Positions 1 through 43,527 of a stretch of 43,527 nt of DNA are shown one piece after another. The stretch is from Planctomycetaceae bacterium. Its GTDB lineage: Bacteria > Planctomycetota > Planctomycetia > Pirellulales > UBA1268. Made by a program: the position numbers and the translations under genes. The stretch lies in assembly GCA_027486095.1 (NCBI GenBank), contig JAIXPT010000440.1, positions 1-43,527 of the forward strand, given 5' to 3'. Position 1 is the stretch's first letter. The number at the start of each line of letters is the position of its first letter. The notes below the pieces were generated by a model, which was given only the letters and a program-made list of their open reading frames with translations, had not been told where the DNA came from and searched no databases.

Positions 1-603
1 CGTGTTTTCGTCGCGGATGATCTCGCCGAGCGACCAGCCCCCGTCGGCCTGCTCGGTCTGCGGGGCGGCCTGGTGCACGTGGATCGCCTTCTTGATGATT
101 GGCAGCTTCTTGCGGGCCAGGCCGAGCATGCGCGCCACTTCTTCCTGCGTCGGCGTGCGGCCGAGCACGTCCACGAGCCGGGCCGTGGCCCGCCGCCACT
201 TCGAGAGCAGTTCGACCATGTAGGCCGGAATGCGGATCGTCTTGCCCGAGTTGATCAGCGCCCGCTTGATCGACTGCTTGATCCAGTAGCTGGCGTAGGT
301 GCTGAAGCGGGTGCCGACCTTCGGGTCGAACCCCTCCACCGCCCGCAGGAGCCCGAGATTGCCCTCCTCGATCAGGTCGGGCAGCGGCAGGCCGCGGTTG
401 GCATAGCCACGGGCGATGTTCACCACGAGCCGCAGATTGGCCCGCACCATGTGGTCGCGGGCGGCGGCATCCCCCTTGGCGATCGCATAGGCGAGCCGCT
501 TCTCGTCGTCGGCATTCAGGAGCGAGGTGTCGTTGATCTCACGGAGGTAGGTCTCGAGCGGGCTCTGGACGGCGGACGAAGGCTTGCGCGGCTTTTCGGG
601 CAT
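1..603 (-). CDS. RNA polymerase sigma factor, sigma-70 family (primary RpoD/SigA-like), C-terminus cut by window edge
   Basis: Minus-strand translation from ATG at 603: MPEKPRKPSSAVQSPLETYLREINDTSLLNADDEKRLAYAIAKGDAAARDHMVRANLRLVVNIARGYANRGLPLPDLIEEGNLGLLRAVEGFDPKVGTRFSTYASYWIKQSIKRALINSGKTIRIPAYM..., classic sigma region 1.2/2; open to position 1, so missing from the ORF track. Confidence 0.93.
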   Translation of the reverse strand, partial: MPEKPRKPSSAVQSPLETYLREINDTSLLNADDEKRLAYAIAKGDAAARDHMVRANLRLVVNIARGYANRGLPLPDLIEEGNLGLLRAVEGFDPKVGTRFSTYASYWIKQSIKRALINSGKTIRIPAYMVELLSKWRRATARLVDVLGRTPTQEEVARMLGLARKKLPIIKKAIHVHQAAPQTEQADGGWSLGEIIRDENT

Positions 604-771
604 GGAACGTCGCTCTCTTCAGGCAATCAAGAATGGCAAGAATGGATGGACTGAACGCACCACGAGATATCGGCGGGTCTGGCGGGCAACTGGACAGACG
701 GGAGAAGCAGGGCGGCGCGTGCGGGCTGGCACGGTCGTGCGGGCTGGAGAAACACGTCGCCTTTGCCCCTT

Positions 772-801
772 TCGAATCAAGCCTGCTCGAATCAAGCCAG
801 C
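772..801. repeat. 15-nt tandem duplication spanning the stop codon of the metallophosphoesterase gene
   Basis: tcgaatcaagcctgc followed by tcgaatcaagccagc. Confidence 0.7.
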
Positions 802-1652
802 GCCCACTCGAAGCACACGAGCTCCGGCGCGGCTCCGAGCCGCACCGGAATGAGCGACGTGCCGATGCCGCGCGAGACATACATGGGCGGCCCCGCCTTG
901 CGATACCAGCCGGCGACGTAGCCGCCGCTCCCCGAGGGCAGCGCGAGCGCCACGCCCCAGGGCGCCACCTGCCCGCCGTGCGTGTGGCCGGCGAGCACGA
1001 GATCCACCGGGTGATCGGCCGGCATCGCGACGACGTCGCGCGAGAGCGGGCAGTGCGCAAGCACGAGATGATTCGGGGTCGGCGGGGCGTGGTGGAGCGC
1101 CGCCGCGGCGTCGGGCCTGCCGCTGCGCAGGTCGTCGAGGCCGGTGATCCGCACCCGCGTGCCCGCCGCGGCGAATTCGACCGAGCGGTTCACGAGCAGC
1201 TCGATGCCGTGGCTCTCGTAGAGGCGGTCGAGGGCTTCGCGCGGCACCCCGGCCTCGTATTCCCAGTTGCCGAGGATCGCGAACCGGCGCGGGCCGGCGG
1301 GGCATTCACGCAAAAACGTCTCCAGCTGCCAGAGATCGCGCCGGTGGTCGATCATGTCGCCCGTGAACAGGATCGCGTCGGGCCGGGCGTCATGCAGCCC
1401 CTCGAGCAGGCGTGTCTCGAGGCGGCCGATGCGGTGCAGATGGAGGTCGCTGACCTGCAGCATGCGCAGCCGTGCATCGGGCCGGGAGCCGCGGCTGGCA
1501 AGCGCGTGGGTGGTCGTCTCGAGCCGCTGGGGCGTGATCACGAGCCCGTCCACGGCAGCGGCCGTCGGCAGCCCCACGGCCGCGAGCCCACCGGCGGCGA
1601 GCCAGCGGCGGCGGCTGATGCCCGCGGTCGCGCAGGGCGCCGGATCACTCAT
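792..1652 (-). CDS. Metallophosphoesterase (YkuE/YaeI-like) with twin-arginine-like leader
   Basis: SRRRWLAAGG leader; motifs LQVSDLHLH, FTGDMID, LGNWEYE, AGHTHGGQ. Confidence 0.88.
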   Translation of the reverse strand: MSDPAPCATAGISRRRWLAAGGLAAVGLPTAAAVDGLVITPQRLETTTHALASRGSRPDARLRMLQVSDLHLHRIGRLETRLLEGLHDARPDAILFTGDMIDHRRDLWQLETFLRECPAGPRRFAILGNWEYEAGVPREALDRLYESHGIELLVNRSVEFAAAGTRVRITGLDDLRSGRPDAAAALHHAPPTPNHLVLAHCPLSRDVVAMPADHPVDLVLAGHTHGGQVAPWGVALALPSGSGGYVAGWYRKAGPPMYVSRGIGTSLIPVRLGAAPELVCFEWALA

Positions 1653-2809
1653 GGCGGGCTCGAGCCGGTAGCCCGCACCCCGGGGCCGAGCGTGCGGTCG
1701 AGAAATTCGACGAGCGCCCGGCCGGCCGGCGTGCCACGGTCGAGCGCGGGACGGTGGGCCGTGCCCGCGAGGATCACAAGCGTGCTATCCACGCCGACGG
1801 CCCGCAGCGCCGCATCGAGGGCGACGCTCTGCGCCGTGGGGATCGTCTCGTCGCGATCGCCGTGCACGACAAGGCAGGGCGGATCATCGGCCGACACATA
1901 CGAGAGCGGGCTCGCCCGTTGGGCGGCTTCGCGAAATTCCGCGAGCGGCCCGCCGACGAGCAGGCTCGCCGGCGACGAGGGCCGGTCGTGCGCAGGCCCG
2001 AGCGACGTGAGGTGGGTGGGCGCCGCCACCGTGCCCACCGCCGCCACCCGCGCGTCGGCCGGGGCCGCGAGCCCCACGAGCGCGGCCAGATGGCCACCGG
2101 CGCCCGCGCCCAGCACGGCGATCCGCTCGGGGTCGATGCCCCACACCTGCGCCGTCCGCCGAATCTCGTCGAGCGCCGCGCGGCAGTCGTCGAGCTGCGC
2201 GGGAAACGTGGCCGAATCGGAGAGGCGATAGCCGATGCTTGCCACGGCATAGCCCTCGTCCGCAAGCCACCGCACGGGGCAGTCGGCCCGGGAGCCGTCC
2301 CGCCAGGTGTCGCCGTGAATCCACACCACGAGCGGCATGCCACCGCCCGAACAGCCCGCCGGCAGGTACATGTCGAACCGCTGGCGGGCGTCGGCCGTGG
2401 GCAGCGAAGGCTGGTCGCGATGCACGAGGAGCGCGGCGCGGGGCGGCCCGTCTGCGGGCCCCCCGAACGGCGATTCGAGTGTCGAATCGACATGGAGCGC
2501 GGCGGATGGCGAGCGCGCCATGAGCCCGTCGGGCACGGCGAGGCCGCTCTCGGGCAGCGCGGCGGGCGCCGCCACACCCACGGGCAGATCGTCGAGCGGC
2601 ATGCGCCGCCGCGCGGCGGCCCGCCGCTGGGCCCGCCGCGAGGGACGCCGGGCAGGGGCCGCCTCCGCCTCGAAGGGCGCGTCGGCCGTGGCCCGCGGAT
2701 CACCCCGCCAGGCGAGTTCTACCGCCGCCCAGTCGCGCTCCATCGCCGCGGCCAACGAGCTGCCGCAGACAAGGGCCGCGGCGAGGAGCACACCGGGAAG
2801 CAGTTTCAT
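1649..2809 (-). CDS. Secreted alpha/beta hydrolase (esterase/lipase-like)
   Basis: Signal peptide MKLLPGVLLAAALVCGSSLAAA; VVWIHGDTWRDGS, GAGAGGHLAALVGL nucleophile region, HGDRDETIP; 4-bp ATGA overlap with the downstream metallophosphoesterase. Confidence 0.82.
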   Translation of the reverse strand: MKLLPGVLLAAALVCGSSLAAAMERDWAAVELAWRGDPRATADAPFEAEAAPARRPSRRAQRRAAARRRMPLDDLPVGVAAPAALPESGLAVPDGLMARSPSAALHVDSTLESPFGGPADGPPRAALLVHRDQPSLPTADARQRFDMYLPAGCSGGGMPLVVWIHGDTWRDGSRADCPVRWLADEGYAVASIGYRLSDSATFPAQLDDCRAALDEIRRTAQVWGIDPERIAVLGAGAGGHLAALVGLAAPADARVAAVGTVAAPTHLTSLGPAHDRPSSPASLLVGGPLAEFREAAQRASPLSYVSADDPPCLVVHGDRDETIPTAQSVALDAALRAVGVDSTLVILAGTAHRPALDRGTPAGRALVEFLDRTLGPGVRATGSSPP

Positions 2810-2835
2810 CGGAGCACCGGCTCGGGGGCGCCGGG

Positions 2836-3267
2836 CTAACGACGGGCCTGGAGTTGGCCCGACGGCGTGAGCTCGTCGATGATCTTCGGGATGTAGCGGC
2901 TGAGCACTTCGGCGAGCCGCTCACGGTCGATGTTGCGCTGCCGGGCGATCTGGTCGAGCTCACTGCCGCCGAACACATCCTCGATCTGCCGCCGGCTCAC
3001 CGGCTTGTTGGGGCCGGTGCGCACCCAGGAATCGACCTCGTCGCGCATCCCCTTCTCCTCGAACTGCTTGACGACGTCGGGCAGCTTCTGGGCCTGGCCG
3101 CCCCCGAAGATCTGCTTGAAGATCTCCGCCAGATCATCGGGCGAAGGCATGCCTGACGGGCCGGCCTGCGGGGCGCGGGGCTGCGGCTGCGGGGCGCGCT
3201 GGGGGGCCGGCTGCTGCTGCGCGGCGCCTTCGAGCACCTGCTTCAAGATCTCGCCGAGAATATCCAT
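2836..3267 (-). CDS. YidB-like (DUF937) family protein
   Basis: MDILGEILKQVLEG...VDSWVRTGPNKPVSRRQIEDVFGGSELDQIARQRNIDRERLAEVLSRYIPKIIDELTPSGQL; ATG at 3267 preferred over the longer ORF start at 3567. Confidence 0.75.
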   Translation of the reverse strand: MDILGEILKQVLEGAAQQQPAPQRAPQPQPRAPQAGPSGMPSPDDLAEIFKQIFGGGQAQKLPDVVKQFEEKGMRDEVDSWVRTGPNKPVSRRQIEDVFGGSELDQIARQRNIDRERLAEVLSRYIPKIIDELTPSGQLQARR

Positions 3268-3409
3268 CGTGGCTCTCCGTCGTCGGAAGAAGGGATTGGT
3301 CGGGAGCCGCAGCGGTGCAGGCTCCATTGATCGCAGTCTACGGGCGGGTGGGGGCCGGGGAAAGCCACTGGTCGATCGCGGCCGTGCTCCCGGCCATGCC
3401 GCCCACGCG

Positions 3410-4792
3410 TCAGCGGTCGAGCTGGGCGCGGAGCGTCGCCCGATCGACACCCAAGAGGCGGGCGGCAGCCGTGCGATTGCCCCCAGCCCGTTCGAGGGCC
3501 TCGTGGGCGAGGGCCGTTTCGACGATCCCGACGAGGCGTTCGTGGAGGTCGCCGGCCGCTGCCGCATTGCTCGGCCAGCGCTCCGCCACCCAGGCTTTCA
3601 CGACACCGGCAACCGATTCATCGGAAGCCGTGTTCGTCGCCGCTGCACCCGCAGCCGGCGCGGGCGGCAGGTGCTCCGGCCGCAGGGCGGCGCCGCGGGC
3701 GACGACGCATGCGTATTCGACGGCGTGCTCCAGTTCGCGGACGTTGCCGGGCCACGGCCGCGCCCGGATGGCGTCGAGAAAGGCGTCGGTGACGTGGGGC
3801 TGCGGCCCGGTGCACCGCGTGAGAAACCAGTCGATGAGGTTCGGCACGTCGTCGAGCCGTGCCGCGAGCGGCGGCATCGAAATCGGAAACACGTTGAGCC
3901 GGTGATAGAGATCTTCGCGGAACTCCCCGGCCGCGATCGCCGCCGCCAGGTCGCGATTGGTGGCCGTAATCACGCGGACATCGACGTGCCGGGATGCCGC
4001 CGAGCCCACCGGCGTGATCTCGCCCTGCTCGAGCACCCGGAGGAGCTTCACCTGCACCTCGGGGGGCGCCTCGCCGATCTCGTCGAGGAAGAGCGTGCCG
4101 CCGCCGGCCAGTTCGAAGAGACCCTGGCGATCGCCCGCGGCGCCGGTGAACGCGCCACGCACGTGGCCGAAGAGTTCGCTCTCGATCACGCTCGGTGAGA
4201 GCGCCGCGAGGCTCGTCGCGAGATATGGCCGATCGCGGCGTGGGCCGTGGGTGTGGATCGCGCGGGCAGCGAGATCCTTGCCGGTGCCGGTGGCGCCGGT
4301 CACGAGCACCGGCAGGTTTGTCGGGGCAACGAGCGCGATCTGCTTGAACACCTGCTGCATCGGGGCCGATCGACCGACCAGCCGCCAGGCGGGGGCGAGG
4401 CCGGCATCGACGATCGTGTCGCGTGCGTGCGGCACGTCGGCCAGTGCCCGGGCGACCACCTCTGCCACCTGCTCGAGATCGAACGGCTTCACGAGATAGT
4501 CGAAGGCACCGGCCTTCGTGGCCCGCACGGCCGTTTCGAGGTCACCAAAGGCCGTCATCACGACGATCCGCGCCGCGGGGGCGAGGGTCTTGAGCTCGGG
4601 GAGCGCCGCGAGGCCGTCGCGGCCCGGTAAACGGACGTCGAGAAGCAGCGCGTCGGGAGCGAACCGGCCGCAGGTGTCGAGGGCGGCCTCGACCGACGCA
4701 GCCACCTCTACATCGTGCCCCTCGTCGCCGAGCACTTCGCGCAGGCTCCAGCCGATGGCCGGCTCGTCGTCGATAATCAGGATGCGACTCAT
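3410..4792 (-). CDS. NtrC-family sigma-54-dependent response regulator
   Basis: Receiver MSRILIIDDEPAIGWSLREVLG, AAA+ GATGTGKDLAARAIH, GAFTGA loop, Fis-type C-terminal HTH; start set at 4792 (MSRILIIDDE). Confidence 0.93.
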   Translation of the reverse strand: MSRILIIDDEPAIGWSLREVLGDEGHDVEVAASVEAALDTCGRFAPDALLLDVRLPGRDGLAALPELKTLAPAARIVVMTAFGDLETAVRATKAGAFDYLVKPFDLEQVAEVVARALADVPHARDTIVDAGLAPAWRLVGRSAPMQQVFKQIALVAPTNLPVLVTGATGTGKDLAARAIHTHGPRRDRPYLATSLAALSPSVIESELFGHVRGAFTGAAGDRQGLFELAGGGTLFLDEIGEAPPEVQVKLLRVLEQGEITPVGSAASRHVDVRVITATNRDLAAAIAAGEFREDLYHRLNVFPISMPPLAARLDDVPNLIDWFLTRCTGPQPHVTDAFLDAIRARPWPGNVRELEHAVEYACVVARGAALRPEHLPPAPAAGAAATNTASDESVAGVVKAWVAERWPSNAAAAGDLHERLVGIVETALAHEALERAGGNRTAAARLLGVDRATLRAQLDR

Positions 4793-6198
4793 GTCGGCGG
4801 TTGTATCAGGTGCTGCTGCGACGATGCTGCCAGTGTCTCTGCTGGCAGCACGATCGCAAACCGGGTGTGGCGGGGTCCGCGTTCCCAGGAGAGCGCCCCG
4901 CCATGCTCCTCGGCCACGGCCTTCGCGATCGCCAGGCCGAGGCCGATCCCTTCGGGCTTGGTGGTCACGAACGGGTCGCCAAGCACGTCGTGAATGGATG
5001 CCGCCGGCCCAGGCCCCGAGTCTTCCACGGCCAGGGCGGCTTGACCGTGGGCCGCGGTGCCCGTGAGCCGCACCAGCCCGCCCCGGCCAGCCGCCTCGAT
5101 GCCGTTGAGCGCGAGGTTCACGAGTGCCGCCCGCAGGGATTCGGGCCGGCCCTCGAGGGTGATGCCGGTGGGAAGCTCGCATTCGAGCCGCACGCCGGCA
5201 TGCTCGCACCGCGGGGCGGTGAGATCGCGGACCGCCGCCAGCAGGTCATCCACGGCGACTGGGCCACGAGCCGCCTCGGTGGGGCGGCCGAGGGCCAAGA
5301 GGCCGCGCACTTCCTCCTCGACGATCGCCAACTGCCGCGCGGCGATCGCCAGACTGTCGTCTGCGCGCCCCGCTCCCGTGCCGCTACAGCGGCGGGCGTG
5401 GACATCGATCGCCAGCCGGGCCCCGGTGATGGCGTTGCGCAGTTCGTGGGCAAAACCGGCGGCGAGTTGACCGAGCAGTCGCTGCCGCTCGCCGGCGACG
5501 AGCGACGTGCGCAGCTCCTGGAGCGTGGCGCTCATCCGATTGACGCCCGCGGCCAAGCGCGCGACCTCGTCGGCACCGCTGCCGGCGGGCAATTGCTGGC
5601 CGAAGTCACCCGCCGCGATCCGCTCCACATGCCGCTCGACCGCCGTGATGCGCGTCGCCAGCGACCGCGTCATCCAGAGCGAGAGCGGCACGAGCAGGCC
5701 GAGCGTGGCGGCCGCGACGGCGAGCACGGGCCAGACGGTCTCGAGGGCCGCGGCGAGCACGGGTTTCTCAGGGGTCAAGACAAGGACCGTCTCGGGGCGC
5801 ACACCCGTCGCCTGGGCACGGCCGAGGCGATAGCGCACACCACCGAAAGTGATCTGGCCAGCCTCGACGGCGGCGGCCCAGGTGGCGTTGCCCGTGTCGG
5901 CGAGGTGATCGGCCGGGAGGGAGCTCAGTCCGGCTTGCCGGCCCGCCGTATCCCAGACCACGAAGTGACTGCCGGTGAGCGCAAAGAGCGCGTCGAGCAC
6001 CGCGGGCGACAAGGCCACGCGCGTGCTCGCGAGCGCCGTGGCCACGCGGGCCTGCTGTTCGCGTGCCGCCGCCGCGGCCCGGCGGGTGGCCAGCCACGCG
6101 GAGAAGGCCACGTTCAGGAGCACGCCTGCCAGCACGAGGCCCACCACGGGCAGGACCAGCCGGGCGGTGAGCGATTCTCTTCGTGGGCTCCCAAGCAT
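4789..6198 (-). CDS. Membrane sensor histidine kinase (HAMP, HisKA, HATPase), partner of the adjacent response regulator
   Basis: N-terminal TM MLGSPRRESLTARLVLPVVGLVLAGVLL; GFAHELRNAITG H-box; HATPase DSGPGP and GIGLGLAIAKAVAEEHGG; ATGA overlap with the regulator start. Confidence 0.92.
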   Translation of the reverse strand: MLGSPRRESLTARLVLPVVGLVLAGVLLNVAFSAWLATRRAAAAAREQQARVATALASTRVALSPAVLDALFALTGSHFVVWDTAGRQAGLSSLPADHLADTGNATWAAAVEAGQITFGGVRYRLGRAQATGVRPETVLVLTPEKPVLAAALETVWPVLAVAAATLGLLVPLSLWMTRSLATRITAVERHVERIAAGDFGQQLPAGSGADEVARLAAGVNRMSATLQELRTSLVAGERQRLLGQLAAGFAHELRNAITGARLAIDVHARRCSGTGAGRADDSLAIAARQLAIVEEEVRGLLALGRPTEAARGPVAVDDLLAAVRDLTAPRCEHAGVRLECELPTGITLEGRPESLRAALVNLALNGIEAAGRGGLVRLTGTAAHGQAALAVEDSGPGPAASIHDVLGDPFVTTKPEGIGLGLAIAKAVAEEHGGALSWERGPRHTRFAIVLPAETLAASSQQHLIQPPT

Positions 6199-6307
6199 GC
6201 CCCAAGTGTCGCCGGAACGAGGGCCGGGTTCCACTCGCGGCGTGGCACTGGCCCGCCGTGGAGCGATAAGGTGTGTGGCCTTCGCGCTTTCAAGGCCGGG
6301 CGTTTCC

Positions 6308-8588
6308 ATGCCGTTCCCCGCCACGCTGCCGTTTTCAGCGACCGCCCATCGGGCCGTGAACGCCCAAGCCGATGCGCTGGTCATCGACGCCGCGGGGGCC
6401 GATGCGGCTGTGGCCTGCGCGCGGCTGGCGACCACGCCAGAGGGCCTCACCGCCGCGGAGGCTCGGCAGCGGCTCGATCGGCACGGGCCCAACACGATTG
6501 CCCAGTCGGCAGGGGAGGAGCCGCTCGCGCTCCTCTGCAAGGCGGCCCTCAATCCGCTCGTGCTGCTTCTCGCGATCCTCGGCGGCTCGTCGTTGGCCAC
6601 GGGCGACGCCGTCTCGGCTGCGATCATGGCGGTGATGCTTGCCCTCGGCGTGGGGCTGCGGTTCCTGCAAGAGTGGCGGGCGCACGCTCTTGGGCGGCAT
6701 GTCACGGTCGCTCGAGGCCCCCGAGCCGCCCACGGCGTTCGATGTCGGGCTCGAAAGGTTCACGTGGCTGATGGTGGGCGTCGTGGCGGTGATGGTGCCG
6801 CTCGTGTTCCTGATCAACGGCCTTACCAAGGGGAACTGGGGCGATGCGTTTTTGTTCGCGCTGGCCGTGGGCGTGGGGATCACGCCGGAGATGCTGCCGA
6901 TGATCGTGACGGTGTGTCTCTCGCGGGGGGCCCTCATGCTCGCCCACGAGCGCGTGATCGTGAAGCATCTCGACGCGATCCAGAACCTCGGCGGCATGGA
7001 CGTGCTTTGCACCGACAAGACAGGCACGCTCACGCTCGACCGCATCATCCTCGAGCGCCACTGCGACGTGCTGTTGCGCGACGATCCCGAGGTGCTGCGC
7101 TACGCCTGGCTCAACAGCCACTTTCAGACCGGCCTGAAAAACCTGCTCGACCGGGCGATCCTCGACCATGAGGAGCTGCGCGAACACGTGGCGAAGGCGG
7201 GCTGGGAGAAGGTGGATGAGATTCCCTTCGACTTCTCCCGCCGGGTGATGTCGGTCGTCGTTTCGGCGCCCGGTGGCACGCGGCTGCTCGTCTGCAAGGG
7301 GGCGCCCGAGGCGGTCTACGCCCGGTGCTCGGGGTTCGCGCTCGACGGGCGGGTGGAGCCATTGGGGCATGGGGCGCTCGAGCGGCTCGAGCGGGAGTTC
7401 GAGCGGCTCTCCGCCGACGGCTTCCGCGTGCTCGCGATCGCCTGCCGCGACGTCGAGGCGCAGCCCGCCTACGGCCGCGACGACGAGCATGATCTCGTGC
7501 TCCGCGGCTACGTGGCGTTTCTCGACCCGCCCAAGGATTCGGCGGCCGCGGCTCTGGCGGCGCTTCGTGCCGGCGGCATCGCCGTGAAGGTGCTCACCGG
7601 AGACAACGAACTCGTCAGCCGGAAGGTGTGCGGCGCCGTGGGGATCGATGCCGGCGCCGTGCTCCTTGGCCGCGAGGTGGACATGCTCGACGACCAGGCG
7701 CTCGCGGCCGCAGCCTCGCGGGCCACGCTCCTGGCCCGGCTCTCGCCCCAGCAGAAGGAGCGGGTCGTGCATGCGCTCAGGCGGGCTGGCCACGTGGTCG
7801 GGTTCCTCGGAGATGGCATCAACGACGCGCCGGCCTTGCGGGCCGCCGACGTCGGGATCTCGGTCGATTCGGCGGTGGACATCGCCCGGGCGAGCGCCGA
7901 CTGCGTGCTTCTCGAGAAAGACCTCGAGGTGCTCGAGGCGGGCGTGCGGGTGGGCCGGAAGGTGTTCGTGAACATCCTCAAGTATGTCCGCATGGGGGCG
8001 AGCTCGAACTTCGGCAACATGCTGAGCGTGTTGGGGGCGAGCGTATTCCTGCCGTTCGTGCCGATGACGCCGCTCCAGATCCTGACGAACAACCTGCTCT
8101 ACGACTGCTCGCAGGTGCCGATCCCGACCGACGACGTCGATCCGGAACTCGTGGCCCGGCCGCGGCCCTGGTCAGTCGGGCAGATCTCGCGGTTCATCCT
8201 GCTCGTGGGGCCAGTGAGCTCGCTCTTCGACTTCACGACGTTCGCCGCGCTCTGGTTTCTCTTCGGCTGCGCCGATCCTGAGCGGACGGCGGTCTTTCAC
8301 ACCGGCTGGTTCGTGGAATCGCTCGTCACGCAGACATTCATCATCCACGTGATCCGCACCGATCGCATGCCGTTTATCCAGAGCCGGGCGAGCACGGCGC
8401 TCGTGGCGACGACGGCGGCCGTGATCGCCGCGGGCATCTGGCTCGCCGACTCGCCGCTCGGCCGGAAGTTTGGCTTCGTGCCGCTGCCCTGGTCCTACTG
8501 GCCGTTTCTACTCGCGACCGTCGTGGCCTACGCCACCGCGACTCACCTCGTGAAATCGTGGCTCGTGCGGCGGGGCTGGATCGACTGA
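6308..8588 (+). pseudogene. Magnesium-translocating P-type ATPase (MgtA-like), frameshifted and lacking the actuator domain
   Basis: N-terminal part in frame 2 (MPFPATLPFSATAHRAVNAQ...NPLVLLLAILGGSSLATGDAVSAAIMAVMLALGVGLRFLQEWRA to about 6682), C-terminal part in frame 3 from about 6678 (GGRTLLGGMSRSLEAPEPPTAFDVGLERFTWLMVGVVAVMVPLVFLINGLTKGNW...CTDKTGTLT...GDGINDAPALRAADVGIS). No TGES segment between the two parts. Confidence 0.82.
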
Positions 8589-8776
8589 CGCGAAGCACGC
8601 CCGGTCTCCTGCAACGTACCCGGACGCTATACAAGGTTTACAAACCGTTTGCGTACGGCACGACTTATTGCGTTTCCATGAATACTCCTTGCATACATTA
8701 GCAAACGTTCTATATTTATTCGCAGAGGGCGAGCGCGGTGGTAGTGGCACTTGGAACTGGCGCGGGGAGCGGAGCC

Positions 8777-9943
8777 ATGAGCAGGCTGGAGCGGCCGGGA
8801 GATGGGGAAAAGCGGTGGTGCGGCTTGGGCCGGCGATCTCTTCCGGGTTTCACCCTCGTGGAACTGCTTGTCGTGATCGCCATCATCGGCGTGCTCGTGG
8901 GCCTCTTGCTGCCCGCGGTGCAGGCGGCGCGGGAATCGTCCCGGCGGAGTTCGTGCTCGAACAATCTGCGCCAGATGAGCCTCGGCGTGCTCAATTTCGA
9001 ATCGGCCAAGGGCCGGTTTCCAGCGGGGCTGCGGGATCCTTTCTTTCTCACGGTCGGCAGTACGCCGACCTACCTCACGAATCGCGCCCGGTTCAGCTTC
9101 ATCACACTGATTCTACCCTTCATGGAAGAGGTGGCGCTCGGCGATCAAATCACGTCGTATCTCAAGGCAAGCGGGAACGCGGCCCCATGGAACACGGGGC
9201 CCTTGGGTGGGATCGGTTCGCCATTCGTCGTTCAGCCCAAAGCCCTGCTCTGCCCCTCGGAGCGGACGGTCTTCACCAATGCGGCGGAAGCGAGGCCGAC
9301 GAGCTACCGTTGCAACCGCGGCGACATCTTCACGGCCTCGGATCTAAAGTATCAAAGGCGGGGGCCGTTTGGTACCGGCTTCGACCGAGACACCTACTCG
9401 TTGACGCCGATCAAGGTCGCTGCCATCCCCGATGGCTTGTCGAAGACGGTGATGCTCGGCGAAGTGATCCTGGGAGATCTGTCTTCGTCACGCAGCGCGG
9501 GCACCGGTCTGCAGGCGTCGCTCGCCTCGACGGATGCTCCCGGCACCTGCGCGAGCCTGCTTGCGACCGATCAATACAATCCCGTCTTCGGCGTCGGTTT
9601 CAACGATCGGACGGCGGGCCGAAAGTGGGGCGATTCACTGGTCTTCTACACGGGGTTCAACACCGCGACGGGTCCAAACACACCACGGTGTGGCGCCAGC
9701 GAGAACCTTCACATCGTGCCGGTGAGCAGCTACCACGCCGCGGGAGCGCAGGTTTCGATGTGTGATGGAAGTGTGCGATTCATCTCGGATTCAATCGACG
9801 CGGGTGATCCGACCGTGGCTCAGCCCAGCGTGACGACGGATGCCGGCACGGGCGTCCAGTTTTACACGGGCCCGAGTCTCCGCGGCGTGTGGGGCGCGAT
9901 GGGGACGATCGCGGGCAGCGAGCCAATCGCCACCGGAGAATGA
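8777..9943 (+). CDS. DUF1559 domain-containing protein, type IV prepilin-like N-terminus
   Basis: [48 protein letters not shown]-terminal MCDGSVRFISDSID. Confidence 0.93.
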   Translation: MSRLERPGDGEKRWCGLGRRSLPGFTLVELLVVIAIIGVLVGLLLPAVQAARESSRRSSCSNNLRQMSLGVLNFESAKGRFPAGLRDPFFLTVGSTPTYLTNRARFSFITLILPFMEEVALGDQITSYLKASGNAAPWNTGPLGGIGSPFVVQPKALLCPSERTVFTNAAEARPTSYRCNRGDIFTASDLKYQRRGPFGTGFDRDTYSLTPIKVAAIPDGLSKTVMLGEVILGDLSSSRSAGTGLQASLASTDAPGTCASLLATDQYNPVFGVGFNDRTAGRKWGDSLVFYTGFNTATGPNTPRCGASENLHIVPVSSYHAAGAQVSMCDGSVRFISDSIDAGDPTVAQPSVTTDAGTGVQFYTGPSLRGVWGAMGTIAGSEPIATGE

Positions 9944-9993
9944 TCGGCCCAGCGGCGTGTGGCTCCGGCCGCCGCGGTCAAGTGTTCATCACC

Positions 9994-10512
9994 ATGGAGG
10001 ATTCAACCGTGTCCGGAAACCTGCCGCAGGATGGCGGTCGTTGGGTTCGATTCGTCGTCGCGGCGACGATCTTGGTCGGTGTGGTCGGGTGCGGCACCTC
10101 GGGCCCAGACACCCAGGCCGTTCAAGGGACCGTCACCATCGACGGCGCACCGCTCGAAGGCGCCACGGTCTATTTTTCACCGACGGGTTCGGGAGGCGCG
10201 CCGGCAGCGGGACAGACCGGATCCGGTGGAGTCTTCCGCCTGACGACGGTGGTCGCCGGAGCGCGGGGTGGCGGTGGGGCGGTGGCGGGCGACTATGCTG
10301 TGGTGATCCAAAAACGCGAGATGCCGGCCGTGGCCGAACTCTCCACGGATGATCCGCGCTACGGCGGCGACCGGCCCTCCACGGAGTCATCGAAGGCGAT
10401 CAAGGAGCTCGTGCCGGTGGTCTACGGCGATGCCAAGACATCGCCCCTCCAGGCGACCGTAAAAAAAGGCGTGAATGCGTTCACGTTCGAGATCGAATCG
10501 AAGGGGAAATGA
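9994..10512 (+). CDS. Lipoprotein, carboxypeptidase-regulatory/transthyretin-like
   Basis: Lipobox-like VGVVGCGTSG; VQGTVTIDGAPLEGATVYFSPTGSG; commonly seen next to DUF1559 genes. Confidence 0.75.
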   Translation: MEDSTVSGNLPQDGGRWVRFVVAATILVGVVGCGTSGPDTQAVQGTVTIDGAPLEGATVYFSPTGSGGAPAAGQTGSGGVFRLTTVVAGARGGGGAVAGDYAVVIQKREMPAVAELSTDDPRYGGDRPSTESSKAIKELVPVVYGDAKTSPLQATVKKGVNAFTFEIESKGK

Positions 10513-12803
10513 CCCGCAGTGTCTGGAAGCGATGGATGTGCTGGGGCGGGCCGCGAGCAGCCCGCGGAGCGTCGGGAGGCCATGCACTGCCGACCACGAT
10601 GTTCGTCGCCTGCCTCGCGATATTCGTGATCGCAGGCGAAGCGGTTGCGGCGGAGGAATGGATCGACTCGCAGGGTGCCCGCCTCATCGTGCATGCCGAC
10701 GATGGCCGCTGGCTCTCGCTTCGCTGCGAGCCTGGCGGCAGAACCCAAACGATCGCAGAGCCCATGGTCGTCGATGTCGATGGCGACCGCATCGGCGGAC
10801 GATACGAGCAGGCTGTCGTCAAGGATGGGGAGCTGCGCTGCGAAGGATCGCTGCGGAGCCGCCGTGGCACGACGTTCATCTTTCGCGACCGGTATCGCCC
10901 CACGTCGCGACATGCCTTCGACATGGAGCGTGAGGTCGAGGTCGCTGAGGTCAATGCCGGCGACACCGCCTTCAACAGCCTGTTTCAGATCGACCTGGGG
11001 CGGGAGGCTGCCTTCGGCGGGCACGACTATTTCGTGCCGGGATTGTGGTATCGGACGAATTTCTCGCTGCCCGTCGCCGGATTGCTGGCGTCGGATCCGA
11101 ACGACCGGTATTTCCTGTTTCGGGAGGATCGGCTGCCCTTGCCGGTGGTGGCGGCCCGCGACCGCGAGCGTGGCGACACGGTGACGCTCACGCATGTGCA
11201 GGCCGATCCGACCACGTTTGCCGGTGATCAGGGGCCCGATCGCGTTATTGATGAGCGGCTCCAGTTCGGATCGTTGGGCGTGATTCGCCACGACCGGCTT
11301 GCGCTGGCGTTCATGTTTCCCGGTTCGGAGGGTGAAAAGACGCGGGCACCGGGCGCCAAGAAAAAGGGATGGGCGCTACGGAGCCACCCGGTACGGGCCG
11401 GCTTTTTGCACCGTTATCGACTGATGCTGAGCGCGACGACGACTGCCGCCTATCGCGATGCGGTCGAGCATGCCTGGAAGCAGGCGTTCGCCCGCTATCA
11501 ACCGAAACTGCGGCGGGTCGATCTGCCGCGCGCCTGCGCCGGGCTCATCGAAACGCTCGACCACTATTTCGTGGGAAAGTCGGATGGCTACGACGCACCG
11601 GGCTTTCCCTTTTCCGTCTACCTGCCGGGTGGTGATGTCCGGGCCTACAACTACCAGATGGGATTCGTCGGTCGGCAGATCCCGAATGCCTTCTTTCTGA
11701 TCCACGAGGGCATCGCCCACTCGCGGAACGACTGGCGTGCCAAGGGCACGGCGATCGTCAATTTTTGGGCGCAGGCAAGCCTGTGTGCGGACGGCTGGCC
11801 ACGCACCTGGTACGACCCTGCCCGCGAGCCGGGCAAGAAAGGCCGCTGGCGACCCAGCGACAACCGGCATGGCGGCATGGCGATGCGCGTCGCCGCCACG
11901 GGGATGGAGGGGATGCTGTCGGCCTGGCTGGCGATGCGGGATGTGCAGAACGATCGGCCGGCGTGGCTCGGGGCGTGCCGCCGATTCGGCGACTGGCTCG
12001 TGAGCAATCAGAATGAAGACGGCAGCTTCTTTCTCGCCTATGGCCCGCTGAACGCCGAAGGCCGACGTGAGCCGACGGAGGCGAGCAAGGCTGCGAGTAG
12101 CAACCCGATCCGGTTTCTCGTCGCGCTGTACCACGCCACCGACGACGAGCGGTATCTGCAGGCAGCCCGGAGTGCCGGTGAATACTGCCTCGAGCACTCC
12201 CATCAGCCCTACTTTTACGCCGGCAGCGTCGTCGATAACCCGGTGACTCCCGACCGGGAATCGGGCCAAGAGGCCATGTCCGCGTATCTGGCGCTCCGCG
12301 ACGCCACGAAAGAGAAGCGCTGGCTGGACGCCGCCGTGCAGGCTGCGCGTTACACCGAAACGTGGATGATGGCCTACGAAGTGCCGGCGATCCCCGACGG
12401 CCCGCCGGGCTTCCCCGCCGACCGCAGCATCGTCGGCCAGACGGTGATCGCCACCGGCCATTCGGCTGCAGATCTCGGGCTCGCGTTTTCCGCCTACGAC
12501 TACTATCGGCTCTATCTCTTCACGGGCGACGAGCACTTCTTGGACATCGCCCGGCTCTTGCTGCACAACACCAAGCAATCGCTGAACTGGGACGGCTCGC
12601 TCTATCCGGATCTCCCGCGGGGACTGCAGCTCGAGGCGTTCTCGGTGACCATGCCCCGGCGGAAAGGCGTGATGGAATGCCTGAGCTGGAACTACGCGGC
12701 CCACCTCGATCCGTTGATGAGGCTCAAAGATCGCTTCGGCGACATCGACCTCGACATCATCGAGAAACTGCCCATTGATGAACGCCGCAAGCTCAACGAA
12801 TGA
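10509..12803 (+). CDS. Secreted protein with (alpha/alpha)6-barrel six-hairpin glycosidase-like C-terminal half
   Basis: 764-aa ORF, ATGA overlap with the lipoprotein; helical repeat motifs (WLACRRFGDWLVSNQNEDGSF, LQAARSAGEYCLEH, WLDAAVQAARYTETWMMAYE, ATGHSAADLGLAFSAYDYYRLYLFTGDEHFLDIARLLL). Confidence 0.65.
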   Translation: MTRSVWKRWMCWGGPRAARGASGGHALPTTMFVACLAIFVIAGEAVAAEEWIDSQGARLIVHADDGRWLSLRCEPGGRTQTIAEPMVVDVDGDRIGGRYEQAVVKDGELRCEGSLRSRRGTTFIFRDRYRPTSRHAFDMEREVEVAEVNAGDTAFNSLFQIDLGREAAFGGHDYFVPGLWYRTNFSLPVAGLLASDPNDRYFLFREDRLPLPVVAARDRERGDTVTLTHVQADPTTFAGDQGPDRVIDERLQFGSLGVIRHDRLALAFMFPGSEGEKTRAPGAKKKGWALRSHPVRAGFLHRYRLMLSATTTAAYRDAVEHAWKQAFARYQPKLRRVDLPRACAGLIETLDHYFVGKSDGYDAPGFPFSVYLPGGDVRAYNYQMGFVGRQIPNAFFLIHEGIAHSRNDWRAKGTAIVNFWAQASLCADGWPRTWYDPAREPGKKGRWRPSDNRHGGMAMRVAATGMEGMLSAWLAMRDVQNDRPAWLGACRRFGDWLVSNQNEDGSFFLAYGPLNAEGRREPTEASKAASSNPIRFLVALYHATDDERYLQAARSAGEYCLEHSHQPYFYAGSVVDNPVTPDRESGQEAMSAYLALRDATKEKRWLDAAVQAARYTETWMMAYEVPAIPDGPPGFPADRSIVGQTVIATGHSAADLGLAFSAYDYYRLYLFTGDEHFLDIARLLLHNTKQSLNWDGSLYPDLPRGLQLEAFSVTMPRRKGVMECLSWNYAAHLDPLMRLKDRFGDIDLDIIEKLPIDERRKLNE

Positions 12804-12823
12804 CCGCCCCTGAGCGGCGGCGA

Positions 12824-14689
12824 TCAGCGCACGAGCCCGGCGTCTTCGTGCATCTTCCGGAGCGCTTCCGCCGGAATCTTCAGCACCTTGCGGTCGTAGG
12901 TCAACAAGCCGTTGATCTCACTTTCCACGTCGGTCGTCTGCGTGTAGACCCCGGCACTCACGCCCTTTTGCCGAAGTTCACCCAGCAGGCGGATCGACTC
13001 GCCGTAGCGGGCTTTGAACTCCTCCATGTCCTTCGGCATGCCGCCATACACGAAGTACTGCGCGTTTTCGTCCATCACATGCCCCGAAACCTTCCAGCCG
13101 TGGCCGCCGAATTCGCCGACCACCTTCACGAAGGCGTCGTAGGCGGGGATGTGGAAGGGAAACACCGGATGTGGATAGCTGTGCATGTCGGCGATGTGAC
13201 CCACCGGAAAGAAGTTGCCGCCGCTGGCGATGTTCACGAGTCGGGATGGGTCATATTCGGTCGTCCAGGTGCCGACTTCGACGGTGCGATGCTGCCCCCA
13301 GGCCTCGTTGAAGGGCGTCCAAATGACGATGCACGGGTGTGATCCGAGCTGATCGATCATCCCGCGCAGCCCGTCCATCCAGAGCGCGTGCGCCTCGTCG
13401 GGCCACTCTGCGTCTTTCGGGTCGTCGGGGGCGGGGCGGTTGGCCTCCTTGTTGCGCTCGGGATCGAGCCAATGCCACTTCGGGTTCGGCCCGCCTGAAA
13501 CCTGATCCTGCCAGACGAGCATGCCCAGCCGGTCGCAGAGGTGGTAATAGCGCCGCGGCTCCACCTTGATGTGCTTCCGCACCATGTTGAAGCCCGACTG
13601 TTTGAGGAAGTTCAGTTCAAACAGCATCGCCTCTTCGGAAGGAGGCGTCAGCAGCCCGTCCGGCCACCAGCCCTGATCCAGTGGCCCCAGGTGAAACACC
13701 TCCTGGCCGTTGAGCGTGAATCGCCACTGTCCATCGGCATCCTTCACGCGGCCGACTTCCCGAATGCCGGTGTAGGAGGTGACCCGGTCCAACGTGTTTC
13801 CCTGGGCATCGCGCAACTCCACTTCAAGGTCGTAGAGCGTCGGCTCGGCCGGCGTCCACAGCCGCGGGTTGGCCACCGTCAGCGTGTCGCTCCCCTCGGC
13901 CACGAGCGCTCCATCGAGGAGCAGGCGGGCATGGATCGTGCCGGCGCCGACGATGTCGGGCCGGAGGCGGACGGTGCCATCCACCGACGTGGAAATCTGC
14001 AACGCCCGGATGAAGTTTTCCGGCACCTCCTCCAGCCATACCGTCTGCCAGATGCCGGAACACCGGTGGTAGAAGATTCCCTTCGGGCTCAGGCTCTGCT
14101 TGCCCACCAACTGGTAGGAATAGCGGGCGTTCGTGCGATCGATGACCTTGACGACGATCTCGTTGGAGCCCGTCTTCACGAGCGAGGAAATGTCGAAGCT
14201 GAAGGCCAGGGTGCCGCCCGTATGGTCGCCCGCCTCCTTGCCGTTGACCCACACCTGGGTGCGGTAATCGACCGCCTCGAAATGGAGCAGGAGCCGATCC
14301 TGCGGCGGGGCTTTCAGGTCGAACGTGCGCCGATACCACAGGGCTTCGTTGGGCTTGAGATCCCGGCCGACGCCGGACAGCGGAGCCTCGATCGCGAAGG
14401 GCACGAGAATCTCGCCGGCCCAGGGGCCGGCGGCAGTGGCGGAGTCCGGCGTGATCGCATACTGCCATAGCCCGTTGAGGTTTTGCCAACGCTCGCGCAC
14501 GAGTTGCGGCCGTGGATAGTGCGTCCAGGCATCCTGCGGCGTCAGTTTCTCGCCCCAGGGTGTCATGAGCGGGGAAGGAGCAGGCTGCCAGGCGAGAACG
14601 GGCGCACCGCCCAGGGATGCGAGGGCGATGGCCGCACATGCGGCTCTGAGAAATGCTTGCATGGTTGTCACCAGGGGTGAAAAGGGCAT
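12824..14689 (-). CDS. Glycoside hydrolase family 2 (beta-galactosidase/beta-glucuronidase-like), secreted
   Basis: Jelly-roll LRERWQNLNGLWQYAI..VPFAIEAPLSGVG..WYRRTFDL, VWVNGKEAGDHTGG; GFNMVRKHIKVEPRRYYHLCDRLGMLVWQDQ; WTPFNEAWG. Confidence 0.9.
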   Translation of the reverse strand: MPFSPLVTTMQAFLRAACAAIALASLGGAPVLAWQPAPSPLMTPWGEKLTPQDAWTHYPRPQLVRERWQNLNGLWQYAITPDSATAAGPWAGEILVPFAIEAPLSGVGRDLKPNEALWYRRTFDLKAPPQDRLLLHFEAVDYRTQVWVNGKEAGDHTGGTLAFSFDISSLVKTGSNEIVVKVIDRTNARYSYQLVGKQSLSPKGIFYHRCSGIWQTVWLEEVPENFIRALQISTSVDGTVRLRPDIVGAGTIHARLLLDGALVAEGSDTLTVANPRLWTPAEPTLYDLEVELRDAQGNTLDRVTSYTGIREVGRVKDADGQWRFTLNGQEVFHLGPLDQGWWPDGLLTPPSEEAMLFELNFLKQSGFNMVRKHIKVEPRRYYHLCDRLGMLVWQDQVSGGPNPKWHWLDPERNKEANRPAPDDPKDAEWPDEAHALWMDGLRGMIDQLGSHPCIVIWTPFNEAWGQHRTVEVGTWTTEYDPSRLVNIASGGNFFPVGHIADMHSYPHPVFPFHIPAYDAFVKVVGEFGGHGWKVSGHVMDENAQYFVYGGMPKDMEEFKARYGESIRLLGELRQKGVSAGVYTQTTDVESEINGLLTYDRKVLKIPAEALRKMHEDAGLVR

Positions 14690-14713
14690 GTGGAAGGAGA
14701 GAAGCCGGAGGAC

Positions 14714-15694
14714 TCAGGGGGTGCCGTAACCGTGGGGATGCTTTTGATGCCATCGCCAGGCAGACGCGATGATCTCGCGCAGGCCGGGGTAGCGGGGCTT
14801 CCAGCCGAGCTCGGCCTGGATCTTGCTGCTGGCAGCCACGAGGGCCGCGGGATCGCCGGCACGTCGCGGTTGCACGTGCGCCGGAATCGGATGCCCGGTG
14901 ATCTCCCGGGCGGTGTCGATCACCTGCCGGACCGAAAAACCGGAGCCGTTGCCCAGGTTGTAGGTGCGGCTGCCGGAATCGAGCGCTTCGACCGCCAGAA
15001 TGTGCGCGTGGGCGAGATCGAGGACGTGGATGTAGTCGCGGACGCACGTGCCATCCGGCGTCGGATAGTCGTCTCCGAAGATCGCGATCGAAGCGCGTTT
15101 CCCGAGCGCCACCTGCAAGACCAGCGGGATCAGGTGCATCTCCGGATCATGGTCTTCCCCACGCTCCTCCGAAGCCCCGGCCGCGTTGAAATACCGCAGG
15201 CATGCAAACCGCAGGCCGTGCGTTTTCCCGAGCCAGTGCAGGGCCCGCTCCAGAAAGTGCTTCCCTTCGCCATATGGGCTACCGGGAGTGATGCACGCGG
15301 TCTCCGCGATGGGCTGCGACTCGGGCTCGTCGAACAGGTTGGCCGTCGAGCTGAGGATGAAGCGGGGCACACCCGCATCGACCATCGCCTCGAGGAGGTT
15401 GAGCCCGTTCGACACGTTCTCATGCAGGTATTTGAACGGCCGCTGCATCGATTCGCCGACCAACGAATACGAGGCGAAATGCATCACGGCATCGGGGCGA
15501 TGCCGCGTGAGGGCGGCGGTGATCGTGGTGCGGGCGGCCAGATCTCCCTCGATGAAGGCAGCTTGGGGGTGCACCGCGGCGCGGTGCCCCTGATACAAGT
15601 TGTCGAACACGACCACGTCGTGACCCCGGGCCACGAGCTGCTCGACGGTGACGCTGCCGATGTAACCGGCTCCGCCGGTGACGAAGATCTTCAT
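14714..15694 (-). CDS. galE: UDP-glucose 4-epimerase
   Basis: [67 protein letters not shown]. Confidence 0.95.
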
Positions 15695-16737
15695 GGGGCA
15701 ACGTCGAGGTGGTGGATGTCGGAGCAGGCCCGCAGCCGCTCGGCGGCATGTTCAGGCGTGATGTCGCGCTGCGATTCGCCGAGCATCTCGTAGCCGACCA
15801 TGAATTTCTTGATCGTGGCAGACCGCAGGAGCGGGGGATAGAAGTGGGCGTGCAGCTGCCACCAGCCCTGCGAGCCGGCGGTGGCCGGTGCCGCATGCCA
15901 GCCCATCGAATAGGGAAAGTCGCACGCAAAGAGATTGTCGTATCGGGCGAGCAGGCTCTTGAGGATCTCGGCCAGGGTCGTGCGCTCATCGGCCGTCAGA
16001 TCCGCGAGCGTGGCGATGTGCCGCCGGAGCGGCATGAGGAGGATCTCGTAGGGCCACACCGCCCACCACGGCACGACCGCCACCCAATCGGCGTTGCCGA
16101 ATACGACACGGTCGCCGCGGCTCGCTTCCAGCTGCGCGTAGTCCAGCAAGAGCACGCTGTCGTGAGTTTCCGTCCAGCGTCGTTGGGCGGCGTCTTCCTT
16201 CAAGCCCTCGTTGGGGATGAAGTCGCTGGCCCAGATTTGGCCGTGGGGATGGGGGTTTGAGCAGCCCATGGCCGCGCCCTTGTTCTCGAAGATCTGCACC
16301 CACGCATGCCGCTCGCCGAGCGAGCGGCTTTCGGCGATCCATGTGTCCACGACGCCCCGGATGGCGCCCACCGGCATCCGCGCGAGCGTCAGATCGTGCC
16401 GCGGCGAAAAACAGATCACCCGGCATTCGCCATGAACGGCCTGGCTCGCGAGGAGGTGGCCCCCGTCGGCATCGAGACCCCTTGCGGCGGCTATCTGTGG
16501 TGTCGGGAGCAGAGCGGCGAAATCATTGGCAAACACATACGTGCCCGTGTAGGGCGGATTGCGTTGCCCGCCCGCCCGCTCGTTGCCGGCGCACAGATAG
16601 CACGCGGCATCGTGCGGCGGGCGCTCTTCGCCTGCAGCCGCCTCGACCTTGCCCTGCCAGGGCCTCTCTGCACGGTGCGGCGAGACCAACACCCATTCAC
16701 CAGACAGACGGTTGAAGCGGCGATGCGGATGGTCCAT
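15691..16737 (-). CDS. galT: Galactose-1-phosphate uridylyltransferase
   Basis: [51 protein letters not shown] overlap with galE. Confidence 0.96.
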
Positions 16738-16776
16738 GGAATCTCAGCCCACGAGAAGGCGTGCCTGCTTCAGTCG

Positions 16777-17901
16777 TCAACGGGTGCCGAAGCGAAACAC
16801 AGTCACGCTCTTCTTCACGTCACCGGGGCGTAGGATCGTGGAGGGAAAGTGTTTCTGGTTTGGGCTGTCCGGGAAATGCTGCGTTTCCAAACAGAAGCCG
16901 TTGCGGAAGCGATACGTCTCACCACGCTTGCCGGTGAGGGTGCCATCCAGGAAGTTGCCGCAGTAAAACTGGATCCCGGGTTCGGTGGTGAACACGTCCA
17001 TCGTGCGGCCGCTGCTCGGCTCACGGACGCTCGCCGCGAGTGCGAGCTGCCCGGTGGGGCCGTCCAAGACCCAGTTGTGGTCGTAGCCGCCGCCGAAAGC
17101 CAGCTGCTGGTCGGGATCATCGACCCGTGCCCCGATCGGCTGGGCGGTCGTGAAATCAAACGGCGTCCCTGCGACCGGCGCGAGCTCGCCAGTCGGGATC
17201 AGCCCCGCATCCACCGGCGTGTACTCCGCGGCGACGAGTTTCAATTCATGGCCGAGAATGTCACCCGTGCCCTCGCCGCGGAGATTGAAATACGAGTGCT
17301 GCGTGACGTTCACCGGAGTGGCCTTGTCGGCCCGCAGTTCGTAGCTGATCTGCCATTCGTTGGCGTCTGAAAGCAGGTAGGTGACGGTCGCCGAGAGGGC
17401 CCCGGGGTAGCCCTCTTCGCCATCCTTGCTCGTGTAGCGGAGCCTGAGGCCTTGGGCGCCATCCTGCACGATCCCCTCGCCGGCCCACACCACCTTGTCG
17501 AATCCGCGGAGCCCACCGTGGAGCGCGCACTTGATTCCGCCCGGAGCGTTGTTGAGCGCGAGTGAGTAGTCCTTGCCATCGAGGCTGAATTTCCCGCCGG
17601 CGATGCGGTTGCCATAGCGGCCGACGATGGCGCCGAAGTAAGGGGAATCCTTCTCGTAGTCGGCGAGCGTGCTGTATCCCAGCACCACGTCGGCACGCGT
17701 GCCGTTGCGATCCGGCACCTCGAGGCTCAGGATGATCCCGCCATAGGTCATCGCCCGCAGCCTGAGCCCCTGGGAATTCGTGAGCGTGTAGACCTCGACG
17801 GGCGTGCCATCGGCCGTCTTCCCGAACGGCTCGGGCTGGGGTGGTTCGACGGCGCGTGCGGTGGCACCAATGAGCATGAGGATGGCAAGGATTCGTTTCA
17901 T
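16777..17901 (-). CDS. galM: Aldose 1-epimerase (mutarotase), secreted form
   Basis: Signal peptide MKRILAILMLIGATARA; YFGAIVGRYGNRIAGGKFSLDGKDYSLALNNAPGGIKCALHGG; VTQHSYFNLRGEGTGDILGHEL; PGIQFYCGNFLDGT. Confidence 0.93.
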   Translation of the reverse strand: MKRILAILMLIGATARAVEPPQPEPFGKTADGTPVEVYTLTNSQGLRLRAMTYGGIILSLEVPDRNGTRADVVLGYSTLADYEKDSPYFGAIVGRYGNRIAGGKFSLDGKDYSLALNNAPGGIKCALHGGLRGFDKVVWAGEGIVQDGAQGLRLRYTSKDGEEGYPGALSATVTYLLSDANEWQISYELRADKATPVNVTQHSYFNLRGEGTGDILGHELKLVAAEYTPVDAGLIPTGELAPVAGTPFDFTTAQPIGARVDDPDQQLAFGGGYDHNWVLDGPTGQLALAASVREPSSGRTMDVFTTEPGIQFYCGNFLDGTLTGKRGETYRFRNGFCLETQHFPDSPNQKHFPSTILRPGDVKKSVTVFRFGTR

Positions 17902-17921
17902 GGAAGTGGCTCCCGGGGGAC

Positions 17922-19520
17922 CTACCAGAACACGGCATAGAGCGCTGCCAAGACGCCCATCACGAGGACCGAGCCCACCGCGAAGCCGCCGCCGGGGCAG
18001 AAGTCGTCGCGGTCCCAGCGCAGGGCTTTGGTGTCGTCGCGCGTGCTGGCGGTGGCGAGGCTGATCGCGATCATGAGCGCGGTGAGAAGTAAAAAGACGT
18101 AGCCCATGCGATCGAGGAACGGCATGTCGGGCGTGAGATACTTGAATCCCGCCGAGAGGGGAATCGTGGCGAGTGCCACGGCCAACGCCGCCGGAGCGGT
18201 GGCCCCCGGCCAGAAGAAGCCGAGCAGGAAAATCACGCACACGCCGGGACTGATGAAGCCGGTGTATTCCTGGATGTATTGGATGGCCTGGTCGAATTTG
18301 CCAAGTTGCGGGGCCAACAAGACGGCGATCCCGCACGAAACCAGGATCGCGTAGCGGCCGACGCGGATCAGCGTTTCCTCGCGGGCCAGGGGGTTGAAAT
18401 ACCGCTTGTAGATATCGAGCGTGAAGATCGTGGCGATGCTGTTGGCCTTGCCGGCCAAGGAGGCCACGATCGCCGCGGTCAGGGCCGCGAACGACAGGCC
18501 CTTCAAGCCCGTCGGCAGGAGCGTGATCAAGGCTGAGTAGGCCTTGTCGGGCTTCACCGTGCCGGCGGCGTCGAGTATTTCGGTGCGGAACAAACCTTTT
18601 TGATGGAGCACAAACACCGCGATTCCCGGCACGACCACGATCAGCGGCATGAGCACCTTCATCGCGGCGGCAAAGAGAATGCCTGCTCGCGCCGTCTTGA
18701 GATCGGCCCCGAGCGCCCGCTGGGTGATGTATTGATTGCATCCCCAGTAGCTGATGTTCGCGATCCACATGCCCCCGAACACGGCGCCGAGCCCAGGCAG
18801 GTCTTTGTAGTGCGGATTCGCCTTGTCGAGAATCATGTGGAAGTGCCCCGGGGCCTGTTCACGGAGGAGCAGAAGCCCCGCCACAACGCCCGCCTGCCCG
18901 AATTGCTGTGCGACCAGATCAAGCGCGATCACGGTCGTGGCCAGCCCGCCGAGCACCAGCACGACCACCTGGATCACGTCGGTGTAGCCGATGACCTTCA
19001 TGCCCCCGAGGGTGATGAGGATCGCGAAGATTGCGAGAAACAGCACGCTGGGCATGAATCCGAAGCCGGAGAGGTTCACCACCGTGAGGGCGCCGAGATA
19101 GAGGATGCTCGTGAGATTGATGAACACGTACACGAGCAGCCAGAACACCGCCATGATGGTGGCGACGAGCTGCCCATACCGCTGCTTGAGAAACTGCGGC
19201 ATCGTGAAGATCCGGTTTTTCAGGTACCCGGGAATCAGGAACAACGCCACGAGGATCAGTGTGGCGGCCCCGATCCACTCGTAGCCGGAAATCGCCAGCC
19301 CCAGCGCGAAGCCGGCCCCGCTCATGCCGATGAACTGCTCGGCCGAGATATTCGATGCGATGATCGAAGAGCCGATCGCCCACCAGGTGAGCGATCCTTC
19401 GGCAAGAAAGAAATCATCGGCCGACGACGATTCGTTTTTCTTGCGGTAGTAGATCCAGAGGCCGTAGCCCGCCACGACGACGAAATAGGCGAGAAAGACG
19501 AGAAAGTCTGCGGGATGCAT
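17922..19520 (-). CDS. Sodium:solute symporter (SSS/SLC5 family), likely sugar (galactose/glucose) uptake
   Basis: MHPADFLVFLAYFVVVAGYGLWIYYRKKNESSSADDFFLAEGSLTWWAIGSSIIASNISAEQFIGMSGAGFALG; multiple TM segments. Confidence 0.93.
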   Translation of the reverse strand: MHPADFLVFLAYFVVVAGYGLWIYYRKKNESSSADDFFLAEGSLTWWAIGSSIIASNISAEQFIGMSGAGFALGLAISGYEWIGAATLILVALFLIPGYLKNRIFTMPQFLKQRYGQLVATIMAVFWLLVYVFINLTSILYLGALTVVNLSGFGFMPSVLFLAIFAILITLGGMKVIGYTDVIQVVVLVLGGLATTVIALDLVAQQFGQAGVVAGLLLLREQAPGHFHMILDKANPHYKDLPGLGAVFGGMWIANISYWGCNQYITQRALGADLKTARAGILFAAAMKVLMPLIVVVPGIAVFVLHQKGLFRTEILDAAGTVKPDKAYSALITLLPTGLKGLSFAALTAAIVASLAGKANSIATIFTLDIYKRYFNPLAREETLIRVGRYAILVSCGIAVLLAPQLGKFDQAIQYIQEYTGFISPGVCVIFLLGFFWPGATAPAALAVALATIPLSAGFKYLTPDMPFLDRMGYVFLLLTALMIAISLATASTRDDTKALRWDRDDFCPGGGFAVGSVLVMGVLAALYAVFW

Positions 19521-19554
19521 GAGGACCGGTGCCGGTGGCTGGAGAGGTAACCGA

Positions 19555-20706
19555 TCAGGAAATCGGGGTGGCCCCGCCCATCGGCCGCGTGACGAACGCG
19601 AGGGGATCGATGCCGGTGCGATCGCGATATTCCCGCTCGAAGTCTTTCAGGATCCGCGGTGCTTCGCTGCTCTCGACGAGCGCCACCGCGCAGCCCCCGA
19701 ACCCACCGCCCGTCATGCGGCAGCCGAAGACCCCGGGGATGTGTCGCGAAAGCTCAACGAGGAGATCGAGCTCCAGGCACGAGACTTCGTAGTCGGTAGC
19801 GAGCGACGCGTGGCTGCCATACATCTGCTCGCCGGCGGCCTGCCAATTACGGGCCTGGAGCGCGTCGACGAACGACAGCGTTCGCTCATGTTCTGTCACC
19901 ACATGCCTCGAGCGGCGGTGCTCGATGTCCGGCAGCGCATCTGCAAGCCGGCGCCACTCGGCGACGCCGAGATCGCGAAGGGAGCCCACCCCCATGAGCC
20001 GCGCAGCCGATACACACTCCGCGCGACGCTTCGCGTATTCGCCGTCGGCCAGGCTGTGCTTCACGCCGGTGTGGATCACGAGCAGGGCGACCTCATCGGC
20101 GGGCAAGGGCACGTGAACCATGTGCCGGGTTTGGCAGTCGAGCAAGAGGGCGTGGCCGGGCTTGGCGAAGGTCACGGCGAACTGGTCCATGATGCCGCAG
20201 GGCACGCCGGCGAATTCATGTTCCGCCCGCTGGCAAAGGAGCGCCTTGTCCTCGAGCGAAAGGGTTTTTCCGCAGAGCACCTCGATGGCCGTCGCGGTGC
20301 AGACCTCGAGCGCCGCGCTGCTCGAAAGCCCGGCTCCGGGCGGGAGCGTCGCCGAAATCCGGGCGTTGAACCCGGGGATCACCCAGCCGAGGCGTTGGAA
20401 GCCGGCCACGACACCGCCCGGATAGGCGGCCCACGATCCCCGCAGCGGCAGTGGCGCAAGCGGCCGATCCAGATCGACACTGATCTCCGGGTGATCGGTC
20501 CGATCGCTCTTGAGAACCATGAGCCGATCGGACCGACGCACGACGTCGCAGCGGACATGCCGGTCGATCGCCATCGGCAGCACGAGGCCGTCGTTGTAGT
20601 CGGTGTGTTCCCCGATCAGATTCACTCGCCCGGGTGCGACGACCGAGAACTCGGGCGGTGCGGAACGCCTCGGGGCGGTCGTCTCGGCGAGATCAGCTAT
20701 GCTCAT
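19555..20706 (-). CDS. galK: Galactokinase
   Basis: VVAPGRVNLIGEHTDYNDGLVLPMAID; LPPGAGLSSSAALEV; CRMTGGGFGGCAVALV; start set at 20706 (MSIADLAETT). Confidence 0.95.
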   Translation of the reverse strand: MSIADLAETTAPRRSAPPEFSVVAPGRVNLIGEHTDYNDGLVLPMAIDRHVRCDVVRRSDRLMVLKSDRTDHPEISVDLDRPLAPLPLRGSWAAYPGGVVAGFQRLGWVIPGFNARISATLPPGAGLSSSAALEVCTATAIEVLCGKTLSLEDKALLCQRAEHEFAGVPCGIMDQFAVTFAKPGHALLLDCQTRHMVHVPLPADEVALLVIHTGVKHSLADGEYAKRRAECVSAARLMGVGSLRDLGVAEWRRLADALPDIEHRRSRHVVTEHERTLSFVDALQARNWQAAGEQMYGSHASLATDYEVSCLELDLLVELSRHIPGVFGCRMTGGGFGGCAVALVESSEAPRILKDFEREYRDRTGIDPLAFVTRPMGGATPIS

Positions 20707-20737
20707 CGATAGGCTCCTTCCCGCCACCCCCGGCCCG

Positions 20738-21295
20738 CTACTTCGCGGGCGACTTTTCCGCCAGCCCGACATCGATGGACTGCCCGCCGGCGGTCTGCTT
20801 GCAGTGCACGGCAAGCAGGTTGCTCCCCTTTTTGAGGGCGGCCTTGGCTTCGGGAAGCAGGGGAACTTCGACGTATTCGGTGACGAATCCCTTGACCTTC
20901 GCAGCCAAGACGCCATTCACATACACTTCCGCGTCTTCGTCGTGATGCATGAGCAGGAAAAGAGCACCTTCGGGGACGTGATCGAGCGTCACGCTGCGAC
21001 GGAGCCAGATGTCGTCCGTCAGCCATTCGGTACGGATCGTGGCACCCGGGCAGTACTTTTCGCCAAAGCCACTCTCACCGGTCTTCCAACCACTGTCGTC
21101 GTAGTCGGGTTTGGTCCATTCCCCCGCCGGCGGCGCGAGCGTGTAGCGCCACGTGGCCGCGGCGGTTTCCGCAGTCGGGATGATCTCCTGGGCGACTTGC
21201 GCGGTGGCGTCGGACGCCCATGCCAAGGCGCCGCAGGCCAGGATGGCGGTAAGCCCACGACGGGCGGAGAGGCGCGCGAAAGAAACGCGGTTCAT
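20738..21295 (-). CDS. Small secreted jelly-roll (galactose-binding/GH2-sugar-binding-like) protein
   Basis: Signal peptide; PDYDDSGWKTGESGFG, DIWLRRSVTL, HHDEDAEVYVNGVLAAK, GSNLLAVHCKQTAGGQSIDVGL. Confidence 0.7.
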   Translation of the reverse strand: MNRVSFARLSARRGLTAILACGALAWASDATAQVAQEIIPTAETAAATWRYTLAPPAGEWTKPDYDDSGWKTGESGFGEKYCPGATIRTEWLTDDIWLRRSVTLDHVPEGALFLLMHHDEDAEVYVNGVLAAKVKGFVTEYVEVPLLPEAKAALKKGSNLLAVHCKQTAGGQSIDVGLAEKSPAK

Positions 21296-21437
21296 GAGAT
21301 GGTCCTTTCGATCGGTGTACGAGCGGTGTGGCAACGTATACACCCCACATTCATGATTGTTAAGAACATTTACGAACTGGTCAAGGGCCTGGGTTTCGGA
21401 TTCGAAAGCCGGACGCCCTCCGGCGGTGTGGCATCGG

Positions 21438-22670
21438 TCACTGCCGGGGAGCGGCCTTTCGAGGCCTGCGGCCGGGTCGGGAGCTGGCGACCGACCGCAG
21501 GGGCATGCTCGGGGCGGAGTGCGCCTCCGTGATACGACGCATGATCGCGGCGATCGCCCCCTGCCGCTTGCTCGATCGAGTCGGGATGATCGTGCATTCG
21601 GCGAGCAGGGGCGTCAGCGTTCTCTGGCGCACCCGCTCGAGCACCTGATCGAAGCGCTCCTTGTGTTGAATGAGCAGCCTGCCATGCACGAAGATCGTGG
21701 TGGGATTAAAGGTGTTGATGACCGTGGCGATCGCGATGGCGAGGTATTCGGCCACGACATCGATCTCGTGCTGGAAGTCGCCGGGGCGTTCGTCGAGCGA
21801 GGCGGCGACTTCCGCGATCGAGACCGGTTTGGCGAGGCGGTCACGCACCATGCGCACGAGCGCCGCGTCGGTGGCGAGCGTCTCCAGGCAGCCGCGATTG
21901 CCGCAGCCGCAGCGAATGCCGGTCGGATCAGCCGTGTTGTGCCCGATCTCGCCGGCCATGCCGCTATGGCCGGAGAGAATCTGGCCACCCACCACGACGC
22001 CCAGTCCCAAGCCCTGCGTGACGTCGAGCATGGCGAAGTCGTCGAGCGTGCGCGCGTCGCCATACGTGCGCTCTCCCAGGCAGAGGGCCCGCACCTCGTG
22101 AACGAGAACACAGCCGATGCCCAGGCGTTGCTCCAGGTCGTGGGCAGGATTCTGGTGGTCGAGAAGATGGAGGTTTGGGCAGAACACCACCTGTTGCAGC
22201 CGTTCATTGACGAGGCCCGGAACGCTGACGCCCACGCCGCGACATGCCGCGGAGGACCGGGAAATCAGAAACCGTCCGTGTTCCTCGAGGCGGTCGAGCA
22301 GGTCGGCGTAGGTGTTTGGGGTCGGAAAGCGACGCGTCTGCTGTTCACTGACCCGGCCATCGAGGCCGGCCGCGGTCACGCAGGAGGTATCGGCGTCGAT
22401 GACGACGCCGAGCACCATGGCGGATTGCGTGGCCATCCGCACCAGCTTGCCCGGCCGCCCCAGGGCTCGCTTGCCCGAGTCGTATTCCTCGACCAGACCC
22501 CGCGCCAGGAGCGATTCGATGACCTTCGAAACCGTGGGTGGCGTCAGGCCCGACACCCGGGCGAGCGCTGCCCGCGACGAGGGCGCCCCGCGCTGCAGCA
22601 CTTCGAGCAACCGCCGTTCGTTCATGCGGCGCAACAGTGCCGGCTCGACTCGCTCCGATTTGTGCCGCAT
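21438..22670 (-). CDS. ROK family transcriptional regulator
   Basis: N-terminal wHTH (SSRAALARVSGLTPPTVSKVIESLLARGLV) and ROK domain with GQILSGHSGMAGEIGHNT and zinc motif CGCGNRGCLET; start at MRHKSERV. Confidence 0.93.
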   Translation of the reverse strand: MRHKSERVEPALLRRMNERRLLEVLQRGAPSSRAALARVSGLTPPTVSKVIESLLARGLVEEYDSGKRALGRPGKLVRMATQSAMVLGVVIDADTSCVTAAGLDGRVSEQQTRRFPTPNTYADLLDRLEEHGRFLISRSSAACRGVGVSVPGLVNERLQQVVFCPNLHLLDHQNPAHDLEQRLGIGCVLVHEVRALCLGERTYGDARTLDDFAMLDVTQGLGLGVVVGGQILSGHSGMAGEIGHNTADPTGIRCGCGNRGCLETLATDAALVRMVRDRLAKPVSIAEVAASLDERPGDFQHEIDVVAEYLAIAIATVINTFNPTTIFVHGRLLIQHKERFDQVLERVRQRTLTPLLAECTIIPTRSSKRQGAIAAIMRRITEAHSAPSMPLRSVASSRPGRRPRKAAPRQ

Positions 22671-22811
22671 GTCCGATGCTCCTGCGAGTGGCGATGAATG
22701 CGACCGCGTGCGGTTGCAAAGAGCACCAGGCGGACTGTCAGGATTGTAGCCCGCGCGAAACGTGGCCGTCATGCCGGGGCAGGATGGCCCGGAGCCGCAC
22801 GGATCGCCTGG

Positions 22812-24155
22812 TCAGCGGTCTACGAAAAACGGCCAGTTGTCGATGCACCCGGAGCCGTGTCCGTCGCGCACCGTCACGAACAGCCTGTAGGGCCCGGGCT
22901 CGGTGGGCGTGCAAATCCTGGCCATTCCCTTGTCGTCTGACTCGAGTACGCACTCGTCGATCAATTCCGGCTCGGCTTCGGCATCTCCCCCCTCCTTGCG
23001 ATCGACGTTCTCCCGGCGCACCTCCCAGGCGTAACTGAGCTCATCTCCCTCGGGATCACGGTAGGAAGCGGTTACGGTGAATGCGGTGTCGCCCGTCACG
23101 CGGCGTCCTGCCAACGGCACGTCGGTGGTGCCGAGCACCGGCGCGCGATTCGCGGGCCACCGCCCGGTCCAGGCCTGCGTCACGGCATCGACCGTAATCG
23201 TCTTTTCGCCGGTCGGCAGCAGCATCCCGAACCAGCTCGCCGTCGCCTCCTGCTTGCTACCCCAGAGAAAGGCATACGCGCCGAGGCATTGCCGCGTGTC
23301 CGACAAAATGTCCGTGGTGGTCACGTTGTAGGTGGCTGCTTTGCGGCGGCTGGTCGGCTCCAGGGGCGCGTTCCACGTGGTCTCTTCCGCCTCCCACGGG
23401 CCCGGGAGCCCGTATTCGGTGATGCAGTAGGGCTTCGTCCAGCCCATCCTGCGCAGGGCGTCTCCGATGCCCGCCGCTCCGGAGTAGGCATTGACGCCGA
23501 GGATGTCGATCGCCGGGGCGTGGTCACGAATCGCCCGCACCTTGGCGGGATTCACGTTGGCCACGACCGTCATCACCGGATGATGTGGATCGAGCGACTT
23601 CACGGTCTTCGCAAGTCGGCCCACCTCGGCCCACACGGCGGCGGAATCGCCGCGGCCCGTCGGGCCCTCCATCTCGTTGCCGAGCCCCCAGCAGAGGAGG
23701 CCTGGGAAATCCCGGAGGCGGCGCACGTCCTCCGCGACGGTGGCCCGCTGCCGTGCGAGCATTGCATCGTCGTCATAGCGGAAGCCATGCCGCTCATGCC
23801 CGAGCCAGAGCCCGACGGTGACGGCCAGGCCGCGGTCGTGGGCCCGCTCGATGAGCGACCGCCCGTCCACCTCCGCGAGCGCCGAGGCGGCATCCCAGGT
23901 GCGGAGCGCGTTGCCGCCGCAGGCGGCGAGCATGTCGAGCGCCGCGGTGCCGCCGACGCCGTGGACCACGAAGGGTCGGCCATCACGTATGAGCCGCCAG
24001 CCGCCGTCGGCGCCTTGCTCGACGCGCACGACGGATCCCGGCTCGGCTGCCGGCGAACACGCGCACACACCCGTGGCGAGCGCGGCCGCGATCACGACGG
24101 CGCGTGGCCACATGCATGCCGGCCGCGCGATACCCCGGCTAGTCGAGTTTTGCAT
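22812..24155 (-). CDS. Secreted glycoside hydrolase-like TIM-barrel protein with C-terminal Ig-like/PKD-like domain
   Basis: FVVHGVGGTAALDMLAACGGNALRTWDA, LLCWGLGNEMEG, YCITEYGLPGPWE; C-term FTVTASYRDPEGDELSYAWEV. Alternative start at 24113 (MWPRAVVIAAALATGVCAC). Confidence 0.75.
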   Translation of the reverse strand: MQNSTSRGIARPACMWPRAVVIAAALATGVCACSPAAEPGSVVRVEQGADGGWRLIRDGRPFVVHGVGGTAALDMLAACGGNALRTWDAASALAEVDGRSLIERAHDRGLAVTVGLWLGHERHGFRYDDDAMLARQRATVAEDVRRLRDFPGLLCWGLGNEMEGPTGRGDSAAVWAEVGRLAKTVKSLDPHHPVMTVVANVNPAKVRAIRDHAPAIDILGVNAYSGAAGIGDALRRMGWTKPYCITEYGLPGPWEAEETTWNAPLEPTSRRKAATYNVTTTDILSDTRQCLGAYAFLWGSKQEATASWFGMLLPTGEKTITVDAVTQAWTGRWPANRAPVLGTTDVPLAGRRVTGDTAFTVTASYRDPEGDELSYAWEVRRENVDRKEGGDAEAEPELIDECVLESDDKGMARICTPTEPGPYRLFVTVRDGHGSGCIDNWPFFVDR

Positions 24156-24633
24156 CGAATTCGAGCTGCTTGATGCGGCCGGCGGCTGCTTCGGCCGGTC
24201 GCCAAAACCACCCTTTGGGATCCCAGCATTGGCTGAATTTCAGTTCGTCGGCAAGTGTGCGGTAGGCCTCGATCGCTGCTGCGGTCTGCCCCGCCTTTTC
24301 GTGAACCTGCCCTTCGATAAAGAGGCAGGTGCCCACGTCGTTGAGGGCCCAGGCGTCGTGGGCCTTGTCGGTGGGAGCAAAGTCGGTGAGCGATTTCTGC
24401 TGCTTCACCGCTTCGGCCAGGTAGAGCTCGCGGCATTTACCGGTGTAGGCGAGCACGTGCTCGGCCGGCCCATCCGCGAGCGCCTTCCACGCCTTGCCGG
24501 TGAGCGTCGCAGACGTATGGTCGCCGAAGTCCTGTGCGCATGTGGTCAGGGCCACGAGCAGGCAGCTTGCGAGAGCAACCACGCAGGCAGAGCGGCTGCA
24601 CACGCCGCGGCAATCCGAGAACGAGCCAATCAT
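24139..24633 (-). CDS. Small secreted TPR-like protein
   Basis: Signal peptide MIGSFSDCRGVCSRSACVVALASCLLVALTTCAQ; ALNDVGTCLFIEGQVHEKAGQTAAAIEAYRTLADEL TPR-like. Confidence 0.6.
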   Translation of the reverse strand: MIGSFSDCRGVCSRSACVVALASCLLVALTTCAQDFGDHTSATLTGKAWKALADGPAEHVLAYTGKCRELYLAEAVKQQKSLTDFAPTDKAHDAWALNDVGTCLFIEGQVHEKAGQTAAAIEAYRTLADELKFSQCWDPKGWFWRPAEAAAGRIKQLEFDAKLD

Positions 24634-24691
24634 CGATAAGGGCCCTCCGGGTCGGTGCTGAGATGTATCTTCGCCTATTAAGCCTTGACGA

Positions 24692-24730
24692 TTGCCGTCA
24701 TTCGGGTCCCGTCGCTTCCGCTCCGGGCTT
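24692..24730. repeat. Dispersed short repeat copy 1 (core ggtcccgtcgcttccgctccgggctt)
   Basis: 26-nt core 24705-24730 identical to 26101-26126; flanking ttgccgt also shared at the same spacing. Confidence 0.7.
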
Positions 24731-24764
24731 TTTGTTGTGAACGTAGGACCGGAATTTTCAAACA

Positions 24765-26018
24765 TCAATCAGGAAGCGTATCGAGAAGCTGGCGTGCCTG
24801 CTGGCAGTCTCCCGCGCGCAAGGCGGCCGCGGCCTGGTCGAGGAGCTCAGGGCGAGCAGTCCCCGACTTTCGCGCCCGGTAGAGCCGCTCAGGCAGACGC
24901 AGGTCGGCGGTGGTGTAGGGAACGTGCCGCCGCGCCTCCTGGACGACCTCCAGGAACACATGGCCGAATTCGCGGGTCGGCTCGATCATCGTGCCCTCGC
25001 CGTAGTCGTTCCACGTGACGAGCTGCACGATCGGCGACGACGAGGCGAGGGCCGCGCCGAGCGACTGCCGCAGCGTCTCGCCGCCCCGATGGGCGAGCAT
25101 CGGCCGCTTCTCTTCGTAGACGTCCTTGTAGCCCGGCCAGGCCGACACGATCACCTTGGACGGATGTTCCGCGGATGATGCAAACACGTCGGCGAGCCGC
25201 CGCCTCACCACAGGGTCGCCCGGCGCGTCCTGCCAGGGATCCCAGTGGATCCACGTGAATCCGCCGTCGGCCCCCGCCTTCCGCCAGAGGTGATGCAGCG
25301 CGAAGAATGCGGGGCGCTGCGGCAGCCCCGAGAACGCCGCGGCCCATGGTGCCTTGTCGGCGAAGTGGATCGGCCCGAAGTTCAAGAGCAGCGGCCTGCC
25401 ATCGAGCCGCACATAGTTTGATCCGCCAAACCAGTGTTCCGCCGCCCAGGCAAGATCGGCCCGCAGCCTGCCTTCGGCATCCGCTGGTTCGAGGAGTTTG
25501 CGATCCAGCAGCATGCCGACGGCCCGATCTTCGTAGCAGACGGCGAACTGCATTCCGTGCGCTGCAGCGGCGTCGAACAGGGCTCGGCTGGCTGCATGAA
25601 TGGCGGGGTAATCGAGGGCGTCTGCCGTGCCATACCAATCAACGATGACGCCGTCGATGCCCGCCAGCTTCATCTGCAGGAGGTGGCACTCGAGCAGCGT
25701 CGGGTCGGTGGAGTCGTAGGCCCCGATCAACGGATGGAAATGCGACCAGATGTCGGGCAGGCCATCGGGGCCGCTGCGTGACGGATCGTGACGATCGTCG
25801 AACCCCGTCCAGTGCTTGCCCCACTTCCCGCGAACGTCAGCCGACTCATACCAGGGCATGTAGTGAGCGAGCAGCAGCGCGGGGCGACCGGGTTCCTCGC
25901 CAACTGCATGGCGACCATGGCCGACGCACGCGGCCAGTCCGCACACCACCAGGCACAGACTCCAAACGCAGAGCGTGATGGTGTGGCACATCGCCGTGGC
26001 TGGTGCGGCCATGAACAT
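24765..26018 (-). CDS. GH71/GH99-like glycoside hydrolase family protein, secreted
   Basis: LLLAHYMPWYESADVRGKWGKHWTG; MKLAGIDGVIVDWYG; ...IVQLVTWNDYGEGTMIEPTREFG. Confidence 0.8.
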   Translation of the reverse strand: MFMAAPATAMCHTITLCVWSLCLVVCGLAACVGHGRHAVGEEPGRPALLLAHYMPWYESADVRGKWGKHWTGFDDRHDPSRSGPDGLPDIWSHFHPLIGAYDSTDPTLLECHLLQMKLAGIDGVIVDWYGTADALDYPAIHAASRALFDAAAAHGMQFAVCYEDRAVGMLLDRKLLEPADAEGRLRADLAWAAEHWFGGSNYVRLDGRPLLLNFGPIHFADKAPWAAAFSGLPQRPAFFALHHLWRKAGADGGFTWIHWDPWQDAPGDPVVRRRLADVFASSAEHPSKVIVSAWPGYKDVYEEKRPMLAHRGGETLRQSLGAALASSSPIVQLVTWNDYGEGTMIEPTREFGHVFLEVVQEARRHVPYTTADLRLPERLYRARKSGTARPELLDQAAAALRAGDCQQARQLLDTLPD

Positions 26019-26041
26019 GGCGGACTCTCCGTGCCCAAAAT

Positions 26042-26072
26042 TCTATACAAACAATGTTTGCTTTGTATACTG
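26042..26072. promoter_or_regulatory. Nested palindromic operator candidate
   Basis: TATACAAA (26044-26051) and TTTGTATA (26062-26069) form a perfect 8-bp inverted repeat around CAAACA-A-TGTTTG (26048-26060), itself a 6-bp inverted repeat; lies between divergent genes. Confidence 0.6.
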
Positions 26073-26087
26073 TCAGGTGTGGGGTGC

Positions 26088-26126
26088 TTGCCGTGACGCA
26101 GGTCCCGTCGCTTCCGCTCCGGGCTT
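26088..26126. repeat. Dispersed short repeat copy 2 (core ggtcccgtcgcttccgctccgggctt)
   Basis: Same orientation as copy 1, also upstream of a minus-strand glycan gene. Confidence 0.7.
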
Positions 26127-26229
26127 CGTGTGGCTGACGCATGATCGGACGTGGCGGTCATCAAGAATACGAAGGCGGCGTGGTGGAATCTTCTCGTTTT
26201 ATCGCGCGTTGCCGCCCGATGCACTGGCT

Positions 26230-27729
26230 ATGAAGATGCCGCCGATCGTCAGCCGCGCCTTCGCCCACGGCGATGCCATCGCGATCGATGACCAACTTGG
26301 CTGCTGGTCGTATCGCGACCTCGTCGCTGCCTCGGGAACTGTCGCCGCCGATCTGCTTGCCGGGCAGCGTGACCTCGCCGAAGCCCGCGTCGGCCTGGCG
26401 ATTCCCGCCGGTGGGCTGCATGTGGCGGGCCAGTGGGGCATCTGGCGGGCCGGCGGCGTGGTTGTGCCGCTCAGTCAGGCGGCCACCGCCGCGGAACTCG
26501 AGCAGTTTCTCGCCGACGTCCGCCCGCGATGTATTCTCGCCGACGCCGACCCCCGGCCCGAAGCTGTCGCGGCAGCCGGCCGGCTCGGCATCCCGATCGT
26601 GCGGGTGGCTCGAGAGGCGGTGCCGCGGGCTGCGGCCCTGCCGGACATCGAGCCGGGCAGGCGGGCGATGATCCTGTGCACGAGCGGCACCACGAGCCGG
26701 CCGAAGGGCGTGGTGATCACCCATGCCGGGCTCACGGCGCAGATCGAATCGCTCATCGAAGCCTGGCGGTGGAGCACCGACGACCGCATTCCGCTCTTTC
26801 TCCCGCTCTATCACATCCACGGCATCGTCAATGTCATGAGTTGCTGCCTGTGGGCCGGCGGCCGCCTGGAGGCGTTTCCGAAATTCGACGTTGAAACGAT
26901 CCTCCGCCGTGTCACCGACCGCCGTTACACGCTGTTCATGGCCGTGCCGACGATCTACGGCCGGATCATCGAGGCGCTGACCGCCTTGCCCGACGATGCC
27001 CGACGGGCCGCCACGGCCGGCTTCGGGTCGCTGCGGCTGGCGGTGTCGGGGTCTGCCGCGCTGCCGGCCACGGTGCACGCACGCTGGCACGAGCTCTGCG
27101 GGCAGCGGCTCCTCGAACGCTACGGGATGACCGAGATCGGCATGGCGCTGTCGCATCCCTACGAAGGCGAGCGGCGGGCGGGCACGGTCGGGCTGCCCCT
27201 GCCGGGCGTCGAGATCCGCCTCGTCGATGAGCAGGGCTATGTCCTGGCCGGCGAGAATGCCCCTGGCGAGATCCAGGTGCGCGGGCCCGGCGTGTTTCAC
27301 GAATACTGGGGCCAGCCCGACGCCACGCGCGAGTCGTTCGCCGACGGCTGGTTTCGCACCGGCGACCTCGCCGTGCTCGAGCGCGGGCAGTATCGGATCC
27401 TCGGGCGCCGCAGCGTCGATATCATCAAGAGCGGGGGCTACAAGCTCTCGGCGCTCGAAATCGAGGCTACGCTCCTCGACCATCCGGCAATTCGCGGATG
27501 CGCCGTCGTCGGCGTGCCAGACGACGAGTGGGGCGAAGCGGTGGCCGTAGCGGCCGTGCTCGAGCCCGGGCAGACGCTGGACGCGCCCGGGCTGCGCGGC
27601 TGGTGCCGCGATCGGCTCTCGCCCTACAAGATTCCGCGGCGCGTGGTGGTGGTGGAGAGCCTCCCGCAAAACGCGCTCGGCAAGACGAGCAAGCCCGCGA
27701 TCCGGGCGTTGTTCACTGATCGGGCCTGA
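26230..27729 (+). CDS. ANL-superfamily acyl-CoA synthetase, malonyl-CoA synthetase-like (MatB/ACSF3 type)
   Basis: ILCTSGTTSRPKGVVITH; LPLYHIHGIVNVMSCCLWAGGRLEAFPKFD; FMAVPTIYGRIIEAL; LRLAVSGSAALPATVHARW; LLERYGMTEIGMALSHPYEGERRAGTVGLPLPGVEIRLVD; GRRSVDIIKSGGYKLSALEIE; closely resembles ACSF3/MatB motifs. Confidence 0.85.
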   Translation: MKMPPIVSRAFAHGDAIAIDDQLGCWSYRDLVAASGTVAADLLAGQRDLAEARVGLAIPAGGLHVAGQWGIWRAGGVVVPLSQAATAAELEQFLADVRPRCILADADPRPEAVAAAGRLGIPIVRVAREAVPRAAALPDIEPGRRAMILCTSGTTSRPKGVVITHAGLTAQIESLIEAWRWSTDDRIPLFLPLYHIHGIVNVMSCCLWAGGRLEAFPKFDVETILRRVTDRRYTLFMAVPTIYGRIIEALTALPDDARRAATAGFGSLRLAVSGSAALPATVHARWHELCGQRLLERYGMTEIGMALSHPYEGERRAGTVGLPLPGVEIRLVDEQGYVLAGENAPGEIQVRGPGVFHEYWGQPDATRESFADGWFRTGDLAVLERGQYRILGRRSVDIIKSGGYKLSALEIEATLLDHPAIRGCAVVGVPDDEWGEAVAVAAVLEPGQTLDAPGLRGWCRDRLSPYKIPRRVVVVESLPQNALGKTSKPAIRALFTDRA

Positions 27730-27741
27730 TCGCCGCAGCTA

Positions 27742-28818
27742 TTATTCGCCCGTCGGCTCCCCATTGGCCCGCGTGCAGAGAGATAGATACACGCCCTGGT
27801 CCATCGAATAGGGCAGGAATCGGACCGAGCCATCGACCATCGCCACGGCAAACACGTCGCCCGCGTGCTGCGAGCTGGCGCTGGCGATGAAGTTGTCCTG
27901 AATGATGTTGTATCCCGGTGAGGCGGAATTGGTGCCGGCGTCCGGATTGACGCTCCTGATCGTACCCAGCTCCGCCAGCGGATCGGAGGCGTTCTTCGGC
28001 GTCCAGGTGTTCGTGGCCTGATCGTATTCCACGTTCATGCCGGTGATCGTCCATGAGTAATTGCCCCACCAGAACGGCGGCCCATGTGCAGATTCGACGA
28101 TCATGACGGTCTTGCTCGTGCCGTCGAGGATCTTTTTGAAGCCCGTCTGGTTTTTGGCGCCGATGGGCCCGGCATATCGTCCCTGGTCGTCGTAGCCATT
28201 GGCGGTGCTCGCGGCGCCGATGTTCACCTTGTAGGTCACCCGGCCCCGATCCGGCTTCGTGTGGCTGGCCACGTCGAAGGGGCCGGAGTTGTTCGTGTAG
28301 ATCAGCGGATGTCGGCCATTCCAGGAGGGGCAGATGGCCCAGCGAATCGACTGGTTTACGAGCAGGTCGTTCGCGACGGCGGAGGTCCAGTTGGGCGCCG
28401 CCGCGCTGCCGTAGGAGTCGCGGGCCACGGTCAGGTTCGGGGGAAACTTGTCAAACACCGCAGTCTCTTCGGTGAATGGCAGAATCTGGGCCATCCAGCT
28501 CCATCCGGAACCGAAGTTCAGCAGCACGGCGTGATCCGTCGTGACCATGTTGACGATGCCGCCGCCATTGTTGCGGTAGTTCGCCCAGGGGAGCAGGTTG
28601 TCGCCTCCACGCACCTTCTTGTCGGCGTAGGAATGCATGCCGATCGCGCCCTGCTTGATGTTGTTGCTGCAGCTCGAGCGGCGGGCCGATTCGCGGGCCG
28701 CCTGCACGGCCGGCAGCAAGAGGCCGATGAGCACGCCGATGATGGCGATCACGACGAGCAATTCCACGAGCGTAAAGCCGTGAGCCCGATCCATGGGTTT
28801 GCGCAGGCACAACGTCAT
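27742..28818 (-). CDS. DUF1559 domain-containing protein, type IV prepilin-like N-terminus
   Basis: [70 protein letters not shown]. Confidence 0.93.
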
Positions 28819-28823
28819 GGGTT

Positions 28824-31800
28824 TCACGCCTTGCGGCGGCGGGCCATCCATGCACCGATTGCCCCGCCCACGCCGGCGAGGACGACCGCGCCCGGCTCGG
28901 GCACGACGACGAGCTGCATGACCTGGCCGCCATTCGCCGCCACGGTGGAGATCGTCACGCTCTTCGCGGGATCGTATTGCGTGAGCGTCTTGTAGTTCTG
29001 ACCGCCATACGAAAAGGTGCCGGCGGGATCCTGGACGAAGTAGGAGAACGCCGCACCCTGGATGCTCGCGAGAAAATCCACCTGGCCGGCCGTGAAGAAT
29101 CCACCGGTCACCGTCCCCGCTTCGGCGGCCGCCGATGTGAGGTAGAGGCTCACCGCATTCGCCGACGTGAGCGATGTCGTGAAGGGGGTGCCTCCCGTCA
29201 GCCAGAGCACGTCGTTGACGCTGTTTGTCGGGCTGCCGTAGGCCGGAGCCGTGCCGGTGAGCTCGAATGCGAACGCCATGCTGTTCAAGGGATCGACGCT
29301 CGTGGCCGTGAGGATTCCGGGCGAGTTGCCCGGCCCCACGAGGCCCGCACCGCTGATCGCGCCGACGCTGCCCGAGCCGGCGAGGATGGTGCCCGCCGCG
29401 GTCGCCACGCCGCCCGCAAGCGAGCCATTGACCACGAGCGAGCCGGCGTTCACGAGGGTCGAACCGGTGTAGGTGTTGGCCCCTGCAAGGGTGAGCGAGC
29501 CAGCGCCGTTTTTGGTGAGGCCGCCGGACGTGGCGTTGGCCCCGAGGATGCTGGTTCCGAGCGTCGCCGCGGTTGGATTCCCGAGTGCGGTGGCATCGCC
29601 GACGAGGGTGGCGGTGGGAGCCGAGGTGTAGCCGCGGCCTGGGTTGGTGATCGTGATGGCGGAGATCGTGCCGTTGGTGACCGTGGCGACGGCCGTGGCG
29701 CCAGTGCCGCCACCGCCGCTGAGCACGACGCCTGGTGCCTGCAGGTAGCCGCTGCCGGCGTTCGTGATCGGAACGCTCGTCACGCCATTGCCGCCCGCGG
29801 CGAGAATGGCGGCTGAGATGGTCACGGCATTGCCGTTGGTGTCGATCGTGGTGGTGCTTCCGGAGTTGACGAAGACCTGCAGCGTGCTCGGCAAGGTGAC
29901 GGCGCCCTGGGCCTGCAGCGTGCCGCCGTTCAAGTTCACGGTGTTCGCGCCGGAGCCGGCGACGTTGTTGGTGAGCGACGACAAGGCCAAGGTTCCGCCA
30001 TTGAGGTTCACGACCGCCGCATTGGCGCCGGTGCTCGTCATGGTGACGGCCCCGACACCGAGCACGCCGCCCGAGACATTCACCGCGGCGAGTTGTTGGG
30101 CCGAATAGCCTCCGATCGCGAGCGAGCCAAACTGGCTCGACCCGGATGTCTGGTTCACGATCGTGTAGGCGTTGTTCTTGGTGCCGACAAACAGCCCGCC
30201 TGACGATTGCGTGGCTGTGCCGGAAACGTTGAGCGTGGCCAGCGTGCGGGCGGCCCCGAAGTCGCCGAGGTTGAGGTCGCCCGCTACGAGCAGGGAGCCC
30301 CTGGCCGTCAGGGTGGCGTCTTCCACGTTGTTCCAGCCCCCGGCAAAATTCAGCACCCCGCCCGACTCCACGAGCACCGTGCCGCCGCCCGTGCTGAGCG
30401 TGGCCCCACCGCCGGCGTTGGTGAAGCCGGCGCTGCCGGTGATCGCGACCGTGCCGGCACCAGGGGCCGTGAAGAGCTTGCCGGTGTTCGCGAAGGTGCC
30501 GGAAAGCGTGAGGGTGCCGGCACCAAGCTTCGTGACGCTGCCTGCGCCGGAGATGGCCCCGGCATAGGTCGAATCATTGGAGCGGTTGAAGACGAGCGCG
30601 GCATTGTTGACGACATTGCCGACGAGGGCCCCGGATGAGCCGCCATTGCCCACCGAAACGGTGCCGGTGGAGATCGTCGTGGCGCCCAGATACGTGTTGT
30701 TGCCCGTAAGCGTGAGCGAGCCGGCGCCGCTCTTGGTGAGGCTGCCGGTACCGCTATCGAGTAGCGCCTGGGCGATCGTGATCGTGTTGCCATTGGTGTC
30801 GATGAGGGCGCCGCCTGCCTTCACGTTGGCGGCGGTGAGCCCCTGCAAGAACGTGGCGTTCGACGAGAGGGCGACGAGCGTGCCGCCGTTGAAGTTGAAG
30901 GTCGAAGACGCAGACCCGGTGCCGGTCGTATCAATCTGCTGCGTGCGGAGTGTGCCACCGTCGAGGTTCACGACGCCCGTGCCCTGGCCGTTCAGTGCAA
31001 TGATGCGCAGAACGTTGCCAGACGACGTGCCGGTGTCGATCAAACCATTGCCGGATACTGTCAGGGTGCCGTTGCTCCCGGGATCCGCACCGACCTGGAT
31101 CACGGAGTTGCTGTTCGTGAGGCGAAACGTGCCGGACGAGATCGTCATCTGGCCGGTGGACCCTGCGAGCCGGCCAATCGTCGGCAGCGCGGCGGCGTTA
31201 CTGAACGTCACCAAGCCGCCCGATTGATTGAGCGTGCCGCTTCCGCTCACTCCGATGCGGAAGAAGCCCCCCGACACGGCCACGGTGCCACCCGTAATGA
31301 ACACGGTGCCGGCACTGCCGGCGGGGTCACCGACGATGAGATTCGACGTCAGGGCTCCATTGCCGCCGAGCACGAGTGCTCCGCCGTTCACCGTCGTGGC
31401 CCCCGTGTAGGTGTTGTTGCCCGTGAGCGTGAGCGTGCCCGAGCTCAGCTTCGTGAGGCCGCCGACGTTGGTGTTGTCGATCGGGCCGGCAAGCGACACA
31501 TTCTGCCCGTTGGTGTCGAGGGCAATCGCAGCCGCGCTGTTCTTGAACCGGCTCGCCCAGTCCTGGCCGGCGCTGGCAGCGGTGTATTGCAACGTGCCGC
31601 CCGCAAGCGTGATGCTGCCGCCGGCCCCGAGGGCATTCGACTGACTGGCCGAAAGCACCCCACCCGAGATTGTCGTCGTGCCTGTATAGGTGTTGCTCGC
31701 AGAGAGCGTGAGCGTGCCGGCGCCAAGTTTGGTCAGGCCACCACCCCCGCCACCATCGAGGAGCCGCTGGGCGATCGTGATCGGGTTGCCATTGGTGTCG

Positions 31801-32879
31801 ATCCGGGCCCCGCCGGCCCGCACGTTGGCAGCGGTGAGCCCCTGCAAGTAGCTGGCGTTCGACGTGAGGGCCACGAGCGTGCCGCCGTTGAAGTTGAACG
31901 TCGAAGAAGCGGCCCCGGTGCCGGTGGTGTCGATCTGCCGCGTGCGGATGATGCCGCCGTCGAGATTCACGACACCCGTCCCTTGAGCAATCTGAGCGAC
32001 GATTCGTAATGTGGTGCCGGACGACGTGCCGGTGTCCACGAGCCCGTTGCCAGACACGGTCAACGAGCCACTGCCCGCTGCTCCAATCTGGAGTACCGAG
32101 TTGCTGCCCGTAAGCTGGAAGGTGCCGGAGGAGATCGTCATCGAGCTGGTCGATGTCAAGAAACGGCCGACCGTCGGCAGGACGCCAGGAGCAGTGAGCG
32201 TGATAAGACCGCCCGACTGGTTCAGGGTGCCGTTGCCGTCGGAGCCGACGCGGAAGAAGCCGCCGACATGCTCGATTGTGCCGCTTTGCATGAGCACCGT
32301 ACCGTTCGCATTGGCCAGATTACCTACATAAAAATTTCCATTCGTGGTGAGCCGGGCACTGTCCTTGACCACGAGCGTCGCACTATCGCCCGCCGATGAA
32401 GCAATCGCCGTGAAGCCCGCGCCTGTCGCCGCCACCACGCCGTTGCCAGCGAGTGTCGTCGTGCCACCGCGCAGCGTGGTCGTGCCGGTGAAGGCATTGG
32501 AGTTGGAGAGCGTGAGGGCTCCTGCGCCGATCTTCGTGAGGTTGAGCGTGCCCGAGAGGCCGCCTGCACCGGAGAAGGAATAATTCTTCGTGGCGTTGTT
32601 GATCGTCACCGTGCCGGCAGGGGAGACGGCGGCGGCCGTGGTGATGCCCGTGGTGCCCGTGGCCGTGTCGTCGAACGTCACCGTGGCGCCGTTCGAGAAC
32701 AAGCTCGCCGTGCCCGCCCAGTTGGCCGTCGTCGTATCCCAGGCGCCATTCGTGGCGCCCGACCACGTCAGCGTTTGTGCCGGCGCATAGTTCGTGAGCG
32801 CGAGTAGCGCGACCACGGCGAGCCACGAGCGACCACGCATGCGCGGCCACGGCGTCCCTGCGATCAGCATCCGAGACAT
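28824..32879 (-). CDS. Autotransporter-associated beta-strand repeat protein with PEP-CTERM sorting signal
   Basis: Signal peptide; repeated [19 protein letters not shown] units; C-term [27 protein letters not shown]; start at [16 protein letters not shown]. Confidence 0.92.
32450..32745. repeat. Long near-identical paralogous segment (N-terminal repeat-protein module, copy 1)
   Basis: Encodes [78 protein letters not shown]; long identical nucleotide runs with 36950-37245. Confidence 0.75.
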
Positions 32880-32987
32880 GATGATTTCCCCGAGCGACAA
32901 TGATTTCGTTGAAATTCCACCCCGAACTAGCCCCAGCGAAGCATCCGCAAGTATTACTGCACTTCAAAACTGTATGCAACCAATATT

Positions 32988-35900
32988 TCAGGGTCGCAAG
33001 GATTGCGAAGAGAGCCCGACCGCAAACGTGTTCCGGCGATTGGACTTACGGCTGAAAAAGCGGCGGATTTCAGCGGCCAGATGGCCCGCCCCGAGCGCAC
33101 TCAGCACGAGGGCCCAGGCTCCCGGCTCGGGCACGACGATCACTGAGAGGCTGTTGCCACTGACCTGAAAGGTTCCCTCCAGGCCGGCGGCGAGATTCGT
33201 GGCGGTGAAATCGAGGGCCGCAAAATCGGTCGTGCCGCTCCAGGTCGCGAGCGTATAGATGGAGGGCGCACCGCCGCTCCAGCTGCCTCTGCCGCCGAAG
33301 TCGAAACGATACGCCCCGGCCGCGCCCTTGCGGAAGTCGCCGAGGATCGACACGAGATCGGCGGCCGTCGCGCCGGCGGCGAGATCGAAGAGGGCGACGG
33401 CGCCGCCGTTCCATGTGAGCGAGCCCGTCGTGAGCGTGCCGATGCCCGCGCCCGGGGCGAGCGTGCCCGAGAGCACGACCGAGCCGAGCGTGCCCGTGCC
33501 GCTGAGCACGCCGCCCACCGTGACCGGCGCCGAGGCGTTGATCGCTCCCTGCACGCGCAGTTCGGCACCGGCCGCCACGCTTACCGCCGATGTCGCCGCC
33601 AGCCTGCCGCCCGCAGCCACTTCGAGCATGCCCGCCTGCACGGCGGTGCTCCCCGAAAACGTATTCGAGCCCGAGAAGATCTGGTTGCCGAGGCCTGCTT
33701 TCACGAGCGATAAGGAGCCGCCTGCGGACGCACCGTCGCGCATGAGGCCGCTGAACGCTTGCGTGCCGGAGACATTCAGCGTGAGCACGCTGTTGGATCC
33801 CGCGGCGGCCTCGTTGGCCACCAGGCCGTGGCCGACGCCGGCGCTCGCGAGCCCGCCGATCGTTTCGTTTTGACCGTTGAGTTGAAACCAGCCCCGCTGG
33901 TTTGCCGCCGTGCCGCTGAGCGTGATCACGCTCGTGTCGGCGATCTGATTGCCTGCGGCCAGCCGCAGGATGTCGGCCCCGCTGCCGTCGCCGAGCTGGA
34001 TGTTCCCGCCGATGGCCTGCACGCCGGCCGTCTTCGCGAGCACGAGCGTGCCGCCCGTGATCGTAGTGACACCGCTGAAGGTGTTGGCGGCCGTGCCGGC
34101 GAGCGTGAGCGCGGTGGCGCCGGATTTCGTGAATCCGACCGAACCCGTGCCGTTGGCGAGGATCCCGGCATAGGTGCCCGACTGGCTGGACGAGGCCGTG
34201 AGCACGACGGCCCCGGAGCCGCTCGTCGTGATCGTGCCGGCCGTGCCGGTGAGCGATCCCACGAGCGGATTCGAGCCCGCGAGATCGAGCGTGCCGCCGT
34301 CGAGGACGAGGCCGCCGCTGCCGAGCGCGTTGCGATGGCCGACGCGCAGCGTGCCATAGCGGCCTATGGTCACACTCCCGGCATACGCGTGATTATCTCC
34401 CGCGAGCACGATCGCCCCTCCGTCTCCCACGGTGGTCGCCACCTGCGTGTTGGCGACCTCGGTGTTGTAGGAAGACCCGGTCGTGAGCGTCGTGAGAGAT
34501 CGAGTCGTAAAGGATCCCACGATCGAAAGCGCACCGCTGCCGCTCAACGCGCCGCTCACGGTGAGATCGCTCGCCGAGACGTTGCCCCAGGTCTGGTCGG
34601 CGGCGAGGGCTATCTTGGCGTTGACAGAGTGAGCGCCGGAGCCCTGCTGCACCGTGATGCCACCGCTGCCGATCGTGAGCGTGGCGGTGCCGCCGACCGA
34701 TACGCCGCCGGATGCCCCGGCGGTGAAATTCAGACCACGGATCGCCGTGTCGGCGTCGAGCGTCGTGACGACGGTGCCGGACGCATGGAAGAACACATCG
34801 GCGAGCATGAGCTTCACGGCGCCCGAGGGAGTGATGAACTGTGTCGCAGACGTTGCACCCAGCGTGGCCTGCCGGTCGAATCGGCCCGCCCGGTCGAGCG
34901 ACCAATTCGTGTTCGTGCCGCCGGTGACCGTGCCCCAGTTGCCGTTCACGTCGCCAGACCAATAGGCCGCGCCAAAGGTGATCGAGCGCTGGATGCCGTC
35001 GGCCATGGCGTTGTAGCCGGCCTGCGTCGGATGCACGCCGTCGCTCGCCAACACGGGGGTGCCGTCGTCGCCCGGGGTGAACAGGCTGTGTAAGTCGAGA
35101 AACCGCACGTCCTCGCCGGCGAGCACATGGCTGTAGACCACGTCTTCGACGTAGGGATTGAAATAGGTGTTGACGTGCGTGGAGACGTCGGAGCGATACA
35201 TGAGCGTGGTCGCGATCACCGCCGCATTCGGGCGGAGCGACCGGATTTCGGAGAGGATCGCGTCGTAGCGGTCGATCGGCCCCGAATTGCGGAAGTGGGT
35301 TTGTTGGAAGTCGTTGCCGCCGACGTTGAGCGGCACGTAGTCGGGGCTGTTGACGCCGGCGGTGTTGGAATTGGTGCCCGAGAGCCAAAACCCGCCGTTG
35401 TTGGATGCATTGCCGTCGTTGTGGTCGAGGTTCCAGAGAATCTGGGAGGTGGTGTAGCCCGAACGCCCCTCGTGCCGCGTCTGCCCGGCGTAATCCAGCA
35501 CGCTCGGGCCAGTCGCGGCAAACGCATGGCTCGTGGTAGCGCTGCCCACGAAGTTCGGCACGAACCGGCTGTCGTTCGCCAGGCTCTGGTAGAGCTGCGC
35601 GCGATAGCCGCCGCCGTTGTAGGACGCGATCACCTGGCCGTTTTTGGCGGTGCCTGAGGCACTGAGCCCGGCGGTGATCGAGGCCCCGAGGGGCATGATG
35701 GAGATGGTCGCGGCGGCGTCGGCGGCCCGCACGACGAGGGTTTCGGCGGTGCTCGAGTTGACGAGCCTGAGATCGAGAAACCCCGTGCCGCTCTTGGTGA
35801 TCATCCGCGTGGCCGGCACGGAGAGCGGCTGAGAGCCCTGGAACACGAACGTGCCGGTGAGCCCGCCGCCAGCCGAGGTGATCAGGGCGTAGGTGCCGGA

Positions 35901-37370
35901 GGTCGTCGCCGCCACCTCCACATAGTTTGTCCCGCTGATCACGGCTGAGGCGGCAGAGAGCGTGTTGCGGGCGGAGTTTCCGTCGAAACCGGTGAGCACC
36001 GCATTGGAGAGCGTGAGCCGGCCGGCCGACGGGGCGAAGCCGTTGAGATCGAGCGTGGCACCGGCATTGACGGTGAGGCCGCCGCCCGACCAGCCGAGGG
36101 CGCTTGCGTGCCCGAGGCCGAGCGTGCCCGTATCGATGGTGGTGCCGCCGCGATAGGTGCTCGAGCCCGAGAGCGTGAGCGTGCCGGCCCCGAGTTTGCG
36201 CAGGCTTCCGGAGCCCGAATCGAGGAGATTTTGGGCGATGGTGATGTCGAAGCCATTGGTGTTCACGAGGGCGCCGCCCGCCTTCACGTTGGCGGCAGTG
36301 AGCCCCTGCATGAACGACGTGGTCGATGAGAGGGCGACGAGGGTGCCGCCGTTGAAGTTGAACGTGGAGGTGGCCGCGACGCTGCCGCTCGCGAGCACGC
36401 GCCGCGTGCGGAGCGTGCCGCCGTCGAGATTCAGCGTGCCTGTTCCGGTGGTCTGCCCACCACCTTGGACGACGTTGAACCACAGCCCGCCGCCGGAGCC
36501 CGTGCCGGTCTCCACCACGCCGTTCCCGGAAATGGTGAGCGTTCCATTGCCTGCTCCAGCCAACTGTAGGTAGTCATTCGCGGTGGTGCCGGTGAGCCGG
36601 AACGTGCCCGAGGAAACCGCCAGCTGGCCGACGCTCCCCGCATTTCGGCCGATCGTAGGCAGCGTGTTACCGATGTTCGTGAGCCCGCCGGTCTGGTTCC
36701 AGATGCCGGTGCCGGAGGAGCCGATCCGGAAAAATGCCGAGGCGTTGCCATTGGGCGTCGAGGTGAACGTGCCGCCCTGCATGAGCACCGTGCCCGTCGC
36801 GTTGGCAGCATCGCCGAGATACACGATGCTGGTGGTGAACGCGGCATTGTCCTTGATCACGAGCGTGGCGGCATCGCCGGCGGTCGTGCCGACATTGAAC
36901 GAGCGACTGCTCGGAGACGGCGTCGTCGCGGTCACGATCGCATTGCCGGCGAGCGTCGTCGTGCCGCCGCGGAGCGTGAGCGTGCCGGTGAACGTGTTGG
37001 AGTTGGAGAAGGTGAGGGCGCCAACGCCGGTTTTCGTGAGGTTGAGCGTGCCCGAGAGGCCGCCTGCGCCGGAGAAGGAATAATCCTTCGTGGCGTTGTT
37101 GATCGTCATGGTGCCCGCGGGGGCGACGGCGGCGGCTGTCGTGATGCCCGTGGTGCCTGTCGCCGTGTCGTCGAACGTCACGGCGTCGCCGGCGGTGAAC
37201 ACGCTCGCGCCGCCAGCCCAGTTGGCCGTCGTCGTGTTCCAGGCGCCGTCCACCGTGCCGCGCCAGGTGACCGTGGCGGCGCGGCTAACGCCCGCCAGGG
37301 CTACGGCGGCCACCGCGCACAGGGCTCCCCGGGCACAGAAATTCACGGATTTGATCACCCACCACCGCAT
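32988..37370 (-). CDS. Giant autotransporter-associated beta-strand repeat protein with embedded SGNH/GDSL hydrolase domain and PEP-CTERM signal
   Basis: 1460 aa; [18 protein letters not shown] repeats; SGNH blocks IMPLGASITAG, NVGGNDFQQ, DGVHPTQAGYNAMADGI; C-term VVPEPGAWALVLSALGAGHLAAEIRRFFSRK. Confidence 0.9.
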   Translation of the reverse strand: MRWWVIKSVNFCARGALCAVAAVALAGVSRAATVTWRGTVDGAWNTTTANWAGGASVFTAGDAVTFDDTATGTTGITTAAAVAPAGTMTINNATKDYSFSGAGGLSGTLNLTKTGVGALTFSNSNTFTGTLTLRGGTTTLAGNAIVTATTPSPSSRSFNVGTTAGDAATLVIKDNAAFTTSIVYLGDAANATGTVLMQGGTFTSTPNGNASAFFRIGSSGTGIWNQTGGLTNIGNTLPTIGRNAGSVGQLAVSSGTFRLTGTTANDYLQLAGAGNGTLTISGNGVVETGTGSGGGLWFNVVQGGGQTTGTGTLNLDGGTLRTRRVLASGSVAATSTFNFNGGTLVALSSTTSFMQGLTAANVKAGGALVNTNGFDITIAQNLLDSGSGSLRKLGAGTLTLSGSSTYRGGTTIDTGTLGLGHASALGWSGGGLTVNAGATLDLNGFAPSAGRLTLSNAVLTGFDGNSARNTLSAASAVISGTNYVEVAATTSGTYALITSAGGGLTGTFVFQGSQPLSVPATRMITKSGTGFLDLRLVNSSTAETLVVRAADAAATISIMPLGASITAGLSASGTAKNGQVIASYNGGGYRAQLYQSLANDSRFVPNFVGSATTSHAFAATGPSVLDYAGQTRHEGRSGYTTSQILWNLDHNDGNASNNGGFWLSGTNSNTAGVNSPDYVPLNVGGNDFQQTHFRNSGPIDRYDAILSEIRSLRPNAAVIATTLMYRSDVSTHVNTYFNPYVEDVVYSHVLAGEDVRFLDLHSLFTPGDDGTPVLASDGVHPTQAGYNAMADGIQRSITFGAAYWSGDVNGNWGTVTGGTNTNWSLDRAGRFDRQATLGATSATQFITPSGAVKLMLADVFFHASGTVVTTLDADTAIRGLNFTAGASGGVSVGGTATLTIGSGGITVQQGSGAHSVNAKIALAADQTWGNVSASDLTVSGALSGSGALSIVGSFTTRSLTTLTTGSSYNTEVANTQVATTVGDGGAIVLAGDNHAYAGSVTIGRYGTLRVGHRNALGSGGLVLDGGTLDLAGSNPLVGSLTGTAGTITTSGSGAVVLTASSSQSGTYAGILANGTGSVGFTKSGATALTLAGTAANTFSGVTTITGGTLVLAKTAGVQAIGGNIQLGDGSGADILRLAAGNQIADTSVITLSGTAANQRGWFQLNGQNETIGGLASAGVGHGLVANEAAAGSNSVLTLNVSGTQAFSGLMRDGASAGGSLSLVKAGLGNQIFSGSNTFSGSTAVQAGMLEVAAGGRLAATSAVSVAAGAELRVQGAINASAPVTVGGVLSGTGTLGSVVLSGTLAPGAGIGTLTTGSLTWNGGAVALFDLAAGATAADLVSILGDFRKGAAGAYRFDFGGRGSWSGGAPSIYTLATWSGTTDFAALDFTATNLAAGLEGTFQVSGNSLSVIVVPEPGAWALVLSALGAGHLAAEIRRFFSRKSNRRNTFAVGLSSQSLRP
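36950..37245. repeat. Long near-identical paralogous segment (N-terminal repeat-protein module, copy 2)
   Basis: Encodes [78 protein letters not shown]. Confidence 0.75.
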
Positions 37371-37380
37371 AATTTAGGAT

Positions 37381-37390
37381 AGTATACAAA
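37381..37390. promoter_or_regulatory. TTGTATACAA-like candidate operator between divergent genes
   Basis: agtatacaaa preceded by t (TAGTATACAA), between the SGNH/repeat gene and the alpha/beta hydrolase gene. Confidence 0.4.
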
Positions 37391-37447
37391 TCCGTAACTA
37401 GTGTCTACAGAGTGGCAAGCGGCGGATTTTTCAGGAGCGTTTCATCA

Positions 37448-38260
37448 ATGGTCGGATGGCGTCACACCGTAGTGCTCGCGGCACTTTCACTCGTGGGGGC
37501 GACGGCCGTCGGGGTCGAGCACCGCACGCTCACCGACATTCCCTACCGGGCGTCCGCCGACGGCTCCGACCGGGGGCCGGAGCGGTGCCGCCTCGACCTC
37601 CACCTGCCCGTCGATGCGAGCGGCTTTGCGACCGTGGTGTGGTTTCACGGCGGTGGGCTCACGAAGGGCAAGCGTGAGATTCCAAAATCGCTCCGCGGCC
37701 GGGGCTTCGCGGTGGTGGGCGCGGGCTATCGCCTGAGCCCGGGCGTCAAAGCACCCGTGTATATCGAGGATGCCGCCGCGGCGGTGGCTTGGACGTTTCG
37801 TTCGATCGCCGAGCATGGGGGAAGCCCGCGCCGCATCTACGTGAGCGGTCATTCCGCCGGTGCCTACCTGGCCGCGATGGTGGGGCTCGACACGAAGTGG
37901 TTGGCCGCCCATGGCATCGAAGCCAACGATCTGGCCGGAATCATCCCCTGCAGTGCGCAGTGCATCACGCACTTCACGGTGCGGGCCGAGCGCGGGATTC
38001 CCGACCGCCAGCCGGTGATCGATGAATTCGCCCCGCTCTTTCACGTGCGGCGGGATGCGCCGCCGCTGCTCTTGATCACCGGGGACCGCGACCGCGAAAT
38101 GCTCGGCCGCTATGAGGAAAACGCCTACCTGTGGCGCATGATGAAGCTCGCCGGGCACGAGCGCACTCGCCTGGTAGAACTCAACGGCGAGGATCACGGC
38201 AGCATGGCGGAAGCGGCCTTGCCGCTCGTCATCGATGCGGTGACAAACGCTCGGGAGTGA
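37448..38260 (+). CDS. Secreted alpha/beta hydrolase (esterase-like)
   Basis: VVWFHGGGLTKGKREIPKSL oxyanion motif; YVSGHSAGAYLAAMVGLD; LLITGDRDREMLG; GEDHGSM. Confidence 0.88.
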   Translation: MVGWRHTVVLAALSLVGATAVGVEHRTLTDIPYRASADGSDRGPERCRLDLHLPVDASGFATVVWFHGGGLTKGKREIPKSLRGRGFAVVGAGYRLSPGVKAPVYIEDAAAAVAWTFRSIAEHGGSPRRIYVSGHSAGAYLAAMVGLDTKWLAAHGIEANDLAGIIPCSAQCITHFTVRAERGIPDRQPVIDEFAPLFHVRRDAPPLLLITGDRDREMLGRYEENAYLWRMMKLAGHERTRLVELNGEDHGSMAEAALPLVIDAVTNARE

Positions 38261-38288
38261 GAGTTCCGAGCCAAGCCCCCTTGTGCCG

Positions 38289-39059
38289 TTACACCAGCCA
38301 GCGAATCACGGCGATCACGAGCGATGGCCCTGTCAGGCAGCCGAGGCCTGTGTAGAAAGTCGCCGTGAGAGCACCGTAGGGAACGAGCTTCGGGTCGGTG
38401 GCGGCAAGGCCTGCCACCACGCCGCTGGTCGTTCCCAAGAGCCCTCCGAATACCATGGCCGCCTCGGGGCGATCGAGGCCGATCCAGCGGGCCACGCACG
38501 GCGTGAGCACCATCACCATGATCGCCTTGACGAGCCCGGCGGCGACGGAGAGCGCGATCACGTCGCTGCTGGCGCCGAGCGCCGAGCCTGTCACGGGGCC
38601 CACGATGTAGGTGGCCGCCCCACCCCCGATCGTGGCCAGGTCGACAGGATCTCGATACCCGCAGGCATACGCGACGATGCCACCGACCGCGAAGCCGCCG
38701 CCGACACCGATGGCAAGGGCGAGCATGCCGCGGAGGCCTGAGCGGAGCAGCTCCTCGATCCGGGCGGAAAACGCCGTGGAAACGATGGCGAAATCCCGTA
38801 GCGCGGCGCCTCCAAGCACAGCCAAGCCCCCGCAGCCGTCGATGTCGGCAAGCCCGCGCTTGCCTCCGGTGATCCAGCCGGCGAGCGCAGCCAGTGCCAG
38901 ACCGATGGAAATCGCGATCGCCGAGGCGTGAATGCGACCACCCGTGAGCCTGCGGGAGGCGACTTCCGCCACGGCCAGGATGACCCCCACGACAAGCACG
39001 CCCGACAGAAGGGACTCCGCCCCGAGCAGGTTTACGAAACGGTCGAGAATGACTTGCAT
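38289..39059 (-). CDS. madM: Malonate transporter MadM-like subunit
   Basis: Polytopic membrane protein VILDRFVNLLGAESLLSGVLVVGVILAVAEVASRRLTGGRIHASAIAISIGLALAALAGWITGGKRGLADIDGCGGLAVLGGAALRDFAIVSTAF...; paired with a MadL-like ORF; exact start uncertain. Confidence 0.85.
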   Translation of the reverse strand: MQVILDRFVNLLGAESLLSGVLVVGVILAVAEVASRRLTGGRIHASAIAISIGLALAALAGWITGGKRGLADIDGCGGLAVLGGAALRDFAIVSTAFSARIEELLRSGLRGMLALAIGVGGGFAVGGIVAYACGYRDPVDLATIGGGAATYIVGPVTGSALGASSDVIALSVAAGLVKAIMVMVLTPCVARWIGLDRPEAAMVFGGLLGTTSGVVAGLAATDPKLVPYGALTATFYTGLGCLTGPSLVIAVIRWLV

Positions 39060-39086
39060 GCCATGACCACGGTGCATGAGAAAACG

Positions 39087-39461
39087 TCAGTCGATCGGCC
39101 GACTTCCGCCCGATGTCGAGCCACGGGTCAACAGAGGAACGGCGGCGAAACCGGCCAAGACTGCACAGGCGCCCGCAGCCACAGCGACGCCGCCGCCCCG
39201 CGTCGCCCCCCACACATTCTGCGTCGCCGCCATCGCCACGACGATCGGGATATACATGCCCGCCCAGTAGCCGACTCCCATCTCGAATGCCGGGGTGGCG
39301 AGCCCACGACGCCGAACGCCGGCCATGCCGAGCATCAGTGCCACCATCGCGACACCGACGCCCCCGATGTCACTGTCGATGCCGAGCCACTGCGCGAGAA
39401 AAAATCCGAGGCAGCGGCCCAGCAGCACGCACGCAGCCAGAAGCACCGTACCCCACACCAT
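39087..39461 (-). CDS. madL: Malonate transporter MadL-like subunit
   Basis: Small membrane protein LLAACVLLGRCLGFFLAQWLGIDSDIGGVGVAMVALMLG...YWAGMYIPIVVAMAATQNVWGA, directly upstream of MadM-like gene. Confidence 0.82.
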   Translation of the reverse strand: MVWGTVLLAACVLLGRCLGFFLAQWLGIDSDIGGVGVAMVALMLGMAGVRRRGLATPAFEMGVGYWAGMYIPIVVAMAATQNVWGATRGGGVAVAAGACAVLAGFAAVPLLTRGSTSGGSRPID

Positions 39462-39545
39462 CGGATTCAGTCCTCAACGGTCTGACAAACCGCTCGCGAT
39501 CTACCCGACCGCCTGGGAAGTGAAAATCTTTCGTAAGGCGACCGA

Positions 39546-40343
39546 TCAGCGACGTGCCCGCTTCGACGCCCGCCGCTTCGCCGGCGTGTTCGCTTCGTGC
39601 ATGAGCGCGAGCGATGCCACGAGATCGCCATACCGCTCCCCCTGCACGATCACGTGGCTTCGCAGCCGCTGCGCCGCGAGTTCGCCATCACCCTCGGCCA
39701 GGGCATCGACGATCGCCTGATGCTCTGAATAGGAGTTTTTCAAGCGGTTGCGCAGCCGCAACTGCAGCCGGCGGTAGGGCCGCAGCCGGCGCTGGAGCGA
39801 CGAGGCCTGCTCGACCAGGAATGCATTGTGGCTGGCCGCGTAGATCAGGCGGTGGAAGTCTTCGTTATGTGCGAAGTAGTCGTCGATGCTTGCGGAGTCG
39901 CGGGCCTCCTCGCACCGCTCGTGGACGGCGGCGAGGGCGGCGTGCTCCTCGTCGGTCATGCGGCGGGCCGCCAGGCGGCCGCACATCGCCTCCAGTTCCG
40001 CCATCACCTCGAACATCTCGCACAGGCGATGCGGGCTCATCTCGGCCACGATCGCGCCCCGGCGCGGCCTGAGATCGATCATCCCCGAGGAACTGAGCTG
40101 GATGAGGGTCTCGCGGATCGGCGTGCGCGACACGCCAAACTCCTTCGCGAGCGCCACCTCGTCGAGCCGCGTGCCCGGGGCATAGGTGCCATCGACGATC
40201 CGCTCTTCGAGGGTTTCGCGGACGGCATGGGAACGCTTGGGGGCGACACGGGGGGCGGGCACGGTGTGAATCTCCTGAGGCGGCACAGACCGGCCGTCAG
40301 GATATAGCGACACTGGCGAGATGGCAGGGGCGATCACACACAA
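39546..40343 (-). CDS. GntR-family transcriptional regulator, FadR/FCD subfamily (MatR-like candidate)
   Basis: wHTH VRETLEERIVDGTYAPGTRLDEVALAKEFGVSRTPIRETLIQLSSSGMIDLRPRRGAIVAE; FCD domain with FHRLIYAASHNAFL; the ORF-track start is a TTG codon, so the true start may be internal. Confidence 0.93.
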   Translation of the reverse strand: MCVIAPAISPVSLYPDGRSVPPQEIHTVPAPRVAPKRSHAVRETLEERIVDGTYAPGTRLDEVALAKEFGVSRTPIRETLIQLSSSGMIDLRPRRGAIVAEMSPHRLCEMFEVMAELEAMCGRLAARRMTDEEHAALAAVHERCEEARDSASIDDYFAHNEDFHRLIYAASHNAFLVEQASSLQRRLRPYRRLQLRLRNRLKNSYSEHQAIVDALAEGDGELAAQRLRSHVIVQGERYGDLVASLALMHEANTPAKRRASKRARR

Positions 40344-40360
40344 GCTCCCGTGAGCCTAAA

Positions 40361-40370
40361 GTGTATACGA
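40361..40370. promoter_or_regulatory. TTGTATACAA-like candidate autoregulatory operator upstream of the GntR gene
   Basis: gtgtatacga 18 bp upstream of the GntR ORF start. Confidence 0.4.
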
Positions 40371-40548
40371 AAATAATGTGTGCGCATATTCACAGGAACC
40401 ACGGCCGGGCCATCGAAACGCTGCGCAACACCGCTCGACATCGGCTCCGGCCAGACGCCTGGCATCCTCGGCAAGCCCGGCAGATGGGGCAAAAGTGAAC
40501 TCTGTGGCTGGACATGCGTAGAGTGAATCAACCACGGAGGGTTCAATC

Positions 40549-40707
40549 ATGGATGCCCACTTCAACGAGTATCTGGCGGCGGTGGCGGGGATGCAGAATC
40601 TCTACGGCGAATCCGCCTGCGATCGCGAGCCGGGTCCGTGCGGGGAGTCGCCAGACCCCCACGCCGGCGAATTGACAGCCCCGGCCCCATTGCCGATTCT
40701 TGCCTAG
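40549..40707 (+). CDS. Candidate small ORF (52 aa)
   Basis: ATG at 40549 preceded by GGAGG (ccacggagggttcaatcATG); MDAHFNEYLAAVAGMQNLYGESACDREPGPCGESPDPHAGELTAPAPLPILA; below the ORF-track length cut-off. Confidence 0.4.
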   Translation: MDAHFNEYLAAVAGMQNLYGESACDREPGPCGESPDPHAGELTAPAPLPILA

Positions 40708-40768
40708 AGACGGGGCGGGAAACACGGCGTTCGAGTTCGGTGGACTTCGCGCCGGCATCCCATCCTCC

Positions 40769-42166
40769 ATGGCAAGCACTGGTCTGAGTCTTTTGATGAG
40801 CCGCTCTTCAAGCGTTGTCGCTGCCGGCGTGCTCATGCTCGGGCTCGCGCCCTGGGCCGCCGCCATCGAGATCACGCGGACGCTCGATCCGAGCATCGAC
40901 ACCGTCGGCCAGCAGATTCTCACGGTGCAGACCTACACGAGCGGCACGACCACGGTGCTCGATCTCGGCATCTACGACACCGGGGCGGCGGTGGTCTCCT
41001 TCGCCGCCTATGCCAACGAATACTTCCCCCAGCCGCATCGCAACCCGGGCGGGGCAGGGGGCCAGGGAATCAACGGGCGGGTCGTCGGCGACGTGTCCCA
41101 GCCGGGCACGATGCTGGTAGGCGGCTTTCAGGATTTTACGATCGACGTGGATATCAACACGTTCATATTCGATGTCTCTGTGACGACGCCGCCCACTCGG
41201 GCCGTCCCCGGCATCCAGGCGTTCGTGGGCTCGCTCGACGGCAGCCCGAATCTGCCCACGCTCGCGGGCACACCCGTCCACAAGCCGAGCGCCGCCTTTC
41301 CCGGCGGCTCGGCCGCACGGGTGTCGTTTTCCGGGATCGATTTTGCCTCGTCGCTCGGGCTCACGGGGCAGCTCTTCATCCCCACGTTCGACCTCGTGGC
41401 GCCGGGGCAAACACTCGCCAAGAAAGAAGGGAGCACGCAGCCCGCGGTGATTCCGCTCGTGCCGCTCGGCCTCGATAATTACGGGAGCGAAGGCACGAAT
41501 ATCACGGTCGTGCCCAATCCCACGGTGCCGAACGTGGGCCTGGGGATGCCGGGGGTGGAGGGCGGCTCCACGCTCGTGACGGCCAGCAGCATGCTCTTCG
41601 ACACCGGCGCCCAGGTGTCGCTCATTTCGACCGCGCTCGCCTTCGGCCTCGGGCTCGACCTCGGCAATCCCGACACCACGATCTCGGTGAAGGGGGCCGC
41701 TGGCGATCCGATCGCGATCCCTGGCTTCACGCTTGGCGAGATCGTGTTGCCCGCGGCGATCGACGGGCCCGCCGCCGACGACACGCTGCGGTTTCTCGAC
41801 GTGCCGGTCTACGTCTACGACATCGGGGTGCCGGGGCTCGACGGCATCCTGGGGATGAATCTCTTCAATCAGGCCGACGAGATGCTCATCGACCTGATCA
41901 ACGGTCAGTTCGCCGTGTCGTTTTATGAAGCGCTGCCCGAAGGCTCTGGAGCCGACGGCCTGGCCAGCGTCAACGCGGCGTTCGAAGCGATGGGGATCTC
42001 GTTCCCCGTGTTTGCCGGCAGCGTCGCGCCAGCGCTCGGTCTGGGCCCGGTCGTGCCGGTGCCGGAGCCGGGCACCCTCGTCGCCCTCGCCGGCGCGCTG
42101 GCCGTGCTCGCATCGCGGCTGCCCCGAGGCCGCCGCTTTCGGCAGCTGCCAAAGCTCCCCGAGTAG
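40769..42166 (+). CDS. PEP-CTERM protein with pepsin/retropepsin-like aspartyl protease domain
   Basis: LFDTGAQVSLIS catalytic-type motif; GLDGILGMNLF; C-term VPEPGTLVALAGALAVLASRLPRGRR; last codons and stop (AAG CTC CCC GAG TAG) lie in the tRNA-derived repeat. Confidence 0.82.
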   Translation: MASTGLSLLMSRSSSVVAAGVLMLGLAPWAAAIEITRTLDPSIDTVGQQILTVQTYTSGTTTVLDLGIYDTGAAVVSFAAYANEYFPQPHRNPGGAGGQGINGRVVGDVSQPGTMLVGGFQDFTIDVDINTFIFDVSVTTPPTRAVPGIQAFVGSLDGSPNLPTLAGTPVHKPSAAFPGGSAARVSFSGIDFASSLGLTGQLFIPTFDLVAPGQTLAKKEGSTQPAVIPLVPLGLDNYGSEGTNITVVPNPTVPNVGLGMPGVEGGSTLVTASSMLFDTGAQVSLISTALAFGLGLDLGNPDTTISVKGAAGDPIAIPGFTLGEIVLPAAIDGPAADDTLRFLDVPVYVYDIGVPGLDGILGMNLFNQADEMLIDLINGQFAVSFYEALPEGSGADGLASVNAAFEAMGISFPVFAGSVAPALGLGPVVPVPEPGTLVALAGALAVLASRLPRGRRFRQLPKLPE

Positions 42167-42169
42167 GAT
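42151..42169 (+). repeat. 19-bp direct repeat, distal copy of tRNA-Asn 3' end (candidate att site)
   Basis: aaagctccccgagtaggat, identical to 43042-43060. Confidence 0.8.
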
Positions 42170-42354
42170 GCGTCACAACCGCCGTATCCTTTGTGAAAAC
42201 AGGGAAGTCGGCAGAAAAGTGACTCAAAAAACGACTCACTCGGTTCGGGTCTGGAAGCCCGCAGGAGTTCGCAGGGAACCGCACGCTCGTCCGTCGCCGT
42301 TCCCGCCAGCCGCCTGGAAAACCATCAGCGACTGGTTGGGGGGAAGCAACGAGG

Positions 42355-42744
42355 TCAGTTCCAGAGGCGGGTGACCCCGTACTGATCAAACACCGTATCA
42401 GCACTCACGATTGGAATGGTTTCAACAAAGCATTGAGCCACAAGGAGCCTGTCAAAAGGATCTCTGTGGTGAAACGGCAAAGCCGTCTGCCTTTCAGCGA
42501 ACGCCAGCGTGATGGGTGACACCGTGACGCCGAGGTCTGCCAACGCCCGCTCCACCCATTGGCGATACGGCAGAGAAAGCGAAAGTTTTTTGAGGCTTGT
42601 CTTGATGGAGAGTTCCCAGATCGTCCCGACGCTTACCGTCACTTCAATGGCGGGGTTTTCAAGAACGGCTCTGGCACTGGCACCGAGCCTACTTGGGTCG
42701 TCCAACGCCCAGATCAAGGTGTGCGCATCCAGAAGATGCCTCAT
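42355..42744 (-). CDS. PIN-domain toxin (VapC-like)
   Basis: MRHLLDAHTLIWALDDPSRLGASARAVLENP..SVGTIWELSIKTSLKKL...FHHRDPFDRLLVAQC..PIVSADTVFDQYGV. Confidence 0.9.
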   Translation of the reverse strand: MRHLLDAHTLIWALDDPSRLGASARAVLENPAIEVTVSVGTIWELSIKTSLKKLSLSLPYRQWVERALADLGVTVSPITLAFAERQTALPFHHRDPFDRLLVAQCFVETIPIVSADTVFDQYGVTRLWN

Positions 42745-42977
42745 TCCATGTAATCCTTGAAGTCCTCCAGCGGAGCATCAAAGTCGGGAGCCATGTAGAG
42801 GACGGTTCCCTTCATCGTTCCCAGTTGGCGGTGAGCCTTCTTGGGTATCGGTGGTGTCGGAACGATCCGAGCCACGGGCTGGTCGTTCTCTGTGATCACG
42901 ACCTCATCCCCAGGCGTGAGGCGATGGATGATGTCGGCCAGGCCAGACTGGGCTTCTTTGAGTGTCACTGTGGTCAT
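42741..42977 (-). CDS. Antitoxin, Phd/YefM family
   Basis: MTTVTLKEAQSGLADIIHRLTPGDEVVITENDQPVARIVP; 4-bp overlap with the PIN toxin start. Confidence 0.88.
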   Translation of the reverse strand: MTTVTLKEAQSGLADIIHRLTPGDEVVITENDQPVARIVPTPPIPKKAHRQLGTMKGTVLYMAPDFDAPLEDFKDYME

Positions 42978-43041
42978 GGCAGAGTCTCCCAACCGGAGTC
43001 TACCAGCCACACGCCCCCTTTTGGCCCCACCGCTTCGCAGA

Positions 43042-43060
43042 AAAGCTCCCCGAGTAGGAT
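43042..43060 (+). repeat. 19-bp direct repeat, tRNA-Asn 3'-end copy (candidate att site)
   Basis: aaagctccccgagtaggat; covers the tRNA acceptor 3' strand and part of the T stem. Confidence 0.8.
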
Positions 43061-43117
43061 TCGAACCTACAACCTAGCGGTTAACAGCCGCTCGCTCTAC
43101 CGTTGAGCTATCGGGGA
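43046..43117 (-). tRNA. tRNA-Asn (anticodon GTT)
   Basis: Reverse complement TCCCCGATAGCTCAACGGTAGAGCGAGCGGCTGTTAACCGCTAGGTTGTAGGTTCGAATCCTACTCGGGGAG folds as a cloverleaf: 7-bp acceptor, anticodon loop CTGTTAA, T loop TTCGAAT; no encoded CCA. Confidence 0.96.
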
Positions 43118-43162
43118 TCGAGGCTTTCACCCTAGCCTATTTCGGGGCCGAAATCGAGCCGT

Positions 43163-43522
43163 TCAGCCTCCGCCCGGCGGCCGCTGCTTCTCGAGCAGCA
43201 CGCTGTTGCCCCGGGCGTTGTATTCGATCCGGGTCATGAACGACCGCATCAGCATCACGCCCCGGCCACTGGGCACCTCGAGCCGCTCGTCGAGCGTGCA
43301 GTCGGGTACGGCCTGCGGGTCGAATCCCGGGCCGGCATCGGTGATTTCGATCCGCGCGAGCGCCTCCGACACCGCGCACGACACCCGCACCGTCTTGGCG
43401 GGGTCGAGCTTGTTGCCATGCACGATCGCATTGACGATCGCCTCTTCCACGGCGAGATGAATGCCGAAGATGTCGGTCGGCTCCCAGCCATGGTGGCCGA
43501 GCTGCTCGAGCAGTTCTTCCAT
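43163..43522 (-). CDS. ATP-binding protein, anti-sigma factor/RsbW-like HATPase; N-terminus may extend beyond the window
   Basis: HLAVEEAIVNAIVHGNKLDPAKTVRVSCAVSEALARIEITDAGPGFDPQAVPD...SGRGVMLMRSFMTRIEYNARGNSVLLEK. Confidence 0.88.
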   Translation of the reverse strand: MEELLEQLGHHGWEPTDIFGIHLAVEEAIVNAIVHGNKLDPAKTVRVSCAVSEALARIEITDAGPGFDPQAVPDCTLDERLEVPSGRGVMLMRSFMTRIEYNARGNSVLLEKQRPPGGG

Positions 43523-43527
43523 GATCA

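Follow-up and report, generated by a model that had tools for sequence, protein, structure and literature searches.

How did a toxin-antitoxin pair come to lie between the 3' end of a tRNA gene and an exact copy of that end, and what could have placed it there if the interval itself carries no integrase? This question is raised by a 43,527-nt stretch of a planctomycete draft genome (the window, meaning the whole of this stretch), in which the 19-mer AAAGCTCCCCGAGTAGGAT is present at 42151-42169 and again at 43042-43060.

The tRNA-Asn repeat and its cargo

A first-pass annotation, made from the sequence alone, had described a direct repeat of the tRNA-Asn 3' end bracketing a toxin-antitoxin (TA) pair. 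The repeat is indeed exact and both copies lie on one strand; because tRNA-Asn(gtt) is predicted at 43045-43117 on the minus strand, the right copy is the 3' end of that tRNA (Table 1). Chance matches to the 19-mer are not expected in the window, even with up to three mismatches, and the metagenome-assembled genome (MAG) from which the window derives (3.77 Mb, 77% complete) contains only these two when searched with up to two mismatches. The distal boundary is thus marked by a direct repeat of the tRNA 3' end, the hallmark of a tRNA-integrated element of the tyrosine-integrase type, and the starts of the 15-mer cores (GCTCCCCGAGTAGGA) are 891 bp apart. The distal copy contains the final codons and the stop (TAG) of a PEP-CTERM gene, which raised the possibility that the 19-mer is native to this gene; the homologue in G006 (83% protein identity) nevertheless has another 3' end, in which the repeat is absent. 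At the other boundary, the HATPase_c_2 gene adjoining tRNA-Asn is conserved across the planctomycete family.

Between the repeats, the annotated PIN toxin and Phd/YefM antitoxin were recovered by profile searches. The toxin domain scores above the cut-off; the antitoxin falls slightly below it for Phd_YefM (PF02604, E 2.1e-6), above it for DUF2281 and below it for NCBIfam TA_VapB (E 4.7e-12). With toxin and antitoxin domains in neighboring genes, this is a predicted type II pair, in which an antitoxin start at the ATG at about 42977 is likelier than the GTG. A scan of the cassette found no promoters or terminators. The interval had also been described as holding, apart from this pair, only about 190 bp of non-coding DNA; the pair stands, but the stretch that follows the distal repeat is not featureless, as it bears two arm-like motifs (at 42219-42238 and 42260-42283).

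Table 1. Features of the tRNA-Asn locus, with positions in the window.
Feature	Position	Strand	Basis or remark
PEP-CTERM aspartyl-protease-like gene, left flank	40700-42166	+	PF13650
Distal attachment repeat, 15-mer core GCTCCCCGAGTAGGA at 42154-42168	42151-42169	+	exact tRNA-Asn 3'-end copy
Whole cassette, 891 bp	42154-43044	.	core-to-core; Phd-family antitoxin and PIN toxin
Paired arm-like motif GTGACTCAAAAAACGACTCA, 50 nt right of core	42219-42238	+	sole match in the window, even with two mismatches
CGCA repeats, ~10-bp spacing (CGCAGGAGTTCGCAGGGAACCGCA)	42260-42283	+	follow the paired motif
PIN-domain toxin (VapC-like), 129 aa	42355-42744	-	PF01850, E 1.4e-10
Phd/YefM-VapB-like antitoxin, 89 aa from GTG	42741-43010	-	PF02604 Phd_YefM; DUF2281
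tRNA-proximal attachment repeat, 15-mer core at 43045-43059	43042-43060	+	exact 19-mer match
tRNA-Asn(gtt), attachment site	43045-43117	-	ARAGORN; Rfam RF00005, 73.1 bits; intact tRNA by sequence
HATPase_c_2 protein, right flank	43163-43522	-	PF13581, E 9.2e-24

Recurrence across the planctomycete family

The locus had been presented as a single case, a view that must be abandoned given that tRNA-Asn repeats occur family-wide. The sequence AGCTCCCCGAGTAGGA is found in 53 of 74 genomes of the family, many of the single copies being the tRNA itself. Arrays at tRNA-Asn comprise seven repeats plus the tRNA in G080 and four repeats, tRNA included, in G001; in G081, eight repeats (two with one mismatch) lie on one contig that ends short of the tRNA. 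A single copy is present at tRNA-Asn in G003, G005, G013 and G030, which we call single-repeat sites, their virgin state being unproven because left-arm-like sequence persists beside the tRNA in several of them. Different cassettes, marked by repeats, are therefore found recurrently at one tRNA in related genomes, which is the pattern of an additive flexible genomic island. This recurrence already refutes the trivial reading of the repeat as a chance match, a segmental duplication or an assembly artefact, to which we give practically no weight: the window does come from a draft MAG, and MAG assembly can misplace repeats, yet no chance match is expected and the structure is present in many independent assemblies.

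We catalogued 40 inter-repeat units of about 0.8-6 kb, none of which (0/40, window unit included) contains an integrase gene, as an autonomous element should. The cargo of the small units is strikingly uniform: 25 of the 26 units below 1.6 kb carry a TA-type gene or pair, either PIN/Phd, MNT/HEPN, HicA/HicB, VapB-like/PIN, a lone PIN or DUF4160/DUF2442, a pair named DhiTA in Dickeya (PMC8198452). Larger units carry other cargo, for example a sulfatase-like gene (by eye, from the sequence). Two units (L059 2558-4034 and L170 1789-3678) are composites of two or three TA pairs without an inner repeat, as if the inner attachment site had been lost.

The PIN/Phd unit itself, at 886-891 bp, is present in G000 (the genome of the window), G002, G060, G081 and G088, which represent three genera; in G001 the PIN/Phd pair is part of a 1477-bp fusion with an MNT/HEPN unit. 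From end to end, the window cassette is 90.0% identical to the unit of G002, a member of the same genus, and 89.0% identical to that of G088, which belongs to another genus. Homology between the three begins at the core and the left flanks are unrelated, the compared units sharing 13-23 of the 60 bp left of the core, about the chance level. Cassettes are also far more similar than the host DNA adjacent to them: 96.6% (over 887 bp) versus 72.9% between G002 and G088, 99.5% versus 74.3% between G019 and G080, 94.8% versus 71.0% between G014 and G080, and, for the window and G088, 89.0% versus 77.6% in a 339-bp piece of host DNA. Because the G002 and G088 cassettes resemble one another more than either resembles that of the window, the PIN/Phd unit has spread horizontally. 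The proposal of an element integrated at the tRNA 3' end is thus borne out by recurrent arrays, by precise units that are shared horizontally and by genomes in which this tRNA has just one repeat; relatives with this TA pair but lacking a second repeat, which were named beforehand as evidence against it, were not seen.

Two origins had initially been left side by side: a decayed island or a small element mobilized in trans. In the former, a large integrase-bearing element at tRNA-Asn would have been deleted here down to its TA pair, in keeping with the lack of an integrase in the unit, with larger units whose repeats are as much as about 6 kb apart and with the integrase remnants found at the same tRNA. 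The 886-891-bp unit nevertheless recurs with both its ends in five genomes of three genera, and in differing array contexts. Independent decay is disfavored because it would not result in one size and identical ends; in-situ decay is largely refuted by this recurrence and we consider it very unlikely, so that of the two origins mobilization in trans is the one retained.

Arm-like motifs and a linked tyrosine integrase

A paired motif, G[CT]GAC[GT][CT]A-N5-CGAC[GT][CT]A, follows 42 of the 46 distal repeats (up to two mismatches allowed; the 46 are what is left of 48 after removal of L068 8961 and L076 6508, tRNA-side copies at a variant tRNA). Its start is exactly 50 nt from the core in 37 of these 42 cases, and it is found at none of 24 tRNA-side repeats and at 121 of 5000 random positions. 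Of about 46 distal repeats, 27 are followed by CGCA triplets with a spacing of about 10 bp, compared with 66 of 5000 random positions. To the left of the core, TGCG or TGCC is found at preferred phases, either -10, -20, -30 and -40 or -26, -36 and -46; the PIN/Phd cassette is without the phased TGCG repeats that mark the left end of most other cassettes, which speaks against the model proposed below. The layout of the paired motif and CGCA repeats is that of integrase arm sites, and we treat them as putative arms. In genus g3, the core is kept and the arms are GGTC-like repeats at +43, +53 and +63 (L180, L181, L184 and L185; G033 and G090), which suggests that arm specificity changed along with the integrase. 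We considered whether left and right arm classes are strictly matched inside each unit, but do not claim it: the association of GACGTA with GGCA and TGCC is suggestive, but there are exceptions.

The arm pattern has also been found away from tRNA-Asn. In G081 (contig C15, L222 619-1611), a slightly diverged second copy of the tRNA-fMet 3' end lies about 0.88 kb off with the same arm motif, and a short antitoxin-like protein is encoded between the two copies, together with a reading frame that looks MazF/PemK-like by eye, with no Pfam hit. Almost all named records in which the arm pattern occurs are planctomycete MAGs, and several of them bear lake names; three are labelled otherwise, for example as Kuenenia or Zetaproteobacteria, the Zetaproteobacteria match being without the core.

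Which enzyme could act on these sites? In G031, the C-terminus of a tyrosine integrase is encoded about 0.5 kb left of tRNA-Asn, the gene being cut by the contig end; a homologue is present at full length at the same place in G081 (384 aa, L172 7254-8408), another lies about 0.5 kb from a tRNA-Asn repeat in G060, again cut by the contig end, and G080 retains a remnant. Pfam searches with this integrase detect catalytic and SAM-like domains. In a blind search for arm pairs across 300 genomes of the order, 20 loci were examined outside the family, of which 10 carry this integrase; for 8 of these 10, the retrieved stretch also includes a tRNA gene (Arg, Leu, Glu, Ser or Ala). Because this search co-locates the two, the arm motif is tied to the integrase family independently of the cassettes. 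Counting against this link in the present case, an integrase of this arm-linked family was not detected in the window's own MAG, although that MAG is only 77% complete. Some relatives of the integrase (L240 2908-4170; L242 527-1789) show the arm motif in an apparently coding position, as NPTQNPTQ near the C-terminus.

Known arm-binding domains consist of three strands and a helix. A structure model of the integrase, built from a shallow set of relatives, predicts a three-stranded sheet and a helix at the N-terminus (pLDDT about 80) and is poor elsewhere (58.7 overall); as modelled, the N-terminus is arranged as in the known arm-binding domains. A fold search with this weak model returned XerA, an integron integrase and lambda integrase as best matches; searching solved structures with the integrase sequence yielded no useful match.

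The cassettes could in principle belong to an integron and be moved by the integron integrase of the same genome. TIGR02249 integrases are present in G000 (contig C92, 443 bits; L189 1047-2180, minus strand) and also in G001, G009, G013 and G019; several relatives with arrays are among the carriers. However, in a simple box search for attC sites (RYYYAAC ... GTTRRRY), not one of 36 units had a box pair enclosing the core; as such pairs occur in 1.2% of random stretches, the test has little power. Moreover, it is a tRNA end that serves as the core, and the integrase family marked by the arm motif is another one. We therefore regard integron-driven movement as exceedingly improbable.

The main alternative to integration in trans is accretion of the CIME type, in which the units would keep working ends and move mainly in cis with a neighboring integrase-bearing island. 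The window unit has both attachment sites and no integration or transfer genes, as expected of a CIME, and integrase-bearing elements are present at the same tRNA in some genomes. This is not unprecedented: the same explanation was given for Dehalococcoides ssrA islands without an integration module (PMC3146451). Against it, the PIN/Phd cassette stands alone between the tRNA and the first repeat in G000 and G002 and in mid-array in G081, and the G019 cassette is found in mid-array in G080, all of which fits movement of single units. Movement in cis is thus a serious contender, if an unlikely one.

A viral vehicle for the cassettes was also considered but could not be shown: the strict arm pattern has no match in the viral contigs, which yielded a single, distant integrase homologue. 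The core does occur in 11 viral contigs, in several as tRNA-Asn or its end. In one 4.5-kb viral contig (IMGVR_UViG_3300034092_005028; L271 4416-4536), the core is accompanied by a TGCG-type, cassette-like left arm, after which come unrelated DNA and a gene resembling serine recombinases; the tRNA-Asn end may also be used by another recombinase.

Proposed integration in trans and known cassette systems

We propose that the 891-bp unit is probably a non-autonomous integrative cassette that was integrated in trans at tRNA-Asn. The cassette would be made of an attachment core, arm sites and the TA pair, followed by the core that it has in common with the tRNA. An enzyme supplied by another element, from the planctomycete family of tyrosine integrases that target tRNA genes, would bind the arm sites on the excised circle and recombine the core with the tRNA-Asn 3' end, which would leave the tRNA intact. 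With each new insertion beside the tRNA, older cassettes would be displaced outward and an integron-like array would grow, which the TA pairs might stabilize by penalizing cassette loss. Neither a circle nor an empty-site read nor a product of excision was seen. Repeated integration of circles at the tRNA by an enzyme acting in trans would account for arrays, discrete units and arm motifs as well as for the absent integrase. It also makes several questions testable: how additive tRNA islands grow from integrase-less units, why TA pairs build up in cassette arrays and what minimal DNA an integrase needs in trans. For uncultured planctomycetes, it provides a search rule: a tRNA end followed, at a distance of 50 nt, by a GAC[GT][CT]A pair.

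Integrons and Acinetobacter dif modules are the best-known cases of TA-bearing cassette capture; in the present system, a tRNA 3' end, present in every bacterium, serves as recombination site, and the arm motifs tie the cassette to a definable integrase family. Like the additive flexible genomic islands at tRNA genes of Methylopumilus (fGI-2, PMC10872708), Actinomarinales (PMC7771536) and Alteromonas (tRNA-targeted cassettes, PMC4119200), the system adds cassettes of variable content at a tRNA, with tRNA-end repeats also in Methylopumilus and Actinomarinales, and Methylopumilus islands can be as small as 330 bp (PMC10872708); the differences are that small units here are almost all TA pairs, that the arm motifs lie at a fixed distance and that these can be linked to an integrase family. 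Acinetobacter dif (pdif) modules (PMC6449649) are likewise small, recombinase-free and site-flanked, some with TA genes, and depend on an enzyme from elsewhere, but theirs are XerC/XerD sites, mainly on plasmids, whereas the flanking core here is the tRNA-Asn 3' end on the chromosome, with arm motifs. Tandem ssrA islands and CIMEs of Dehalococcoides (PMC3146451) are also arranged in tandem, delimited by copies of an RNA-gene 3' end, and some lack an integration module; they differ by their serine recombinase and dehalogenase cargo. Integron arrays and CALINs (PMC11389934; Alteromonas, PMC4119200) share arrays of small cassettes, frequent TA genes and a possibly external integrase, but attC-like boxes were not found here and entry is at a tRNA gene instead of attI. 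As far as they are outlined in PMC10872708, tycheposons are also tRNA-associated and carry cargo, but they span 4-200 kb and have a tyrosine recombinase, in contrast to units of about 0.8-6 kb (891 bp in the window) with no integrase. We found no planctomycete description of such a cassette system in the open-licence literature; additive islands, CIMEs and dif modules are precedents, and it is the combination of TA mini-units with arm sites at fixed positions and with an associated integrase family that we did not find described. Integrons and dif modules may have a third counterpart as collectors of cassettes, a proposal for which we see even chances: TA mini-cassettes with their own arms, of several arm classes, gathered at more than one planctomycete tRNA by integrases from elsewhere.
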